Origin: Methanohalophilus portucalensis | GTDB taxonomy: Archaea > Halobacteriota > Methanosarcinia > Methanosarcinales > Methanosarcinaceae | Length of the DNA: 64,000 nucleotides | Assembly (NCBI RefSeq): GCF_002761295.1 | Contig: NZ_CP017881.1 | Coordinates: 681,087-745,086, forward strand | Direction: 5' to 3' | Shown here: positions 1 through 64,000 of the stretch, piece by piece | Layout of the letters: every line of letters begins with the position of its first letter | Position numbering within the stretch: the first letter of the stretch is position 1 | Program-made: the position numbers and the translations under genes | Notes under the pieces: generated by a model | Told to the model about the DNA's origin: nothing | The model's input: only the letters and a program-made list of their open reading frames with translations | Database searches by the model: none

Positions 1-1
1 T

Positions 2-811
2 ATGGTGATAAAGGTTGGAGGGCACGCAATGGTAGATCCCGAAATAATGAGTGCAATTGTTGAGGACATTGTGCTTCTCAGATTCGTGGGAATACATCCG
101 GTCATCGTACATGGCGGCGGACCTGAAATTACTGAAAAAATGGAGCAGATGGGCAAGAAACCCGAATTTGTAGGCGGCTTGCGTATTACCGATGACGAGA
201 CTGTGGAAATTGCCCGTATGGTACTTGTAGGCAGCATCAATACGAAAATTGTGTCCCTGATTGGTCAGCACGGTGCCAAAGGTGTGGGTCTTTCCGGTAA
301 AGACGGCAAAATGATAATGGCACGCAAAAAACCTGCCCAGAAGATCATGATAAAGGATATTGAGCACAGTGTGGACCTGGGATGGGTTGGAGAGACCGAG
401 ATAATCAATCCGGAATTGATCCATATAGTTACAGAACAGGGCTACATACCTGTGATCTCCCCGATTGCTGTGGATAATGAGGGCAATGCCCTGAATATTA
501 ATGCAGATACGGTTGCCGGAGATATTGCCAAATCCCTGCAGGCCAAGAAACTCATTCTAATGACTGATGTGGCAGGACTTATGAGGGATCCTTCAGACAC
601 TACTACAAGGATTTCACGGGTACTTGCACCCCAGGTCGATGATATGATTGATGAGGGAATTATTGGTGGCGGTATGATCCCCAAAATGCGCAGTGCATCC
701 ACAAGTGTGGAAAACGGTGTAGAAAGGGTGCATATAATAAATGGAAGTGTGCCCCATTCCATCCTTCTGGAACTGTTTACAGATGGCGGGATAGGCACTA
801 TGGTATTTTAA
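2..811 (+). CDS. argB: Acetylglutamate kinase (5' end missing)
   Basis: Phosphorylates N-acetyl-L-glutamate with ATP, the second step of arginine biosynthesis, in the cytoplasm. The amino acid kinase fold is clear: VIKVGGHA near the visible N-terminus (nucleotide-binding Lys-Gly-Gly), VHGGGPEIT, the NINADTVAGDIA substrate/nucleotide motif, and GGGMIPKM near the C-terminus. The 269 visible residues lack roughly 20-25 that family members carry before the KVGG strand, and the reading frame is open to the window edge, so the true start lies upstream; the ATG at position 2 is probably internal. It converges on the RaSEA gene with only 4 bp between the stop codons. Confidence 0.93.
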   Translation: MVIKVGGHAMVDPEIMSAIVEDIVLLRFVGIHPVIVHGGGPEITEKMEQMGKKPEFVGGLRITDDETVEIARMVLVGSINTKIVSLIGQHGAKGVGLSGKDGKMIMARKKPAQKIMIKDIEHSVDLGWVGETEIINPELIHIVTEQGYIPVISPIAVDNEGNALNINADTVAGDIAKSLQAKKLILMTDVAGLMRDPSDTTTRISRVLAPQVDDMIDEGIIGGGMIPKMRSASTSVENGVERVHIINGSVPHSILLELFTDGGIGTMVF

Positions 812-815
812 GTTT

Positions 816-1856
816 TCAGGATTTGATGGGGCAGCCAAAGGTTAACCCGTCAAGTTCCAGTACTTTTTCCCATTCTTCCTTGCAATCACAGTTGAGGTTT
901 TTCAGTATCGCGATATTTTGTGTAAGGGAATAATCCCTGATCGCATCGGCAACCATGTGGCTGCATTCCCTGCAGTTATGAGGTCCACGTTTTGAACCGG
1001 CTCCTACGGGATCGGATGTGATCACGAGTTCGGGGTATTTCTTTTTGGACTCGATGAGTATCTGGACAATACTCCATAGCCAGGGCGGTCTGTATTGGTT
1101 TCTTTCCCATAGGCGTTCCACAAAAGTTCCTCTCTGGACATTACACAGGTTTATGGAGACTGTGTCAACCAGATCGGCAATATCATCTACCGTATCTATA
1201 ATGTCCTCCATTCCTTCGGTTTCTGATAAAAAGGGTGGTTTGAGAAGCAGGTATGCTTTGACAGTAACATCTTTCTCGTGAGCAAGGTGTGCAGCACGGG
1301 AAAAACCTGCATAGGTAAAACCCTTGTTTATGGAACGTTTGCGTATTACATCACTGCTTGTCTCAAGACCAATAGCTATTTCAAAACCGGTGTTTTTGAG
1401 CACTTCTGTGCAGGAAGTAAGGGTATCTTCTGTTACAAATTCAGGCCGGGTTTCCACAAGTACTTTCTTAATCCTTTCGTCTGCTTCCATTTTATTCAGC
1501 AGGGTTTCTCTGACTTGTGCATCAATTTCCTTTTCATCCAGGAAACTGCCGGATGTGAATATTTTGACTATGAATTCCTGCAATCCGGAAGAACGCTCAA
1601 GTGCTTTTTCGTACTGCTGCAAGAGATCTTCAGCTGATGGAGGTGTGGAGGCTCTGTCATAAACAAAACCACACATGGTACACCCTCCTTTTATCCCCCA
1701 CCAGCATCCACTGGTCTTGAAAATAAGGGTAAGGGTATCTGTTACTTCTCCTTGAAGAAGGTCTCTGCCTGTCCAGACAGCAGCAGGCTCATTGTTTGGA
1801 GCCTTTTTAATGCGTTGCTGCTGTCTAATTTCCAGTATTCTATCATTAAGATTCAT
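816..1856 (-). CDS. Archaeosine synthase radical SAM subunit RaSEA
   Basis: Radical SAM enzyme of the archaeosine-tRNA pathway; with ArcS it converts the lysine-modified base of tRNA G15 to archaeosine. The protein is 346 residues. A cysteine cluster C51-x7-C59-x2-C62 matches the unusual radical SAM spacing of this family (TIGR01210/COG1244) rather than the common Cx3Cx2C. More cysteines sit near the C-terminus (HNCREC and NCDC), possibly binding a second metal. The start ATG overlaps the stop of the upstream GMP synthase subunit (ATGA), so the two are translationally coupled. The family assignment is from motif and length; partner gene arcS is not in the window. Confidence 0.82.
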
Positions 1857-2767
1857 TCGAACTCGATTGTAGCAGGTGGTTTTGGTGTTATGTCATAGAC
1901 AACTCTTGCTGCAGTGGGGATTTCCCCGGTTATGCGTGAGCTGATTTTCCTGAGGGTCTCCCAGGGCAATTCCAGGGCCTCTGCGGTCATACCATCTCTT
2001 GAACCTACTGCGCGCACGGCAACGATCCAACCATGTACCCTGAGGTCGCCTTTCACGCCGGTCCCTTTGCCCAGAACTGCCGCGAATGTTTGCCAGGGGC
2101 AGAACTGTTCAAGCAGTTCTTCTTCCACAATAGCATTTGCTTCTCTTACGACATCGACCTTTTCTCTTGTAACTTCCCCTATTATCCTTACTGAAAGACC
2201 GGGTCCCGGGAAAGGCATTCTTTCACATATCTCTTCTGGCAGGTCGAGTGCATGGGCTACTACCCTTACCTCATCCTTGTAGAGGTCATCAATGGGTTCT
2301 ATAATATGTTTGAAATTGATATGTTCGGGCAGGCCGCCTACGTTGTGATGAGACTTGATACCACCATCGGATTCAATTTTATCCGGGTATATGGTTCCCT
2401 GGATCAGGCATTCTGCCTCAATATCTAGTGCTTCTTCTTCAAACACACGAATAAAAGTCTCACCGACAGCTTTTCTTTTTTCTTCAGGGTCCTTGATTCC
2501 CACCAGGCTGTCAAGGAAACGATCCTTTGCATCGATGATTTGGAGATTCATATCACCGAATATTTCCTTTATTCGTTCGGTTTCACCTTTTCTCATAAGA
2601 CCCGTGTCTATATAGATCGGTATCAGATTATCACCAATTGCACGGTGTGCAAGGACTGCACATACGGAACTGTCAACACCTCCCGAGAGGGCGATGATGG
2701 TTTTGCCCTGCGCTTTGGCTTTTATTTTCTCGATTGCTTTTGGAATGAATTTTTCGGTTTTTACCAT
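1853..2767 (-). CDS. guaAB: GMP synthase, ATP pyrophosphatase subunit (GuaA subunit B)
   Basis: Catalyses amination of XMP to GMP using ammonia delivered by a separate glutaminase subunit; archaeal GMP synthases are split in two. The PP-loop SGGVDS lies at about residues 28-33, followed by [10 protein letters not shown], and the C-terminal dimerisation part ends in PPATIEFE, typical of the family. I place the start at 2767, giving 304 residues, because a GGAG ribosome site lies 8-9 nt upstream; a start 15 nt earlier (2782) would bury that site in the coding region. The glutaminase subunit is not in the window. First gene of a two-gene unit with RaSEA. Confidence 0.92.
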
Positions 2768-2943
2768 GAAAGGAAACTCCATATGGTTTATGATGATTTG
2801 TGCTTACTAGGGATTTGTATGACTTAATCGTACCGATGCAATTTTTAATTTATATAGATATGTTTTCCGGTCGGTAACTTTTAACATAATACTTTCAATC
2901 CACTATTTACAGCTTTATATGCATTCAGTGCCATCTATGTAGC

Positions 2944-4743
2944 ATGCGGCAAACCCTCTATGACTATTTCGGTTATAAAAAATTTCGACCCCTTCAGGAA
3001 AATATTATTCAGGATGTGCTGGATAAAAAAGATGTATTTGTATTGATGCCAACCGGGGGTGGGAAATCTTTGTGTTACCAGTTGCCTTCCCTGCTTATGG
3101 AGGGCGTTACTGTCGTTGTGTCCCCTTTGATATCCCTTATGAAAGATCAGGTTGACAGGTTGCTTTCACGTGGCATTGCCGCTGCCTATATGAACAGTAC
3201 ACTTGACAATTCCGAAATGAACCATGTTAAGGATTCTCTGATTAGGGGGCAACTCGATCTTCTCTATGTGGCCCCCGAAAGACTGGCTATGCCGTCTACT
3301 CTTAAATTGCTTGCAAAAGCAAATGTTAACCTTTTTGCCGTTGATGAAGCACATTGTATATCTCAGTGGGGGCATGATTTCAGACCTGAATACAGGAAAT
3401 TAGGTGCCCTGCGCTCCGGTTTTCCAGATATTCCTCTAATAGCACTTACAGCTACTGCTACCCCTGCAGTTGCCCGTGATATAGCAAAACAACTCAATAT
3501 GGTCAGGTCTGAGAAGTATGTAGCAAGTTTTAATCGGACCAACCTCTATTATGAGGTTAAATCCGGTGAGAATGCAGATCAACAAATCATATCTTACCTG
3601 CGCTCTCATCCTGAATCATGTGGAATTATTTATTGCCAGACACGAAAATCCGTAGAAGTACTTGCTGGCAGACTGAAAAAATTAGGAGTCAATGCTGCAT
3701 TCTATCATGCCGGTATGTCAGATGAACTGAGGCACCGTGCTCAGGAAAAGTTCCTGAATGGAACTATAAGGGTAGTTGTGGCAACAGTTGCATTTGGGAT
3801 GGGGATTGATAAGTCCAATGTACGTTTTGTTATTCATTATGATCTGCCAGCGGACCTGGAAAGTTACTATCAGCAAACCGGCAGGGGTGGCAGGGATGGT
3901 CAACCATGTGATTGTATCCTTTTTTTCAAGAGAGGGGATTGGTATAAACAGCAATACTTCATTGAACAGATGTCTTCTAAAAAAGAACGAGAAATTGCCC
4001 TTTCCAAGTTACGCCTCATGATGGATTACTGTGAAACAGTCACCTGTCGAAGGAAAATCTTACTCGAATACTTCGGAGAGTCCACCGAAAAAGATTGTGG
4101 TCATTGTGACGTTTGTATTAACCCGCCACAACAGGTGGATGTTACAGAGGATGCATTAATTATTTTTAAGTGCATAAAGGAGTTGAACCAGAAATTCGGG
4201 GCAACACATGTTGCATCGGTAGTTGCAGGTTCAAAGGCTAAAAAAATTGTGTCATGTGGTCACCATCGACTCCATTGTCATGGTAATGGTTCCCACAATC
4301 CGCAAGATTACTGGAAAGACCTTTCTCATCGGCTTTCCTCCCTGGGATTTCTGGAAGTGAAAGGCGGAAGATATCCGGTCTTAAAGTTAAATAAGAAAAG
4401 CCGTGCAGCTCTCAATGATGGTGCTAACGTAATTATACCTCAATTATCTGCTGCAAAAAATTCAAAGAACAAATCATCCGGGCAAAGCAAGGTTTCTTCG
4501 AAGTCATCTCCTGTTGATTGTGAATATTCGAAGTTATTTGAAAAATTGCGCAGACTCCGGTTGCAATTTGCAAAAAGGGATAATGTGCCACCCTACATTG
4601 TATTTGCGGATACCAGTTTGAAGCAGATGGCCTCCAGCAAACCCCAAACTGCAAACCAGATGCTCACCATAACAGGAGTCGGGAAATGTAAAATGGAAAA
4701 ATATGGTGACGCATTTTTGTCAGAGATCAAAAGTTTTTGTTGA
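2944..4743 (+). CDS. recQ: RecQ family ATP-dependent DNA helicase
   Basis: 3'-5' superfamily 2 DNA helicase for recombination and fork repair. The 599 residues show, in order, the Walker A motif TGGGKS near residues 37-42, DEAHCISQWGHDFRPEY (RecQ signature), TATATP, the helicase C half with QQTGRGGRDG, a RecQ-type zinc site (CRRKILLEYFG...CGHCDVC), a winged-helix region, and a C-terminal HRDC-like segment (about 520-599, GVGKCKMEKYGDAF). This is the bacterial-style RecQ layout, which occurs in Methanosarcinaceae and suggests an old transfer. A TATA-like box (about 2911-2920) lies some 25-30 bp before the ATG and no ribosome site is visible, so the mRNA is probably leaderless. Confidence 0.93.
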   Translation: MRQTLYDYFGYKKFRPLQENIIQDVLDKKDVFVLMPTGGGKSLCYQLPSLLMEGVTVVVSPLISLMKDQVDRLLSRGIAAAYMNSTLDNSEMNHVKDSLIRGQLDLLYVAPERLAMPSTLKLLAKANVNLFAVDEAHCISQWGHDFRPEYRKLGALRSGFPDIPLIALTATATPAVARDIAKQLNMVRSEKYVASFNRTNLYYEVKSGENADQQIISYLRSHPESCGIIYCQTRKSVEVLAGRLKKLGVNAAFYHAGMSDELRHRAQEKFLNGTIRVVVATVAFGMGIDKSNVRFVIHYDLPADLESYYQQTGRGGRDGQPCDCILFFKRGDWYKQQYFIEQMSSKKEREIALSKLRLMMDYCETVTCRRKILLEYFGESTEKDCGHCDVCINPPQQVDVTEDALIIFKCIKELNQKFGATHVASVVAGSKAKKIVSCGHHRLHCHGNGSHNPQDYWKDLSHRLSSLGFLEVKGGRYPVLKLNKKSRAALNDGANVIIPQLSAAKNSKNKSSGQSKVSSKSSPVDCEYSKLFEKLRRLRLQFAKRDNVPPYIVFADTSLKQMASSKPQTANQMLTITGVGKCKMEKYGDAFLSEIKSFC

Positions 4744-4754
4744 ATATTTGTTTT

Positions 4755-5522
4755 TCAGGCCATGAAGTATAAAGTGAGTTTAAAGATCAGGTCACCGTAA
4801 AATACAGCTGCTAAAAAACCAGCGGTTATCGGGACTATAAAAGGCAAACCCGGGGTAACCCACACCATACTGTCGATAATTCCCTTCTTTGAGTAGGCCC
4901 TGAGTTCTTCAAGAGTTTCCGTGTCAATCTCTTTACCGCTTCTCCTGAAATAGGTTTGAAGTTTACCATTTTCATCTTTTTCGTACTGCTGCATGAGTTT
5001 TACATGCCTGTTTTCAAGTTTTCCGATCGGTGCCCTGTAGCCTATAAACATAAAATAGGGTTTTCTGAGGGTAGTTTTAACGTCAGGCTGGCTCAGGTTA
5101 TAGATAAAAAGCCCCAGGGGCACGATTATTGTCAGGAGTATTGAATTACCAAATACTGTAAAAGTAAAAAAGTTCATGATCGGAACGCCTTCTACCGGGA
5201 AATAGGTTCCTCCCATAGTAAATGCCGGATAGAAAGGAAACACAATGGACATTACCATCAACAATTTGGCGTCTGCACCTCCGAATGCTCCCAGATAGAA
5301 CAGGACGTAGGAAAAAACAAAAATTAGTCCAAAGGAGATGGCCATTTGTATAAGATATGTAACCGGGCTGGATGAAGTTGCAAGCTCATAAATTATAAAT
5401 GGGGAAAAGGCTGCCAGCATAATTACCCATACCCTGTTGCCTACCCTGCGCTCCTTTATGTCCCTATAGGAGGCATAGGAGAGAAATGCCAGGCATAGAA
5501 GTATCTTGGCAATAACTATCAT
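4755..5522 (-). CDS. Prepilin/prearchaellin peptidase, A24 family (FlaK/PibD type)
   Basis: Membrane aspartyl protease that cleaves class III signal peptides from archaellins and archaeal pilins. The protein is 255 residues with about six hydrophobic segments; the two catalytic aspartates expected for the family are visible in [12 protein letters not shown] and in [11 protein letters not shown]. The start at 5522 is chosen because GGGAGAAG lies just upstream and the ATG overlaps the stop of the hexulose-phosphate synthase gene (ATGA); a GTG start at 5537 is possible but leaves that site inside the gene. Co-transcription with a sugar-phosphate enzyme is unexpected. A possible substrate, the archaellin at 20886-21569, is in the same window. 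Confidence 0.85.
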
Positions 5523-6802
5523 TTTTGCTTCTCCCACTTTTTGAGTTTAAGAATTTCAGAAAGTGTCCCTCCCCTACGGATTTCATCAAATAATCTTTCT
5601 TCAGTTTTTTGTACTTCCTTTGCACGTCTTGCAATCTCGTATGCTCTTTCTGCGGGTACTACAACAACTCCGTTATCATCACCTATGATGTAATCGCCGG
5701 GTTTGACCTTTTGCCCTCCACAGTTAATCAGCGCATTAACTTCCCCAAACCCTTTGGGATCACCTGCATTTGGTACATTTGAAGTTGCAAATACCGGAAG
5801 TCCGATTTTGCGTATCTCTTCTATATCTCTTACCGCTCCATCGACCACAATGCCTGCGATACCACGGTTCAGGCTGCTCTGTGTTGCCAGTCCGCCCCAG
5901 GGTGCGATATGAGAACTTCCGTTATAAATTACTATTACATTACCTTCCTTTGCTTCATCTATCGCTTCCACTGTTTTGGCCCAATCGCCCTCGAATGTCT
6001 GCACCGTTACAGCCGGTCCTACCATTTTGGTATCATTTAGCATTGGTTTGATGTTTTTCATGGCACCCTGTCGGTGCATGGCATCTGAAATATTAGGAGT
6101 GGAAATTTCCATGAACAACTTGCGTATTTCTTCGTCCATATCGAGTTTTTTTGCCTGATTTAATTGTGGATTATCTACACTACGGCGAATCTTTTTGGAA
6201 GCTTCTGTTACATTATCCGAGCGAATTATATTACCGCCCACAATGACAATATCAGCACCTGCTTCTACAGACCGGGCTGCAGTTTGCTCATCCAGTCCAC
6301 CTGCTACAGCAATATTAGCCCTGATTTTGGAGGCAATCTCAAGCACAAGATCTACCGGTGTTTTTCCGGTCATCTGCTGGTCTATTCCCATATGGATATT
6401 GATGATGTCCACACCTATCCTGTCCATTTCTTGGGCCCTCTGAACAGGTTTTGGGGTGCTAATTAGATCTGCCATGAGCCGAACTCCATATTTTCGTGCG
6501 GCCAGGAGTGCATCTTTTATCGTTGAGTCATCGGCGGTTGCCATAACCATAACAATATCTGCACCGGCTTTTGCAGCCATTTCAACTTCAAGGCTTCCGG
6601 TATCTGCAATTTTCATATCTGCCACGATGGTGTGTCCGGGAAAGCTTTTCCTGAGAGTACGAATAGCATCCATGCCCTCACTTTTTATAAGGGGAGTTCC
6701 GATTTCTATCCAGTCGATATCTCCCTTGACTGCTTCCTTAGCAATCTGCACAGCTCTATCTATCTCCAGTATATCAAGAGCAAGCTGGATTATAGTTTTA
6801 AT
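5519..6802 (-). CDS. Hexulose-6-phosphate synthase / RraA-like fusion protein, probable ATT start
   Basis: The N-terminal half belongs to the orotidine-phosphate decarboxylase superfamily and should interconvert D-arabino-3-hexulose 6-phosphate with ribulose 5-phosphate plus formaldehyde, the archaeal route to pentoses. The DMKIADTG motif marks the active site and [10 protein letters not shown] is also family-like. The C-terminal half (about residue 220 on) resembles RraA/HMG aldolase ([10 protein letters not shown] near the end). The first possible standard start, GTG at 6751, would remove strand beta-1. In-frame codons upstream encode [11 protein letters not shown], which carries the expected first catalytic Asp; before them stands a strong AGGTGAT ribosome site followed by ATT (6800-6802) and no ATG/GTG/TTG. 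I therefore propose an ATT start, 427 residues. Confidence 0.85.
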
Positions 6803-6976
6803 AGGATCACCTTGTTAACTTTTATTTGGAATTATTGATAATGATTTCTTCAGGCTGGAGAATAGAAGTGAATCACTATAAAGTTTTCCAGATTAGTCTT
6901 TGATGCTTCCCTGGGGCTTATATCATTAGGTCTGCGGAAAGAGTCAATTAGAAAAGAACATGATAATTGGCAATAA

Positions 6977-7007
6977 GTTTATACGCTATCCGCAAATAAT
7001 CGGATAG
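6977..7007 (+). promoter_or_regulatory. pyrBI promoter with inverted repeat over the start-site region
   Basis: A TATA-like box (GTTTATAC, 6977-6984) is followed directly by an inverted repeat, CTATCCG at 6986-6992 and CGGATAG at 7001-7007, separated by 8 nt. The expected transcription start, about 25 nt from the box, falls in the right arm. Such placement suits a repressor operator, or the arm could form a small hairpin at the 5' end of the RNA. The rest of the 280-bp gap between the divergent hexulose-phosphate synthase gene and pyrB shows nothing else that I recognise. Confidence 0.5.
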
Positions 7008-7081
7008 GAATAAAAAACGCCTGCGGTTGATTACTATGAAAATAATCTCTAAAGATTTAATCTGCAAGGAGCTGTATTTTG

Positions 7082-8008
7082 ATGTCATTTGAGCATATGC
7101 ATATCATTTCTATGAAAGAATTCACACGTGATATGATTGACCATGTTCTGGAGGTCGCCGAAGAAATGGAACCAATTGCCAGGTCTAAGTCAAGTTCCGA
7201 CCTCTTAAAAGGCAAAGTGCTTGGTGTTCTGTTTTTTGAGCCCAGTACCCGTACAAGGATGTCTTTTGAGGCCGCCATGATGCGACTTGGGGGGGAAGTG
7301 TTAAGTCTCGGCTCGGTTGATGCAAGTTCTGTTGCAAAGGGTGAAACCCTTGCTGATACCATAAGGGTTGTAGCCGGTTACAGTAATGCCATTGTCCTTC
7401 GTCATCCTATGGAAGGTGCTGCACGACTGGCTTCTGAGTTTTCTGCAGTTCCCATACTCAATGCAGGCGATGGTGCTGGTCATCATCCCACACAGACGTT
7501 TCTCGATCTTTATACCATCAAGCGTGAAAGCCATCTTGAAGGCTTAAAAGTAGCTCTTGCAGGAGATCTCAAATATGGCAGAACTGTACATTCGCTTTGT
7601 TATGCCCTTTCTCTTTATGGTGCCCAGATAACCCTTGTGTCCCCACCTGAACTTTCAATGCCTTCAGAGATTATCGAGGATCTGAAAAAGAAAAATATCA
7701 AGGTGATAGAGGAGAGTTCCATTGAAGATGCCATACAGGATGTGGAGGTGCTTTATATGACACGGATACAGAAAGAACGTTTTCCTGATCCGGCAGAATA
7801 TCAGAAAGTCGCTAATCGCCTCCAGATTACGCCTGAAGTATTGAAAAATGCGAAGAAAAATCTACGGATAATGCATCCTCTCCCCCGAACAAACGAAATC
7901 ACCCCTCAAGTTGATGAAACGCCCCATGCTTCCTACTTCGACCAATCTTTTTATGGTGTTCCAATAAGAATGGCTTTGCTTTGTCTTGTTATGGGGGTGT
8001 TTGAATGA
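7082..8008 (+). CDS. pyrB: Aspartate carbamoyltransferase catalytic chain
   Basis: Condenses carbamoyl phosphate with aspartate, the committed step of pyrimidine synthesis. The 308 residues contain the carbamoyl-phosphate loop STRTR (about 55-59), the HPTQTFLDLYTI segment, and the HPLPRTNEI motif near the C-terminus that binds the transition state. GGAG at 7068-7071 is 10 nt before the ATG at 7082; a TTG at 7079 gives one more residue and cannot be excluded. The stop overlaps the start of pyrI (ATGA), so the catalytic and regulatory chains are coupled as in other archaea. Confidence 0.96.
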   Translation: MSFEHMHIISMKEFTRDMIDHVLEVAEEMEPIARSKSSSDLLKGKVLGVLFFEPSTRTRMSFEAAMMRLGGEVLSLGSVDASSVAKGETLADTIRVVAGYSNAIVLRHPMEGAARLASEFSAVPILNAGDGAGHHPTQTFLDLYTIKRESHLEGLKVALAGDLKYGRTVHSLCYALSLYGAQITLVSPPELSMPSEIIEDLKKKNIKVIEESSIEDAIQDVEVLYMTRIQKERFPDPAEYQKVANRLQITPEVLKNAKKNLRIMHPLPRTNEITPQVDETPHASYFDQSFYGVPIRMALLCLVMGVFE

Positions 8009-8478
8009 GTGAGATCGTGAAAAAAGAAATTCGTGTACAACCCATATGTTCAGGCACAGTAATTGACCATATTACAGCCGGTCAGGCTCTCAACGTTCTC
8101 AAGATTCTGGGTATAACCGGCACTTCCTGGGGAATTGTCAGTATCCTGATTAATGCCCCCAGTTCATATGGAAAGAAGGATGTGGTCAAGATAGAAGGGC
8201 GTGAACTCGTGAGTAGTGAGGTGGATAAAATATCTCTCATTTCTCCTGGTGCTACTATCAATATAATCCGGGATTATGATGTGCAGGAAAAGAATCAGGT
8301 AGGTATACCCTCGCATGTAGAAGGTGTTGTAAAATGTATCAATCCAAATTGCATTTCCAACAGTAATGAACCCATAGAATCTAAATTTGATGTGGATGCG
8401 GGGGAAGGTAAAATCGAATTACGTTGTGGCTATTGTGAAAGGGTGATCTGTGAAAATATTGCAGATCATCTCCTTTAA
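8005..8478 (+). CDS. pyrI: Aspartate carbamoyltransferase regulatory chain
   Basis: Regulatory subunit that binds CTP/ATP and assembles with PyrB into the allosteric holoenzyme. The 157 residues show the allosteric domain (VQPICSGTVIDHITAG) followed by a four-cysteine zinc domain, C111, C116, C141 and C144, which forms the interface with PyrB. The start overlaps the pyrB stop by 4 bp. The stop lies 1 bp from the convergent dapB stop. Confidence 0.96.
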   Translation: MSEIVKKEIRVQPICSGTVIDHITAGQALNVLKILGITGTSWGIVSILINAPSSYGKKDVVKIEGRELVSSEVDKISLISPGATINIIRDYDVQEKNQVGIPSHVEGVVKCINPNCISNSNEPIESKFDVDAGEGKIELRCGYCERVICENIADHLL

Positions 8479-8479
8479 T

Positions 8480-9271
8480 TTATAGTCCCAGAATATCTTC
8501 CATGGAATAAATGCCGGATTTTTTATCTTTTAACCAAATTGCGGCTTTTACAGCACCTGCGGCGAATGCATCGCGAGAATGCGCCTGGTGTTTTATTTCA
8601 ATCCTTTCACCTTCTCCGGCAAAAAGGATCGTGTGGTCACCGGCAATATCTCCTCCACGGATTGCATGAATACCTATCTCTTTTTTACGAGGTGCGTTGC
8701 CCTGGCGGCCAAAGATGTACTCTTCACGCCCAACAGCTTTTCCAATAACCTCTGCAGCCCTCATTGCAGTTCCACTGGGTGCATCCTGTTTCCGGTTATG
8801 GTGTGCTTCAATGACTTCAATGTCATAATCGGGAAGATATTTGGCCGCTTCCTCGATAATCTTGAAAAATACATTGACTCCAACTGCATAATTTGGGGCA
8901 ATAACGGCTGATACACCATTTTTAAGGATACTCTCGTCGATTGCTTCTTTTTGTTCTTCGCTAAAACCAGTAGTCCCGATAATAAGGTTTACACCACTTG
9001 CGGCGACTATTGGTGCGTTGGAAGAAGTTGCTGCTGCAATGGTAAAATCAATCAAGACATCGGTTTTACTTTCCTTGAGGACTTCTCCAAGATCTTCTAC
9101 GCTGGCAATAGAAACGCCGAGGCTGCCTGCACCTGCCACATCTCCTGCATCTTCGCCGATCTTATTCAGGTCAAATGCAGAGGACAATTCAATACCTTCG
9201 CTTCTGGCGATGTTCTGTATTATCAGGCCACCCATTTTACCGGATGCTCCGATTACTCCTGCTCGTATCAT
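8480..9271 (-). CDS. dapB: 4-hydroxy-tetrahydrodipicolinate reductase
   Basis: NAD(P)H-dependent reduction in the diaminopimelate/lysine pathway. The N-terminal Rossmann motif GVIGASGKMG and the catalytic region EAHHNRKQDAPSGTA, with the paired histidines and Lys, are both present; 263 residues is normal for the family. The ATG at 9271 overlaps the dapA stop (ATGA), and a GGGTG ribosome-site-like sequence precedes it; the GTG at 9280 is less likely. dapA and dapB form a two-gene operon. Confidence 0.95.
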   Translation of the reverse strand: MIRAGVIGASGKMGGLIIQNIARSEGIELSSAFDLNKIGEDAGDVAGAGSLGVSIASVEDLGEVLKESKTDVLIDFTIAAATSSNAPIVAASGVNLIIGTTGFSEEQKEAIDESILKNGVSAVIAPNYAVGVNVFFKIIEEAAKYLPDYDIEVIEAHHNRKQDAPSGTAMRAAEVIGKAVGREEYIFGRQGNAPRKKEIGIHAIRGGDIAGDHTILFAGEGERIEIKHQAHSRDAFAAGAVKAAIWLKDKKSGIYSMEDILGL

Positions 9272-10143
9272 TTGAGACACCCGATTCCTCTTAATGCTTC
9301 TTCCAGTATCTTTTCATTTTCTGGCAGGATAGGCGCCAGTGGTGCTCTCAGCGGACCCGCTGGCATACCTATCATTTCCATTGCACGTTTGACAGGTATA
9401 GGATTGGTTTCAGTGAACAGGGCACGTGTGAGGGGTGCAAGTTCATAATGCTTTTTCCTGGCAGCTGCCATGTCGCCTGTAAGGGCGGCTTCTACCATTT
9501 CGGACATTATGTTTGGAACTACATTTGCGACAACGGAAATTACTCCTACTCCGCCCAAGGCGACAATAGGATAGGTCAGTCCATCCTCTCCGGAAATAAC
9601 GCTGAAATCTTCATCCACTGTGTTTTCGATTATCTCTGAGATTTTGGGAATACTTCCACTTGCTTCTTTGATCGCAACGATATTTTCAATCTTGGCAAGC
9701 TCGACAATTACTTCCAGTGGGATATCCTGTCCGGTTCTGGAAGGCACATTGTATAATATGATGGGGATGTCTGCTGCTTCTGCTACTGCAGTGAAGTGAC
9801 GGATCAGTCCTGCATTATTGGGCTTATTGTAGTATGGGGATATAATGAGCGCTCCCCCTGCCCCTGCATCAGCAGCATGTTTTGTAAGTTCTACGGCTTC
9901 AACTGTATTGTTTGATCCGGTACCTGCAATCACCGGCACATTGGCACATTCCACCGCGGTATTGATCACTTTTTTGTGTTCAACCGTAGAAAGAGTGGCG
10001 GATTCGCCTGTTGTTCCACAAGCCACAACTCCGCTGACACCTCCTTCTTCAGCATATCTTATGTTTTGTTTAAGACCACTGATGTCAATGGTATTGTCTT
10101 TTGTGAATGGGGTTATAAGAGCCGGTAGAACTCCTTCAAACAT
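9268..10143 (-). CDS. dapA: 4-hydroxy-tetrahydrodipicolinate synthase
   Basis: Condenses pyruvate with aspartate semialdehyde to start the lysine branch. The 291-residue TIM barrel shows CGTTGESATLS (substrate loop), the Tyr in YNVPSRTG and the Schiff-base Lys in VAIKEASG. It is co-transcribed with dapB. The aspartate-semialdehyde dehydrogenase that makes its substrate is elsewhere in the window (47398-48390). Confidence 0.95.
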   Translation of the reverse strand: MFEGVLPALITPFTKDNTIDISGLKQNIRYAEEGGVSGVVACGTTGESATLSTVEHKKVINTAVECANVPVIAGTGSNNTVEAVELTKHAADAGAGGALIISPYYNKPNNAGLIRHFTAVAEAADIPIILYNVPSRTGQDIPLEVIVELAKIENIVAIKEASGSIPKISEIIENTVDEDFSVISGEDGLTYPIVALGGVGVISVVANVVPNIMSEMVEAALTGDMAAARKKHYELAPLTRALFTETNPIPVKRAMEMIGMPAGPLRAPLAPILPENEKILEEALRGIGCLK

Positions 10144-10162
10144 AAAAAAACCAGCTCCGGTT

Positions 10163-10357
10163 TCACTCGTGTCTCTTGTGATTGATCTTTCTTGTCACGT
10201 AGCCTGCAACACGGTTTCTGATTACTTTACTTTCGATTGTGGTGTATTTTGTAACAAGGCTCTTGTTATCATCAAAATTAGATGTGAATACATTTCCATG
10301 GTTGCTAAGCAGACGTGAGGTTATGTTCTTAATATTGTTTTGTCTAATATTTCCCAT
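10163..10357 (-). CDS. rps17e: Small ribosomal subunit protein S17e
   Basis: Archaeal/eukaryotic-type 30S subunit protein. The 64-residue product begins [12 protein letters not shown] and contains [12 protein letters not shown], the conserved centre of S17e. The start at 10357 gives the usual archaeal length; an ATG 15 nt upstream (10372) would add five residues not typical of the family. It lies 19 bp upstream of dapA on the same strand and may be co-transcribed with the dap genes, an arrangement also found in other methanogens to my knowledge. Confidence 0.9.
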
Positions 10358-10458
10358 AATTGATAACTCCATATAGTTGGATGGGTAGTAGTTAATTCTT
10401 CTTTTTTGAACCAGCTTTAGGTATTTATAACTTTTGGATATTGTGGTGCGTTATAAGT

Positions 10459-10752
10459 TCACTGCTGCAGGTCGGTTTTACCCAGCATTCTTTCGGTTGC
10501 ATTTGCATCATTGAACACTTTTTCCCTCGCACCTTTTTTATTCAGGAACATGCCAATCAGCACGAATAATAGCCCTATATTTGGATTTAGGGGTGTGATA
10601 ACAGCTCCTATCAGCACTATTGTGGATGCGGCAATTCCTTTCATAGCTCCTTTTCGATATGATTCGAAACGAGTGCGGCGATAGATTCTTATGTCTCGCA
10701 ATGTCAGGAATAATACCACGAAATATGCTGCAATTGCAATATATACATACAT
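10459..10752 (-). CDS. Small membrane protein of unknown function
   Basis: I do not recognise a family. The 97-residue protein begins with a hydrophobic segment (MYVYIAIAAYFVVLFLTL), then a basic stretch (RIYRRTRFESYRKG), two more hydrophobic segments (IAASTIVLIGAVI and IGLLFVLIGMFL) and a charged C-terminal tail. Three membrane spans with positive charge after the first are likely. The start at 10752 is preferred: an AGGT site lies 5 nt upstream, while an upstream extension to 10887 is hydrophilic and looks non-coding. It is divergent from purA. Confidence 0.65.
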   Translation of the reverse strand: MYVYIAIAAYFVVLFLTLRDIRIYRRTRFESYRKGAMKGIAASTIVLIGAVITPLNPNIGLLFVLIGMFLNKKGAREKVFNDANATERMLGKTDLQQ

Positions 10753-10889
10753 GTGGTACCTAGATTGAATTTTTTGATTATAAATCTTCTTAAAAGGGTT
10801 GATTTGCTTTTGTTCTGCATTTATATACTTTCTACGGCATGGCTTCCCAGACAAAACATTATTATGGATATAATACAATCCTGTCAACC

Positions 10890-12161
10890 ATGTTCACGAT
10901 TATTACCGGTGCCCAATTCGGTGATGAGGGCAAAGGCAAGGTAGTAGACCTGATGGCAGGTGACTATGACATTGTTGCCAGGTTTCAAGGAGGCGATAAT
11001 GCAGGTCACACAGTCAAGGTTAAGGATGAGATCTACAAATTACATCTAATCCCCTCTGGTTTTCTTCTTGACAGCAGGGTGCTCATTGGACCGGGTACGG
11101 TCCTGAATCCGGAAGTTATGGTAGAAGAGATACGTATGCTGGAAGAAGCCGGTGTCAAAGTATCTGCTGAAAAACTGGGAATTGATGGCAAGACAAGCAT
11201 AATCATGCCTTATCACATAGAACTTGATGGTCTCAAAGAAGCTACCCGTTCGGAAAAGATCGGTACCACTAAAAGAGGTATTGGATTTGCCTATATCGAT
11301 AAGATTGCAAGGGATGAAGTTCATTTTTCCGACCTGATCAATGAGGAACGCCTTATGCAACGCCTTTCAGATCTTGCTTCCCAGAAGGAAGGGGAAATTG
11401 AGGCAATGGGTGGTGATCCTTCCATTGTAACTGAAAGTTCTCTTGTGGACAGGTATATTTCCTTGGGTAGGGAACTAGCTCCTTATCTTGCCGATGTTTC
11501 CTATGAGATTAATACTGCGCTGGATGAAGGTAAAAATGTACTTGCTGAAGGGGCACAGGGTAGTCATCTGGATGTAATTCACGGTACTCAAAAATTTGTA
11601 ACTTCTTCAAGTACCATTGCGGGATCCGCATGTGCCAATCTTGGTGTCGGTCCGACTCGTGTGAATGAAGTACTTGCCATCGTTAAATCTTATATTACAC
11701 GTGTGGGAGCAGGTCCGCTCCCTACTGAACAGGAAGGTGATGCAGGCCAGCACCTGCATGACGTAGGCCATGAATTTGGTACCACTACAGGCAGATCAAG
11801 GCGGTGTGGCTGGTTTGATATGCCTCTTGCTAAAAAGTCAGTCTACCTTAATGGTTATACTTCCATAGCTCTTACAAAATTGGATGTACTGACAGGTCTT
11901 GATCCTTTAAAAATATGTGTTGGCTATGAATTGGATGGAAATGTAATCGATTATCCGCCGGAAGATACTTCCAAACTTGCAAGATGTGTGCCTGTTTATG
12001 AAAATATGGAAGGTTGGGATACAGATTTAACTTCTGTATCTGGTTATGGGGACCTGCCCCAAAAAGCCCGGGAATATGTCGAACGCCTTGAAGAATTGAT
12101 GGGAATCCGGGTCAAATATATCTCTGTGGGGCCGGGAAGGGAACAAACTTTCATGAAATAA
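10890..12161 (+). CDS. purA: Adenylosuccinate synthase
   Basis: GTP-dependent ligation of aspartate to IMP, first step from IMP to AMP. GAQFGDEGKGKVVD near the N-terminus is the catalytic Asp/phosphate-binding loop; GDNAGHT (AGHTV), the TTGRSRRCGWFD motif and KLDVL follow. The start at 10890 (423 residues) is chosen because homologues begin a few residues before GAQFGDEG; an in-frame ATG at 10839 sits only about 15 nt from a TATA-like box (TTTATATAC at 10820) and probably lies before the transcription start. Confidence 0.95.
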   Translation: MFTIITGAQFGDEGKGKVVDLMAGDYDIVARFQGGDNAGHTVKVKDEIYKLHLIPSGFLLDSRVLIGPGTVLNPEVMVEEIRMLEEAGVKVSAEKLGIDGKTSIIMPYHIELDGLKEATRSEKIGTTKRGIGFAYIDKIARDEVHFSDLINEERLMQRLSDLASQKEGEIEAMGGDPSIVTESSLVDRYISLGRELAPYLADVSYEINTALDEGKNVLAEGAQGSHLDVIHGTQKFVTSSSTIAGSACANLGVGPTRVNEVLAIVKSYITRVGAGPLPTEQEGDAGQHLHDVGHEFGTTTGRSRRCGWFDMPLAKKSVYLNGYTSIALTKLDVLTGLDPLKICVGYELDGNVIDYPPEDTSKLARCVPVYENMEGWDTDLTSVSGYGDLPQKAREYVERLEELMGIRVKYISVGPGREQTFMK

Positions 12162-12308
12162 AGGTTTGGAACGCTTTCGATCCAAAAGCCATATATATGA
12201 ACCGATAGATTTAAGAGTCTTATTCCAGTGCATATACAGACGCGTTTCAAAGTGAATGTCAGTCGTAAACGTTATGCCTGATGCTATCTTTATTTGAAGG
12301 AGGATAGA

Positions 12309-12758
12309 ATGACTACAGCATATGATGTCCCTGCTAATGATATTATCAAAAAGACAGCAGAGAAACTTAAAGAAAATGACAAGATCCAACCTCCGGAATG
12401 GGCAGCCTATGTGAAGACCGGTGCACACAGAGAACTTCCTCCAGTGGAAGATGACTGGTGGTATACTCGCTGTGCTGCGGTCCTCAGAAGGATATATACT
12501 GACGGCCCGGTAGGTGTACAGAGACTTCGTTCCATATACGGAGGAAAGAAAGCAAAGCGTGTAACCCCTGCCAAGAAAGCAAAGGGTAGCGGTGCAGTTG
12601 CCCGTACAATAGCCCAGCAGCTTGAAGATGCCGGTTTTGTAAAGAAACAGAAGGCAGGTAGGGTTGCATCTCCAGCAGGAAAGTCTTTGCTTGACAATAC
12701 AGCTAATGAAATCAAGAAAGAACTGGTTTCTGAAATTCCCGAGATGCAAAAGTATTAA
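12309..12758 (+). CDS. rps19e: Small ribosomal subunit protein S19e
   Basis: Archaeal/eukaryotic-type 30S protein, 149 residues, with [27 protein letters not shown] and [13 protein letters not shown], all characteristic of S19e. The start at 12309 follows a strong GGAGG site by 6-7 nt. A TATA-like sequence (CATATATATG at about 12189) is upstream. It heads a run of translation genes that continues to FtsY. Confidence 0.95.
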
Positions 12759-12819
12759 ATGTAATTATAATCCGGGTTGGCTAATAAAGCCAGTTCTTCC
12801 TTAAAAGGGGTTTTATACC

Positions 12820-13170
12820 ATGGCAGATGATCTCGAAGCAATCCGCAGGAAAAGGCTTGAAGAAATGCAGAGGCAGCAAGCCTCCCAGCAAGAAAACAAT
12901 CCACAGGCTGCATACCAGCAGGAACAAGCACAGGCAGAAAGGGAAGCAAAGATCCATGCTGTCCTTCGCCAGGTCACGACACCCGAAGCAAGGGAACGCC
13001 TTACAAGGTTGAAAATGTCTCGCAAAGAACTGGCAGAACAGGTCGAATCGCAGATTGTGGGGCTAGCTCAGAGTGGCCGGTTGCAATCCACCATTGATGA
13101 TGAGAAAATGAAAGCCTTGCTTACCCGGATGCAACCCAAAAAACATGACCCCAAGATCACAAGACTGTAA
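12820..13170 (+). CDS. PDCD5-family DNA-binding protein
   Basis: Small, very charged helical protein, 116 residues, related to eukaryotic programmed cell death protein 5; archaeal members bind double-stranded DNA in vitro. The N-terminus is rich in Gln/Arg/Glu (likely a long helix, residues 5-50) and the core VTTPEARERLTRLKMSRKEL is the family signature. It follows S19e by 61 bp with the same direction, the standard archaeal neighbourhood. Its cellular role in archaea is unknown. Confidence 0.92.
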   Translation: MADDLEAIRRKRLEEMQRQQASQQENNPQAAYQQEQAQAEREAKIHAVLRQVTTPEARERLTRLKMSRKELAEQVESQIVGLAQSGRLQSTIDDEKMKALLTRMQPKKHDPKITRL

Positions 13171-13176
13171 TCGGAT

Positions 13177-13788
13177 ATGAAAGCAAGGGTGATGTTTAGT
13201 GGCGGAAAGGATAGTGCCCTGTCTGCCATTTTACTGGATCCATATTTTGACGTTGAACTTGTAACGTGCACTTTTTCCCTCGTCGATGTGGGAAAGATTG
13301 CACGTAAAGTGGCTGATGAATTGGGTTTTGCTCATTCGGTTGTAGAACTTGAGCGTTCAGTTTTGGATGAAGCCCTTGAAATGGCAGTTGAAGACAATTT
13401 CCCAAAAAATGCGATTAATCACATTCACTCACATGCCCTCGAAAAAATAGCGGCAGGTGGTAGTGTTGATATGATCGTTGATGGGATAAGACGTGATGAC
13501 CGGGTGCCCAGGATGGATATATCCAGACTACGCAGTATTGAGGATCGGTATGGGGTGCATTGTGCGTCCCCTCTGCAAGGGTTTGGCCGTGCTGCGGTTG
13601 ATTTAATGGTTTGTGAGCATCTTGAAGTTGAAGAAGGATTGAGCGACAGAATTTCCAAGGCGGATTATGAAACCGAATTAAGGTATCTGATTCGACAGGA
13701 ATACGATGATGAAAAGGTCCTTTCCATATTTCCCGAACATGTTCAATCGAGAGTGCTGAGGAAAATTAAGGAAAAGACTACCAATTAA
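13177..13788 (+). CDS. PP-loop ATPase-like protein of unknown substrate
   Basis: The 203 residues begin with a PP-loop (MFSGGKDSALSAILL), the signature of adenylating enzymes such as tRNA thiolases and asparagine synthetase. DGIRRDDRVPRMD and ASPLQGFGRAAVDLM are strongly archaeal-specific elements. There is no zinc finger or THUMP domain, so it is not a standard tRNA thiolase. It starts 6 bp after PDCD5 and is followed by L39e, suggesting a task in RNA or protein modification linked to translation. That is inference; the substrate cannot be named from sequence. Confidence 0.8.
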   Translation: MKARVMFSGGKDSALSAILLDPYFDVELVTCTFSLVDVGKIARKVADELGFAHSVVELERSVLDEALEMAVEDNFPKNAINHIHSHALEKIAAGGSVDMIVDGIRRDDRVPRMDISRLRSIEDRYGVHCASPLQGFGRAAVDLMVCEHLEVEEGLSDRISKADYETELRYLIRQEYDDEKVLSIFPEHVQSRVLRKIKEKTTN

Positions 13789-13852
13789 AATTTTATATCA
13801 TTAATTGATTTATAAATGTAAATTTGAGAGCAACGTGGATCAGGTGAGACAA

Positions 13853-14008
13853 GTGAGCCATAACACGAAAGGACAGAAAATGAGATTGGCAAAGGCCCAC
13901 GTCCAGAACCAGAGGGTTCCTACATGGGCAATTATCAAGTCAAACAGAAAGGTTGTCAGTCATCCCAAGAGAAGGCACTGGAGAAGGAACAGCCTTAAAG
14001 TGAAATGA
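13853..14008 (+). CDS. rpl39e: Large ribosomal subunit protein L39e
   Basis: Very small basic protein of the archaeal/eukaryotic 50S exit tunnel. The 51-residue product has [15 protein letters not shown] and [16 protein letters not shown], nearly invariant in the family. The start is GTG at 13853, preceded by GGTGAG; reading back to an ATG at 13805 would add 16 residues foreign to the family. It forms a tight pair with L31e. Confidence 0.95.
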
Positions 14009-14018
14009 GGTGATGGCA

Positions 14019-14285
14019 ATGGCAGATGATATAGTAAAAGAACAGGTTTATACCATCCCGCTCAGGGATGCAAAACTGGCTCCTAAATGGAAACGTACAA
14101 CTCGTGCGATGACCTTGGTAAAGAAATATCTGGTCAGGCACATGAGGGCGTCTCCTGAACAGGTCAAAATTGATAGCAGTATCAATGAATTGGTCTGGAA
14201 TCGCGGAGCCGAGAAGCCACCTTCCTCAATCCGGGTACGGGCAGCAATGTTCGATGACGGTGAGGTTCAGGCAGAATTGGCATAA
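14019..14285 (+). CDS. rpl31e: Large ribosomal subunit protein L31e
   Basis: Archaeal/eukaryotic 50S protein at the exit-tunnel rim, 88 residues. [22 protein letters not shown] and [19 protein letters not shown] are family hallmarks. GAGGTGAT directly precedes the ATG at 14019; the upstream ATG at 14013 lies inside that ribosome site. It follows L39e by 10 bp and precedes aIF6. Confidence 0.95.
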
Positions 14286-14322
14286 TCTGAATGCCGATAC
14301 AATTCCAAGTTCGAAATAATTT

Positions 14323-14973
14323 ATGATCCGAACCCTAAACATATATGAAAATCCCGTAATAGGGGTATTTGCAACCTGTACAGAGGATTTCGCCCTTGTA
14401 CCTCCGGGTACGAACGATAAGACATCTGGTATGCTGGAAGATATACTTGATGTGGAAGTAGTTTCCACTCTTGTAAATGGGAGTGTAGTCGTGGGTTCCC
14501 TTTCAAAAGGGAATTCCTCAGGATTCCTTGTGCCGAGAGGCTCAAGCCCCCTTCCTAAAAAAATAGACCTTCCGGTAGCAGAGGTTCCAGATAATCTATC
14601 GGCAATAGGAAACATAGTACTTGCTAACGATTCAGCAGCTCTTGTCCATCCGGATATCTCTGACAAAGCAATTGAAATAATTGAAAAGACTCTTTCAGTT
14701 GATGTCAGAAGAGGCACGATTGCCGGTATCAAAACTGTGGGAATGGCGGGTGTGGTTACCAATCATGGATTGCTTGCCCATCCAATGATAAAACAGGAAG
14801 AAGTTTCCATTCTTGAGGACCTTTTTGGACTTAATGTGGAAATAGGTACTGTAAATTATGGATCCCAGGTAGTAGGTTCCGGTGTGCTTGCTAATTCTTC
14901 TGGATATGTTGCAGGTTCGGAAACCACAGGTCATGAACTTGGAAGAATTGAAGATGCATTGATGTTTGATTGA
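14323..14973 (+). CDS. eif6: Translation initiation factor aIF6 (anti-association factor)
   Basis: Binds the 50S subunit and prevents premature joining with 30S. The 216 residues show the five-fold pseudo-repeat of the eIF6 pentein fold, with [46 protein letters not shown] and GLLAHP. Its position after L39e-L31e and before L18Ae is the conserved archaeal order. Confidence 0.95.
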
Positions 14974-14998
14974 TTTAACATATTATGCGGGTGATTTT

Positions 14999-15175
14999 AT
15001 GAGCGACTTTGTTGTAAAAGGCACATTCAAAGCGGGTCATATCTGGGAAAAATTCACAAAAAATGTGGAAAGCCAGAATGAAAAGAACGCAGTTGAGAAA
15101 GTTTATTCCCTTTTTGGAAGCAAGAACGGTATCAAACGCTACTTGATTAAGATAGACAGTGTCGAAGAGGCATGA
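14999..15175 (+). CDS. rpl18a: Large ribosomal subunit protein L18Ae (LX)
   Basis: Short archaeal form of eukaryotic L18a (also called LX), 58 residues: [16 protein letters not shown] and [16 protein letters not shown] match the family. The start at 14999 follows GGTGAT; an earlier in-frame start at 14966 lies in the aIF6 overlap and is less likely. It runs directly into the prefoldin gene (4 bp apart). Confidence 0.93.
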
Positions 15176-15179
15176 TTAT

Positions 15180-15599
15180 ATGGCAGAAGAAGGTCAGCAG
15201 AATATCCAGAACCTGGCCCTTCAGCACAGGGAGCTCCAGAAACGTGCCCAGACCATACAGCAGCAGACAAATATGTTGCAGATGTCCATTGATGACTGTG
15301 GGCGGGCAATAACGACTCTTGAGGATCTCCAATCATTTTCCAAAAATCCCGATACTCTTGTTCCTATAGGCGCAGGTTCTTTTGTAAATGCACATATAGC
15401 CAATGACAACAAAGTTGTTGTTGAGGTTGGTGCAGGGATTAGTGTCGAAAAGGATGTTGATGGAGCCATAGTCACTCTTAATAAGCGCAAAGAAGATTTG
15501 CAGAAGGTACTGGAACAGATGAACCAGAACCTTGAACAGATCAATCAGCGCATCCAGTCCATAGAGTCTATGGCAAAACAGCAGCAGCCACAGCAATAA
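15180..15599 (+). CDS. pfdA: Prefoldin alpha subunit (GimC)
   Basis: Subunit of the hexameric chaperone that captures unfolded proteins and passes them to the thermosome. The 139 residues contain two long coiled-coil helices (about 5-50 and 95-135, Gln/Glu/Leu-rich) around a beta-hairpin segment with LVPIGAGSFVNAHI and VGAGISVEKD, the alpha-type signature. It lies between L18Ae and FtsY as usual in euryarchaea. Confidence 0.93.
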   Translation: MAEEGQQNIQNLALQHRELQKRAQTIQQQTNMLQMSIDDCGRAITTLEDLQSFSKNPDTLVPIGAGSFVNAHIANDNKVVVEVGAGISVEKDVDGAIVTLNKRKEDLQKVLEQMNQNLEQINQRIQSIESMAKQQQPQQ

Positions 15600-15617
15600 T
15601 TTTTATGGGGCATAACC

Positions 15618-16670
15618 TTGTTTAATAAGCTTAAGAACAAACTTTCAGGATTTAAGCAAAATTTCAGTTCCAAAATTGAGGATAAAGCCACTCCTGTGGA
15701 AGAATCATCTGCTCCTGAGCCTGAAACTGCAGAAAGTATTAGGTTTCAGGAAAAAGAGGATGTTGGAACTAAGGCTGAAAATAAAACAGGGTTTGCACAT
15801 AAAGCCAAAGCTTTGGTTTTCGAAAGGGAGTTTATCTTGGATGAAGCTGACGTCGAAGATATCCTCTGGGAGTTGGAGATGTCTCTTCTGGAAAGTGATA
15901 TTGCAATTTCGGTTTCTGAAAAGATTGTTAATGATGTAAAACAAGAACTTGTAGGCAGCCGTAAGAAGATAGGTAGCAACACCAGCAAGATCGTAGAAGA
16001 TGCATTGAAAAAGTCTATCAATGATGTCATGTCTGCTAATGTCTTCGATTTTGATGAATTCATTGATAGTCATGAAAAACCTGTAAATATTGTTTTTGTT
16101 GGTATTAATGGAACAGGTAAGACAACTTCTATTGCCAAGATTGCTCATCGTCTTAAAGCTATGAATAAGTCTGTTGTAATTGCAGCAGGGGATACATTCC
16201 GTGCAGGGGCGATTGACCAGATCGCGGTACATGCTGAGCGTATCGGTGTAAAACTGATTAAACATCAGGAAGGAGGCGATCCTGCAGCTGTTGTTTATGA
16301 TGCCGTACAGTATGCAAAAGCCCATGATAGTGATGTGGTTTTGTCTGATACTGCCGGCAGGATGCATACCAATGTAAATCTGATGGCACAGCTCCAGAAG
16401 ATATGCCGTGTAAGTGCTCCGGACCTTGTGCTTTTTGTAGACGAGGCGGTTGCAGGCAATGATGCTGTCGAAAGGGCCGAACAGTTCAATGAGGCAGTGC
16501 CAGTTGACGGTTCCATTCTTACTAAAACAGATGCCGATTCAAAAGGCGGGGCTGCAATTTCTATTGCATACATAACAGGTAAACCCATTGTTTTCCTCGG
16601 TCTGGGGCAGGAATATGAGGACCTGAAAAAATTCGATCCTCAATGGTTTGTTGACCAGATTTTCAGTTAA
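15618..16670 (+). CDS. ftsY: Signal recognition particle receptor FtsY
   Basis: GTPase that docks SRP-ribosome complexes at the membrane. The 350 residues consist of an acidic, Glu-rich N-terminal A-like region (about 20-65), the helical N domain, and the G domain with GINGTGKTT (162-170), DTAGRMHTN, TKTDADSKGG and a C-terminal FLGLGQEYEDLKKFDP. The start is TTG at 15618, giving the family-like MFNKLK; no upstream ATG fits. It is the last gene of the translation cluster; the stop is 4 bp from that of convergent trpA. Confidence 0.94.
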   Translation: MFNKLKNKLSGFKQNFSSKIEDKATPVEESSAPEPETAESIRFQEKEDVGTKAENKTGFAHKAKALVFEREFILDEADVEDILWELEMSLLESDIAISVSEKIVNDVKQELVGSRKKIGSNTSKIVEDALKKSINDVMSANVFDFDEFIDSHEKPVNIVFVGINGTGKTTSIAKIAHRLKAMNKSVVIAAGDTFRAGAIDQIAVHAERIGVKLIKHQEGGDPAAVVYDAVQYAKAHDSDVVLSDTAGRMHTNVNLMAQLQKICRVSAPDLVLFVDEAVAGNDAVERAEQFNEAVPVDGSILTKTDADSKGGAAISIAYITGKPIVFLGLGQEYEDLKKFDPQWFVDQIFS

Positions 16671-16674
16671 AATC

Positions 16675-17448
16675 TTATCTGCACCCTTCTTTCAAATCCT
16701 TTGTTATTTCTTTTAAGCGGGATATTACATTGTCTTTGCTGGCTATTATATTTACAAAGGCAGAACCCACGATTACAGCATCAGCTCCTGCAGCGACCAT
16801 TTCTTCTACATGTTTTCTGTTTGATATTCCAAAACCTACGGCTTTTGGGAGGTTTGAATTGATTTTATCCAGAAGGCCTGCTACATTGGAAGAGATGTTT
16901 TTTCCTTCTCCGGTAACCCCGAGTTTGGATACTACATAAATAAAACCCGAACTTTTGCTGCTAATTGCATCCAGTCTCTGATCGCTTGTATTTGGTGCGA
17001 CAAGGAATATATTATCTATTCCTTCCTCTTTGCAGATCTCTATCAGCTCATCTGCTTCATGCAATGGCAGATCGGGTATTATCAACCCCGAAATTCCCGC
17101 CTCAGCACACTTCTTCACGAAATTCTTGCTACCCTGGCGATATATGAGGTTGTAATAGGTCATACAGATGAGGGGCACATTTACTTCCAGGTCTTTTATC
17201 ATCTCAAAATAGCGATCTGTGTTCATACCGGCCTCAATGGCACGGCAGGTTGCGGCCTGTATGGTTGGCCCGTCTGCTACAGGATCGGAGAAAGGCAGAC
17301 CCAGTTCTATTATATCCGCTCCAGCTTCAACAAGTGCATTTACAATAGAAGGTGTGGTTTCCGTATCGGGGTCCCCTGCACATACATAGGCGATCAGTGC
17401 TTTTTCATTTTTGTCCTTAAGTTCTTCAAATTTTTGGCTGATGCGCAT
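16675..17448 (-). CDS. trpA: Tryptophan synthase alpha chain
   Basis: Cleaves indole-3-glycerol phosphate to indole, passed through a tunnel to TrpB. The 257-residue barrel has IIELGLPFSDPVADGPTIQ (catalytic Glu and Asp region) and GFGISNRKHVEEM near the phosphate site. GGAGG lies 7 nt before the ATG at 17448, inside the end of trpB; the ATG at 17454 is too close to that site. Last gene of trpCBA. Confidence 0.95.
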   Translation of the reverse strand: MRISQKFEELKDKNEKALIAYVCAGDPDTETTPSIVNALVEAGADIIELGLPFSDPVADGPTIQAATCRAIEAGMNTDRYFEMIKDLEVNVPLICMTYYNLIYRQGSKNFVKKCAEAGISGLIIPDLPLHEADELIEICKEEGIDNIFLVAPNTSDQRLDAISSKSSGFIYVVSKLGVTGEGKNISSNVAGLLDKINSNLPKAVGFGISNRKHVEEMVAAGADAVIVGSAFVNIIASKDNVISRLKEITKDLKEGCR

Positions 17449-17450
17449 AT

Positions 17451-18623
17451 TCATTCCTCCATATCCATAATAGTCTGGAGATCTTTATCACCCCTCCCGG
17501 AGAGATTGATGACGACTGTATCACCCAGTATGCCACTATCTGCCATCTTCATTACATATGCAATGGCATGTGAAGATTCCAGTGCAGGGATTATTCCTTC
17601 CAGCCTGCTAAGCTCATGGAATGCCTCAAGGGCTTCCATATCGGTTATGTAACAGGGTTTAACACGGCCTGTTTCTGAGAGCCGGGCAAGTTCGGGTCCC
17701 ACACCTGCATAATCCAGGCCAGCTGCTACTGATGTGGATTCCAGTATCTGCCCGTCCCTGTTCTGCAGGACCTTAGTTCTGGCACCATGCAGGATACCTT
17801 CCTTCCCTGTTGCCAGGGATGCTGAATGATAGGCGATTTTATCGTCTTCCCTGAGTTTTTCACCGCCTGCTTCTACTGCAAAGAGATTCACTTCATCATC
17901 CAGAAAGGGGTAAAAAATACCCATTGCATTACTTCCGCCACCTGCACAGGCCACGATAGAATCCGGGTATCTTCCCTCAACTTTCATTACCTGTTCCTTT
18001 ACTTCCCTGCCGATAACACTCTGGAAATCCCTCACAATCTTCGGGAAGGGGTATGGGCCGACTACCGATCCAATGAGGTAGTGTGTATCCCCGACATTTG
18101 TGACCCAGTCCCTCAATGCTTCATTTATTGCATCTTTCATTGTCTTTGAACCGGTATCAACTGATATTACCTCGGTACCCATCAGTTTCATACGGTAGAC
18201 ATTTGGAAGCTGTCTCTTTACATCTTTTGATCCCATGTATACCATGGTTTCAAATCCCAGTTTTGCTCCCACCATGGCAGTTGCGGTGCCGTGCTGGCCG
18301 GCTCCTGTCTCTGCGATTAACCTTTTTTTGCCCATGAATTTTGCAAGAAGAGCCTGCCCCAGGGTATTGTTGAGTTTGTGTGCTCCTCCATGTACGAGAT
18401 CTTCCCGCTTGAGGTAGATTTTTATGCCGTATTTAGCACTCATGTTTTTTGCATAATATAGAGGCGTACTTCTTCCGGCATAATTTTCAAGGTAGTCATT
18501 AAGCTGGGAGGTAAACTCCGGGTCTGCCTTGTATTGTTCATACGCTTCTTCAAGTTCTTGAAGTGGCGGCATCAATATTTCAGGTACGTATTGTCCACCG
18601 TAGTCTCCATAATAATGGTTCAT
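17451..18623 (-). CDS. trpB: Tryptophan synthase beta chain
   Basis: PLP enzyme that joins indole and serine to give tryptophan. The 390 residues carry the Schiff-base lysine K83 in GGAHKLNN, the catalytic ETGAGQHG loop and the phosphate-binding GGGSNAMG. This is the standard TrpB1 type that partners TrpA. The start overlaps the trpC stop by 4 bp (ATGA), indicating translational coupling. Confidence 0.96.
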
Positions 18624-19420
18624 ACTATCTCCTGCTTATTATTTGCTTCAATAAGTTTTTTCATTTTTTCTTTAAGATCGCCTTCCATAAGGTAGGTTCC
18701 AACAAGCAAAGCGTCAGCACCTGCCTTGATCATCCTTGCCGCATCATCTGTGCTCTTGACTCCACTTTCCCCTATTATCAGGTGTTTCTGGTTGTATTTA
18801 CGGTCATGTTCTTTCACGAGGGGAATGAGCTTTTCAGCTGTTTCCAGATTGATTTCAAGGGTTTCAAAACTGCGGTTATTTATCCCTATGAGGATTGCGT
18901 CACATTCAAGTACATATGCCAGTTCTTTTTTATTGTGTACTTCTACAAGAGGCTCGATGTTCCTTCTTCGAGCGATTTCTATGAATTCCGGTAGCCTATT
19001 ACCCAGTACCCCTGCAATCAGTAATATGACATCACTGTTGGCTTCATGCATCTGACTTGTGTCCACAATAAAATCTTTGCGCAAAACTGGTATGGAAGTA
19101 TGTTTCCTTGCACTTTCAAGATTTTCTATACATCCCTCAAAGTAACAGGGTTCCGTAAGGACAGATAAGGCTACGGCTCCTGCATTTTCCATATCACAGG
19201 CAATCTGTGAGGCTATTTCCGGGTTTACATCAGCAAATTTGCCTGTTGGTGAAGCAGGTTTTACTTCGGCAATTACAGGTATGTGTCCTCTTTTACAGAC
19301 AAGCCCGATTGATTCGAAAATATCCCTTCTATCATTACATCTGGTCTGTGTGTTAATTTCAGAAAGTGCGTCTGCCCTTTCTTTTGATTTTTGGATTATT
19401 TGTTCGATCTTCGAATGCAT
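18620..19420 (-). CDS. trpC: Indole-3-glycerol phosphate synthase
   Basis: Ring closure of the anthranilate ribulose phosphate to indole-3-glycerol phosphate. The 266-residue barrel contains [14 protein letters not shown] (catalytic Lys), VLRKDFIVD and the [11 protein letters not shown] phosphate loop. AGGTG at 6-7 nt before the ATG at 19420 supports that start over a TTG at 19441. It is the first gene of trpCBA; trpD, E, F and G are not here, so anthranilate supply is encoded elsewhere. Confidence 0.94.
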
Positions 19421-19429
19421 CTGGACACC

Positions 19430-19479
19430 TATGTACTTCAATGTATTTGTATGTACATTAGTGTCATCGCATTTAAATT
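19430..19479 (-). promoter_or_regulatory. trpCBA promoter with four 10-bp-phased TGT repeats
   Basis: On the minus strand a TATA-like box (AATTTAAA, about 19472-19479) predicts transcription start near 19449. Spanning this, the plus strand reads TATGTAC at 19430, AATGTAT at 19440, TATGTAC at 19450 and AGTGTCA at 19460, so TGT recurs at exactly 10-bp intervals four times; the third unit contains the palindrome TGTACA. In Methanothermobacter the tryptophan repressor TrpY binds TGTACA boxes, which makes an operator plausible. No TrpY-like gene was found in the window. Confidence 0.6.
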
Positions 19480-19484
19480 TATTG

Positions 19485-19847
19485 TCAGGGCATACGATCT
19501 ATCATTGCCATTGTCTTCTTTGCTTTGAAATAGAATTCCGTGCTATTATGGAGATAATCAGCGGCTATCATTCCTTTTTCAGTGATTGTGTATCCGCCAC
19601 GTTTAACCTTATTTGCAAGTCCTGAAAGCAGGATTACCGTTTTCATTTTGCTTCCTATACTTCCCCTGTCTGCAATAGGATCTGTGTATTTCCTGATATC
19701 CGAGAATTCGACAACTTCCCCTTCATTCATCTCCAGTACTTTGATTATAATTCTGTATTGTATGTCTCCCGGTCCATTTATTATCCCGAGGGACTGGTAA
19801 AATTCGGCCACAGCTTTTTCTGTTGCTATATCTATTCTTCCAGACAT
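19485..19847 (-). CDS. Uncharacterised small protein, possibly winged-helix
   Basis: I do not recognise a named family. The 120 residues are soluble. A middle section (VVEFSDIRKYTDPIADRGSIGSKMKTVILLSGLANKVKRGGYTITEKGMIAADYL) reads like a helix-turn-helix followed by a beta wing and a C-terminal helix, as in small archaeal winged-helix proteins. It lies just upstream of trpCBA on the same strand (65 bp between its stop and the trpC start), separated by the trp promoter. It could be a regulator of a neighbouring gene, but this is only inference. Confidence 0.6.
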   Translation of the reverse strand: MSGRIDIATEKAVAEFYQSLGIINGPGDIQYRIIIKVLEMNEGEVVEFSDIRKYTDPIADRGSIGSKMKTVILLSGLANKVKRGGYTITEKGMIAADYLHNSTEFYFKAKKTMAMIDRMP

Positions 19848-19860
19848 TCAAATCCTCTCT

Positions 19861-20634
19861 TTAAATGTCCAGTTTGCTGGTGGGGTTTTCTTCTATTTCA
19901 ATTTCTTTCATTCCCAGCCTGTCCTTTACAGCCAGAGGCGGGAAATATGCCAGATAACAGAGTACGATTCCGATGAGTATAAAGATACGCAACCCTGCAT
20001 GCATGCTGATACTGGTGGTAAACATATCCACAACAATACAATCAATAACAAAAGAGGTCGCAAGTAAAGAGGTTGTGATGTTGTACTTGCGTCTTTTTGG
20101 TAATTTTCTGATCAGAAGTAAAAACATCACTCCTAGGATCATTGCAGTAGGAACTGCGAAAAGGCCGAAAATGTATACATAGGGTGCGATTCCTCCTTCC
20201 TGGATATAAATACTTGCCCATTCTGTATGGGCTGGCATATTTATCACATTATTGTTGAATGTGTTAAGATAGAACCCTCCGACCAGGAAAAATATTGCGG
20301 AGAATGCTCCACTTGCAAGTTTGTTGCCTATCATGATATATAGGACAAAAAAGGCAACAGGCACTGTAAGGAATGCAAAGGGAACCAGTGACATTTTGTA
20401 TAATAGAAGATCCATTGAGTGCCAACTGGTGTAATTTGCAATCATATGCAGGGATGTGGCCAGGTAGATCAGGCCGACTTGTAGCCAGAATATGATGAAA
20501 GCAACAAGGGCAGGATTGCTGTTTTTTGACTGGTCCATTCGTCTGGTGTATAACTCCCAGCTAAATCCGATAACTGCCATTGTTATGCATAGGCTTATTA
20601 TTATGTTAAAGAAGGTTAAAGAAAATATTTTCAT
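19861..20634 (-). CDS. Seven-span membrane protein of unknown function
   Basis: The 257-residue protein has about seven hydrophobic segments, beginning with FFNIIISLCITMAVIGFSW, separated by short polar loops, and a charged C-terminal tail (KDRLGMKEIEIEENP). The layout resembles the seven-span sensory N-terminal domains of archaeal histidine kinases, but no kinase domain follows. It is 13 bp upstream of the small winged-helix-like gene on the same strand and is divergent from the archaellin gene. A sensor passing a signal to the small protein is conceivable; no direct evidence. Confidence 0.6.
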   Translation of the reverse strand: MKIFSLTFFNIIISLCITMAVIGFSWELYTRRMDQSKNSNPALVAFIIFWLQVGLIYLATSLHMIANYTSWHSMDLLLYKMSLVPFAFLTVPVAFFVLYIMIGNKLASGAFSAIFFLVGGFYLNTFNNNVINMPAHTEWASIYIQEGGIAPYVYIFGLFAVPTAMILGVMFLLLIRKLPKRRKYNITTSLLATSFVIDCIVVDMFTTSISMHAGLRIFILIGIVLCYLAYFPPLAVKDRLGMKEIEIEENPTSKLDI

Positions 20635-20780
20635 TCCTCCGGATGGTATGTAATCTGGTTATAATTACTTAATATAACCTATGCCTGGATGAGTGTAGTT
20701 ATATATTTTTATCCAAATATTATATATAAGTTGGGTTCATATACTGTTTGAAGTTTGGTGTTTGATATTTCCAACCGAAT

Positions 20781-20861
20781 ATTATTTATAGGTTTGAATG
20801 ATACTCATTATTATGAGTATAAGCCGTGTCCCTAATACCAGAATAATTTGAATTTCACGGC
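20781..20861 (+). promoter_or_regulatory. Archaellin promoter with perfect palindrome and leader stem
   Basis: A TATA-like box (ATTATTTATA, 20781-20790) is followed by a perfect 8-bp inverted repeat, ATACTCAT at 20801-20808 and ATGAGTAT at 20813-20820, with a 4-nt centre. The predicted start falls in it. Further on, GCCGTG (20823-20828) and CACGGC (20856-20861) can pair in the leader, and a GGAGG ribosome site stands 6 nt before the ATG. The palindrome position suits a repressor; the leader stem is weaker evidence because its loop is 27 nt. Confidence 0.55.
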
Positions 20862-20885
20862 ATATTTCCAAATAGGAGGCATTAC

Positions 20886-21569
20886 ATGAAAGCAAACAGA
20901 ACAAGCATGCTCAAAAGAGATACCAGTGCTCAGGTGGGTATAGGTACACTTATTATATTCATCGCAATGGTACTTGTCGCTGCAATCGCAGCAGCAGTTC
21001 TTATACAGACCTCTGGTGTCCTGCAACAGAAAGCCCAATCCACAGGTGAAGAAGCAACCGCAGAAGTATCTTCCAACATGAAGGTTCTTGGAATTGAAGG
21101 TGTAAGAGCTGACGATTCTAGTGATGACAATCTTTCAGATTACATAGACCTTCTTGAAGTTCAGACATCTGTAAGTGCAGGTGGAGATCCAATGGATCTT
21201 GGGGAATTGGTTATCACAATAAGTGATGGTACCAATACAAATACGCTTACTTACAACAACAGTACCACTATTAACGGAACTCTGGAAAACACCACTTCAT
21301 TTACCGCTACTGCAGTGAGGGATGAAGATGAATCCTTTTCTGACGACAATCCTGTAATGAACAAAGGAGACCTTATCAAAATATATATTTCTTCTGCAAG
21401 TGGTGCATATGATATAAGTGGTGTTGAAGCTTTGGATTCAGGCTTGGAACTTGATCCGAGGACTGATGTAAGACTTGTCTTCACTCCGGAAGCTGGAACT
21501 CCGCAACAGGTTGAATTCACAACCCCGAGTTCTTACAGTGTGGACACAAGATTGGGTCTTTTCCCCTAA
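20886..21569 (+). CDS. Archaellin (archaeal flagellin)
   Basis: Filament subunit of the archaellum, processed by an A24 peptidase and assembled outside the cell. The 227 residues start with a short charged leader (MLKRDTS) and then AQVGIGTLIIFIAMVLVAA, the conserved archaellin N-terminal helix that forms the filament core. The rest is acidic and Thr/Ser/Asn-rich (NNST and NTTS are N-glycosylation sequons), consistent with a surface domain. No other archaellum genes (flaC-J) are adjacent; it stands alone with its own promoter and a U-rich terminator. It could also serve as an adhesive filament subunit. Confidence 0.9.
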   Translation: MKANRTSMLKRDTSAQVGIGTLIIFIAMVLVAAIAAAVLIQTSGVLQQKAQSTGEEATAEVSSNMKVLGIEGVRADDSSDDNLSDYIDLLEVQTSVSAGGDPMDLGELVITISDGTNTNTLTYNNSTTINGTLENTTSFTATAVRDEDESFSDDNPVMNKGDLIKIYISSASGAYDISGVEALDSGLELDPRTDVRLVFTPEAGTPQQVEFTTPSSYSVDTRLGLFP

Positions 21570-21583
21570 TAAGGGATAATTGA

Positions 21584-21613
21584 CCAATCTTCTTTTTCTC
21601 TTTTTTATTCTAC
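21584..21613 (+). terminator. Pyrimidine-rich archaeal terminator after the archaellin gene
   Basis: Just after the archaellin stop codon there is a long T/C-rich tract (TCTTCTTTTTCTCTTTTTTA and following). Oligo-T tracts without a hairpin are the common terminator type in euryarchaea. It separates the archaellin gene from the thioredoxin operon, which has AT-rich promoter-like DNA at about 21625-21665. Confidence 0.55.
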
Positions 21614-21689
21614 TGTTCTATTCAATCCTCAATTAAATTGATATATCCTGAAACCAACCTTAATTAATGAATAAATTAAGGGGGATTAT

Positions 21690-21932
21690 ATGCCAAAAGT
21701 AATTCTTTTATATGCAAGCTGGTGCCACAACTGTCCCAAGGCTGAAAAGATCTGGAGAGACCTCAAAGAAGAACATGATTTTGAATATGAAGAGGTCGAT
21801 GTGGAATCTGAAGAGGGGCAAAAGATAGCTCAGGAATATTCCGTGATGGCTGTGCCAACGACTGTGATCGATGGAGAGGTGGCTTTTATAGGTATTCCTT
21901 CCAAAGATGAAGCTCTTGAAAGCATCAAGTAA
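21690..21932 (+). CDS. Small thioredoxin/glutaredoxin-like protein
   Basis: Disulfide carrier of 80 residues with the active site W11-C12-H13-N14-C15 and the cis-proline loop VPTT. This is the compact thioredoxin type common in methanogens (compare Mj0307-like proteins), shorter than bacterial thioredoxin. The thioredoxin reductase gene starts 20 bp downstream, so the two form a reduction couple. CHNC instead of CGPC would shift the redox potential. Confidence 0.88.
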   Translation: MPKVILLYASWCHNCPKAEKIWRDLKEEHDFEYEEVDVESEEGQKIAQEYSVMAVPTTVIDGEVAFIGIPSKDEALESIK

Positions 21933-21952
21933 TCTTAAACGTCGGGATATTG

Positions 21953-22855
21953 ATGTATGATTTAATAATTCTGGGTGCAGGACCCGCAGGAGTTACTGCT
22001 GCAATCTATGCAGTCAGGTATGGACTTGATACTCTGCTTGTTGATAAGGACAGCATGAGTGGCCTGATAAGCACTGCAAAAACGGTCGAGAACTATACAG
22101 GTTTTCCTTCGATCGGTGGAATGAAACTGATGGAAAAGTTCCTTGACCATGCAGAACAGGCCGGGGTCACTTTTAAAGTCATGGAACTCAACTCCGTGAC
22201 TGAAGAAGGTGATCACTTTATTGTTTCTTCCAGTGAGGAAGAACTGAAAAGTAAATCCCTCATTGTTGCAACAGGTTCTTCTCCCAGAGAACTGGATGTG
22301 CCGGGTGAAAAGGATTTCCTGGGCAGGGGTGTTTCTTACTGTGCCACCTGTGACGGTCCCTTTTTCTCCGGCAAAGAAGTAGCAGTGATCGGTGGCGGGG
22401 AATCGGCTGTTACAGATGCTATATTCCTTTCAGATATTGCTTCAAAGGTGTATGTAGTTCATCGTCGCGATAAATTGAGAGCATCCCAAATCCTTCAAGA
22501 CAGGGCATTTGACCGTCCAAATATTGAATTTATTTGGGATAATGTTGTGGATGCAATAGAAGGAAAAGATATTGTTGAATTCCTGCAGGTACATAATGTA
22601 ATTACTGAAAAAACAAAAAAACTTCCTGTAAACGGTGTTTTTATCTATATAGGCCTGAATCCCAATACTGATTTTATTAATGTTAAAAAGAACGATAAAG
22701 ATTTCATAATCACTGATGAATTGATGGCAACATCTGTCAGGGGCATATTTGCCGCCGGTGATTGCAGGCAATCTCCCCTTTACCAGGTAATCACTGCAGC
22801 CTCAGACGGCGCCATTGCGGCTTATTCTGCTTTTAAATACATCGAAGGCATCTAA
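21953..22855 (+). CDS. trxB: Thioredoxin-disulfide reductase
   Basis: FAD-dependent reductase of 300 residues: GAGPAG near residues 8-13 for FAD, the redox pair C130-A-T-C133, the second dinucleotide fold GGGESA and the C-terminal GIFAAGDC FAD motif. The electron donor could be NADPH or F420H2, since methanogens use both; the residues that set NADPH binding (VVHRRDKLRAS) keep the double Arg, which favours NADPH. Start at the ATG 21953 rather than TTG 21950. Partner thioredoxin is immediately upstream. Confidence 0.93.
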   Translation: MYDLIILGAGPAGVTAAIYAVRYGLDTLLVDKDSMSGLISTAKTVENYTGFPSIGGMKLMEKFLDHAEQAGVTFKVMELNSVTEEGDHFIVSSSEEELKSKSLIVATGSSPRELDVPGEKDFLGRGVSYCATCDGPFFSGKEVAVIGGGESAVTDAIFLSDIASKVYVVHRRDKLRASQILQDRAFDRPNIEFIWDNVVDAIEGKDIVEFLQVHNVITEKTKKLPVNGVFIYIGLNPNTDFINVKKNDKDFIITDELMATSVRGIFAAGDCRQSPLYQVITAASDGAIAAYSAFKYIEGI

Positions 22856-22925
22856 ATATATGTTTTTCTTTGTTTTTCGATAAGTATTATATTTTTTGAA
22901 GTCTATTAGTATGTAAGGTGGAATT

Positions 22926-23318
22926 ATGATATGCTTGAAAATATGTAAAGACTCTACTGCAGAGGACCTGGAGCCAATTGCATCTGCTGTTCACTCTCTT
23001 CTGGGCATTCCGACTACCATACGCAGTGTAAACTGTAAGGGTATCCGAATGGAAAGGGGAGAAGTTGTTGATTGGGATTATACAGGTCCTATACTTGAAA
23101 AAGTCCTGGAGGACAAGACCACCATCCGCACAGTCCCCAAAGAAGGTGTGTATAAAGGAAAGGCGGTTGCAGTGACCCCGATAATGACCCCTGACGGAGA
23201 ATTAGTTGGTTCAATAGGGGTTGTGGACCTTGTGGCCGCTCTGGATATACTTTCTGTTTTCCGGGAATATCCCGATATAATAGATGAAGTGGAAGAGGCC
23301 AAAAAAAGGCACTCTTAA
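22926..23318 (+). CDS. DUF2111 domain protein
   Basis: Methanogen-specific family of unknown function. The 130 residues look like a PAS/GAF-type sensory fold: a helix (DLEPIASAVHSLLG), beta strands, and a hydrophobic C-terminal sequence GKAVAVTPIMTPDGELVGSIGVVD, which is typical of small-ligand sensors. AAGGTGG precedes the ATG. It overlaps nothing but ends 25 bp before rio2 and may share its transcript. Family name from memory of the conserved pattern; role unknown. Confidence 0.75.
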   Translation: MICLKICKDSTAEDLEPIASAVHSLLGIPTTIRSVNCKGIRMERGEVVDWDYTGPILEKVLEDKTTIRTVPKEGVYKGKAVAVTPIMTPDGELVGSIGVVDLVAALDILSVFREYPDIIDEVEEAKKRHS

Positions 23319-23343
23319 TTATCCTTTTTTATTTTGTGATACA

Positions 23344-24249
23344 ATGATTGCCGATGTACTCAAACTATTTCCTGGTATAACCTCCAGGGACTTTCGTATT
23401 CTAACAGGTATTGAAGTAGGCATGCAAGATCATGAATGGGTGCCTTTTGATGAACTTGTGAAATATACACGTATCGACCATCAGAATCTTGCCTATCGGT
23501 TAGGTGAATTGATCGAAAAAGAGCTTGTCGTGGCAACAACAAGACCTTATGAAGGCTACAGGCTGTATTTCAATGGTTATGATGCTCTGGCTATCAATGC
23601 ACTGGTAAAAAGGGGTAGTATCTCCGCTCTTGGGGATGAAATCGGTGTGGGTAAGGAATCGGTTGTTCATGAGGGTATGAAAGAACCTGAATTGCCCATA
23701 GGCGATCCTGAAACAGTGATAGTCAAATTCCACAGGGAAGGGCGCACCAGTTTCAGGGATGTCAAAAGGTTGCGCGGGCACCTGGTTAATAAAGAACATT
23801 TTTCCTGGATATATGCCGCCCGTCTTGCAGCTGGTCGTGAATACGAAATAATGTCCCGTCTGTATCCTGATATCAGCATTCCCCGGCCAATTGACGGTAA
23901 CAGGCATGCTATAGTAATGGAACCTGCCAAAGGAGAACTTTTGTTCAAGGTCAGGCTGGAAGATCCCGAAATCTTTTTTGATATGATAATGGAACAGATC
24001 AAAAAAATCTATTGCCATAATATAATTCATGCCGATCTGAGTGAGTACAATGTTTTTGTCAATCCTGAAGGTGTGCAGATTATCGATTGGCCTCAGTATG
24101 TAACTCCGTCTCATCCTCATGCAGAGGAGCTCCTGATGCGTGATATTTCGAATATAGCTGCTCATTTCAAGAAAAAATATAACCTGAAAAGAGATGTCGA
24201 TGAATTATATGCACAGATAGTATCCTGTACCGATAACATTAAAGATTAA
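23344..24249 (+). CDS. rio2: RIO2-type serine/threonine kinase/ATPase
   Basis: Atypical kinase/ATPase that acts in late 30S (40S in eukaryotes) subunit maturation. The 301 residues begin with an N-terminal winged-helix domain (about 1-90), then a kinase core with GVGKESVVHEG (nucleotide loop), IIHADLSEYNV (catalytic loop) and IDWPQYV, which replaces the DFG motif and is specific to RIO2. The start at 23344 gives the usual MIADVLKLFPG N-terminus; in-frame codons upstream overlap the previous gene. It is followed by the DUF460 gene 20 bp on. Confidence 0.93.
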   Translation: MIADVLKLFPGITSRDFRILTGIEVGMQDHEWVPFDELVKYTRIDHQNLAYRLGELIEKELVVATTRPYEGYRLYFNGYDALAINALVKRGSISALGDEIGVGKESVVHEGMKEPELPIGDPETVIVKFHREGRTSFRDVKRLRGHLVNKEHFSWIYAARLAAGREYEIMSRLYPDISIPRPIDGNRHAIVMEPAKGELLFKVRLEDPEIFFDMIMEQIKKIYCHNIIHADLSEYNVFVNPEGVQIIDWPQYVTPSHPHAEELLMRDISNIAAHFKKKYNLKRDVDELYAQIVSCTDNIKD

Positions 24250-24269
24250 TACATACAAAAATATAGATA

Positions 24270-26252
24270 ATGACATCAAATACCATTTATGGTATAGACG
24301 TTGCCAGGGGGTCGCCGCGTTCCGGTCAGGTTCCACGTTATGCAGTTGCTATCCTGAAAGACGGTTCGGTTTACAGGCATTCGATGTTGAAAATGCATCG
24401 TATTTTCAGGATGATAAAAGATGATCATCCAATGATGATAGCTGTAGACAATATCTATGAACTGGCAAAAGATAAGAAGGAACTGATTCATTTCCTGGAA
24501 AAACTCCCTTCAGGTGTGAAACTCGTACAGGTCACAGGTGGATTGAAGCAGGTTTCCCTGCCCTTTCTTGCCCACAAGTATGATATTTCAATAAATCCCC
24601 GTGATCCCGGGGATGAAGCAGAAGCCTGTGCAAGACTGGCTGAAATGGGGGTAGGAGTGGAAGTATCCCTTTTTGAGGATAAAACAAAAATAAAGGTAAG
24701 CAGGGCGCGTTCTCTTGGCCGGGGAGGTTGGAGTCAGAATCGTTATCGACGTAAGGTTCACGGAGCTGTGAAAGTAAAAAGCCGTGAGATCGAGTCGATA
24801 CTTAAAGGGGCTGCAAAGGAGCGCAACTTCAATTATACAAGCAAAGTCGTCAAGGGTTTTGGAGGTTATGTCAGGTGTGAATTTACCGTTAATGCACGCA
24901 AGTCCGACATACCCATCCATTCTTCATCAGGTTCGGATGTGCAGGTAAATGTCAGGAGTCTTGTGAGGGATAAGATACAGTACATACCTTTGAAAAGCAA
25001 GGAACGTAGGCCTACCATCGTGGGTGTTGACCCGGGCACGACTGTTGGCCTTTCCATACTTTCCCTTGAAGGTGATGTTCTACATTGCGCCAGTTATCGG
25101 GGTATTTCCCATGATGAAGTGGTGAAACTTATTTCTGAATACGGTAAACCTGCAATAGTGGCGACCGATGTATACCCAATGCCTGCAGCAGTGGAAAAAA
25201 TCAGGCGTAGTTTCAGTGCTGTCAGTTATTCTCCTGGTGGCCCCATTCCATCGGAAGAAAAGATTGAACTGGCAAAACCTCATGGTTACTCCAATGACCA
25301 TGAAAGAGATTCTCTTTCCGCTGCCATATCAGCTTATAAAAAATACAGACAACTTTTCCTGAAGATTGAAAGCAAGTCTCCTCCTTACATGGATATCGAT
25401 AAAATAAAAGTCGAAGTTATCAAAGGTTCATCCATAGAAGAGGCTATTAGTTCTTTGAAGGAAAAGAAGCAACCATTGAAGGCCCAAAAAAGTGCAGCAG
25501 AAACTTCTGATTCTTTTTCTGATGGTATTGATGATGAAACCTACCGTAAAATGACAGAAAAACTCAAAAGCAGGGATTTGGAGATTGCTGAATTGCAGGA
25601 ATATGTGAAAGAGCTCATTGATCAACGCAGGTCAAGGGATAGTACAATCTCCAACCTGGAATCAAAAATTCGGCAAATGCGTGAAACTGAACGTATTAAA
25701 CTGCAAAAGGAAAAAGAGATTTCAATTCGTAATAAGAAAATTGCGAACCTTAAAAAGGATATCAAACGTCTGAATAAGAGACTTCATGATTCCAGGGCTC
25801 AGGTAAATCGCCTTAAACGTATAAAAAAGATGGAAAGCAGGGGTGAAGGCATTCCTGTGAAGGTCATTTCCTCTTTTAGCCGTGAAGCCATCTTGAATGT
25901 AGCAGATGTATATGGCTTAAAAAAAGGTGATGTTGTTTATTTCCAGGACCCCAGTGGAGGAAGCGCTTCAACTGCTGGCCTGCTTGCCGATTATTCACCA
26001 AAAGCGCTGATCGTGCCTGCAGGAATATCTTATGCGGCAAAAGAGGTATTTTTCGAGAAAAGTATTCCTGTAATTGAAGATCTGGAAATACAAAAGGAGG
26101 GTGATTTTGCAGTTGTATCTCCTAAAACTTTGAAAATTGCAATTGAAAACTGGTTTGGCATAGCTGATCACTGGAAAAAAGAAAAAGAGGAAGAGAAATT
26201 AAAATCCCTTGTGGATGAATATAGAAGTGAGCGCCGTCGTGGCATAACCTGA
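24270..26252 (+). CDS. DUF460 protein: RuvC/RNase H-like nuclease with long coiled coil
   Basis: A 660-residue archaeal protein of the COG2433 type. The N-terminal part has one RNase H-like half (YGIDVARGSPRSG), and a second begins near residue 250 with VGVDPGTTVGLSIL, where the Asp sits as in RuvC; DHERDSLSAA later supplies acidic residues at the expected helix. From about residue 405 to 530 there is a highly charged coiled coil (repeated Lys/Arg/Glu, SNLESKIRQMRETERI), then a compact C-terminal domain. These are all hallmarks of a structure-specific nuclease. Function is not established; it follows rio2 in the same operon, which could point to RNA processing as well as DNA repair. Confidence 0.85.
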   Translation: MTSNTIYGIDVARGSPRSGQVPRYAVAILKDGSVYRHSMLKMHRIFRMIKDDHPMMIAVDNIYELAKDKKELIHFLEKLPSGVKLVQVTGGLKQVSLPFLAHKYDISINPRDPGDEAEACARLAEMGVGVEVSLFEDKTKIKVSRARSLGRGGWSQNRYRRKVHGAVKVKSREIESILKGAAKERNFNYTSKVVKGFGGYVRCEFTVNARKSDIPIHSSSGSDVQVNVRSLVRDKIQYIPLKSKERRPTIVGVDPGTTVGLSILSLEGDVLHCASYRGISHDEVVKLISEYGKPAIVATDVYPMPAAVEKIRRSFSAVSYSPGGPIPSEEKIELAKPHGYSNDHERDSLSAAISAYKKYRQLFLKIESKSPPYMDIDKIKVEVIKGSSIEEAISSLKEKKQPLKAQKSAAETSDSFSDGIDDETYRKMTEKLKSRDLEIAELQEYVKELIDQRRSRDSTISNLESKIRQMRETERIKLQKEKEISIRNKKIANLKKDIKRLNKRLHDSRAQVNRLKRIKKMESRGEGIPVKVISSFSREAILNVADVYGLKKGDVVYFQDPSGGSASTAGLLADYSPKALIVPAGISYAAKEVFFEKSIPVIEDLEIQKEGDFAVVSPKTLKIAIENWFGIADHWKKEKEEEKLKSLVDEYRSERRRGIT

Positions 26253-26255
26253 TAT

Positions 26256-26807
26256 TCAGGGCCATTTCCTGTCAAAGAAAGGATTCTTTCCTGAAACGCT
26301 TAATGGAATTCCCATAACGACATCCGCTTCTACCAAACCCAGTGAACGTGCAGCGTTTCCTGCCGAGTACATTATACGGTTATCTATGCACAGGTCTTTT
26401 GCTTTAGCCACAGCAGATCCAATAGCAATTCCGAGGTCTATGTTCTTGAAAGCACAGTTAGGACCCGCATAATCTCCTTCTATCCTTTTTTGAGCTTTCA
26501 TTTCTGCACATGTTGCAAAGCCGCAGGCAGCACAGTTTAATTTAAGCGGCTCGGCATGTTTGACTCCTATAGCTATAAAGGCATCCGCCTGTCTTACATT
26601 TGCTGCATCCCTTTTCAGGAATTGGAATCCATCACCCTTTTCATCAGCGATATTTTCCATCTTGCTTGCGATATCTTCCATATCTTTTCTATCAGCCAGG
26701 GCAGTTACTATATCATCAATTCCCTTGCCCTTTGGAGCAGTTCTGGCTGCTGCTAATATGATCCTCGCCATTTCTGCTACTTCTTTTTTTTCCGGATTTT
26801 GTTCCAT
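26256..26807 (-). CDS. DUF2148 ferredoxin-domain protein
   Basis: The 183 residues contain a four-cysteine region, LNCAACGFATCAEMKAQ plus GPNCAFKNIDLG, that resembles iron-sulfur ligands of the DUF2148 family, found mostly in methanogens and anaerobes. The N-terminal half reads like a nitroreductase-like helix (AEMARIILAAARTAPKGKGIDDIV). The start at 26807 is preferred; upstream codons are AT-rich and lack family features. It converges on DUF460 (3 bp between stops) and is divergent from mobA. A role in redox chemistry is likely, but the substrate is unknown. Confidence 0.8.
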   Translation of the reverse strand: MEQNPEKKEVAEMARIILAAARTAPKGKGIDDIVTALADRKDMEDIASKMENIADEKGDGFQFLKRDAANVRQADAFIAIGVKHAEPLKLNCAACGFATCAEMKAQKRIEGDYAGPNCAFKNIDLGIAIGSAVAKAKDLCIDNRIMYSAGNAARSLGLVEADVVMGIPLSVSGKNPFFDRKWP

Positions 26808-26891
26808 GCATAACGGATTGATAATACTGGTCTTTAATTGTTTCGGATATTGCACGAAAATGTAATATTCAATGCCGGGATTGTTGGCACT

Positions 26892-27509
26892 ATGCCACGT
26901 TCGGCCCTGATACTTGCAGGAGGAAAAGGAAAACGGTTTGGTTATAAAGAAAAGGCCCTGATAGAGATTGAAGGAACGCCTGTAATCAGCCGGATAATCA
27001 GCACACTCGAGCCTCTTGTGGATGAAATAATAATATCCCTGCGGGATAAACACCAATATGATTTACTTGCTCCAGTTATGGGAAAATTACCGACGGCTTT
27101 TGACGAGCAGGAAGGTGTCGGCCCCCTTGCAGGCATACTGGCAGGATTAAAAGCTGCCTCTTATGAATATATTTTTGTCACAGCCTGTGATATGCCTTTT
27201 CCTGACCCTAAAATAGTTGAGTTTCTCTTCTCAAGGTCCAAAGGTCACGATTGCGCTCTCATAAAAAGAAAAAACGGCAGTTATGAGCCTCTCTGTGCAG
27301 TTTACAGAGTTTGCCTGCTGATTCCCCTCATTGAAAAGTCGATACGGGATAACAGGTATTTCATTCTGTCACCCGTATTTGAAATGAATGACATGGTTGA
27401 AGTGGATATAGCTGAAATTGAAAAAATGGATCCATTCTTTGCATGCCTCCAAAATATTAATACTCTGGATGACCTCAGGGCAGTCAGGAATGATTTCAAC
27501 GGGTCATAA
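26892..27509 (+). CDS. mobA: Molybdenum cofactor guanylyltransferase
   Basis: Transfers GMP to molybdopterin or tungstopterin, making the dinucleotide cofactor used by formylmethanofuran dehydrogenase and formate dehydrogenase. The 205 residues start SALILAGGKGKRFGYKEKAL, the nucleotidyltransferase signature, and contain TACDMPFPDP (metal-binding Asp). The start at 26892 gives the normal N-terminus. Its last 14 bp overlap the 3' end of the convergent beta-CASP nuclease gene. Confidence 0.88.
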   Translation: MPRSALILAGGKGKRFGYKEKALIEIEGTPVISRIISTLEPLVDEIIISLRDKHQYDLLAPVMGKLPTAFDEQEGVGPLAGILAGLKAASYEYIFVTACDMPFPDPKIVEFLFSRSKGHDCALIKRKNGSYEPLCAVYRVCLLIPLIEKSIRDNRYFILSPVFEMNDMVEVDIAEIEKMDPFFACLQNINTLDDLRAVRNDFNGS

Positions 27510-28737
27510 GGGTTTCACCGGTTGAAGGGGCATAGGCCTCAACACCAATCTCGTCCCGTATCCATTGTGCGAACTCTTCCGCATCATCCCCGTGCATTGT
27601 GTACACGGTTTCAGTTCCCCTGTCGCAAAAGTCCCTTACGAGTTCTTTCAACTCTTTATCCCCGCAATGGGCCGAAAAATCGTATTGCTCCAGTTTGCAT
27701 CTCAGATGTTGTATTCGGTCATTTATTTCGAGAAAACCACTATCAAGAGCAAGTCTGCCATTTGTTCCTTCTACCTGGTATCCCGTAAGCATTACTTTTG
27801 TTTTCGGATCGTCAGCTTTCTTATCCAGATAATGGAGTACAGGACCGCCATTAAGCATTCCCGCAGTTGTTACTATGACCGAACCTTCCAGAGGAATTTT
27901 ATTTCTCTTGTTTCCTTTTACAGTAGTAGCAAAACCAAATGCCTTTTCCAGTTTTTGTGGATCTTTTAGATATTCTGGATGATTCAGCATCTCATCTGTC
28001 ATTGCCACTCCCATGCCATCCACAAAACAGGGAATCTTCTCCGAATGGAGTAACATCATAATTTCCTGTGTCCGTCCAATGGCAAAAGCAGGGATAATGA
28101 CCGTACCACCAATATCAATTGTATCAATAATAGATTCAATAAATGCCTTCTCGATCTCCTGTCGGGGTGGGTGGTCTTCTCCGAAGTATGTGCTCTCTGT
28201 AATCAATATATCCGCATCAGGCATTGTGTCAGCTTTTGATACAAGCCTGGAATCAATGGTACTTATATCACCTGTATAAAGCAGACTTTCTCCTTTTTTA
28301 TCCTCAAGATATATCGATGATGCACCCGGTATGTGCCCTGCACTATAGATCCTGGCAAGATAGTCGTTTGTCCTGACCTCTTCTCCAAAGTGCTTTCTTC
28401 TTGTAATCTGGGAAAGTTTCTGCAAATCTCCTTCATCATACGGTTCGGGTAATCCTCTTCTTTCTGATATTTTTAGTGTGTCCCTGCCCAGGATTTCAGT
28501 AAACCTGGATGTCATATGTGTCATGTACACCTCTGGACTCAGGTCCATGAGGTTGGGAACCGCTCCGCAATGGTCAAGATGGCCGTGGGAGACAAAAATG
28601 CTTTTCGGAAAAATGCCATCTACAGGATAATCAGGCCTGTCTCCCGGTTTGATGCCGTAATCTATCAGGATCTCTTCATTCACCAGAATTGCAGATCGTC
28701 CTACCTCCCTGCAACCCCCCTTAAAATCAATACGCAT
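27496..28737 (-). CDS. Beta-CASP metallo-beta-lactamase ribonuclease (aCPSF2/RNase J class)
   Basis: Zinc-dependent RNA nuclease of 413 residues. HGHLDH (51-56) is the metal motif, followed by YSAGHIPGASSIYL, LYTGDIST, the beta-CASP insert (IIPAFAIGRTQEIM), VIVTTAGMLNGG and a late FSAHCG histidine. There are no N-terminal KH domains, so it is not aCPSF1; length suits aCPSF2 or archaeal RNase J, and the two cannot be separated by eye. GGGGAG stands 8 nt before the ATG at 28737, right after topA's stop, so the two genes are likely co-transcribed. Confidence 0.88.
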   Translation of the reverse strand: MRIDFKGGCREVGRSAILVNEEILIDYGIKPGDRPDYPVDGIFPKSIFVSHGHLDHCGAVPNLMDLSPEVYMTHMTSRFTEILGRDTLKISERRGLPEPYDEGDLQKLSQITRRKHFGEEVRTNDYLARIYSAGHIPGASSIYLEDKKGESLLYTGDISTIDSRLVSKADTMPDADILITESTYFGEDHPPRQEIEKAFIESIIDTIDIGGTVIIPAFAIGRTQEIMMLLHSEKIPCFVDGMGVAMTDEMLNHPEYLKDPQKLEKAFGFATTVKGNKRNKIPLEGSVIVTTAGMLNGGPVLHYLDKKADDPKTKVMLTGYQVEGTNGRLALDSGFLEINDRIQHLRCKLEQYDFSAHCGDKELKELVRDFCDRGTETVYTMHGDDAEEFAQWIRDEIGVEAYAPSTGETLMTR

Positions 28738-28750
28738 AGTTTTCTCCCCT

Positions 28751-30964
28751 TTAATATGCAACTGCTTCCTGCCATCGGATTATTTTACCCAGAGGTATAT
28801 TTGTAGTTTTTGAAATTTCGTTTGCATCTGAATTTTCAAGTTCATCGACAGTTGAAATGCCTGCAGAATTTAGTTTTTCTTCGGTAACTTTCCCGATACC
28901 CGGAATATCACTGATCTTTTCCGGTCGAGGTGTTGCAGCTTTTTCTTTCTTTTGTTCTTCTTTCCATTCAAGGTAGTTACAATAGGGACACCCCAGATCC
29001 CATGCTCTTTTCTTCTGCCCCTTTACTTTTATGTGGTACAGGCTGTGTTTGTCACATGTCTTGTCGGTAACAAGTATATGTCCGCTTTTTGGAAGGGGCA
29101 GGGAAAATGTACAGTCGGGATATCCCTCGCATCCGATAAATCTTGAACCCCGGCGTGAGCGTCGTACGATCAGGTCACAGCCACAATCCGGACATTTGCC
29201 AATGATCTTATCTTTTCTCAGGCCTTCCCTGAGGGATTCGGATATTTTCTCACGGTTATCCTCCAGTTCCTTAAAGACATCTGTCAGCATGTACCTGGAT
29301 TGCTGCAGTACCTTTTCTTCAGATGTATTGCCCTCTGCAATGCGATCCATGTCTTCTTCAAGGGTACTGGTCATGTCTGGTCTGGTAATTGTGGGGGCAT
29401 AATTTTCCAGGCCTTCTACCACCGCATATGCAGTCTGGGTAGGCTGGAGGGGATTGCCATGCACGTATGCTCTTGAGTAAAGTTTGCTTATAATCTCATG
29501 ACGTGTGGCTTTTGTTCCCAAGGCCATGTCTTCCATCATTTTGATAAGTCTTCCCTGACCGTATCTGCCCGGAGGGTTCGTTTCCTTATCAAGCATTTCT
29601 TTATCATTAACAGGAAGTATCTCCCCTTCTTCCAAAGCAGGGAATAATCTATCTTCCGGAGCATTGTAGGGGTAATACCATCTCCATCCTGACTTTACAA
29701 GCCTGGAACCATTTGCCCTGAATTCCTCTTCATTGATATCAAACCTGACTTTCATGGTTTCCCATTCTGCATTTTCGGCAAACGTAGCAAAGAAACGCCT
29801 GACTACAAGTTCATACAGTTTCCATTCATCTTCCTTAAGCTGGGATTTCTTCGCAACTGATGCAGGGAAGATTGGCGGATGGTCTGTAGTTTCTTTCTTT
29901 CCCTTTGTGGGTTTGAGCTCTTTTTTTGCCAACAGCTTTTTTGCATATTCACTGAAATGGCCTTTAGAGAAAATTTCTATCTGTTCCCGCAGGTCAATTG
30001 TTGAGGGATAGACAGTATTGTCGGTCCTGGGGTATGAAATATAACCGTTGGTATAGAGGGATTCTGCTATTCTCATGGCATTGGCCGGGGTAAATCCAAT
30101 CGAGTTGGCAGCCCTTATGAATTCGGTTGTATTGAACGGCGTGGGTGGCTTGTCTTCTTTAGTGGAAGTTTCCAGGGAAGAGACCAGTGCTTCATCACCA
30201 ATAACTCCAAATACCCGGTCTGCTTCTTCCTTTTCCCAGAAGCGGGTTTTCTTATGCCTGATTTTGAAATTTTCTCCGTTTTTAGCCAGGTCTACATATA
30301 TTTCCCAGTAAGGTGTAGGTACAAAAGCTTCTCTCTCTTTTTCTCTGTCCACAATAAGGGCAAGGGTTGGTGACTGTACACGTCCGACCGATAGGAATTG
30401 CTTTCCAAGTCTTCTGGAGGCCAGGGAAATAAAACGTGTGAGACTGGCACCCCATACCAGATCAATCACCTGTCTGGAATGTCCTGCATCTGCGAGATTG
30501 AAATCGATTTTTGTAGTGTTTTCGAATGCTTCCTTGATAGCTGCAGGTGTGATTGCACTGTATACTGCCCTTTCATATTCGATGTTTTCGTTTACTCCCT
30601 TTACGATATTGAGAGCTTCAACACCAATAAGCTCACCTTCCCTATCGTAGTCAGTGGCAATCGTAACCTTTGTTGCTTTTTTACCGAGTTTTTTCAGGGC
30701 GCTCACAATTTTTGCGTGGGTGGGTGTAACAATAAGTTCGGCGTCTACGAGTTCTTTTGCTTCAACCTTCTGCCAGTTATTATATGCGGGAGGGAAATCG
30801 AGCTGGACTATATGTCCGCTAAGCCCGATAACTATGGTTTTTTCATCGTTCCCAAACTCATAGGAGTCAATACCGCTAATCCTTTTTTTCTGCGGCTTTT
30901 TTGGACTGAGAATAGATGCAATTCTTCTTGCTGCAATTTGTTTTTCGGCTATTATCAGGTGCAT
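28751..30964 (-). CDS. topA: DNA topoisomerase I (type IA)
   Basis: Relaxes negative supercoils. The 737 residues contain an N-terminal Toprim domain (LIIAEKQIAARRIA; ATDYDREGELIG), the active-site SYPRTD tyrosine region, a C-terminal pair of zinc-ribbon-like motifs (CPDCGCDL...CEGYPDC, then C...CPYC) and a final helix-hairpin-helix (ISDIPGIGKVTEEKLNSAG), which is an addition typical of archaeal type IA enzymes. It is the first gene of a likely two-gene transcript with the beta-CASP nuclease. Confidence 0.94.
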   Translation of the reverse strand: MHLIIAEKQIAARRIASILSPKKPQKKRISGIDSYEFGNDEKTIVIGLSGHIVQLDFPPAYNNWQKVEAKELVDAELIVTPTHAKIVSALKKLGKKATKVTIATDYDREGELIGVEALNIVKGVNENIEYERAVYSAITPAAIKEAFENTTKIDFNLADAGHSRQVIDLVWGASLTRFISLASRRLGKQFLSVGRVQSPTLALIVDREKEREAFVPTPYWEIYVDLAKNGENFKIRHKKTRFWEKEEADRVFGVIGDEALVSSLETSTKEDKPPTPFNTTEFIRAANSIGFTPANAMRIAESLYTNGYISYPRTDNTVYPSTIDLREQIEIFSKGHFSEYAKKLLAKKELKPTKGKKETTDHPPIFPASVAKKSQLKEDEWKLYELVVRRFFATFAENAEWETMKVRFDINEEEFRANGSRLVKSGWRWYYPYNAPEDRLFPALEEGEILPVNDKEMLDKETNPPGRYGQGRLIKMMEDMALGTKATRHEIISKLYSRAYVHGNPLQPTQTAYAVVEGLENYAPTITRPDMTSTLEEDMDRIAEGNTSEEKVLQQSRYMLTDVFKELEDNREKISESLREGLRKDKIIGKCPDCGCDLIVRRSRRGSRFIGCEGYPDCTFSLPLPKSGHILVTDKTCDKHSLYHIKVKGQKKRAWDLGCPYCNYLEWKEEQKKEKAATPRPEKISDIPGIGKVTEEKLNSAGISTVDELENSDANEISKTTNIPLGKIIRWQEAVAY

Positions 30965-31068
30965 TGAGAATCAGGTTATAAGTTGTTTTTTCTATTATCT
31001 ATAAATATTTCTGTCAAAAGAGTCATTGCATATAAATGTATCTTTCAGCAAATATCAATAACGTAGTC

Positions 31069-31521
31069 TCAATTTATCTTTTTAAATGCCATATCTACCG
31101 CTTCTTTTGCCGAATGGGCAGGGATTGTTCCTTCAATATCCCACTTTGAACAAAGTCTGATGACTGGTTTGCCGTTTTTAATAGACAGTGCTATCTCTGA
31201 TAATGTACCATATTCCCCGCCAACTGCTATAGCCGCATCGCATGAAGCCGCAATGATTGCATTTCTTGCATGTCCCATGTCCGTTACTATGGCGATGTCA
31301 ACATAAGGGTTTGCTTCATTTGCAGAAGGCCCGGGCAGTATTCCAATAGTTTTGCCGCCTTCTTTCTTACATCCCCTGCAGGCAGCTTCCATAACACCTT
31401 TCATGCCACCACAAAGAAGGCAGGCTCTCCGTTTTGCAATCTCCCTTCCCACCTCTTCTGCAAGGCTGTCGATTTCACTGTCGCAGGACCCGGCTCCGAT
31501 AACTCCAATCTGTATCTCCAT
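31069..31521 (-). CDS. LOG-like Rossmann protein (TIGR00725 family)
   Basis: The 150 residues resemble the lysine decarboxylase-like/LOG fold: GVIGAG at the N-terminus, ACLLCGGMKGVMEAA, and AVGGEYGTLSEIALS, a variant of PGGxGTxxE, the phosphoribohydrolase motif. Known relatives remove ribose 5-phosphate from nucleoside monophosphates. The first Gly of the PGG motif is preceded by Val rather than Pro, so activity is uncertain. It follows tsr3 by 14 bp on the same strand. Confidence 0.75.
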   Translation of the reverse strand: MEIQIGVIGAGSCDSEIDSLAEEVGREIAKRRACLLCGGMKGVMEAACRGCKKEGGKTIGILPGPSANEANPYVDIAIVTDMGHARNAIIAASCDAAIAVGGEYGTLSEIALSIKNGKPVIRLCSKWDIEGTIPAHSAKEAVDMAFKKIN

Positions 31522-31535
31522 ATTTTGCCTCCGTC

Positions 31536-32042
31536 TCAGATGTATTCATTCTGGATTTGTATGATGTCTTCACTATTGTTTGCTTTACTATAATCTTCCA
31601 GAGGTTCTCTGTTAAGTTCCAGAAAAGTATGTCCCCATCGGAATTTTGACAGAATATTTTCCGCCTGATCTTTGTTTCCCAGAATATATAAAGCCGCTGC
31701 AAAAGCTTCGACAGAATTCATTTTAAAAGGTTTGCCAAAATTCACCGGATTTGAAGCTAGTAGATAGGGCAACGCACGATGCTGTAACTTGCGGCGCAAC
31801 AGTTTAGGAAAAATTTCTTCCACAGTATTCCAGGAACAGTCAAGGACAATAATGTCTGAAATCTCACCGTCTGCAGGAGAAAGGGCTTTTTCTGCCAGTG
31901 GGTCCAGTAAGATGGATCCCTTTGGGAGTGAATTTATTTTTTCATGCAGTCGGACCAGATCAAATTTTTTGAGTCTTTTACCTGTGCATTTTTTGGGATC
32001 ACATTGACGGGCATGATAAATATGGAGTCTGAATTCTTTCAT
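31536..32042 (-). CDS. Tsr3-type rRNA aminocarboxypropyltransferase (DUF367)
   Basis: Transfers the 3-amino-3-carboxypropyl group of SAM onto a hypermodified uridine in helix 31 of 16S rRNA. The 168 residues show the RLI-like N-terminal beta region ([19 protein letters not shown]), [13 protein letters not shown] and [15 protein letters not shown], all characteristic of Tsr3. It is the first gene after a structured RNA element (32083-32196) on the same strand, and the ATG lies about 40 nt beyond that element's T-run. The next gene is the LOG-like protein. Confidence 0.9.
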
Positions 32043-32082
32043 TCAGGCTATATTATTCATTAATGATACATATTGTTTGTTC

Positions 32083-32196
32083 AAAAAAAGCGTGTGATTC
32101 GGCCGGTTTCGTGCCGGCCAGAATCAACAAAGGTGGTTGTATGATATTTGCTCCCGTAGTTTACGGGGGCGGGCAGACTTGCTAATCTGTCCTACT
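32083..32196 (-). ncRNA. Candidate small RNA with own promoter and terminator hairpin
   Basis: Read on the minus strand this AT-poor island has: a TATA-like box (ATTTAAATAATAG, about 32215-32228) predicting start near 32196; a 7-bp hairpin (32171-32177 with 32186-32192); an 8-bp hairpin (32151-32158 with 32162-32169, 3-nt loop); an accessible segment containing CCACCT; and a GC-rich 11-bp hairpin (32096-32106 with 32114-32125, one bulged base) followed six bases later by seven T residues, the form of an intrinsic terminator. There is no convincing reading frame. It could be a free small RNA of about 110 nt or a 5' leader/attenuator of tsr3. The surrounding 285-bp gap (32043-32327) shows nothing else. 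Confidence 0.65.
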
Positions 32197-32327
32197 ATAA
32201 AATGAGGGTTGTTCTATTATTTAAATGTTAACGGCGAATACTTTGTACAATTCCATTCCTCTTTTTGCATATTTGGGATGTCTTTTTTAGTATAATTAGA
32301 CTTTTCGGAATCCAGGGTATTTTACAA

Positions 32328-33140
32328 TCAAAGATCATTCCTGGTTTTGTCAATAATCCTTGTGCCATATTCAGTTTTTCCATATGTGTATATTTCAAGC
32401 TGATCCTTTTTGATCAGGCAAACAGCACCCTTTGCAGGATTGCTATGGTTATTCAGTGTGGAATGTATTGAAAGTAATTTATTTCCAAACCACCATTTAT
32501 ATCCTGTATCCAGTGAACTATGGGCACGAATAATCATTTGCAGGTCATTAAGGTGCAGAAATCTTTCCACAATGTCAGGGCCAAAGGTCCGTATATCTCT
32601 TCCTCTTATGGAGAAGTTCAGGCCCGGTATCTCAGACGGGTCATTCCAGAGATAATTAAATGAATTTTGTTTTGTGATCGCTGTTGTTTTTATAATATCC
32701 TCGATACCGCCGTGGACGCAGAATATTTTTTTGTTTATTACAGCTGCTACAGGCATTTCTTCAAACACGATATTAGCAAAATTGAACAGCTCACTATCCT
32801 TCAGCTCATCAAAGAATCCACTTTTCTCGTTCATCTGCTTTGTTTCATGATTCCCTCTCAGGAGGAAGACATTTTTTGGTGAGGCAATCTTTAATTCCAA
32901 CAATCTTGAAAGGACTTCTGCAGAATTTCTTCCACGATCTACATAATCTCCCAGGAATATTATATTTGCAGGCTCTAACTCTTCTTTAATTGAAATTGCC
33001 ATGTTCAGGGCTTCAAGGTCCCCATGCAAATCCCCGATTATCATTGTGGGAAGCTCTTTTATTCTTATTACTGCATCTTCTTCCCTGAACAAGTTTCTCG
33101 CATGTGTTAGATTGGCCTGAAATTGTTCGTTCTGGTTCAT
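32328..33140 (-). CDS. PPP-family protein serine/threonine phosphatase
   Basis: Metallophosphoesterase of 270 residues with the complete PPP signature: GDLHGD, GDYVDRG, RGNHE, then a histidine in CVHGGI and RAHSSL near the end. This is the eukaryote-like phosphoprotein phosphatase group, present in Methanosarcinaceae. The ATG at 33140 is chosen over GTG at 33146, both close to a weak GAG ribosome site. The substrate is unknown; it might act opposite kinases such as RIO2. It is divergent from the DUF5518 gene. Confidence 0.88.
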   Translation of the reverse strand: MNQNEQFQANLTHARNLFREEDAVIRIKELPTMIIGDLHGDLEALNMAISIKEELEPANIIFLGDYVDRGRNSAEVLSRLLELKIASPKNVFLLRGNHETKQMNEKSGFFDELKDSELFNFANIVFEEMPVAAVINKKIFCVHGGIEDIIKTTAITKQNSFNYLWNDPSEIPGLNFSIRGRDIRTFGPDIVERFLHLNDLQMIIRAHSSLDTGYKWWFGNKLLSIHSTLNNHSNPAKGAVCLIKKDQLEIYTYGKTEYGTRIIDKTRNDL

Positions 33141-33221
33141 ATCCACTCTCTTTAGACTTCTGTAGAGGAATATTTAAATTGATTCTGGTTGATATGGGGC
33201 TCATATTGATGGAGGCGAAAA

Positions 33222-33566
33222 ATGGGTTTGATTAAAGGTGCCGTCATAGGCTTGATAGTAACATTTGTACTTTATTTAGTTCCGTTTGTAAACATGTTTT
33301 CTCCATTTATAGGCGGCTTTGCAGGAGCTTATTCCGAGGTGCGCTCTGCATGGGATGGCTTTTTAGTAGGCACATTAATGTTCATATTGATGGTGATTCC
33401 CGGTTTTATTCTGGCAGGCTTTGTGGGTTCCCTTTTCCAAAATATACCGGGTTTGATGGCAATTGTAACAGGACTGGGTGCAGGCATGTTCTTCCTGATT
33501 ATGTTGCATACCGGTATAATTGGTATTATTGGAGCAGTTCTCGGTGGGCTGCTGGCTCATGATTAA
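33222..33566 (+). CDS. DUF5518-like membrane protein
   Basis: A 114-residue, very hydrophobic, Gly-rich protein with about four membrane segments (GAVIGLIVTFVLYLVP, a Gly-rich second segment, LMFILMVIPGFILAGF, and a C-terminal GIIGIIGAVLGGLLAHD). DUF5518 proteins are common in haloarchaea and methanogens and have no known function. GGAGG lies 6-7 nt before the ATG. It precedes sfsA by 20 bp. Confidence 0.7.
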   Translation: MGLIKGAVIGLIVTFVLYLVPFVNMFSPFIGGFAGAYSEVRSAWDGFLVGTLMFILMVIPGFILAGFVGSLFQNIPGLMAIVTGLGAGMFFLIMLHTGIIGIIGAVLGGLLAHD

Positions 33567-33586
33567 AAGTATGTCAGATTATTGGT

Positions 33587-34315
33587 ATGTATATGCCTGA
33601 ATCAGAAAAACAGGTGATGCATATTGGATGGGATGCTGAAGCCGTCTTCATCAGCCGTCCCAACCGGTTTGTTGCGATTGTAGATATTCCGTCATCTGGT
33701 ATACAAAACGTGGAGGTCCATGTTCACGACCCCGGAAGGCTGGTTGATCTGCTTTACAGGGAAAACCGGTTACTACTGAAAAAGGCGACAAATCCCCATC
33801 GTAAAACAAAATGGGATCTCATTGCTGCAAAAAAGGATGATGGCTGGGTACTTGTAAATTCTGCATATCATCGCAAGATTGCTGAGTGGGTATTATCGGA
33901 TCCTGATATTAGTCCTCTGGGACAGGTGGATTCAATTTTGCCTGAGCAAAAACTTGGTGAAAGCAGACTGGATTTTCTTGTTTTCAAAGGGGACAAACGT
34001 ATTTGGGTAGAGATTAAAGGGTGTACCCTTGTTAGGGATGAAGTAGCCCTCTTTCCCGATGCTCCTACAACAAGGGGCAAGCGTCACCTTGATGAACTTA
34101 CACTGGCAAAGAGAAACAGGGATCATGCAGCAGTTCTTTTCTTGGTTTTCAGGCCTGATGCAAAATATTTTTCCCCTAACCGGCTAATGGATCCGGGATT
34201 TTACGGGGCATATCAAAAGGCCAGGGAGGCAGGAGTAGATTTTTATCCGCTTCTGTTTACTTTTCGGGAAGGGATTATTTATTTTTATAAGATACTTTCT
34301 TCACATGAAATTTGA
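33587..34315 (+). CDS. sfsA: SfsA-family DNA/RNA nuclease
   Basis: Small nuclease family first seen as a sugar-fermentation stimulator in E. coli. The 242 residues show an OB-like N-terminal half (RFVAIVDI, VHVHDPGRLVDLL) and a PD-(D/E)XK-like half: SRLDFLVF and IWVEIKGCTL supply Asp, Glu and Lys, then FPDAPTTRGKRHLDEL. Start at the ATG 33587; the ATG at 33593 is an alternative. The stop codon abuts an inverted-repeat element. Confidence 0.9.
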   Translation: MYMPESEKQVMHIGWDAEAVFISRPNRFVAIVDIPSSGIQNVEVHVHDPGRLVDLLYRENRLLLKKATNPHRKTKWDLIAAKKDDGWVLVNSAYHRKIAEWVLSDPDISPLGQVDSILPEQKLGESRLDFLVFKGDKRIWVEIKGCTLVRDEVALFPDAPTTRGKRHLDELTLAKRNRDHAAVLFLVFRPDAKYFSPNRLMDPGFYGAYQKAREAGVDFYPLLFTFREGIIYFYKILSSHEI

Positions 34316-34408
34316 ATTGGCTACAAGCCACACTAGATAAAAATTAGTAATGTGCAAGTTGTATGTTCTTTTCAATACACTCAAGAATAAGCATATACAG
34401 AGCCAATT
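34315..34408. mobile_element. Short inverted-repeat element (MITE-like), copy 1
   Basis: AATTGGCT at 34315-34322 is mirrored by AGCCAATT at 34401-34408; extended outward inspection shows the right end, read inward, as AATTGGCTCTGTATATG. The 94-bp unit begins inside the sfsA stop codon. Its ends match those of a 132-bp element at 36404 and an end-like sequence at 35975. No coding sequence is inside. It probably derives from a non-autonomous transposable element; AATT at both tips may be the duplicated target. Confidence 0.5.
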
Positions 34409-34525
34409 ACTTATTTGAGGCTGATTATGTATATGCCAATAATGAGTATATATTTTATGTATAACAAACCATAAATATGGTGTTTACTCTTCTACTTTCT
34501 GCTATATGGGAATCTGTTGGTGTAT

Positions 34526-35158
34526 ATGGATAAAAATATTATTGAATACAGGGACCTTAGCATTATTCATTCGCATCAGAAGGTTCTGGAGAATTTCAAT
34601 CTTACAATAAATGAAGGTGAAAAAGTTCTAATCAGGGGGAAATCCGGAACCGGTAAATCCACCCTTTTCCTGTGTCTGCTGGGATTGATGCGTCCTTCAG
34701 GTGGGGATGTTTATTTTAAGGATTTGCCGGTTAATGGTAATTCTGTTTCTCTTGTGCGTACAAAAGTAGCCTATGTTCCCCAGAATGTTGATGTTGGAAG
34801 AGATAGTGTAAACGAGTTCTTTGACACTATATTCTCCTATAATGCCGTTGGGTTTACTCCTTCTTTTGAAAAAATCCAAAGGTTGCTTGAATGGTTTGAA
34901 CTTGATGATTCCATTCTCAAAAAAGAATTCAAATCTCTCTCTGGAGGGGAAAAACAGCGTATTGTACTCATTTTGTCTCTACTTCTGGAAAGAAATGTAT
35001 TATTGCTTGATGAACCCACTTCTTCCCTCGATTCTTCATTAAAATCAAAGGTAGTTGACTATTTTGTCAATGACCCTTCATTAACAGTAGTTGTCATTTC
35101 ACACGATCCCCAGTGGGAAAAAGAAGGTTTGCGTGTTGTGGATATTCCAAACAAATGA
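34526..35158 (+). CDS. fetA: ABC transporter ATPase, FetA type
   Basis: ATP-binding subunit, 210 residues, with Walker A GKSGTGKS (38-45), Q-loop region VAYVPQNV, signature LSGGEKQR, Walker B VLLLDEPTSSLD and the switch His in VISHD. Pairing with an UPF0014-type permease identifies the FetAB/YbbLM class, implicated in iron export and peroxide resistance in E. coli. The ATG at 34526 follows a weak GGTG. The gene sits between two short inverted-repeat elements. Confidence 0.85.
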   Translation: MDKNIIEYRDLSIIHSHQKVLENFNLTINEGEKVLIRGKSGTGKSTLFLCLLGLMRPSGGDVYFKDLPVNGNSVSLVRTKVAYVPQNVDVGRDSVNEFFDTIFSYNAVGFTPSFEKIQRLLEWFELDDSILKKEFKSLSGGEKQRIVLILSLLLERNVLLLDEPTSSLDSSLKSKVVDYFVNDPSLTVVVISHDPQWEKEGLRVVDIPNK

Positions 35159-35167
35159 GGTGCATAG

Positions 35168-35968
35168 ATGGCAGAAATTAACGTAATTCAAAACATCGGT
35201 GTTTCCGGATTCATATTCTGCGCCTTGTTGCTTATTCTTCCCTTTCTGGTAAGTTATTATTTCAAATTGGGTATCATAAAGAAAAGTGTCATTATCGTAT
35301 CGCGGATGTCTTTCCAGTTATTCCTGATAGGGCTTCTGCTTACCGTAGTTTTTGATATTAATAACCCGCTTATTAACGTTTTATGGGTATTTGTAATGCT
35401 GTTCTTTGCGACATATACCATACTCGAAGGAACAGAGTTCAAGACAGGACCTTTTCTTCCCACAATGCTGATCCTTTTTTCCATTGCAAACATACTGGTT
35501 CTGTTTTATTTTACCGGTTTTATCATAAAACTTGATGATATCTTTGAAGCTCGCTACCTCATACCCATTGCAGGTATGCTTATGGGTAACTCCTTGCGTG
35601 CAAATATTGTTGCATTGAACGATTTTTATCAAGATGTAAAGAACAATGAGCAACGTTACCTGTACAGGCTTTGTGTTGGTGCATCCAGGAAAGAAGCCTT
35701 ATTTCCCTATATGCAAAGGAGTATGCTATCTTCTCTCAAACCGACTCTTGCCAACATGGCAACAATGGGTATAGTATTCCTGCCGGGTATGATGACCGGT
35801 CAGATATTGGGGGGAGTGAATCCCATACTGGCTATCAAATACCAGATAACCATAATGGTAGCTATTTTTGTAACTACTGTGCTGGGTGTCCTGGTTTGTG
35901 TGATTGTAGTCGTGGAGAAAGGCTTTGATGATTATGACCTGATGGTCGAAGATATTAAAAAAGTATGA
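35168..35968 (+). CDS. fetB: ABC transporter permease, FetB/UPF0014 type
   Basis: Integral membrane subunit, 266 residues, with about seven spans. Hallmarks are SFQLFLIGLLL, IPIAGMLMGNSLRANIVAL and MGIVFLPGMMTGQILGGVNP, conserved in the UPF0014 permeases. It begins 9 bp after fetA. Iron is the likely substrate by family, but other metals are possible. The stop is followed closely by an inverted-repeat end (35975). Confidence 0.87.
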   Translation: MAEINVIQNIGVSGFIFCALLLILPFLVSYYFKLGIIKKSVIIVSRMSFQLFLIGLLLTVVFDINNPLINVLWVFVMLFFATYTILEGTEFKTGPFLPTMLILFSIANILVLFYFTGFIIKLDDIFEARYLIPIAGMLMGNSLRANIVALNDFYQDVKNNEQRYLYRLCVGASRKEALFPYMQRSMLSSLKPTLANMATMGIVFLPGMMTGQILGGVNPILAIKYQITIMVAIFVTTVLGVLVCVIVVVEKGFDDYDLMVEDIKKV

Positions 35969-35974
35969 TTAAAA

Positions 35975-36005
35975 GGCTCTGTAGAATTCATCATTTGAAT
36001 AATTA
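35975..36005. repeat. Inverted-repeat end related to the MITE-like family
   Basis: GGCTCTGTAGAATTCATCAT begins at 35975, 7 bp after the fetB stop. It matches the inward reading of the right end of the 36404 element (GGCTTTGTAGAAATCCTCAT), 16 of 20 positions. No clear partner end is seen before the next gene, so it is probably a solitary or decayed end. The rest of the gap to 36190 is AT-rich; I see nothing else in it. Confidence 0.4.
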
Positions 36006-36190
36006 CTGAAACAGTGATAGCTCTGTATCTATTATAATTTAAAAATTTGAACTTGGCCACTTTCATCTGATTTATGTATTTTGTAACCTTCAGTTCTTCC
36101 CCATATCTCCGTTTTTAAAAATAGAACTTCATTTTACATTTCTTTAATTATAGATGTCTTCATCAAATTCATTTTTCAAGTGAAAGGAAG

Positions 36191-36328
36191 TTATTTTCCT
36201 TTCTTTTTTTCCTTGGCAAGTTTCTTTTTGGCATCTTTGTCGCCGCCGGCTGCTAATTCTTCCAGTTTTGCCAGTTTTTCTCTCTTTGCACCCTTTTTTC
36301 TGTTTATATCTTTTTTCGACATTGCCAT
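36191..36328 (-). CDS. Small lysine-rich protein (45 residues)
   Basis: A short gene easily missed because of its size. It encodes MAMSKKDINRKKGAKREKL and continues as a helical Lys/Ala/Glu-rich chain with one Gly-Gly break (AAGGDKDAKKKLAKE) to a lysine-rich end. About 18 of 45 residues are lysine. An AAGG site precedes the ATG. The base composition and codon pattern of the stretch differ sharply from the surrounding AT-rich non-coding DNA and the frame has no odd codons. It could bind RNA, DNA or ribosomes; no family recognised. Alternative start two codons later at 36322. Confidence 0.65.
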   Translation of the reverse strand: MAMSKKDINRKKGAKREKLAKLEELAAGGDKDAKKKLAKEKKKGK

Positions 36329-36403
36329 AATCAAATACCTTCGTTGCATTTTCCTTATGCAGCAGTATAATTCGTTTTAAACACTATTTATGAGTTTCTA
36401 TGA

Positions 36404-36535
36404 AATTGGCTTTGCAGAAAATCTATACTTCACGTATAAGCAAAAGAAAACACAGAGAAAGCGAAGATTTTCTTTGAAAATTGTGTTCGATGTGGTTGCA
36501 TTTGTATTCTCATGAGGATTTCTACAAAGCCAATT
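36404..36535. mobile_element. Short inverted-repeat element (MITE-like), copy 2
   Basis: AATTGGCTTTGCAGAAAATC at 36404-36423 and the inverted GATTTCTACAAAGCCAATT at 36517-36535 form imperfect terminal repeats of about 19 bp around a 132-bp AT-rich core with no coding potential. With copy 1 (34315) they share AATTGGCTyTGyA. This accounts for the middle of the 317-bp gap between the small lysine-rich gene and the PHP gene. The rest of that gap (36536-36645) holds AT-rich promoter-like sequence (TATATATACA at about 36561). Confidence 0.6.
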
Positions 36536-36645
36536 AACATTAAGTATATATTAAATGTCTTATATATACAATTCTGGCACAAATTATATATGGATTATGA
36601 GTTTATCTGAGGGCCGGGCACATTTGATTCTATAAGGGGTAAAAT

Positions 36646-37506
36646 ATGATTATTGACATGCATACACATTCTTTCTATTCCGATGGTACACTTTCACCTG
36701 AAGAGCTTGTTAAGGAAGCTTCTGAAGTGGGACTGAAGTCTATATGTCTTACGGATCACGATACACTGGATGGTGTTCTTTCTGTTGGTGACACTACGTC
36801 AAGATATGGTGTTGAATTAATTCCGGGAGTGGAATTGACAGCCAGATATGCGGGAATGGAATTTCATATACTGGGTATGGGCATTGATGTTGGGAATACC
36901 AAATTAAAAAGTGTGCTTGCAAAGATGGCTGGTGAAAGATTTGAGAGGGCAAAAGAGATATCCTCTCTTCTGGGAGAGCATGGGTGGGAAGTCAATATAT
37001 CTTCCCTTTCCTATTCAAAAGGTACGGTTACCACACATGATATTGCAAAAGCGGTCACAAACAGGGAGATTTCAGCGTTTGATTTTCATAATGAATGGCT
37101 AAGTTCGGATTCCCCATGTGTTGTGGGTACTTCTTCGATGCCTGTTAAAGATGCTATTTCTATGATACAAAAGGCAGGTGGCAAAGCGGTCTGTGCTCAT
37201 CTTCTGAGAACACTTGGAGAACAAGGTCAGGTTGATAATCTTTTGAAAATCGCTTCAGACATGGTCGATATGGGCATTGATGGCTTTGAAACATTCTATG
37301 GGCAAAGCCGTATGATGAATGTATCTGTAATGAATTCAATAGCTGATCGCTATGGTCTTTTAAAAACCGGTGGTTCGGATTATCATGGACCGGGCCATAA
37401 GGGCAGATGCCCTCTTGGTCAGTATTACTCTTATGGGTTTGGTTATGATCAGGAGAAAGTGTTGCAGAGTGTTCGGGTAAGACCACTGCTTTCCTGTATC
37501 CCATAA
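36646..37506 (+). CDS. PHP-domain phosphoesterase
   Basis: The 286 residues show all PHP motifs: DMHTHSFYSDGT at the start, CLTDHDTLDG, an IPGVELTA glutamate, CAHLLRT, and GSDYHGPGH at the end. Relatives (such as TrpH/RNase AM) release phosphate from nucleotides like pAp or degrade short RNA 5' ends. In methanogens members are common and the exact substrate cannot be named by eye. It converges on the HD-domain gene with 3 bp between them. Confidence 0.88.
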   Translation: MIIDMHTHSFYSDGTLSPEELVKEASEVGLKSICLTDHDTLDGVLSVGDTTSRYGVELIPGVELTARYAGMEFHILGMGIDVGNTKLKSVLAKMAGERFERAKEISSLLGEHGWEVNISSLSYSKGTVTTHDIAKAVTNREISAFDFHNEWLSSDSPCVVGTSSMPVKDAISMIQKAGGKAVCAHLLRTLGEQGQVDNLLKIASDMVDMGIDGFETFYGQSRMMNVSVMNSIADRYGLLKTGGSDYHGPGHKGRCPLGQYYSYGFGYDQEKVLQSVRVRPLLSCIP

Positions 37507-37509
37507 AAT

Positions 37510-38022
37510 TTAAAGTTGCTTTATTCCAAGTTCTTCGGCAAGTTCATGAACTCTTTCTATGGCCTCTTTGCCGACACCTTTTTTCTTCATTCGGTTGATG
37601 CGCTCCTCTGTGGATATGCGTTTTGTTCCCTTCACAAGATTATCCGCATGAGCAACTACTTTCTCTTCCATGGAGAGGGGAATATAATCCTGTGGCGGAA
37701 GTCCCATTTCTTTTGCCTCCTCCGCAGGGATACCTGCACCAATATGGTTCCTTATAATATCTATTAGTTTTTCATTAAGGCCCAGTTCAGTCGCACGCCG
37801 GCTACCGGCATCTGCATGCATGATGCCGTGTGTGGTACCTCTTCCGATATCATGTAAAAGCCCGCCGATTCTGACGAGTTCAATATCGACATCGTAGCCC
37901 CTTTTTTGAAGCCTGCCTGCGATCTCTTCGGATGCCCTTGATACTTCAATGCAGTGCTGGATTACTTTTTCAGAGCACCCTTCGTTTTTGAGTAACAGTA
38001 TTGCATCCCTGTAAGAGATCAT
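37510..38022 (-). CDS. HD-domain phosphohydrolase (TIGR00295 family)
   Basis: The 170 residues contain the HD superfamily motif GLLHDIGRGTTHGIMHADAG, with a further HADNLVKG aspartate for metal binding, and a C-terminal helical segment (VHELAEELGIKQL). The archaeal TIGR00295 group has no assigned substrate; HD proteins hydrolyse nucleotides or phosphate esters. It ends the TFE gene's transcript, its start being only 3 bp after the tfe stop. Confidence 0.85.
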   Translation of the reverse strand: MISYRDAILLLKNEGCSEKVIQHCIEVSRASEEIAGRLQKRGYDVDIELVRIGGLLHDIGRGTTHGIMHADAGSRRATELGLNEKLIDIIRNHIGAGIPAEEAKEMGLPPQDYIPLSMEEKVVAHADNLVKGTKRISTEERINRMKKKGVGKEAIERVHELAEELGIKQL

Positions 38023-38025
38023 TGC

Positions 38026-38520
38026 TCAACTTTCCTGCAAGGCAGTAAGTCTTTCTTTTAGTGTCTCAACCATTTCCGTATTTTCCTGGAAGGTCAGGTC
38101 TTCACCACATACCGGACAAAGAAAATGGCAGTCAGCTGCATTGTTGAATAGAATCCTTATGCATCCTTCCGGGCAGACGTAAAATACGTTATCCTCTTCA
38201 AAATCCAGACGAGCCTGAAGGTTCTTAACGAGTTTTTTCTTCTCTTTTGTCAGCTGGGTGTCTATGTCATCCATGTCAAGTTGCCAGAGGTATGTCAGCC
38301 AGCCGCTGCTTGAATCCCTTTCACGGCGACATACGGAGAGTTTATTCTCGTTCATTATGAATAGGTTTCTTCGAACAATATTCAATAACACACCCGTAGC
38401 TTCTGCTATTTCCTCGTCGGTGACTTCACCTTCGGGCATGTTCTCAATCATTGTGATTCCTTCTTCTCCAAGCAGCTGAATCAGGTATCCTCGTACTACA
38501 GGGTCATTTAAATCTATCAA
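38026..38520 (-). CDS. tfe: Transcription factor E (TFE alpha)
   Basis: Homologue of the alpha subunit of eukaryotic TFIIE; helps RNA polymerase open promoters. The 164 residues consist of an N-terminal winged helix (VVRGYLIQLLG, VTDEEIAEATGVLLNIVRRNLF) and a C-terminal zinc ribbon (CPEGC and CPVCGEDLTF). It is upstream of the HD-domain gene and downstream of the ATP-grasp gene (84 bp). Confidence 0.94.
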   Translation of the reverse strand: MIDLNDPVVRGYLIQLLGEEGITMIENMPEGEVTDEEIAEATGVLLNIVRRNLFIMNENKLSVCRRERDSSSGWLTYLWQLDMDDIDTQLTKEKKKLVKNLQARLDFEEDNVFYVCPEGCIRILFNNAADCHFLCPVCGEDLTFQENTEMVETLKERLTALQES

Positions 38521-38603
38521 TTGATCGCCTCATGGAAAGGAATTAGTAATAAGTAGAGTTTACGTTTTCTACCTTTCATTTTATTTATAGTTATGGGGTT
38601 GCA

Positions 38604-39743
38604 TTACACTATCTTATGCAGCATTTTCGCCTGTTCTTTCATATGTCCAATTACATCGCTTCTGGAATTACCCTCTGACAGTATCGAAACAACCGGCTCA
38701 TCCGGGTATGCCTTATATCCGGATTTCGGGATGTCTGCAAAATGCCCCTTTCCAAAGGCTTCAGATATTTGTTTGCTGACAGTAACCGGTTTTTCAGAAG
38801 CATACAGTATAGTTCTCCCACCCCACCGCTGGTATTTTGGTTTTTCTGGCAATATACCCTTAAATGCATCTACATGAGCCTGGAATAGATTGATTCCTGT
38901 TGCAATTTCCACACTATCCAGGCTTCCCTGGAACCTGGCATTTATTTCCAGTATCACGGGTCCCTTCTCCGTAATTATGAAATCCATTCCATTGGAGCCT
39001 TTCAGTTCAAAATGTTTACATAATTTTTTGCAGATTTCAATCATTTCCTTTTCATGGGGTGTCTGCATGGGAGTAATATTTCCACAATAGGCAAACTGCA
39101 TGTTGGTGAGCCAGGGAATTCCTATGAGTTGCTCATTAACAGCAATTGTAGTAGCCTGATTTCCATCACTTATCATGGAAACACTTGCTGCAGTGCCGTG
39201 TATGACTTCCTGCAGAATAAGTTCATCCGGTTTGAAATTTCCGGCTTTGCATAGATTGTCAATCTGGTATTCCAGTTCACCTGCACTGGTTACTATTTTA
39301 TTGAAAATCCCTCCGCCCCCCATTGCTGGCTTGAGTATCATTGGGGTGTTTATTTGCGGAGGATTCGTAGCTACATGGGTTTCAGGATGGTGGATACCAA
39401 GTTTTTGTAATTCTTCTGCAAAAAGTTTTTTATCCGATACAGTTCTCATCTGTCTTACAGAATTATTCAGGACCGGGCAGTCAAAGATTTCCCTCTCAAG
39501 CTTTTCAAACCCCGAGCCCAGGACAACTCCGTCAAAATCCGTTTCGAAATTATCCATTATCCGGACAATTTCTTCCCTATCCACTTCATGGATGTCTTCT
39601 TCCATCAAAGCATGGCATTTGCATGTATTATATTCCAGATCCCGGTCACAAAAAGCATCAATTGCATATACATTATATCCTGCACCCCTGGCAGAACAGG
39701 CAATATTCCTGCTGCTGTACCCGATTATCAGGATGTTTTTCAT
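38604..39743 (-). CDS. ATP-grasp family ligase (COG2232-like)
   Basis: The 379 residues begin with a Rossmann-like domain (NILIIGYSSRNIACSARGAGYNVYAIDAF), followed by an ATP-grasp core: ILKPAMGGGGIFNKIV (nucleotide loop), ILQEVIHGTAASVS, and ILEINARFQGSLDS, where the Glu and Asn bind magnesium. Such enzymes join a carboxylate to an amine or thiol. In methanogens ATP-grasp proteins make methanofuran, methanopterin and F420 tails, but this one is not clearly any of those. The start overlaps the nmd3 stop (ATGA), so it is translationally coupled to nmd3. Confidence 0.82.
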   Translation of the reverse strand: MKNILIIGYSSRNIACSARGAGYNVYAIDAFCDRDLEYNTCKCHALMEEDIHEVDREEIVRIMDNFETDFDGVVLGSGFEKLEREIFDCPVLNNSVRQMRTVSDKKLFAEELQKLGIHHPETHVATNPPQINTPMILKPAMGGGGIFNKIVTSAGELEYQIDNLCKAGNFKPDELILQEVIHGTAASVSMISDGNQATTIAVNEQLIGIPWLTNMQFAYCGNITPMQTPHEKEMIEICKKLCKHFELKGSNGMDFIITEKGPVILEINARFQGSLDSVEIATGINLFQAHVDAFKGILPEKPKYQRWGGRTILYASEKPVTVSKQISEAFGKGHFADIPKSGYKAYPDEPVVSILSEGNSRSDVIGHMKEQAKMLHKIV

Positions 39744-40795
39744 GCTTTTATCTCTTCGGGGATGGGTATTATTCCATATTCGGTTTTAAGTACCGGAATT
39801 TCCTCTCCCTCTCTGGCAGTCAGGAAAAAGGGTTTTTTGAGGGTCACTGTCTGGTAGTTTGTGGGATCAAGGACCATTATGGCATTGTCTTCAATTGCCA
39901 CCAGTACAGCCCGTATTGCATCATTGTATACACCCAGGAACTCGGCCTTTTCGATATCTTCTATGGATGCAATAACTTTCTTGCCGGTTTGCAGGTCTAT
40001 ACATTTGGCTTTTTTATCACAATTTTTTATTTGCAATACCTGATTATTAAAATAGAGAACATCTCCGGGAACATATTTTGGCAGGCGTACCGCATATGAT
40101 ACTCGATAGAGCTCCTTACCATCTCGCTGGCTGAACAGGGAAGGGGATTCCTGATGCTCTCCTCCAAGTTTGGATGTTATAATTTTACAGATCTGCCTGC
40201 AGGCGCCAGATGAGCCGATATAGTAATCTGTTCCTTCCTTTGATGAAGACATGTTTGAAATAAAAGCCAGTCTGTCCCCTTTTTTTTCCATCCTGATCAG
40301 GGTGTCACGGACCAGGTGGTCACATTTTTTCTTTTCTTCATCCGTAGGATTCCTGTTACTTGCCCTAAGCTGGATGATTCCTTCATAGTAACCGGCAGCT
40401 ATCCTGCTGCATGCATCACAGACACTGCGCTGGACACGGACCTCAGTTGTAAGTTTTTCTTCCAGAGGCATGCCGTAGATTTCTGCCTGAATGTAAACAT
40501 TAACAATATACTGGTAGGGCGTCAGTTTTTGAGGTTCAAATCCAAGTTCAATTATGTCTGCATTTTCATGAAGCAACAATTCTCTTTCAACTTTCTCAAG
40601 TACTGTATTTGTATCGTGTTTTGTATCTGTCCACTGTCCTCTTTCGTACTTGGAGCCACATCTGGCACAGATCTGGGTGCTTATGACCGGGTCTAATTCG
40701 GCAAGTTTAAACTGCTTGAAAAAACAGTTCTTGCACACATTTTCATAAAGATTGTGAGTAGTATTGCCACATTTAGGGCATATGAGTTCTTTCAT
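39740..40795 (-). CDS. nmd3: NMD3-family 50S maturation/export factor homologue
   Basis: Archaeal homologue of the eukaryotic 60S adaptor; in archaea presumably a 50S subunit biogenesis factor. The 351 residues begin with Cys pairs (CPKCGNTTHNLYENVCKNC, CARCGSKY, and CDACSR later) that bind zinc, then two eIF5A-like/L22-like regions with YVPGDVLYFNNQVLQI near residue 250. The start at 40795 gives MKELICPKCG; an ATG at 40807 would add four residues. It heads an nmd3-ATP-grasp pair and may read on to tfe. Confidence 0.9.
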   Translation of the reverse strand: MKELICPKCGNTTHNLYENVCKNCFFKQFKLAELDPVISTQICARCGSKYERGQWTDTKHDTNTVLEKVERELLLHENADIIELGFEPQKLTPYQYIVNVYIQAEIYGMPLEEKLTTEVRVQRSVCDACSRIAAGYYEGIIQLRASNRNPTDEEKKKCDHLVRDTLIRMEKKGDRLAFISNMSSSKEGTDYYIGSSGACRQICKIITSKLGGEHQESPSLFSQRDGKELYRVSYAVRLPKYVPGDVLYFNNQVLQIKNCDKKAKCIDLQTGKKVIASIEDIEKAEFLGVYNDAIRAVLVAIEDNAIMVLDPTNYQTVTLKKPFFLTAREGEEIPVLKTEYGIIPIPEEIKA

Positions 40796-40937
40796 TAGAC
40801 GCTGCATTTGATGTTGTGTTGTATATTAGTCTTTTGGACATATTGTTGGGATTTCTGTTTCAATATATCCTTTGATAACCCTTTTTTTATATTAATTGCC
40901 TTAAGGCCAGGCTCTTTTTTTTATAAAGGACAATCTA

Positions 40938-40986
40938 TGTTACCCAACTGGGTTACACATGTTATTCTAAAACTTTTTTTTATATA
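40938..40986 (+). promoter_or_regulatory. Promoter of the DUF2162-ExbB-DUF2149 genes with palindromic element
   Basis: A near-perfect inverted repeat, TGTTACCCA at 40938-40946 and TGGGTTACA at 40949-40957 (2-nt centre, one mismatch), lies about 22 bp before a TATA-like box (TTTATATAC, about 40979-40987). Position upstream of the box suits an activator or a metal-responsive regulator. The rest of the 324-bp gap 40796-41119 holds the nmd3 promoter (AT-rich, about 40880-40900) and, nearer the gene, a GGTGG ribosome-site-like sequence at 41105-41109; I see nothing else. Confidence 0.5.
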
Positions 40987-41119
40987 CTATGGACATACTG
41001 AAGATAGCAAGTGTATTTGATTTGTAAACCGGTCAGATGGATTAATTATTGGGTTGTACACGGTATAATAGGAACTTGGAGTAAGTTTCATTTGTCCGAA
41101 TAATGGTGGTTGTATATCA

Positions 41120-41797
41120 ATGAGTGCAGTATATTTAACGGTCATAGGAATTCTGCTGGCAATAGCTGTGTTTGCAGTTAAGGCCGGAGTGGGATGTGGA
41201 TGCTCGACTATCGATCGCAGACAGCTGTTAACAATTGCAGGGATGTATTTTGTCTTATCAGTAATTATAGGTGTAATTCTCAATTACATCGATATATCCT
41301 ACCTGCTGAATGCTTCCCAGCTTGGGATGGGCCTGCATGTGGTAATGGCTCTCTTGCTTTTGGGAGTGGGAATATACACATCCAAAAAATGGAATTGCGG
41401 AGTGGATGTATCCCATAAGACTTTCCTTGTGATCTCCCTGCCCTGTCCGGTATGCCTTGCAGCCCTTTTTATGTCGATTATGCTGCTTTCCAATACCGTT
41501 GAGATCAGCAGTGCGCTTCTGGGACTTGGAGTTGGTGTCATCTTTTTTGTTTCTATCATTTCCTCTTCCCTGGTTGTCAGGAGGCTTAAAAAGGACCCAA
41601 CAACCTTGGGCAATGCCATGACTTTCCTGGGTCTGTTCTACCTGATGGGTGCAATAATTGCCCCTGCCTACATGCACGCAAAACAAATGGGCCTTCCGAC
41701 TTTCAGCGGCCCTGAATTTGACATCATACCCTTCATCGGCTTTGCAATTCTCATATCTGCCGGCTTTGCACTTAATCGCATCAAAACCCAGCATTAA
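41120..41797 (+). CDS. DUF2162 membrane protein (candidate transporter)
   Basis: The 225 residues have about six membrane spans and two cysteine motifs, VGCGCSTI near the first span and LPCPVCLAALF in the middle, which could carry metal or redox chemistry. The family is annotated only as a predicted transporter. It is first of the ExbB-like and DUF2149 genes and the CobN-like gene on the same strand, the order seen as a set in bacterial and archaeal genomes as far as I recall. Metal or metallo-tetrapyrrole transport is an inference from that company. Confidence 0.8.
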   Translation: MSAVYLTVIGILLAIAVFAVKAGVGCGCSTIDRRQLLTIAGMYFVLSVIIGVILNYIDISYLLNASQLGMGLHVVMALLLLGVGIYTSKKWNCGVDVSHKTFLVISLPCPVCLAALFMSIMLLSNTVEISSALLGLGVGVIFFVSIISSSLVVRRLKKDPTTLGNAMTFLGLFYLMGAIIAPAYMHAKQMGLPTFSGPEFDIIPFIGFAILISAGFALNRIKTQH

Positions 41798-41818
41798 TTT
41801 AAGGAGTGATAATAAAAA

Positions 41819-42442
41819 ATGGCAATAGATTCTTCTTTATTCCAGATAATGTATACAGTTTCTTCTTCACTATTGTATCCTGTTATCATACTGCTTTTGT
41901 TAGCAGTGGTATCATCTCTGGCCTTGATCGGTGAGTTCATTTCCGAATATTCCAAGAGGCATCGCAATGTCACCCAGCTTGAGGATGTGGGGAAAAGGGT
42001 GCAGGATTCCGTGAAATCTTCTGATTTCAATTCTGCTGCTTCACATCTGGGAGAACTCAAGCAAAACTCCCTTGTGATGTCATTTGCCCGCGACGCTGCT
42101 GCCCATCTTGGCAGCAGTGCTGCCACATCTATCGACTGGCTTTCCGAGGAGTATGAAGTCAGGATGACCAAGAACCTGGAGTATACCAAGATCCTTTCCA
42201 CGGTTGCCCCAATGATAGGCCTGATGGGAACCCTTATTCCCCTTGGTCCGGCTTTGATCGGACTCGCAGAAGGTAACATCCTGCAGCTGGCGCATAACCT
42301 GATGGTGGCTTTTGCAACAACAGTACTCGGTCTGTTTGCCGGAATAGTCGGGTATGTCCTGACGCTTGTGCGTAAAAGATGGTACTGGCAGGATATGGCT
42401 GATATCAATTATCTGCTTGAGTGTATGGAGGGTGAGGAATGA
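41819..42442 (+). CDS. MotA/TolQ/ExbB-family proton channel protein
   Basis: Proton-conducting subunit that couples the proton motive force to mechanical work on a partner. The 207 residues have three membrane spans: VIILLLLAVVSSLALIGEFI at the start, then a cytoplasmic helical region, STVAPMIGLMGTLIPLGPAL (the ExbB/TolQ signature, cf. AP.IGL.GTV) and FATTVLGLFAGIVGYVLTL. The start follows AAGGAGTGAT. Its stop overlaps the DUF2149 start (ATGA), coupling the two. Archaea have no outer membrane, so the work output must be at the cell surface. Confidence 0.9.
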   Translation: MAIDSSLFQIMYTVSSSLLYPVIILLLLAVVSSLALIGEFISEYSKRHRNVTQLEDVGKRVQDSVKSSDFNSAASHLGELKQNSLVMSFARDAAAHLGSSAATSIDWLSEEYEVRMTKNLEYTKILSTVAPMIGLMGTLIPLGPALIGLAEGNILQLAHNLMVAFATTVLGLFAGIVGYVLTLVRKRWYWQDMADINYLLECMEGEE

Positions 42443-42801
42443 GGAAGCAAAAGAAATACAGGCGAAGCGGCCTGCTTTATGAAGGAGATGAACAGAACCC
42501 CTTAACAGGCGTGGCCAACCTTTTCGACATAGCCATGGTCTTCTCCGTAGCTCTGCTTGTGGCCTTGGTAATGTCCTTCCAACTGCCGGAATTGTTGTCT
42601 CCCACGGATGATGTGACCATTGTAAAGAATCCTGGTGAGGAAAACATGAAGATTATCGTCAAGGAAGGTCAGGACATTGAAGTATTGAACATGACCGAAC
42701 AGATTGGAGGCGGGTCAGGTGAGGCGCTGGGTACGGCCTACCAGCTGGCAGATGGACGGGTGGTTTATGTGCCCGAGGGTAAAAACGAATCGGGAGGATA
42801 A
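42439..42801 (+). CDS. DUF2149 protein, ExbD/TolR-like partner
   Basis: The 120 residues have a short positively charged N-terminus (RKQKKYRRS), a single membrane span and an external C-terminal domain. Just at the start of the span is NLFDIAMVFSVALLVAL, where the Asp corresponds in position to the proton-carrying Asp of ExbD, TolR and MotB. This, with translational coupling to the ExbB-like gene, makes it very probably the second stator subunit. The external part (about 45-120) has no recognised domain. A T-rich tract follows its stop (42805-42819), which may end the upstream transcript. Confidence 0.82.
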   Translation: MRKQKKYRRSGLLYEGDEQNPLTGVANLFDIAMVFSVALLVALVMSFQLPELLSPTDDVTIVKNPGEENMKIIVKEGQDIEVLNMTEQIGGGSGEALGTAYQLADGRVVYVPEGKNESGG

Positions 42802-42819
42802 CCCATTTTATTTTTTTTG

Positions 42820-42935
42820 TTATATAAAAACAAGTTGATCGATTATATGTAAAGGGGAATTGTGGATAAATTTAAGTTGAAAATATTGTGGTGACATCCC
42901 GACCTGTCGGCTGGCGGGCTCTAGGGTCGGGATGT
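42820..42935 (+). promoter_or_regulatory. CobN-like gene promoter and strong leader hairpin
   Basis: A TATA-like box (TTATATAAAA, 42820-42829) lies 130 bp before the CobN start codon, so this gene can be transcribed separately from the three upstream. In the predicted leader, ACATCCCGACC (42894-42904) and GGTCGGGATGT (42925-42935) form a perfect 11-bp stem with a 20-nt loop that is GC-rich and unlike the AT-rich surroundings. It ends about 25 nt before the start codon and ribosome site (GAGGCGAT), close enough to affect translation. No known riboswitch is recognised. Confidence 0.55.
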
Positions 42936-42959
42936 GCTGCATACTATCGAGGCGATAAT

Positions 42960-45900
42960 ATGCGATTTGGAAAAGTGTGTTTATTAGTTTTAAGTGTATT
43001 GATTATGCTGGCAGTGGCAGTGCCGGCGGTATCGGCAGAGGAACAGGTTAACGTAACCTTGATCACTTATAATGATGGGGAAGTAATCAATTATGCAAAA
43101 GATGCAAATCCTTATAATGACAGTATAAATGTGACTTATCATTCTACTATGTTCAATCTTTCTGAAATAGATCTGAGTAATCAGGATGTCATATTTACCT
43201 ATATGTTGTGGTCCAGTAAGTACGAAGAATTTTCTGATGAATTGGAGAAAGCCAAATCAAACGGCTCTATTCTGATCGATATAACAAGTTATGTAAATAC
43301 GTCTATCTATGATCATACTTTTACAGGAAGTGAGCCATACCAGAGCAAGGATGAGAAATATTTCTTCAATATGGGTATGCAGGAAGAATTCCTAAAAGAA
43401 AATACTGAAAATTTCCTTGTATATTTGGCCAAGAACTATAGTACTAAAACAGGTCTTACAGCCAGCTGGGTATATGAAGACCCAATTCTCCTCCCTGAAG
43501 GTATTTATCACCCAGATTCAGACGAAGATGTATATTGGTTCGATAATTCCAGTGAATACATAACCTGGTACCAGAATAGTTCCAATGGCGATCACTTTGT
43601 ATACAATTATTCAAAACCGACAATTGGGATCTGGTTCCATAAAGAGGATTATAAAGCCGGCAATATGGAGATAGTGGATGCTCTGATATCTGATCTGGAA
43701 AGTAAGGATTGCAATGTTATTGCAGGATTCGATACATTTCTTAACATCTCTGAATACTATTGTTATGAAAACGGAACGCCTCTGGTAGATTGTATGATCT
43801 CCCTGAAGAGTTTTGGGCTTGATGTCAGTAAATATGAAGGATACGGTCAGGAAGAGTTGACGAATCTCAATGTTCCGGTATTGAAAGGAATGGTAGCTGA
43901 TGCGTCTTCCGGTGACCCGGCCGATGCCAATCGGGGTATTTCCAACCAAGAAGCCACACGTAAGACTGTCCTCCCAAATATCGATGGAATATTTGAATAT
44001 ATAGTACTTGGGGAACAAAAACAGATATCCTGGGGAGTTTACGAATATGAGCCGAATCCTGACCAGATTGACTGGATGGTAAACCGTACCATAAAATGGG
44101 CCGACCTTAAACGAAATGAAAATCAGGATAAGAAAGTTGCTCTTATATATTACAACTATCCTCCAGGCAAGGACAGTATCGGTGCCAGCTACTTGGATTC
44201 CATGTCAAGTATAGTGAATCTTCTTGAAAAAATGAATGAAAGTGAATATAATTTAACCTATGTACCGGAAAATACCACTACTTTGTTGGATAGGGTTCAA
44301 AAACAGGGTATAAATGTTGGTTCATGGGCACCGGGTGAGCTGGATGAGATGGTAGAAAACCGCACGGAATGGGGAGTCCATCTTATACCCGTGGAAACCT
44401 ACAGGGAATGGTTCAGTGAGGAAATCCCGGAGGATCTGCGCAATTGTGTAATTGAAGAATGGGGAGAACCTTGGTCAGAGGATTTCTCTGAAGACCAGAA
44501 ATTGATGATATGGGAAAATGAATCTGGGCGATACATTGTTATTCCTGCCGTGCAGTGTGGAAATACATGGCTGATGCCCCAGCCTGCGCGGGGTATGACA
44601 CAGAATGATAATGTGTTATATCACAGTACCCTTGTACCCCCGCCACACCAGTACATAGCTTTCTATCTGTGGTTGAATGATGAATGGGATGCCGATGCAG
44701 TCATCCATATGGGCACACACGGGACGCATGAATGGCTTCCGGGTCTTGCCTACGGGATGAACAGGACATCTGACTGGGCTCCATTATTGTTACAGGACTT
44801 ACCCAACATCTACCCCTATATCGTGGCTAATGTTGGAGAGGGATTGACTGCGGAATATAGAGGAAATGCCTTGATTATCGACCATCTAACCCCTACATTG
44901 GAGAGAGGTGGTCTTCATGCGGAGATGGCAGATCTTTCAGGTAATATTCAGACTTATTATGATCCGGGAATGGCGGATGATGTGAGGGATGAGTACAGGA
45001 AAATAATTATTGACCAGATGGTGGATCTTAATTTAGATGAGGACCTGACTATCAATGAAAGCACACTGGAAAACTATCGTAATAATGACCCTCTGTTTCA
45101 GGCATTTGTGAAAAATGTGCTTCATGAGTATCTGGAAGAAATCTCTGAGGAAAACATACCCTATGGTTTCCATGTTCTTGGTGAAGTACCACCTACGAAT
45201 TTAACGGGTCCGAAAAATGACCAGCTTTCGGCAATGGTCCGAGCGATGCTGGGTAGCCGTTTCCAGAACAATGTTTCTGCTGCGTTTTACCAGAATGAGA
45301 CGGTATACCCGATGGGAATTCCCTTGAACGATACGAAGATAGATCGGCTGGTGTGGGAAGTCATAACCAATAATACGGATTGTGTTATAGCACAGGATAG
45401 AGTTTACAGTTCCAACAATTCATCTATAACTGCCGATTTGGGTAGGGGGATCGAATACAGGGATGATCTGCTTGATTCGGATGTTGAACTTGATAAAGTA
45501 ATATCTGCCCTTGGTGCAGGTTTCATATCACCGGGCCCGGGAAGGGATCCGATACAGAATCCAGATTCTGTACCTACAGGACGCAATTTCTATGGTGTGG
45601 ATTCCAGGCTTTATCCTTCACCGGCCACATGGGAGCTGGGATCAAGGCTTGCTCAGAATATGCTTGAAGATTACTATGACAAACATGGGGAATACCCTGA
45701 AAAGGTTTCTTTCTCTAGGTTTGGAGTTGAGTTCATAAGGGATCACGGGACGCTTGAGGCTGAGGTCCTTTATTTACTGGGTGTAAAACCTGTATGGGAC
45801 GAAACGTCCAAACAGGTGATTGGCCTTTCCCTGTTGAACGAATCCGAATTGCTACCAAATTATGATCCGTCTAAACCTGGCAGGCCACGTATAGATATTG

Positions 45901-47276
45901 TGTATACAACAGCAGGTATGCGTGATGCCTTCCCGGACAAGATCAAGATGATCGATGAGGCGGTGAGGCTGGCAAATGAAGCACCAGAAGGTAATTACAC
46001 TAATTATGTCAATCAAAGTACCCAGGAAGTTCGACAGGCATTGATAGATGCAGGGTACGATAAAGAAACTGCTTCGAAGCTCTCGACTATGCGTTGTTTT
46101 GCTGTACGTGATGGTACCTATGAAATCGGGGTTGCTAATGCCATTGGTGCAAGTGGCACTTGGGATGATGAGGCGGCAATAGCAGACCTCTACCTAAATA
46201 AAATGGGGTATTCTTACGGTACTGATATGTGGGGTTTCCAGAGTTCTGACCTCCTTACCGAAGCCCTGAGGGACGTGGATGCTTCTATTCACTCGGATTC
46301 TTCCAATCTATACGATACGCTGGACAATGATGATTTCTTCCAGTACTTTGGTGGAATGAATCTCGCAACAAGGCATATTTCTGCTAATACTCCCGAGATG
46401 TATGTATCCGATACGCGAAATTCTGCCGAAAGTGGAATGGTGACGATGAAGGAATATCTCAACAAGAACCTCCGTTCAAGGTATTTTAACGATAAATGGA
46501 TAGAGGGAATGAAAGGTTCGGGTTATGCCGGCGGAAAGATGTTTTCTGAGTTCGTGGAAAACCTCTGGGGCTGGGAGGTCTCAAATCCGGAACTCGTTGA
46601 TGACAGTGATTGGGAGACGGTCTATGAACAATTCGTCAACGACCCGGAAATGGAGGAGTGGTTCAAACAGAATAATCCTGATGCATATCAATCTATAACG
46701 GCCAGGATGCTTGAGACTACCAGAAAGGATTACTGGGATCCTTCGGATGAAATGTTCCAAGATTTAATGCGCAATTATGCCGAATCTGTTGTTGAGGATG
46801 GCGTTTCCTGCTGCCACCATACATGTGGCAATCCGATGCTCAACAGCTATGTTGTTGAAGGCTTGATGTCTGTACCAGGTGTTGTTAGTGATGAGACGTT
46901 ATCTGAGTTTGTCAAGAAAATTGAACAAGCAACTCAAAAGAGACTGGAGACATCTTCCTCTGAGGAATCACAAAGTCCCTCCAGCAGCGGCGGTGTAGGC
47001 AGTGCACAGATAGTGAATGCTTCAACCACAGGCACCTCATCTAATCAGACCACCACTACTTCTGATGGCGGCTATGGTGAATCTACGCAGGAACCAACAT
47101 CCGAGTCAGCAGAATCCAGCAGCGATTATGTGGAAGGCTATGAGATGACAAAGGAAAACCCGCGGAAAGATAACTCGGGTGGCTCATCCTTCTCCGGTGC
47201 TGACATTGTGGGAACCATACTGGTGCTTGCAGCTGTGGGTGCCATGTATATCGGTTTCAGAAGGAGACAGATGTAA
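42960..47276 (+). CDS. Surface-anchored CobN-family chelatase-like protein
   Basis: The 1438 residues have a signal peptide (hydrophobic core VCLLVLSVLIMLAVAVPAVSA, cleavage after A26), a region of about 400 residues without clear homology, then a CobN/magnesium-chelatase H core: HMGTHGTHEWLPG, LPNIYPYIVANVGEG, LIIDHLTPTLERGG, GFISPGPGRDPIQNP, PTGRNFYGVDSRLYPSPATW, DNDDFFQYFGG and a final SCCHHTCGNPML. A Ser/Thr-rich stalk (about 1330-1400) leads to a C-terminal membrane helix (TILVLAAVGAMYIGF) ending RRRQM. So the chelatase domain faces outward. Cytoplasmic CobN uses ATP partners, which would not work outside; the ExbB/DUF2149 pair may supply energy instead. Bacteroidete haem-uptake HmuS proteins are CobN-like and similarly placed. 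Confidence 0.87.
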   Translation: MRFGKVCLLVLSVLIMLAVAVPAVSAEEQVNVTLITYNDGEVINYAKDANPYNDSINVTYHSTMFNLSEIDLSNQDVIFTYMLWSSKYEEFSDELEKAKSNGSILIDITSYVNTSIYDHTFTGSEPYQSKDEKYFFNMGMQEEFLKENTENFLVYLAKNYSTKTGLTASWVYEDPILLPEGIYHPDSDEDVYWFDNSSEYITWYQNSSNGDHFVYNYSKPTIGIWFHKEDYKAGNMEIVDALISDLESKDCNVIAGFDTFLNISEYYCYENGTPLVDCMISLKSFGLDVSKYEGYGQEELTNLNVPVLKGMVADASSGDPADANRGISNQEATRKTVLPNIDGIFEYIVLGEQKQISWGVYEYEPNPDQIDWMVNRTIKWADLKRNENQDKKVALIYYNYPPGKDSIGASYLDSMSSIVNLLEKMNESEYNLTYVPENTTTLLDRVQKQGINVGSWAPGELDEMVENRTEWGVHLIPVETYREWFSEEIPEDLRNCVIEEWGEPWSEDFSEDQKLMIWENESGRYIVIPAVQCGNTWLMPQPARGMTQNDNVLYHSTLVPPPHQYIAFYLWLNDEWDADAVIHMGTHGTHEWLPGLAYGMNRTSDWAPLLLQDLPNIYPYIVANVGEGLTAEYRGNALIIDHLTPTLERGGLHAEMADLSGNIQTYYDPGMADDVRDEYRKIIIDQMVDLNLDEDLTINESTLENYRNNDPLFQAFVKNVLHEYLEEISEENIPYGFHVLGEVPPTNLTGPKNDQLSAMVRAMLGSRFQNNVSAAFYQNETVYPMGIPLNDTKIDRLVWEVITNNTDCVIAQDRVYSSNNSSITADLGRGIEYRDDLLDSDVELDKVISALGAGFISPGPGRDPIQNPDSVPTGRNFYGVDSRLYPSPATWELGSRLAQNMLEDYYDKHGEYPEKVSFSRFGVEFIRDHGTLEAEVLYLLGVKPVWDETSKQVIGLSLLNESELLPNYDPSKPGRPRIDIVYTTAGMRDAFPDKIKMIDEAVRLANEAPEGNYTNYVNQSTQEVRQALIDAGYDKETASKLSTMRCFAVRDGTYEIGVANAIGASGTWDDEAAIADLYLNKMGYSYGTDMWGFQSSDLLTEALRDVDASIHSDSSNLYDTLDNDDFFQYFGGMNLATRHISANTPEMYVSDTRNSAESGMVTMKEYLNKNLRSRYFNDKWIEGMKGSGYAGGKMFSEFVENLWGWEVSNPELVDDSDWETVYEQFVNDPEMEEWFKQNNPDAYQSITARMLETTRKDYWDPSDEMFQDLMRNYAESVVEDGVSCCHHTCGNPMLNSYVVEGLMSVPGVVSDETLSEFVKKIEQATQKRLETSSSEESQSPSSSGGVGSAQIVNASTTGTSSNQTTTTSDGGYGESTQEPTSESAESSSDYVEGYEMTKENPRKDNSGGSSFSGADIVGTILVLAAVGAMYIGFRRRQM

Positions 47277-47303
47277 GGAAAAGACGACAAAAAGAGCAGA
47301 TAA

Positions 47304-47338
47304 GGATATCCTTAATCACAGGATATCCATTTATTTTT
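47304..47338 (+). terminator. Hairpin terminator after the CobN-like gene
   Basis: GGATATCC occurs at 47304-47311 and again at 47321-47328; the two copies pair as an 8-bp stem with a 9-nt loop, followed by ATTTATTTTT. It is placed between the CobN-like gene and the convergent asd gene and most simply ends the former. Confidence 0.6.
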
Positions 47339-47397
47339 CATGGCAATATGCAAAAAGAAAATTTTTTCAGCTTTCCTTTTACACAAAATCAATTTAC

Positions 47398-48390
47398 TTA
47401 AAGTTGCTCGGCAATCTGTACTGCATTAAGGGCGGCGCCCTTGAGGATCTGGTCCCCGCAGACAAAGAATTCCAGTCCATGGTCACCGAACACGATGTTC
47501 TGTCTGATCCTGCCAACTTCCACGTCGTATTTCTGGGTGGCTGTGAGGGGCATTGGGTACACATTGTTCTCGATATCATCTTTCAATTCAACACCTTCAA
47601 CTGATGCCAGCAGTTTTTTGGCGTCATCGGGGGAAATCGGTTTTTCAGTTTCGATAACAATGCTTTCCCCGTGGACCCTGAGAGTGGGGATTCTCACACA
47701 GGTGCAGCTAATCGGGATATCGGGTTCCTCAAATATCTTGTGGGTCTCCCAGACAACTTTCATTTCCTCGCGGGTGTAATCATTTTCCTGGAAACTGTCG
47801 ATATGAGGAATTGTGTTGAAAACGATAGGATGGACAAATGCCTGATGGTTTACCTCTTTATCTTCAAGATAGTTCCTTGTCTCATTGATCAGTTCATTCA
47901 TTCCGGCAGCACCGGCTCCACTGGTTGCCTGGTAGGTGCTGATGATGACCTTTTTCAGGCCGTATTTTTTATGGAGGGCATACAGGGGAATGGCTGCGAT
48001 TGCGGTTGTACAGTTGGGGTTTGCGATAAGTTTTGAATCCCCGATGGCATGGGCATTGATCTCCGGGACCACCAGCGGCACGTTGTCATCATACCTGTAT
48101 GCACTGCTGTTATCAACCACGTAGCATCCTGCATCGGTTGCCTTCTTAGCATTAGCTTTGCTCCACGAGCCGCTTATTGCGAAAAAAGCAATGTCAAGTT
48201 CCGAGTAATCTGCCGTGTCTGCATCTTCGATGGTAATTTTTCCGAAAGGAGTCTCCATTACTTTGCCGGCACTCCTCTGTGATGCGTAGAGTTTCAATTC
48301 TTCTACCGGGAACTTCCTGTTACTCAATACTTCGATAATTTCTCTGCCCACCGCACCGGTGGCACCCATTATTGCGATTTTGTAACTCAT
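47398..48390 (-). CDS. asd: Aspartate-semialdehyde dehydrogenase
   Basis: NADPH-dependent reduction of aspartyl phosphate, the branch point to lysine, threonine and methionine. The 330 residues show IMGATGAVGREI, the catalytic Cys in LIANPNCTTAI, and the C-terminal FVCGDQILKGAALNAVQIAEQL. The bacterial-type length and motif (NPNCTT, GDQILKGAA) suggest this is the bacterial/YwjH-like class rather than the shorter archaeal one. Start 48390 (MSYKIAIMG) or 48396 (MKMSYK). In the leader, TCGGG and CCCGA (48410-48414, 48428-48432) can pair, possibly regulatory. Confidence 0.92.
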   Translation of the reverse strand: MSYKIAIMGATGAVGREIIEVLSNRKFPVEELKLYASQRSAGKVMETPFGKITIEDADTADYSELDIAFFAISGSWSKANAKKATDAGCYVVDNSSAYRYDDNVPLVVPEINAHAIGDSKLIANPNCTTAIAAIPLYALHKKYGLKKVIISTYQATSGAGAAGMNELINETRNYLEDKEVNHQAFVHPIVFNTIPHIDSFQENDYTREEMKVVWETHKIFEEPDIPISCTCVRIPTLRVHGESIVIETEKPISPDDAKKLLASVEGVELKDDIENNVYPMPLTATQKYDVEVGRIRQNIVFGDHGLEFFVCGDQILKGAALNAVQIAEQL

Positions 48391-48592
48391 TTTCATCGTC
48401 CGTTAGTTGTCGGGTAATCAGATACGTCCCGAATTTTTAATATCTTTAACAACAGTGAATTTTTTTGAAAACTATAGTATTCACCAATTAATCTGCAATT
48501 CACTCATAAGGATGTTTGCTGCATTATAGTATATCCATAGAATAATAATATTATCATCAGGAACTGCAAAACTCCTGCTGGTTAGTTTTGAT

Positions 48593-49702
48593 TCAAATCC
48601 TTATCAGCTCATAATCCCTGTTTCCAAGGCCTATTTCTTCCCCGTAACTTAACTGGATATCTCCTGCACTGTTTTTCCAGACACCTTTGAACTTGTCTTT
48701 GCCGGGTTCTATATTTTCTTCAAGCTTGGATGCAGTAAATCCATGTTGCTCGTTTACGAGGTCCAGGCTTGCCTGGTCGATAGCCACCGGATCTGTGGAT
48801 GCCAGGATGCCTATGTCTGGTACCAGCGATACATCGCTCCAGGGCGCACAGTCACATTCCGGTGTGATACGTACAAGAAAATTCATATAGCCTATTTTTT
48901 CCTGTCTGCCGGCAACGGTGCCAAGGGCATATTCGCTCATCATTTCCATGAAATCAGGTATATTGTCATAATTGAAATCAATCGCTTCAGGTGGACAGAC
49001 CATCATACACTCCCCGCAGCCAATGCATTTATCGTCCTCGATAGTGGCTATATTATCACTATCAAGTTCCATGGCATTATATGGGCACACATCAACACAG
49101 GTCCCGCATCCAGTACACTTGTTGACATCAATCTCCGGATGAAGCCCTCCATGCTGCTCCATTTTCCCGGCTACTGAACCTCCGCCCATTGCCAGGTTCT
49201 TGATTGCCCCTCCAAAACCTGCAAGTTCATGTCCCTTGAAATGAGACATCACAATCATACTCTGGCAGTCAAGTAGTTCGGATGCGATTTTAACACTGTC
49301 AAAATGTTTCCCCTTAATTGGTATCTGTCGGAAACTGTTTCCCAGCAGTCCGTCTGCTATTATCAGTGGCGCCCGGGTGACTTCATAACCAAAACCGTGC
49401 TCAATTGCCGTTGTAAGATGATCCACAGCATTCCTGCGGGATCCTGAGTACAGGGTATTGGTGTCGGTAAGATAGGCCTTTGCACCCGAAGAATGGATCT
49501 TATCCACAACCTGCCTGACATTTACCGGACTTATGAAGCCTTCATTGCCCTTTTCCCCGAAATGCAGTTTAATGGCAGTGAGTTCTCCTTCATCAATTAT
49601 TCTGTCAAATCCTGCTGTATCGTAAAGCCTTTTGATTTTCTGAATTGTGTTTTCACAATCTCTGCGTACTTTCAGGTCGACAAAAAAGACTTTGCTTTTC
49701 AT
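48593..49702 (-). CDS. DUF362 protein with two 4Fe-4S ferredoxin sites
   Basis: The 369 residues comprise a DUF362 domain (IKLHFGEKGNEGFI; MVMSHFKGHELAGFGGAIKNLAMGG, conserved HFKGH) and an inserted ferredoxin domain with CTGCGTCVDVCPYNAM and CIGCGECMMVCPPEAI, each ligating a 4Fe-4S cluster. DUF362 proteins are common in methanogens and clostridia and lack a fixed role. It lies 83 bp downstream of the cdhE stop on the same strand but after a terminator, so association with CODH/ACS is possible, not proven. Electron transfer or metal cluster assembly are candidate roles. Confidence 0.85.
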   Translation of the reverse strand: MKSKVFFVDLKVRRDCENTIQKIKRLYDTAGFDRIIDEGELTAIKLHFGEKGNEGFISPVNVRQVVDKIHSSGAKAYLTDTNTLYSGSRRNAVDHLTTAIEHGFGYEVTRAPLIIADGLLGNSFRQIPIKGKHFDSVKIASELLDCQSMIVMSHFKGHELAGFGGAIKNLAMGGGSVAGKMEQHGGLHPEIDVNKCTGCGTCVDVCPYNAMELDSDNIATIEDDKCIGCGECMMVCPPEAIDFNYDNIPDFMEMMSEYALGTVAGRQEKIGYMNFLVRITPECDCAPWSDVSLVPDIGILASTDPVAIDQASLDLVNEQHGFTASKLEENIEPGKDKFKGVWKNSAGDIQLSYGEEIGLGNRDYELIRI

Positions 49703-49741
49703 GAGTGATACATCTATATTCAGTACTAATAAATTTGGTGC

Positions 49742-49778
49742 AAAAAAAGAATTGAAGCACCCGTATTTAACGGATGCT
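49742..49778 (-). terminator. CODH/ACS operon terminator
   Basis: On the minus strand, just after the cdhE stop at 49786, AGCATCCGT (complement of 49770-49778) pairs with ACGGGTGCT (complement of 49756-49764) around a 5-nt loop, one mismatch, followed seven bases later by a run of seven T (49742-49748). This is the textbook hairpin-plus-T form and closes the six-gene operon. Confidence 0.7.
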
Positions 49779-49785
49779 TTTCGAT

Positions 49786-51198
49786 TTATTTATTCTGTGG
49801 TGGCCAGTTCTTCTCCAGCCATCCAGGAAGTCTGCCGGAGTCTGCCGGTCCAATGAGTACCCTTGAACCCACCTTGTCCTCGACATCACCCTGCAGGCGT
49901 GCGGACAGGCCGGGCAGGATGACGGTGTTGTAGTTTGTCTTTTCCTTAAGGTCAAACTTGGCATTTTCCAGAGTCTTCTTGATCTTGTCTGCGGTCAGCT
50001 GTCCACCGGCAACAGCGGCTTCCACACCGATACCCTCAGTATCTGCCACCACAATGTAGCAGTCTATCTTATTGGAAGAAATATCACTCTCAACTGTATA
50101 GTAGGTGAGAGCAAAGTTTGTGGTAACTATAATTGGTGAATCGGCAGTAGGTGAACCGACCTCCCATACACCCGGATCAACAGTTACAGGCTTTCTTGGG
50201 TCCGTGTAAATGGTATCTCTCAGGTGCATTTCAGGCAGCAATGCATAAGGTTCTATGCTATGCATGATCATAATGTCGCCGTACTTAACAGTGAGTACGG
50301 AGGCTACCACAGTTTCCCAGTAGGATGCACTGACATCATCATCGTAGGCCATCCATGCAGTCAGGGGAACGGCCATAATTGGATAGGCAACTTCGCCATC
50401 CCCGTCTATACCTGCTCTTCTGATCTTCAGGAAATTTTCGAACGTTGTCTTCAGTTCCTTGCCTGTGGGGAATGTTCCCGGGTCAAGCACAAGGTCCTCT
50501 ATTCCCATTTCTGCAAATGTCTTTGCCATTGACTTGAGCAAGTCCAGGTCATTCGGTGCGAAAAGGGTTACAGGCACCTCGTATTCCTTTGCAAGGCCAG
50601 CAACTTCTTTCCAGTTCTCCTGGTTGGCTGCATACATAAGTGGCTTTTTGTCTGCTGCTACTTCCAGAGCGGCTTTTAATACTGCCGGATCAAAAGAACA
50701 GAGTACAAGTGGTAATTCTGTAAGTCCGATCACCTTTTTCACGGTGCTGGCAAAAGTTTCGGGTTTGCCTGATACACAACGTACCGCTACCATATCAAGG
50801 GTCAGGAATTCTCCCACATAGAATTTCTTGAAAGTCTGGATGGTATTGATTCTCTCCTCAAGTTCCTTTTCATCCATAGTGTCTGTGACATCGTATGCAT
50901 AGGCTGTCTTGTTGAAGAAGGTCAATTTATGACGGAAAAGGACATCATCTCCGCCAATGCTGACTGATTTTTCGCCAGTACCAATGGTGACTTCCCTGAT
51001 TTCCGGGGCAAGCAGTTTTTCCAGTTCCTCAAGTTTTTTTGCATACTTGTCTTCCTCTACCATGGGCAGACAGTCTTCGGCACTTTTGGAACGGTCGATA
51101 AGGTGTGAGGCAAAGGCCATACATGTATCTTCACCACACCTGCCACAGTTTGTTCCCGGCAGGTATTTGTAAGCATCAAGGGGGCTATTAATCTTCAT
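49786..51198 (-). CDS. cdhE: CODH/ACS complex gamma subunit (corrinoid/Fe-S protein large subunit)
   Basis: Large subunit of the corrinoid iron-sulfur protein: carries a methyl group between tetrahydrosarcinapterin and the acetyl-CoA synthase. The 470 residues begin with a 4Fe-4S motif C18-x2-C21-x4-C26 and C43, then a TIM-barrel-like domain and a C-terminal corrinoid-binding part. The start at 51198 follows CGGAGG; cdhD overlaps nothing but ends 1 bp upstream. Last gene of the operon. Confidence 0.95.
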   Translation of the reverse strand: MKINSPLDAYKYLPGTNCGRCGEDTCMAFASHLIDRSKSAEDCLPMVEEDKYAKKLEELEKLLAPEIREVTIGTGEKSVSIGGDDVLFRHKLTFFNKTAYAYDVTDTMDEKELEERINTIQTFKKFYVGEFLTLDMVAVRCVSGKPETFASTVKKVIGLTELPLVLCSFDPAVLKAALEVAADKKPLMYAANQENWKEVAGLAKEYEVPVTLFAPNDLDLLKSMAKTFAEMGIEDLVLDPGTFPTGKELKTTFENFLKIRRAGIDGDGEVAYPIMAVPLTAWMAYDDDVSASYWETVVASVLTVKYGDIMIMHSIEPYALLPEMHLRDTIYTDPRKPVTVDPGVWEVGSPTADSPIIVTTNFALTYYTVESDISSNKIDCYIVVADTEGIGVEAAVAGGQLTADKIKKTLENAKFDLKEKTNYNTVILPGLSARLQGDVEDKVGSRVLIGPADSGRLPGWLEKNWPPQNK

Positions 51199-51199
51199 T

Positions 51200-52519
51200 T
51201 TATACCTCCGCAGTGATCCAGTTGGTGATGTCAGGGGTCTTTGCTTCAATATTGCCATAGAGAGTCTGTGTGATCTCTTTGAGCACCTGTACGGATGTTG
51301 GGTGCATCATCATGAACATGTCATTGCCTGCAAGTGCAAGGGACAGTCCTGTAACGATCTCCCAAATGGGTCCCCTGTATTCTCTGGGTCCCCAGTCAGA
51401 ATCTTCCTTAAGGGGTGATTCTTTCATCCAGGATTCACGTGCACCCCATGCATTGGTGGTACCTGAAGACATCGGGAAGTTTAGTTCATCGTCACCCATA
51501 AGGGCAGACAATCTAATCCTTTCCATGTTACTGTAAGCATAGTCAAGACCGTATCCAAGGGCTGCTGTTGTCGGATCCATCACAATGCTGTCACGTGGGA
51601 CATTACACTGTTTCATGAGTTTACGGTTGAGTTCTTTCTGAGCATTGATCTCAAGCTGAGTCCAGGAAAGGACTGCATGACCATAATCCGTTGCTGCTTT
51701 TGCCACCCTTTCATAATCCAGGTTAAGACTTGCGGATGCAAGCAGGGCACGTTCTCCTTCAGCAACCTCTGCGGCTTTTTCGAGTACTTCAGGGTCTTTC
51801 TGTGGATTTCCTGAACCACCGATTACGATAGGCACATCAACTGCCTGTAATACATCCTCTACTACCTTTGCAGCTTCCTTTGCAGGAGTATCATTGATAA
51901 GAGGGTCTGTAGAAATCAGGTGAATTGTAACCATATCCGCATTATACTCATTGACAACTTTTTTAGCCCATTCTGCAGGGTCTCCCATAACGTCTTCATA
52001 ATTGGATTTGACAGACTTTGCCATTGAGATAGGCATGTCAAAAACATCCATTGTGACATAATTACGGTTGGGCATTTCTGCATCAAAATAGAATGGCATT
52101 GCCTTTTCGCCACCCAGGGTTATTGTATGGCCACGGCTTCCTCCATCTGCGGAAGTTGCACCGAGGGTTACTTCCTGGATAGGTGTATTCCATTCGCTAC
52201 TTCTGGCAACATCGAATTTAGTCTGCATCAGTTCCTCTATTGCAGGTTCTGCCTGTAATGCCGCAGTTTCTCCTCCGGCTCCAAGACACTGTGCAAAGAG
52301 CTGGTCTACAGGATAGCCCAGCATTCTGGCGATGTTTGCCACATGAAGGGAGATCTGGGCGGCTTCATGACCAAGGGCATAAGCCATAGCCGGATTCATT
52401 CCCCCGCCTCCCTGTATATCAAGTTCTATGTCACCTTCGATAGTAACCCCTTCCAGGGATTCCACATCGAGGTCTTTTAAGATACTATTAAGGTCTGAAA
52501 GTTTGAGTTTATCTGACAT
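51200..52519 (-). CDS. cdhD: CODH/ACS complex delta subunit (corrinoid protein small subunit)
   Basis: Partner of CdhE in the corrinoid/Fe-S methyl carrier. The 439 residues contain an N-terminal segment with [29 protein letters not shown], a barrel with [27 protein letters not shown], and [24 protein letters not shown], all conserved in CdhD. It precedes cdhE directly. Its [18 protein letters not shown] region faces the cobamide. Confidence 0.95.
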
Positions 52520-52544
52520 TCCACTTCCACCATCCGATTATTTA

Positions 52545-53297
52545 TTACAATCCAAGTTTTGCTGCGATTCTTTCAACTTCGATAACGGCTTTCGAATCTT
52601 CTGGAAGATCATAGAGAGCTTCCCCTGCGAGATCTCTCTCTGCAATCTTTTCATCCGTTGGAACAAGGCCTATTAATTTCAGGCCAAGTTCATTCGCAGT
52701 TTTCTGGATCTGTTCTTTATTGTCTTCTGTGACTTTATTTGCGACCACATGGATATTGTGCACATCTGTTTCCAGCTCATGCACAAGTTCACTGATTCTT
52801 TCGGCAGTCCTCATTCCCCTGCGGGAACCATCGGTAACCACCAGGAGATCATCGATATTCCTGATAGTCTTCCTGCTGAAATGTTCAAGACCTGCTTCCA
52901 TGTCCATGATAACCACGTCATAGTTTTCGGTCAGGCGGTCCATGATTCCCCGCAGCAGATTGTTTACATAGCAGTAACAACCTGATCCTTCGGGTCTTCC
53001 CATAACCAGCAGGTCATAGTCAGGTAACTCGTTGAGTGTTTCGTATATCTTGGATTCGAATATCGATTCCTTGTTGATATCGGGTGGCATGTTGTCCCGT
53101 TCATTCATCATGTATTCCTTGATGTCACCTATGGTACGGTCTGCCTCACATCCCAGGGTTTCCGGGAGGTTGGTATCCGGATCGGCATCGATTGCCAGGA
53201 CAACCTTTTCACTTTTTGTCAGGTGGCGCATGAGAAGAGTCGTTATGGCCGTCTTCCCGGTGCCACCTTTACCTGTAATCGCAATGATTTTTGTCAC
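52545..53297 (-). CDS. cooC: CooC-like ATPase (nickel insertion accessory of CODH/ACS)
   Basis: MinD/NifH-type ATPase of 250 residues with the deviant Walker A GKGGTGKTA at about residues 9-17, an acidic DAD and, at about residue 107, GSGCYCYVNNLL: the CxC pair that in CooC dimers binds nickel or zinc. It lies between cdhC and cdhD, the usual position in methanosarcinal cdh operons. It is expected to help load nickel into the CODH C-cluster or the synthase A-cluster. A CooT-like gene occurs at 63803. Confidence 0.92.
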   Translation of the reverse strand: MTKIIAITGKGGTGKTAITTLLMRHLTKSEKVVLAIDADPDTNLPETLGCEADRTIGDIKEYMMNERDNMPPDINKESIFESKIYETLNELPDYDLLVMGRPEGSGCYCYVNNLLRGIMDRLTENYDVVIMDMEAGLEHFSRKTIRNIDDLLVVTDGSRRGMRTAERISELVHELETDVHNIHVVANKVTEDNKEQIQKTANELGLKLIGLVPTDEKIAERDLAGEALYDLPEDSKAVIEVERIAAKLGL

Positions 53298-53312
53298 AGA
53301 GAAACCTCTGTA

Positions 53313-54710
53313 TTACTCGTTCTTCTTAATGATTATCTTATCAACAGATACCTTTGCATTCTTGAGAATTACCTTTACACCGCCACTTCCGGAAGTTGGC
53401 ATGGCTGGCATATTCATTGGCATTGAAGCAGGCATCTGCATGGCGGGAGCGGCTTGTTGTGGAGTCTCTTTTTCCTCCGCAGCCTCTTCCTCTTCTTCCT
53501 TTTCCCATCTATTGACAATTGGATGGTTCTTTTCTTCCAGGAAGTTTCTGAGGGTTTCCAGATCTGATACATCCTCTTCAGTAGCAATCTTGTCTGCAAT
53601 GTCATCCGGTATGTCGTCATATACACGGTCTTTGAGATGTTTGGGCATCCAGACCACACGTTCCCATCCGCCGTCTGATTGAATGAATTTGGGAGAACGG
53701 AAGTAATTGATACCAACACCAAGGAAACCGCTTATCTGTTTTCCACCACCTGTCTGTCCTGCCATTGTAGAGAATGGAAGGCCGTTGGGTGCAGACTCAT
53801 TGAAATCCCTGTCCACCCATCCAATGCCGTCTACTTCGGGTATATAGAAACCTACTACCTCAAAGCATCCGCATGATGTGTGTGGATATTCAAAGAATGA
53901 GTGAAGTTTTATACGGTCATATTCCCCGCTTGACAGGGATTTTGCAGTCTCGTTTACACCGGTGTACTCACCTGATTCGGCATCAATGACATCACCCTTT
54001 GGAATCGGGAACTGCGGTCCCTCGGGGTCTACCTTGGCGGCTGCCCTGCCGTCAAACCAGTTGATAGCACCACAGAGGGATATCCTGTCCGGGGTTATTA
54101 CACATACATTGGATGGTGCAAAAGATTGACAGAGGGTACATCCATAGAACGTATCAACATCCTCATCATGGAGATTACGGGTCCTGTCATCCCTGGCCTT
54201 GTATTTGGCTTTTGCCTCATCCATGAGTTTTTCAATCTCGTCCTTGTCCGTGATGTAGGTAGCTTCCACTTTCTCTATGAACGGGAGTTCGTTCTTGAAA
54301 AGCATCATTATTGCCTGAGCAATGGATTCAAAGGAGGTAACACCTTTTTCCACAGCCTCTTTGCTTAAACGAACCCACACATCATAACGCTGGTTCAGGT
54401 GCATAAGCCCCTGTATATAATTCTGGAAATCGTGGTTTCTTCTTTCCACAATGGATTCAAGGTCTTCTTCAACAAGTTCGCCGGCAATCTTGTAGATCAT
54501 GGCGAAAGGGTATCTTCCTCCCTCTTCCATATCCTGGATGTCCGGACCGATCATGTTAAACTTGCCGTCTACCACGTCATCCATCTCAGCTGCCTTTACA
54601 AGTTCAAAACCTATGGATTTGGGACCTGAAAGTTCCACATACATGTCATTTTTTCTGATTCTTTCTCCTTCAAACATTGGAGAAATTTCAAAAGGAAAAT
54701 CTTCAGCCAT
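53313..54710 (-). CDS. cdhC: CODH/ACS complex beta subunit (acetyl-CoA synthase)
   Basis: Carries the A-cluster where CO, methyl and CoA combine. The 465 residues contain GCTLCQSFAPSNVCVI, with three cluster cysteines, and HTSCGCFE near residue 279, whose Cys-Gly-Cys binds the distal nickel. The C-terminal tail is Glu-rich then Met/Pro/Ala-rich (about 400-445), a flexible region, and ends in a conserved strand (VILKNAKVSVDKIIIKK). It lacks the CODH-binding N-terminal domain of bacterial ACS, as in archaea. Confidence 0.96.
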   Translation of the reverse strand: MAEDFPFEISPMFEGERIRKNDMYVELSGPKSIGFELVKAAEMDDVVDGKFNMIGPDIQDMEEGGRYPFAMIYKIAGELVEEDLESIVERRNHDFQNYIQGLMHLNQRYDVWVRLSKEAVEKGVTSFESIAQAIMMLFKNELPFIEKVEATYITDKDEIEKLMDEAKAKYKARDDRTRNLHDEDVDTFYGCTLCQSFAPSNVCVITPDRISLCGAINWFDGRAAAKVDPEGPQFPIPKGDVIDAESGEYTGVNETAKSLSSGEYDRIKLHSFFEYPHTSCGCFEVVGFYIPEVDGIGWVDRDFNESAPNGLPFSTMAGQTGGGKQISGFLGVGINYFRSPKFIQSDGGWERVVWMPKHLKDRVYDDIPDDIADKIATEEDVSDLETLRNFLEEKNHPIVNRWEKEEEEEAAEEKETPQQAAPAMQMPASMPMNMPAMPTSGSGGVKVILKNAKVSVDKIIIKKNE

Positions 54711-54735
54711 TCTTAATATCCTCCCTCTTTAAAAT

Positions 54736-55248
54736 TCAAAGGTTATCAATAAGTTCGTCAAGTGCTTCCAGATGTACTTCGGGTGTAGTATTACCAAAAG
54801 ACATGGTAGCATTTTGGGTATAATGTCTTCCTATGTTAATTGTTTTCAGGTCTGAAAAATTCTTCAGTCCTGAAAGAACTTGATTAATATAATATTTCTT
54901 ATGTCCAAGCAGGATTATCAGATCATAACATCCGTTATCATCCAACCCACCCCATTTAGGGTCACAAAGAAAAGTACCAAGGAAATGGATGTTGATATAT
55001 TTTGCATCCACTTCCTCTTCATCGATAAATCCCTTTATGGAATGCCCGGTAGCAGCTACAGGAATACCTTTCTTTGCTATGGCTTGTGCACGGGCAAGGA
55101 GCTTTTCCTCCAGGACATCCGAGCCAACAACGAAGAGAGGCCTTTTAGCTTTTTCGATCATCTTTGCTACAATAGCTGGCTTTGTACCCTTGGCAGATTT
55201 AGGCCCATATGTTGTATAGACCTTCAGGTTTTTTGAAACATCAGCCAT
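54736..55248 (-). CDS. cdhB: CODH/ACS complex epsilon subunit
   Basis: Small structural partner of CdhA in the alpha2-epsilon2 CODH component. The 170 residues form a Rossmann-like (DHS-like) fold with [19 protein letters not shown] and [27 protein letters not shown], family features. Its ATG is 2 bp from the cdhA stop and uses a GGAGG inside the end of cdhA, so expression is coupled. Confidence 0.93.
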
Positions 55249-55250
55249 TT

Positions 55251-57656
55251 TTAAGCCTCCTTACACAATCTTTCCACGTTGGTGGGTTGGGCCGATACAT
55301 CCAGTTTACTGGTCGGACCGGATACAATCTTCTTTTTATTCCAGTCGATTTCCCATCCATACTCCTGCTCAAGTTTCTTAAGGAGTTCTTCCCGTCTTGC
55401 AAGTGGCAAGTCAGTTTCACTTCTGACAAAACGGTACCAGTCATCAGGGAGCACTCCGAGATATTTCTCACTGAGCTCAATGTAATGAGTCAGTTTGATC
55501 ATTCTTCCCATATTGTTGTCACTTGGACGGATACAGTTCTTGGCAAGCATAGGCATCATTTCATCAATGGTTTCTGCGGTTGTTAGCAAGAACTCCGGAG
55601 CTGCCGGGATATCCATTGTTTCCCCGTTTCTTGCATCCAGGACCTTCCATTTATCTTCTTCATAGGGTTTGCCTATGAGTGCTCTGCGGTATTTTGAACC
55701 GTGAGGACCAAGAATTACAGGGATTCCAAGCCTATTACATCCGGTTCCAATTGAAGATGCTTTCTGGGAATATGCTCCCCATGCAACACCAACAGCTCCA
55801 ACACGGTTGAGAACATAATCAGCTATTTCTTCATAATTACCCGTGATATTACGTTGCGCAAAGATTGCGGCAACTTTTATGGCAGCAGCTGTGATATGGG
55901 AGTTGGAAACACATGAACCTACATTGATAAGGTTTCCTTTCTGGAACTTTGCCGGATATTTCTCGTAAAGGGTCTCTCCGTCATCGTTCTGGTACATACC
56001 AAGGTCCATTGCAGAACATCCGGACATCAGGACTATGTAGTTACGGCGAAGCATTTCGTCTGCTATCCGATACAGGTCTTTTGTTCCATCAGGATAGTTT
56101 GAACATCCGACCATTGCAATGATTCCTGGTGTGGTACCCATAACTAGGTTGACGCCTTCTTCGCGAATTTCAGGATCACTGATCTGGCCACGTCCGACAC
56201 GAACTTTACCTTTTTCATTCCGGATTACTTTCTGGGACGCCTTTTCAATTACATTTAGGACAGGTATATCCTTTGGACATGCCTGTTCACATCTGCCACA
56301 GCCTACACATTTATCATGCAATAGTTCGAAAGCCCTGAGGTCACCTTCTTCAGCAGCGGTCATGGCATCGCTGATTGGCAGGTTAGTTGGACATTCGAGT
56401 TCACATGCAAGGCAATGTACACATCTGGAGGTAAGTTCGTTGAACTCTTCTTCAGTAGGTAGGGATACGACACCTTTTTCCTTACGAATTTTTGACATTT
56501 CCTGTGTAAGTCTGGGGGCAACTTCACCGAGTTTTTCAAAGTCGAGTATTAGGGCACCATCTTCCCTGCCGGATTTGAGATCATCGATTATATCTTCAAC
56601 ATCATCTTCGGACCTGTCAGGCAGGCCATACATGATTTTGTCATTGGTTGTTATGACAGGCATCATCAGTTCCCGGGCTTCCCTTAGCACGTCAGCGCGT
56701 ACACACTGTTCATCGACAACAATAACATCAGGGACACCGGAGCGTATCATCTTGAGTTCTTTGGCTAGGGTTCCGACAACCTTGGCCTTTGGTACGTCTC
56801 CTCCTTCGGTCCTGTATCTTGTCATGTCCAGAGCGGTACAGCACAGACCACAAAGTTCCATATTTTCGGTCAGGTCATTGTCTTCCATATAGTCTATAAT
56901 GTCGGTTACTCCGGCAACGTTATGACCGATAACCAGCAGTACAGGTTTTTCGGAGTCAATTGTTCCCATGCCAATTTCTGAGAGAGGTGGTTCTTCATCT
57001 GCTTTTGGCATTTCCAGACAGGAAATCTGTGCGATATCGGAAACTTCCATTCCTACATGATCGAGCATACCACCATGCATTGCCTTGGATTCAAAATCGA
57101 TTGCCTCTCCTTCCTGTCCCATATGGACACATGCAAGAAGCTGGACGAGTTGTTCCTCCACATAACCCAGGGCGTCTTCCAGATCACCGAGAGTTTCAGG
57201 TTTTTTGCCTGTTACCATCTGGACATTCGGAGCAATTATATTTGTTTGTCCGACTTTAAGCGGATAATCTGCCCCGTACTTGTCTATCAGGTGGTGGAGT
57301 AGGTGTCTTCCGTGACCGGAGTGAGCTGATGCTCCTGTAATCACACGCAGCATGAATTCCCTGGCATTATGGCCTTCCATGTTGATACCACATGCTCCTT
57401 CCTTGTTCCCAGTAAGGTCACAGGTACCGAATGTACAATAACAACACTGGTCACACATGGGCGTGTAGACTGCGTTATATCTGTCTAGAAGTTTATAGTC
57501 CCAATCCCTCAGTCCGGAGATATTTGGTTTTATAGTGGGCCCGACTTCTCCTTCCTCAGCGGCGGTTTTTTCGATAGCACCTACAATGCTTCCGATGTTG
57601 ATCTGGACGTTTTCCAGGTCGCTGACAGAGAATGTCCCTGTTTTAAGTTCACTCAT
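55251..57656 (-). CDS. cdhA: CODH/ACS complex alpha subunit (CO dehydrogenase)
   Basis: Nickel-iron CO dehydrogenase of the acetyl-CoA decarbonylase/synthase complex. The 801 residues show N-terminal cluster cysteines ([24 protein letters not shown] for the B and D clusters), [16 protein letters not shown] with the C-cluster histidines, and two 4Fe-4S ferredoxin sites in the middle ([12 protein letters not shown] and [12 protein letters not shown]) that are an archaeal addition. Later [19 protein letters not shown] and VGSCVSN supply more nickel/iron ligands. First gene of the operon, with an AGGAGGA ribosome site 10 nt upstream and a structured leader. Confidence 0.97.
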
Positions 57657-57678
57657 CTATGTATTGTCCTCCTGGGTG

Positions 57679-57790
57679 TCCCATCGCTATAAATTGTATA
57701 GCTTTGATGGGAGTGTTATAGTTTGATAAAAAGTTAATAGTTTATACAGTAGTGGACTGTGTCATAACTAATGTATATTCAGTATATAAG
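57679..57790 (-). promoter_or_regulatory. CODH/ACS operon promoter and two-part leader hairpin
   Basis: On the minus strand a TATA-like box (CTTATATACT, 57781-57790) predicts a leader of about 105 nt. Near the gene, TCCCATC (57706-57712 complement) pairs with GATGGGA (57679-57685 complement) and, inside it, GCTATA with TATAGC around a 5-nt loop, 13 bp in all with an AAA bulge on one side. The hairpin ends 6 nt before the AGGAGGA ribosome site. In Methanosarcina thermophila the cdh leader is known to take part in regulation, and this may be its counterpart here, though shorter. Confidence 0.55.
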
Positions 57791-57920
57791 TCTTTCTGGT
57801 ATTTATCATGATTATAATAGATAATTCTTTTTATTTGTTTGCGCTGTTAATTCAACCTGCTTTCTGATTATGGAAATAGATTTATTTACTTTTGCATATG
57901 TGTTTAGGTAGGAGGATATT

Positions 57921-58799
57921 TTGGATAACCAATGCTGGATATGCGGAAAGAAAGAGCCAGTGATGTATACATGCCGCTACTGTGGCAAAACATTTTGTTC
58001 TGATCATCGTCTTCCTGAAAGGCATGGCTGTGAAGGCCTGGGCGATGGAACACGTTTCAGCTCTGCACAAAATGCAGCTGGAAGTAGTGGTGCCAGAGGC
58101 CGCAGTACTTCCGGTACAGATCAAATAGTGAAGGATTTTTTTAAAGAAGCCACCAAAAATGCTGCAAAAGGTGCTGCCGGGAGTGCATTTAACAGGACTA
58201 AACGCTCCTTTTATACTAGTCCATCAATGGCTATAATAATTATATGTATATTTTCATTTTTCCTGGAGCTCCTGTTGGGTCAGCCCTATTATACTTTATT
58301 CCAGCTTGAACCGGGTAATATTCTATCCAGGCCCTGGACTTTGATTTCTCATATGTTTCTCCATGCAAGTCTTGGTCACCTGTTCTTCAATATGCTTGTT
58401 CTCTATTTCTTTGGCAGGATACTGGAGAGGCGTATTGGCAATTCAATGTTTATTTACCTGTATTTTATTTCCGGGGTAGTTGCAGCTTTAGGTTTTATTG
58501 CAACGACCTCTACTAGTTACCCGATGGTAGGGGCCAGTGGGGCAATAATGGGTGTTTTTGCAACCCTTGCAATTCTTGAACCAAATCTGCCTGTATATGT
58601 CTTTTTCTTCCCAATGACTATCAAATCTGCTCTAATACTCTTTGTGATAGTGGACTTATTTTTTATGTACATGAATATTTCCGGGGACATGATAGCTCAT
58701 GCAGCCCATTTGAGCGGAGTTTTTGTTGGCATCATTGTGGGACGCAGACTTAAAAAGAACTTAAAGGTTCCTCGTGGTTCCTTATACAGGCGGTGGTGA
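57921..58799 (+). CDS. Rhomboid intramembrane protease with N-terminal AN1-type zinc finger
   Basis: The 292 residues begin with a zinc-binding region (C5-x2-C8, C-x2-C, H and C: CWICGKK, CRYCGKTFCSDHRLPERHGC) of the AN1 type, then a Ser/Gly/Ala linker and a six-span rhomboid domain. The catalytic Ser lies in VGASGAIMG and the His in HAAHLSG; HMFLHASLGHLFFNMLVL is the oxyanion region. Start is TTG at 57921, preceded by GGAGG. Substrate unknown. It overlaps the next gene by 7 bp. Confidence 0.9.
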   Translation: MDNQCWICGKKEPVMYTCRYCGKTFCSDHRLPERHGCEGLGDGTRFSSAQNAAGSSGARGRSTSGTDQIVKDFFKEATKNAAKGAAGSAFNRTKRSFYTSPSMAIIIICIFSFFLELLLGQPYYTLFQLEPGNILSRPWTLISHMFLHASLGHLFFNMLVLYFFGRILERRIGNSMFIYLYFISGVVAALGFIATTSTSYPMVGASGAIMGVFATLAILEPNLPVYVFFFPMTIKSALILFVIVDLFFMYMNISGDMIAHAAHLSGVFVGIIVGRRLKKNLKVPRGSLYRRW

Positions 58800-59209
58800 T
58801 AGTGGGCTCTACCAGGCATCTTTCTTTACTGTACCCCAGGCCTCGTGAAGGGGAAGAAATTCCAGTGCAGTTTATTGACATGGAAAAAAAAATTGCAGCC
58901 TGGTCGCCTGAAATTAGAAAGACTTTATACTTTGACGCTTTTGATCAGGCCGAAGGATTAAAAAGAATAAGAGAAGTATTTGTTTTAAGGGTGTATAACT
59001 GGTACCGTGATGGTCAATCTATCATTGAGTTGACAAATGACGAAAGAATGCAATTTGAGGATATTTTCAATAAATTTCTCTTATATAGGGGAGAAATTAT
59101 GTACAGGAGAAAGAAAGAAGGAAGGAGGTACAAAAACTATTTCGTACTTGTGGATGATTCATATTCCAAAAAGGATGTAAACGAATGGTTGCTTGCTGAA
59201 AGATTATAA
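58793..59209 (+). CDS. Conserved-looking protein of unknown function
   Basis: I do not recognise a family. The 138-residue product has no membrane spans and is rich in charged residues; YPRPREGEEIPVQFIDMEKK is an N-terminal extended region and RVYNWYRDGQSIIEL is followed by a basic helical stretch (YRRKKEGRRYKNYFVL) that could bind nucleic acid. Start is GTG at 58793 or one of two later GTGs (58796, 58802); a GGTGGTGAT lies among them and could be the ribosome site for 58802. It overlaps the rhomboid gene and is likely co-transcribed. Confidence 0.6.
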   Translation: MVIVGSTRHLSLLYPRPREGEEIPVQFIDMEKKIAAWSPEIRKTLYFDAFDQAEGLKRIREVFVLRVYNWYRDGQSIIELTNDERMQFEDIFNKFLLYRGEIMYRRKKEGRRYKNYFVLVDDSYSKKDVNEWLLAERL

Positions 59210-59324
59210 GGTTTGCAGGGCCTTAGTTGTTAATATAGTCATTATTTGTAATTATGGTTAATTGTTGATACTGTGGTTGCACATATTTATTATTATAATG
59301 TTTATACCTGCGATAAGAGGCAAT

Positions 59325-59834
59325 ATGCAGAATGTAAAAACCGGATTTAATTCCATAGTCAAATACCTGAGTACTAAAAAGGAAGTAGGGCGGCGGAGTA
59401 TTGGACTTCTTGTAGACGGCCCCAATGTCCTGAGAAAGGAATTTGATGTAAATTTAGAAGAAATAAGGGATGTATTGAAAGAGTACGGTAATGTCAAGAT
59501 AGGACGTGTTTTCCTTAATCAGTATGCTTCTAATAAACTTGTAGAAGCTGTGGAAAACAATGGTTTCGAACCTGTCATTTGTTCAAGCGATGTGGATGTA
59601 AGGCTTGCTGTTGAGGGAATGGATCTTGTTCATAATCCCAACATTGATACTCTTGCACTTGTGACAAGAGATGCTGACTTTAAACCCTTGTTGAATAAAG
59701 CAAATGAACACGGGAAAGAAACTATAATCTTTGGTGTAGAACCTGGATTTTCAACTGCCCTTAGAAATTCTTCTGACTATGTTGTAATTTTGAATACAGG
59801 AGAGGTTTCGATACCTGAAGAAGAGATGTCTTAA
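59325..59834 (+). CDS. NYN-domain putative nuclease (TIGR00288 family)
   Basis: The 169 residues have the NYN/PIN-like arrangement: IGLLVDGPNVLRKEF with an N-terminal Asp and Asn, SSDVDVRLAVEGMDL, and TLALVTRDADFKPLL with a second pair of acidic residues, giving the metal-dependent ribonuclease site. The start at 59325 follows AGAGG. The archaeal TIGR00288 family is conserved and unstudied; RNA processing is the reasonable guess. Its last codon overlaps the convergent aksA stop by 4 bp. Confidence 0.87.
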   Translation: MQNVKTGFNSIVKYLSTKKEVGRRSIGLLVDGPNVLRKEFDVNLEEIRDVLKEYGNVKIGRVFLNQYASNKLVEAVENNGFEPVICSSDVDVRLAVEGMDLVHNPNIDTLALVTRDADFKPLLNKANEHGKETIIFGVEPGFSTALRNSSDYVVILNTGEVSIPEEEMS

Positions 59835-61021
59835 ATTTCATCATCTCTTTTACAGGACCTTATATCATCGATCATTTCTTCCAGACGTGGCCTTGAAATT
59901 CCACGTTTGATTTCTGTACAATTCTTTATTTTTTCCATTAATGCACATAATTCTTCGTGTTCAAGGGAATTTCCCATGTCCTTAATTATCCCTTTTAAGG
60001 CTTTCAGGCCTGTATGCTTACCGACTATAAGGTTTCGGACCCCACCAACCATTTCCGGGGAAAAGAGTTCGTAAGTCCGCGGCTCTTCCAGGATTGCCAT
60101 GACGTGTATCCCGGATTCATGCGTGAAGGCATGTTTGCCCACAATAGCTTTATTCACGGGAGTTGTAAGGCCGGAATAATCTTCAACTTTTCTTGCAAGA
60201 CCATTAAGATGTGTGGTATCGTAATTTTCGATTCCGTACTGTACACGAAGGGCTACAAGTACTTCTTCAAGAGGTGCGTTTCCTGCTCTTTCTCCAATAC
60301 CATTTACGGTGGTATGGAGTTGCTTTGCCCCTGCCTCAGCTGCTGCTAAAGTATTTGCAGTGGCAAGTCCGATATCATTGTGACAGTGAATGCATATGGG
60401 TGTATGTACTTTTTCTTTTATCTTTTCAACCAGGTATTTGGTAGTTGAAGGATTTAATATTCCTATGGTATCAGCGATGCTTACATAATCAACATTGTAT
60501 TTTTCTGCTTCCTGAAATGCATGTTGTAGGGTGGGTATGGGTGTACGCGTTGCATCCTCTGCGGCAAACCTTACTTTAAGTCCATGGTCTTTTGCATATT
60601 CTACTGCTTCCATCGAGCAACCCAGTACATCGCTGCATGATCGGTGGTATTTATGCTTCAAATGAAGGTCTGAAAGAGCTATGAATATGCTCACTATATC
60701 AACATCACAATCAATAGCAGCATCGACATCCCCTATGATGGAACGTGCCAGGCAACACGTTTTTGCATTCAGCCCCATATTGCTAATTTCCTTTATGGTT
60801 TCTTTTTCAGAAGAAGAAACGACAGGAAATCCGGCTTCAATAACCTCGATACCAATTGCATCCAGTTCACTTGCCAGGTCCATTTTCTCTTCTTTGCTAA
60901 ATGCAACACCGGGAGTTTGTTCACCGTCCCTGAGGGTCACATCACATATTTCTATATCAAGAGGTTCGATATCAATAAAATCCATCATCTCATTTCTGGA
61001 ATACTCATTATTTGGAGCCAT
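59831..61021 (-). CDS. aksA: Homocitrate synthase-like enzyme (AksA type)
   Basis: HMGL/DRE-TIM enzyme that condenses 2-oxoglutarate and acetyl-CoA (then longer homologues) in coenzyme B side-chain synthesis. The 396 residues show EICDVTLRDGEQTPGVAFS (metal Asp), HCHNDIGLATAN and NGIGERAGNAPLEEV. The C-terminal regulatory domain of 2-isopropylmalate synthases and citramalate synthase (LeuA_dimer) is missing, which favours AksA over LeuA or CimA. A TATA-like box (TTTAAATATAAAA) stands about 40 bp before the ATG. Confidence 0.85.
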   Translation of the reverse strand: MAPNNEYSRNEMMDFIDIEPLDIEICDVTLRDGEQTPGVAFSKEEKMDLASELDAIGIEVIEAGFPVVSSSEKETIKEISNMGLNAKTCCLARSIIGDVDAAIDCDVDIVSIFIALSDLHLKHKYHRSCSDVLGCSMEAVEYAKDHGLKVRFAAEDATRTPIPTLQHAFQEAEKYNVDYVSIADTIGILNPSTTKYLVEKIKEKVHTPICIHCHNDIGLATANTLAAAEAGAKQLHTTVNGIGERAGNAPLEEVLVALRVQYGIENYDTTHLNGLARKVEDYSGLTTPVNKAIVGKHAFTHESGIHVMAILEEPRTYELFSPEMVGGVRNLIVGKHTGLKALKGIIKDMGNSLEHEELCALMEKIKNCTEIKRGISRPRLEEMIDDIRSCKRDDEI

Positions 61022-61075
61022 GTTATCGCTATCCGGTCCTATCTTTACTTTTATATTTAAAGATATGTGTTTGTA

Positions 61076-61912
61076 TCATCGAAGTTTTGATTGCACTTTC
61101 TCATAGAAACCACTACGTTCAGTCACTACAAAACGAGCAGGATTTTTTGCTTTTGTAAGACAAACGGTATCTTCTTTTTTCATTGTGTAAGTATGCTGCC
61201 CATCGATAACAACAGCAGCTTCCTTTTCCGGAATAGTTATTTCGACCTTTATGGGCCTGTCAGAAGGTACCACCCAGGGGCGGGCTGAAAGTTTGAATGG
61301 GGCAAGAGGTACTATGAGGGTAGCATTGACCCTGGGATCCAGAATAGGTCCTCCGGCACTCATAGCATAGGCTGTGGAACCTGTGGGGGTAGCGATTACT
61401 ACTCCGTCAGATCTGAACTCTTCTATCATACACCCGTCAACCGTTACCCGGAATGTTAGTATCTTGGCAGGTCTGGCTGTGGTTAGTACAACTTCATTTG
61501 TTGCACAGGGTAATTCTGCACCGTTGAGATTGACTGCAATACGACAACGTTCGGTATATTCGAATCCTTCCAGCACATTCTCGATTGTAGGAATTGCCTC
61601 TTCAGGCATCACATCCACAAGGAAACCCAGCATGCCCATGTTAATTCCCAGAAGTGGTAGTGGATCATCCATCCTGGATATGCTGCGCAGAACAGTGCCG
61701 TCTCCTCCGATTGAAATCATCAGGTTGGCACCTGCTTCTTTCATATTTTCCACAGGCATTCGTTCTGTTTCAGGAAGATTAAGCATGTCAAAGGACCCTT
61801 CATCCAGAAAAATCTTAATTTGTGAAGTGAACCTTTTCACAATAGTCTCAACCATTTCCAGGGCTTGCGGACTATCATATTTAGAGGTTATACCAATTTT
61901 ATTTACTTTCAT
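61076..61912 (-). CDS. nadK: NAD kinase
   Basis: Phosphorylates NAD to NADP. The 278 residues have the ISIGGDGTVLRS signature (GGDG), the NMGMLGFLVD segment and GSTAYAMSAGGPIL (catalytic Asp/Ser region). The start at 61912 follows GGGGAG; it overlaps the 3' end of the upstream phosphatase by 14 bp. In some archaea NAD kinase and the inositol phosphatase are fused; here they are separate but coupled. Confidence 0.92.
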   Translation of the reverse strand: MKVNKIGITSKYDSPQALEMVETIVKRFTSQIKIFLDEGSFDMLNLPETERMPVENMKEAGANLMISIGGDGTVLRSISRMDDPLPLLGINMGMLGFLVDVMPEEAIPTIENVLEGFEYTERCRIAVNLNGAELPCATNEVVLTTARPAKILTFRVTVDGCMIEEFRSDGVVIATPTGSTAYAMSAGGPILDPRVNATLIVPLAPFKLSARPWVVPSDRPIKVEITIPEKEAAVVIDGQHTYTMKKEDTVCLTKAKNPARFVVTERSGFYEKVQSKLR

Positions 61913-62711
61913 CTTTTCTCCCCACAAAATTGAGTATGTCCCTGTGGGCATGTCCGTTTGATGCTATCATGGAAAGCCTGTTTACAACACTATCCTGAAG
62001 GTGTAACTCTGTACCTTTTCCGTTAGTTACCATGCCATTTGTTTCTTCAAGGATAAGTTTTCCTGCAGCAACATCAATCAGCCTCAGTGAATTTCTGATA
62101 TCTACAAAAGCATCAAGTTTGCCGCAGGCAACATAGCAGAGTTCAAGGGCTACGCTTCCCAGTATCCGAACCCTTCTTACTTTTCTTGAAAGTTCCAGGG
62201 TATGTTCCACATTGTTATGATAACCATAAAGGCTGACACTGAAATTTTTTAATAGTTTTCTGTTGGATGTATTTATTGGTTCGCCATTTAGATATGCTCC
62301 TCCTCCTTTATATGCATGGTATATATCACCTGTGCAGAGGTTTTTAACATATCCAAAGTAGATTGAAGAAAGATCCGCATTGCCAATAGCAATGGAAGTT
62401 GAATAAAAAGGGATTCCATGGGCTGCATTATATGTGCCGTCAAGAGGGTCAATTATAAAAGTTATTTCAGGTTTTTTATCAGGAATATATTCCCCATATT
62501 CTTCACTGAGGATGCGGCAATTGCCATAACTTTTCAACACTTCAAAAATTGCCTTTTCAGCCCTGTCATCGATCAGCCTTGTGCGGGTCCCATCTGCTCC
62601 CATATAAACAGATTGATATGCTTTTCTTTTTCCGACAAGGTCTTTTATGGATTCGTTAGCCTCTTTTGAAGCATGGTTGCAAACTTCAAGAAGGCTTTGT
62701 ATCGATTGCAT
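61899..62711 (-). CDS. Inositol monophosphatase/fructose-1,6-bisphosphatase family
   Basis: Lithium-sensitive Mg-dependent phosphatase of 270 residues. The metal motif FIIDPLDGTYNAAHG is clear, with EEYGE (an early Glu) and a later DVAAGKLILEE. Archaeal members act on both inositol phosphate and fructose 1,6-bisphosphate, giving gluconeogenic or inositol-lipid functions. Upstream partner of nadK, overlapping it. Gene order with GAPDH 13 bp before it suggests a central carbon unit. Confidence 0.88.
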   Translation of the reverse strand: MQSIQSLLEVCNHASKEANESIKDLVGKRKAYQSVYMGADGTRTRLIDDRAEKAIFEVLKSYGNCRILSEEYGEYIPDKKPEITFIIDPLDGTYNAAHGIPFYSTSIAIGNADLSSIYFGYVKNLCTGDIYHAYKGGGAYLNGEPINTSNRKLLKNFSVSLYGYHNNVEHTLELSRKVRRVRILGSVALELCYVACGKLDAFVDIRNSLRLIDVAAGKLILEETNGMVTNGKGTELHLQDSVVNRLSMIASNGHAHRDILNFVGRKDESK

Positions 62712-62724
62712 AAAAAGATGGGTA

Positions 62725-63729
62725 TTAGATACCCATTGCTTTGTTAGTTTTTGATACGGACTTTGTTCCGTCCTTTTCGATTTCCATCATAGCACGTATT
62801 GCATCGATATTTTCGGGAATCACATCTGATTCCTGATGGATTCCCTGGAAGAAGTATAGTTCTCCTTCATATATCGTGATAGATTCGTTCCATACACAGT
62901 TTTCCCACATGTCACACCTTGGGCGGTTCATATCACGAGCCATTTCCATTACCTCGGCCGTGGAAGTTATTCCCTGTCCGACAAAACGCACACGGGACTG
63001 TCTGGCCAGTAAAGCTTCTACTTCTTCTGCCGTACATTCGCTATTCAGTTCCATGTTGACAGTGTGCAGGTGCATAAGTGTAGTAGGAAGTTTCACAGCT
63101 GTAGTAGCGATATCGATGCCGGGGAGGACGGTTTTGACATCCGGGCCGTGATGGGAAGGCAGTTTAATGGGATTGGGAACAATAGCATTGATCGGTCCTT
63201 TCTTGATATCCCCGGGGTCAGCAGCCCTTCTCATCAGGGTCACTCTTGCTTTGTTTACTCCAAATTCGTCATCAAGAGGTTTGATGACTCTGCAGAGACC
63301 GGTCGTATTACAGGATACTACCCGTACAAAATCCCTTCCGATTGCTTCTTCATAATTGCTCTGTGCATTGAATGAACAACCTGCAAGTTCGTGGTCTTCC
63401 CCGCCCTGCCAGATAGCTTTGACACCTGCTTTTTCGTAAATTGATTTGTTCTTTTCACCAATTCCGCCGGGTGTACAGTCTACAACGACATCTGCTCTTT
63501 CAAGCATATCGTCAATGGAACCTTCAACTTCAAGGTTTGCCTTTTCCATCCCCTTTATTCTATCTTCAGGTGCAAACACATCATATCCCTTTTTCTTTGC
63601 CATAAAAGCTTCAAAATTAGGGCGGGTCTTTGCTACTCCAATTATTTCCATGTCGTCCTGGACGCTTACAGCGTCTGCAACTCTCTTTCCGATGGTTCCG
63701 TAACCGTTTATTGCAACTTTGACTGTCAT
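62725..63729 (-). CDS. gap: Glyceraldehyde-3-phosphate dehydrogenase, archaeal type II
   Basis: Archaeal phosphorylating GAPDH (mostly NADP-using) of gluconeogenesis. The 334 residues have AINGYGTIGKRVADA at the start, the catalytic Cys in VVSCNTTGLCR, and RRAADPGDIKKGPINAI and HHGPDVKTVLPG. AAGGT lies 6-7 nt before the ATG at 63729, and a TATA-like TATATAG (63751-63757) precedes it. It is followed by the phosphatase and NAD kinase genes, forming a plausible three-gene unit. Confidence 0.94.
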   Translation of the reverse strand: MTVKVAINGYGTIGKRVADAVSVQDDMEIIGVAKTRPNFEAFMAKKKGYDVFAPEDRIKGMEKANLEVEGSIDDMLERADVVVDCTPGGIGEKNKSIYEKAGVKAIWQGGEDHELAGCSFNAQSNYEEAIGRDFVRVVSCNTTGLCRVIKPLDDEFGVNKARVTLMRRAADPGDIKKGPINAIVPNPIKLPSHHGPDVKTVLPGIDIATTAVKLPTTLMHLHTVNMELNSECTAEEVEALLARQSRVRFVGQGITSTAEVMEMARDMNRPRCDMWENCVWNESITIYEGELYFFQGIHQESDVIPENIDAIRAMMEIEKDGTKSVSKTNKAMGI

Positions 63730-63802
63730 TTTATGTACCTTCCCTGTAGTGTCGGCTATATACAGTTAAAGGGATTTGATCCTATTCCCCCGGTTTTGAT
63801 AT

Positions 63803-63997
63803 TTAATCATTTCCGAGTATTATAAGCTCTCCCTTTGAGAAATTGATTTCCTTTATAGAACCCTGAACATTTTCTCTTTCACCGAATATGCCTGTAAGTT
63901 CAATTTCATCTCCTTCCACAATTACACGTGTAGTTGACTCCATAATAATATCTCTATTTCCTTCTCCCCTTTCCAGAACCGCTTTTAGTTCACACAT
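63803..63997 (-). CDS. cooT: CooT-like nickel-binding protein
   Basis: Small protein of 64 residues with the pattern MCELKAVLERGEGNRDIIME followed by a beta-rich sequence (RVIVEGDEIELTGIFGERENVQGSIKEI). It resembles CooT, which binds one nickel ion at Cys2 and supports CODH maturation in Rhodospirillum rubrum. Here Cys2 is present. The gene stands apart from the cdh operon by about 6 kb but on the same strand. The first ATG at 63997 has no clear ribosome site within the window, and an upstream part of the transcript may be cut off. Confidence 0.7.
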   Translation of the reverse strand: MCELKAVLERGEGNRDIIMESTTRVIVEGDEIELTGIFGERENVQGSIKEINFSKGELIILGND

Positions 63998-64000
63998 AAC

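Follow-up and report, generated by a model that had tools for sequence, protein, structure and literature searches.

Four intact, consecutive genes, here called T, U, V and S, occur on the plus strand of the genome of Methanohalophilus portucalensis (NCBI RefSeq GCF_002761295.1; a single contig of 2.08 Mb). They lie within the window, the 64,000-nucleotide stretch that was analysed (contig NZ_CP017881.1, positions 681,087 to 745,086 of the forward strand), and are preceded by a candidate operator and promoter. In window coordinates, the features are as follows.

40939..40967, plus strand: candidate operator of three half-sites, GTTACCC-AACT-GGGTTAC-ACAT-GTTATTC, with two mismatches to GTTANCC-N4-GGNTAAC-N4-GTTANCC
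40978..40987, plus strand: TATA-like element TTTTATATAC, just 3' of the operator, the putative operon promoter on the basis of its sequence
41120..41797, plus strand: T, DUF2162 membrane protein (PF09930, 2.9e-70)
41819..42442, plus strand: U, ExbB/TolQ/MotA-type channel subunit (PF01618 MotA_ExbB, 4.8e-12)
42439..42801, plus strand: V, DUF2149 protein, proposed ExbD-like rod (PF09919, 1.7e-35)
42960..47276, plus strand: S, CobN-like chelatase, predicted to face outwards (PF02514 CobN-Mg_chel, 1.3e-301)

The open reading frames and Pfam matches confirm the four-gene set recognized in a preliminary description of this DNA. The ATGA overlap that it gave for the ExbB-like and DUF2149 genes is found at 42439-42442; one correction to its account of the spacing is that V and S stand about 160 bp apart. 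The ATG at 42960 gives S a clean signal peptide, and an alternative GTG start at 42888 is possible.

A CobN-like protein predicted to face outwards

Hydropathy predicts a signal-like segment in S (residues 6-24) and a single C-terminal membrane span (1415-1433) that is followed by basic residues; the protein has 32 N-x-S/T sites and is the only CobN-family protein encoded in the host genome. The predicted signal peptide and anchor agree with the outward-facing placement proposed earlier, and not with the cytoplasmic location expected of a CobNST-type CobN. An ATP-using AAA partner, which the preliminary description had taken to be absent outside the cell, was also sought. A PF01078 search of the host genome found no dedicated chelatase partner of the CobS/CobT or ChlI/ChlD type, and its only ChlI-like AAA matches were LonB (by Pfam) and probably MCM (by size and N terminus). 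S shares a CobN core with CobNST and ChlHID, and the D/Q type of active site with CobN, but these known systems are cytoplasmic, driven by AAA+ ATPases and insert metal.

The closest solved structures to S are HmuS (3e-128) and Mycobacterium CobN (1e-118). S keeps the equivalents of HmuS His-538, within an H-x-G-x-H-G motif (HMGTHGTHEW), and of Glu-577. In place of His-1209 and Glu-1212, which lie in the HmuS segment LSLDHxxEFMGG, S has Asp and Gln (LDNDDFFQYFGG). The Asp is common to S, CobN and the S protein of the corrinoid-cluster plasmid of Trichlorobacter lovleyi. The D/Q pair occurs in the S proteins of the host, T. lovleyi and ANME-1, and the segment DNDDFFQY is identical in the first two; the HmuS-type His/Glu is seen in a small number of divergent archaeal S proteins. 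The site-1 haem ligands of HmuS, Met-79 and His-254, correspond to a gap and a Ser in S, in a head-domain alignment that is weak. With regard to the methionine-rich insertion of HmuS, S has no more than 8 Met per 120 residues; the figure is 30 in Prevotella and just 10 in B. finegoldii HmuS. Given the Asp/Gln pair and the other missing HmuS features, we do not class S as HmuS; the best-fitting name is BtuS, which has been given to CobN-like salvage proteins. The catalytic His is missing from some S proteins linked to T, U and V (for example, in Methanoculleus), which fits binding rather than catalysis.

A FastTree phylogeny was built from 67 sequences. It unites 44 archaeal surface S proteins in a supported group that excludes HmuS, the remaining bacterial U-V-S proteins and cytoplasmic-like CobN; its deep order is weak, long branches meet in it, and L093, L096 and L125 are placed elsewhere.

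An Exb-type pair and a cysteine-bearing membrane protein

U has three predicted spans, and its PF01618 match places it in the family of ExbB, TolQ and MotA; a GLMGTL segment is invariant and a TTV segment nearly so. V has one span by hydropathy (residues 28-46) and a tail predicted to be extracytoplasmic. Asp-30, at the start of the span (NLFDxAMVF), is invariant among V homologues, and a single span with an Asp near its start is also what ExbD, TolR and MotB have. These findings uphold the Exb-type pair and the position of the Asp as previously described. An AlphaFold2 model of V has a helix at residues 21-48, confident around the span and poor elsewhere. V differs from the rods of the known ExbB-ExbD, TolQ-TolR and MotA-MotB systems in being a DUF2149 protein with no detectable similarity to ExbD: it has no Pfam match to PF02472, and hhalign with one ExbD sequence gave a non-significant 0.3%. 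The sole stretch aligned there (LFDIAMV with FIDIMLV) superposes the two Asp residues. No ExbD match was found in the host genome, and the archaeal pair has no TonB, TolA or outer-membrane partner. We propose that V is an ExbD-like rod.

T has seven predicted spans, and Cys-26 and a CPxC motif (109-112) are invariant across 35 archaeal homologues. It resembles NicO/DsbD_2-type proteins by hhalign (87%, E 4e-6) and has no Pfam NicO match; a structural model (pLDDT 79) matched no PDB fold at E <= 0.001. Because of the invariant cysteines and the NicO/DsbD_2 resemblance, both a metal permease and a thiol relay are possible, and these are the functions that we propose for T. The idea that Bacteroidota HmuT is a DUF2162 protein was rejected, as each comparison that was run came out negative (no DUF2162 match; hhalign probability 0.5%). 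The kinship to Bacteroidete haem loci drawn in the preliminary description therefore extends to S, U and V and not to T.

Co-inheritance and gene order

V was found in 78 of 247 Halobacteriota genomes and U, above its cut-off, in 77; the two are together in 76 (Fisher p about 3e-60, not corrected for phylogeny); a CobN-family gene is present in 76 of the 78 V-bearing genomes (p about 3e-19, likewise uncorrected). The genes are also close together: U lies within 1.5 kb of V for 99 of 110 V matches and within 2.5 kb of T for 71 of 79 T matches. Three genomes from the family of the host (G120, G217 and G242) have none of the four. The order T-U-V-S is kept in Methanohalophilus, Methanococcoides, Methanolobus, Methanosarcina, Methanocalculus, Methanoculleus and ANME-1, and is the commonest arrangement among the loci read, spanning archaea and bacteria. 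Linkage of DUF2149 with CobN had been set beforehand as a test; co-occurrence and co-localization are both strong, and the genes are not scattered among unrelated neighbourhoods. The idea that an Exb-type motor is unusual in such archaea does not survive, as Exb-type proteins occur in 79 of the 247 genomes of the phylum.

In many genomes, S is represented by two or more tandem genes. Other ExbB/DUF2149 pairs occur without S beside surface proteins of 1,500-2,300 amino acids with CARDB, beta-propeller or beta-helix domains and, in Methanolobus, beside an S-layer protein; U and V may therefore drive other or several partners. The genes upstream of the set were uninformative in two genera: Methanolobus has genes for translation, ribosomal proteins and other housekeeping functions there, and Methanosarcina has fibrillarin and Nop.

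Relatives in bacteria

A tblastn search of plasmids with V returned 11 records; in almost every record that was read, the V homologue has an ExbB-like gene and cobN as neighbours. Homologues of V sit in hmuYRSTUV loci of Bacteroides, Prevotella and Aureibacter; the Bacteroides DUF2149 protein (2e-23) is beside an annotated MotA/TolQ/ExbB gene, so that HmuU and HmuV homologues are both present. Like TUVS, the Bacteroidota hmu operon, with HmuS (PMC12583661), and the B. fragilis BtuS1/2 system (PMC6460266) place the gene for an extracytoplasmic CobN-like protein in the same operon as ExbB-like and DUF2149 genes. HmuS has been proven to remove iron from haem outside the cytoplasm (PMC12583661); the host S has the equivalents of its His-538 and Glu-577 and lacks those of Met-79, His-254, His-1209 and Glu-1212. 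In the archaeal set, DUF2162 replaces HmuT, there is no hemophore or TonB receptor, and the context is cobalt or nickel, not iron.

The cobN cluster of T. lovleyi plasmid pSZ77 (PMC3403914) has the same T-U-V-S order and a corrinoid and cobalt neighbourhood: the four genes lie between TonB receptors, adjoining their own exbB-exbD-tonB, amid corrinoid genes and cbiMNQ. It differs in being bacterial, in the receptors and exbB-exbD-tonB genes, and in a T protein without the Cys-26 equivalent. In Runella, U-V-S is found within a hyp cluster, and the place of T is taken by a protein with weak NicO resemblance; in Azospirillum, S-U-V adjoins genes for an ABC importer and nikR. In P. aeruginosa, PA1922-PA1925 comprise Zur-regulated genes for a TonB receptor and CobN-like, Exb-type and DUF2149 proteins (PMC4542158, PMC9431628). 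Compared through these papers, this is likewise a metal-starvation operon, which differs in its zinc regulation, its TonB receptor and the fact that no DUF2162 protein is named. The recurrence of S-U-V in hmu, zinc, corrinoid and nickel contexts marks these three as a shared core, with T varying.

A shared operator and cobalt or nickel importers

Genes for ECF importers and corrin synthesis recur around TUVS (cbiD, cbiE and cbiN are named here by sequence resemblance and position). ANME-1 has the run T-U-V-S-cbiM-cbiN-cbiQ-cbiO-methyltransferase-tetrapyrrole methylases. Two further loci (L086 and L186) read cbiM-N-Q-O-T-U-V-S and adjoin probable cbiD/cbiE genes that resemble those beside cbiMNQO in the host genome; one Methanoculleus has cbiM-cbiN upstream of T-U-V-S. 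No iron importer was found among the recurring annotated neighbours.

The operator was found by comparing a palindrome at 40939-40956 with the regions upstream of T in relatives. The palindrome, part of the conserved operator, coincides with position 40938, at which the preliminary description began its region. The host genome matches a two-half-site pattern, GTTANCCNNNNGGNTAAC, exactly at one place only, which precedes by about 100 bp an operon for a PGF-CTERM protein, CbiM, a NikL-like protein, CbiQ and an ATPase; the operator copy at this CbiM-type ECF importer operon is at G000:C1:265259. The three-half-site form, GTTAnCC-N4-GGnTAAC-N4-GTTAnCC, has 25 sites in 40 genomes, compared with 2 for a reversed control. 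Eleven lie upstream of T, in 11 of the 40 genomes; this count involves some circularity, because part of these sites went into defining the pattern. Six, from four genera (6 genomes, including the host), precede a CbiM gene or operon; these are free of that circularity, but several are orthologous. Three more are inside one array of S genes, and five further matches have no gene assigned, two of which look like chance.

A gene for an ArsR/SmtB-like regulator is divergent beside T in eight Methanosarcina-like genomes and stands beside the CbiM operon in another (G022); in most such loci, the operator lies between the regulator and T or CbiM. Regulators at the two positions are 60% identical. 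The regulator occurs in 33 of the 40 genomes, including G217 and G242, which have no TUVS, and is not found in G120. We infer that this protein binds the three-half-site operator. A regulator-sized gene at the CbiM operon of the host (L217:1057-1656) proved unrelated to the ArsR-type regulator. The literature searched contained no archaeal CBL-box. The shared operator and the importer neighbours favour cobalt or nickel, narrowing the earlier list of cobalt, iron and nickel; the co-regulated importer in the host is of NikL type, so the metal may be nickel.

A proton-driven de-chelatase and its alternatives

On balance, we lean towards reading TUVS as a proton-driven surface de-chelatase that belongs to a cobalt (or nickel) starvation regulon. 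S, with its class I core (CobN/BtuS/HmuS type) anchored outside the cell, would bind a metal-tetrapyrrole or another chelate from outside the cell, with a corrinoid as the likeliest ligand, hold it between the catalytic His and the Asp/Gln pair, and expel the metal. U and V would act as proton channel and rod of an Exb-type motor and give S conformational work, in the role of the AAA+ ATPase that powers cytoplasmic CobN and ChlH. T might pass metal, or electrons, across the membrane, and metal would also enter through the co-regulated or adjacent ECF importers (CbiMNQO/NikMLQO type). This reading builds on the computed parts, topology, co-inheritance, operator and regulator neighbourhood, and ECF and corrin-gene neighbours; from these we infer that U and V act on S, that metal is removed, and that the metal is cobalt rather than nickel. 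Archaea have no outer membrane, and this, together with the lack of an ExbD match and of a dedicated AAA partner in the host genome, strengthens the coupling of U and V to S. In T. lovleyi, the separate exbB-exbD-tonB genes in the same gene run make it unlikely that U and V energize TonB there. This arrangement and the missing archaeal outer membrane are the best argument for coupling.

Capture and import of an intact corrinoid or other metal-tetrapyrrole, in which the U-V motor would release the grip of S and hand the cofactor on without demetallation, is unlikely but has several points in its favour: the missing catalytic His in some TUV-linked S proteins, the corrinoid-cluster context in T. 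lovleyi and ANME-1, and the tandem S paralogues, which would suit different ligands. However, the host S keeps the catalytic His and Glu-577, and the co-regulated transporters are importers of metal ions. We regard it as distinctly unlikely that S is instead an archaeal haem de-chelatase, stripping iron from external haem for iron supply as HmuS does. HmuS is the best solved relative of S, and hmu operons also contain S, U and V, but the absence of the four HmuS residues, the separate position of archaeal S in the tree, the cobalt/nickel importers indicated by the neighbours and shared operator, and the lack of an iron importer among the recurring annotated neighbours all argue against it. In its favour, BtuS proteins of M. 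barkeri respond to the iron and sulfur source: a proteome study pointed out two of them, without the operon, whose levels were higher with Fe(II)/Cys and FeS2 than with Fe(II)/HS- (PMC10846266).

U-V as an all-purpose motor of the archaeal cell surface, working on the S-layer or on several surface proteins and having S as one client or a bystander, would account for the S-less U-V pairs beside large surface proteins and the Methanolobus S-layer protein. We consider it quite improbable, given that T-U-V-S is the commonest linkage among the loci read, occurs in both domains, and that genomes of family f1 without S are also without U-V. Very improbable is external metal insertion, with S loading cobalt or nickel into a surface tetrapyrrole. 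The class I chelatases CobNST and ChlHID do insert metal, in a reaction that is reversible in principle. Methanogens are not known to export metal-free corrins. HmuS works in the opposite direction (PMC12583661).

A possible cross-domain class

These genes bear on the question of how CobN-type chelatases outside the cytoplasm can do without an ATPase. It is quite possible, and we suggest it tentatively, that such chelatases are one cross-domain class of proton-driven metal strippers (iron from haem, zinc, cobalt from corrinoids, nickel), with ExbB/DUF2149 in place of the AAA+ ATPase; HmuU-HmuV would then energize HmuS and not outer-membrane haem import. If this is true, the archaeal cobalt or nickel version exposes the swap, as no outer membrane exists. 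Published models place HmuU and HmuV in outer-membrane haem import or inner-membrane transport (PMC12583661, PMC13227078), and an EMBO J paper called the role of the archaeal homologues unclear and complete hmu operons absent in archaea. Our literature search, which was incomplete, found no paper on ExbB/DUF2149 as the motor of CobN-like proteins and no earlier description of the three-half-site operator. That archaea keep U and V with S, yet have no outer membrane, separates the two models of HmuU and HmuV, and the role of U-V becomes testable in a genetically tractable methanogen. New here is the occurrence of the three-half-site operator both at T and at a nickel/cobalt ECF importer, in the host and its relatives; together with the regulator, it offers a starting point for work on metal specificity in these organisms, whose demand for cobalt and nickel is high.

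Recombination seems, from sequence comparison, to swap genes for the CobN-like, outward-facing chelatase S downstream of conserved T-U-V (a DUF2162 membrane protein, an ExbB-like channel subunit and a one-span DUF2149 protein), because a sister species has an S paralogue (L070) that matches the window's S at 97% identity over the signal-peptide stretch (window positions 42928-43036) but differs from it in the body.

One group of S proteins encoded beside T-U-V (L083, L085, L127, L167, L170, L173 and L174) has lost the catalytic H-x-G-x-H-G, which suggests that these are non-catalytic paralogues. Their second site, which matches His-1209/Glu-1212 of the Bacteroidota haem de-chelatase HmuS, is EHPMVAAYFGG-like. 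The archaeal S proteins of L093, L096 and L075 have the HmuS-type His/Glu there (sequences include LDHYYEFSGG and FDHVNEFLGG), and possibly represent an archaeal haem-type branch. Planctomycetota and one Poribacteria bin also carry DUF2149 loci (L177, L184, L188 and L189), and the Thermoguttaceae S (L188) clusters with HmuS in the S tree.

The archaeal ExbB/DUF2149 motor may have clients other than S, as CobN-free pairs adjoin giant CARDB, beta-propeller or beta-helix surface proteins (L087, L090, L094 and L106) or, in Methanolobus (L076 and L100), an S-layer protein and glycogen-type enzymes.

Several S genes form an array at L250 (G153:C1:3858000-3877500), with a shortened T copy (124 aa) and three copies of the operator, the three-half-site element found upstream of T. 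Operator-like sites also precede secreted-protein genes at L251 and L252 in genome G115; these proteins, which share a W-x-x-FQKD start, are possible additional regulon members.
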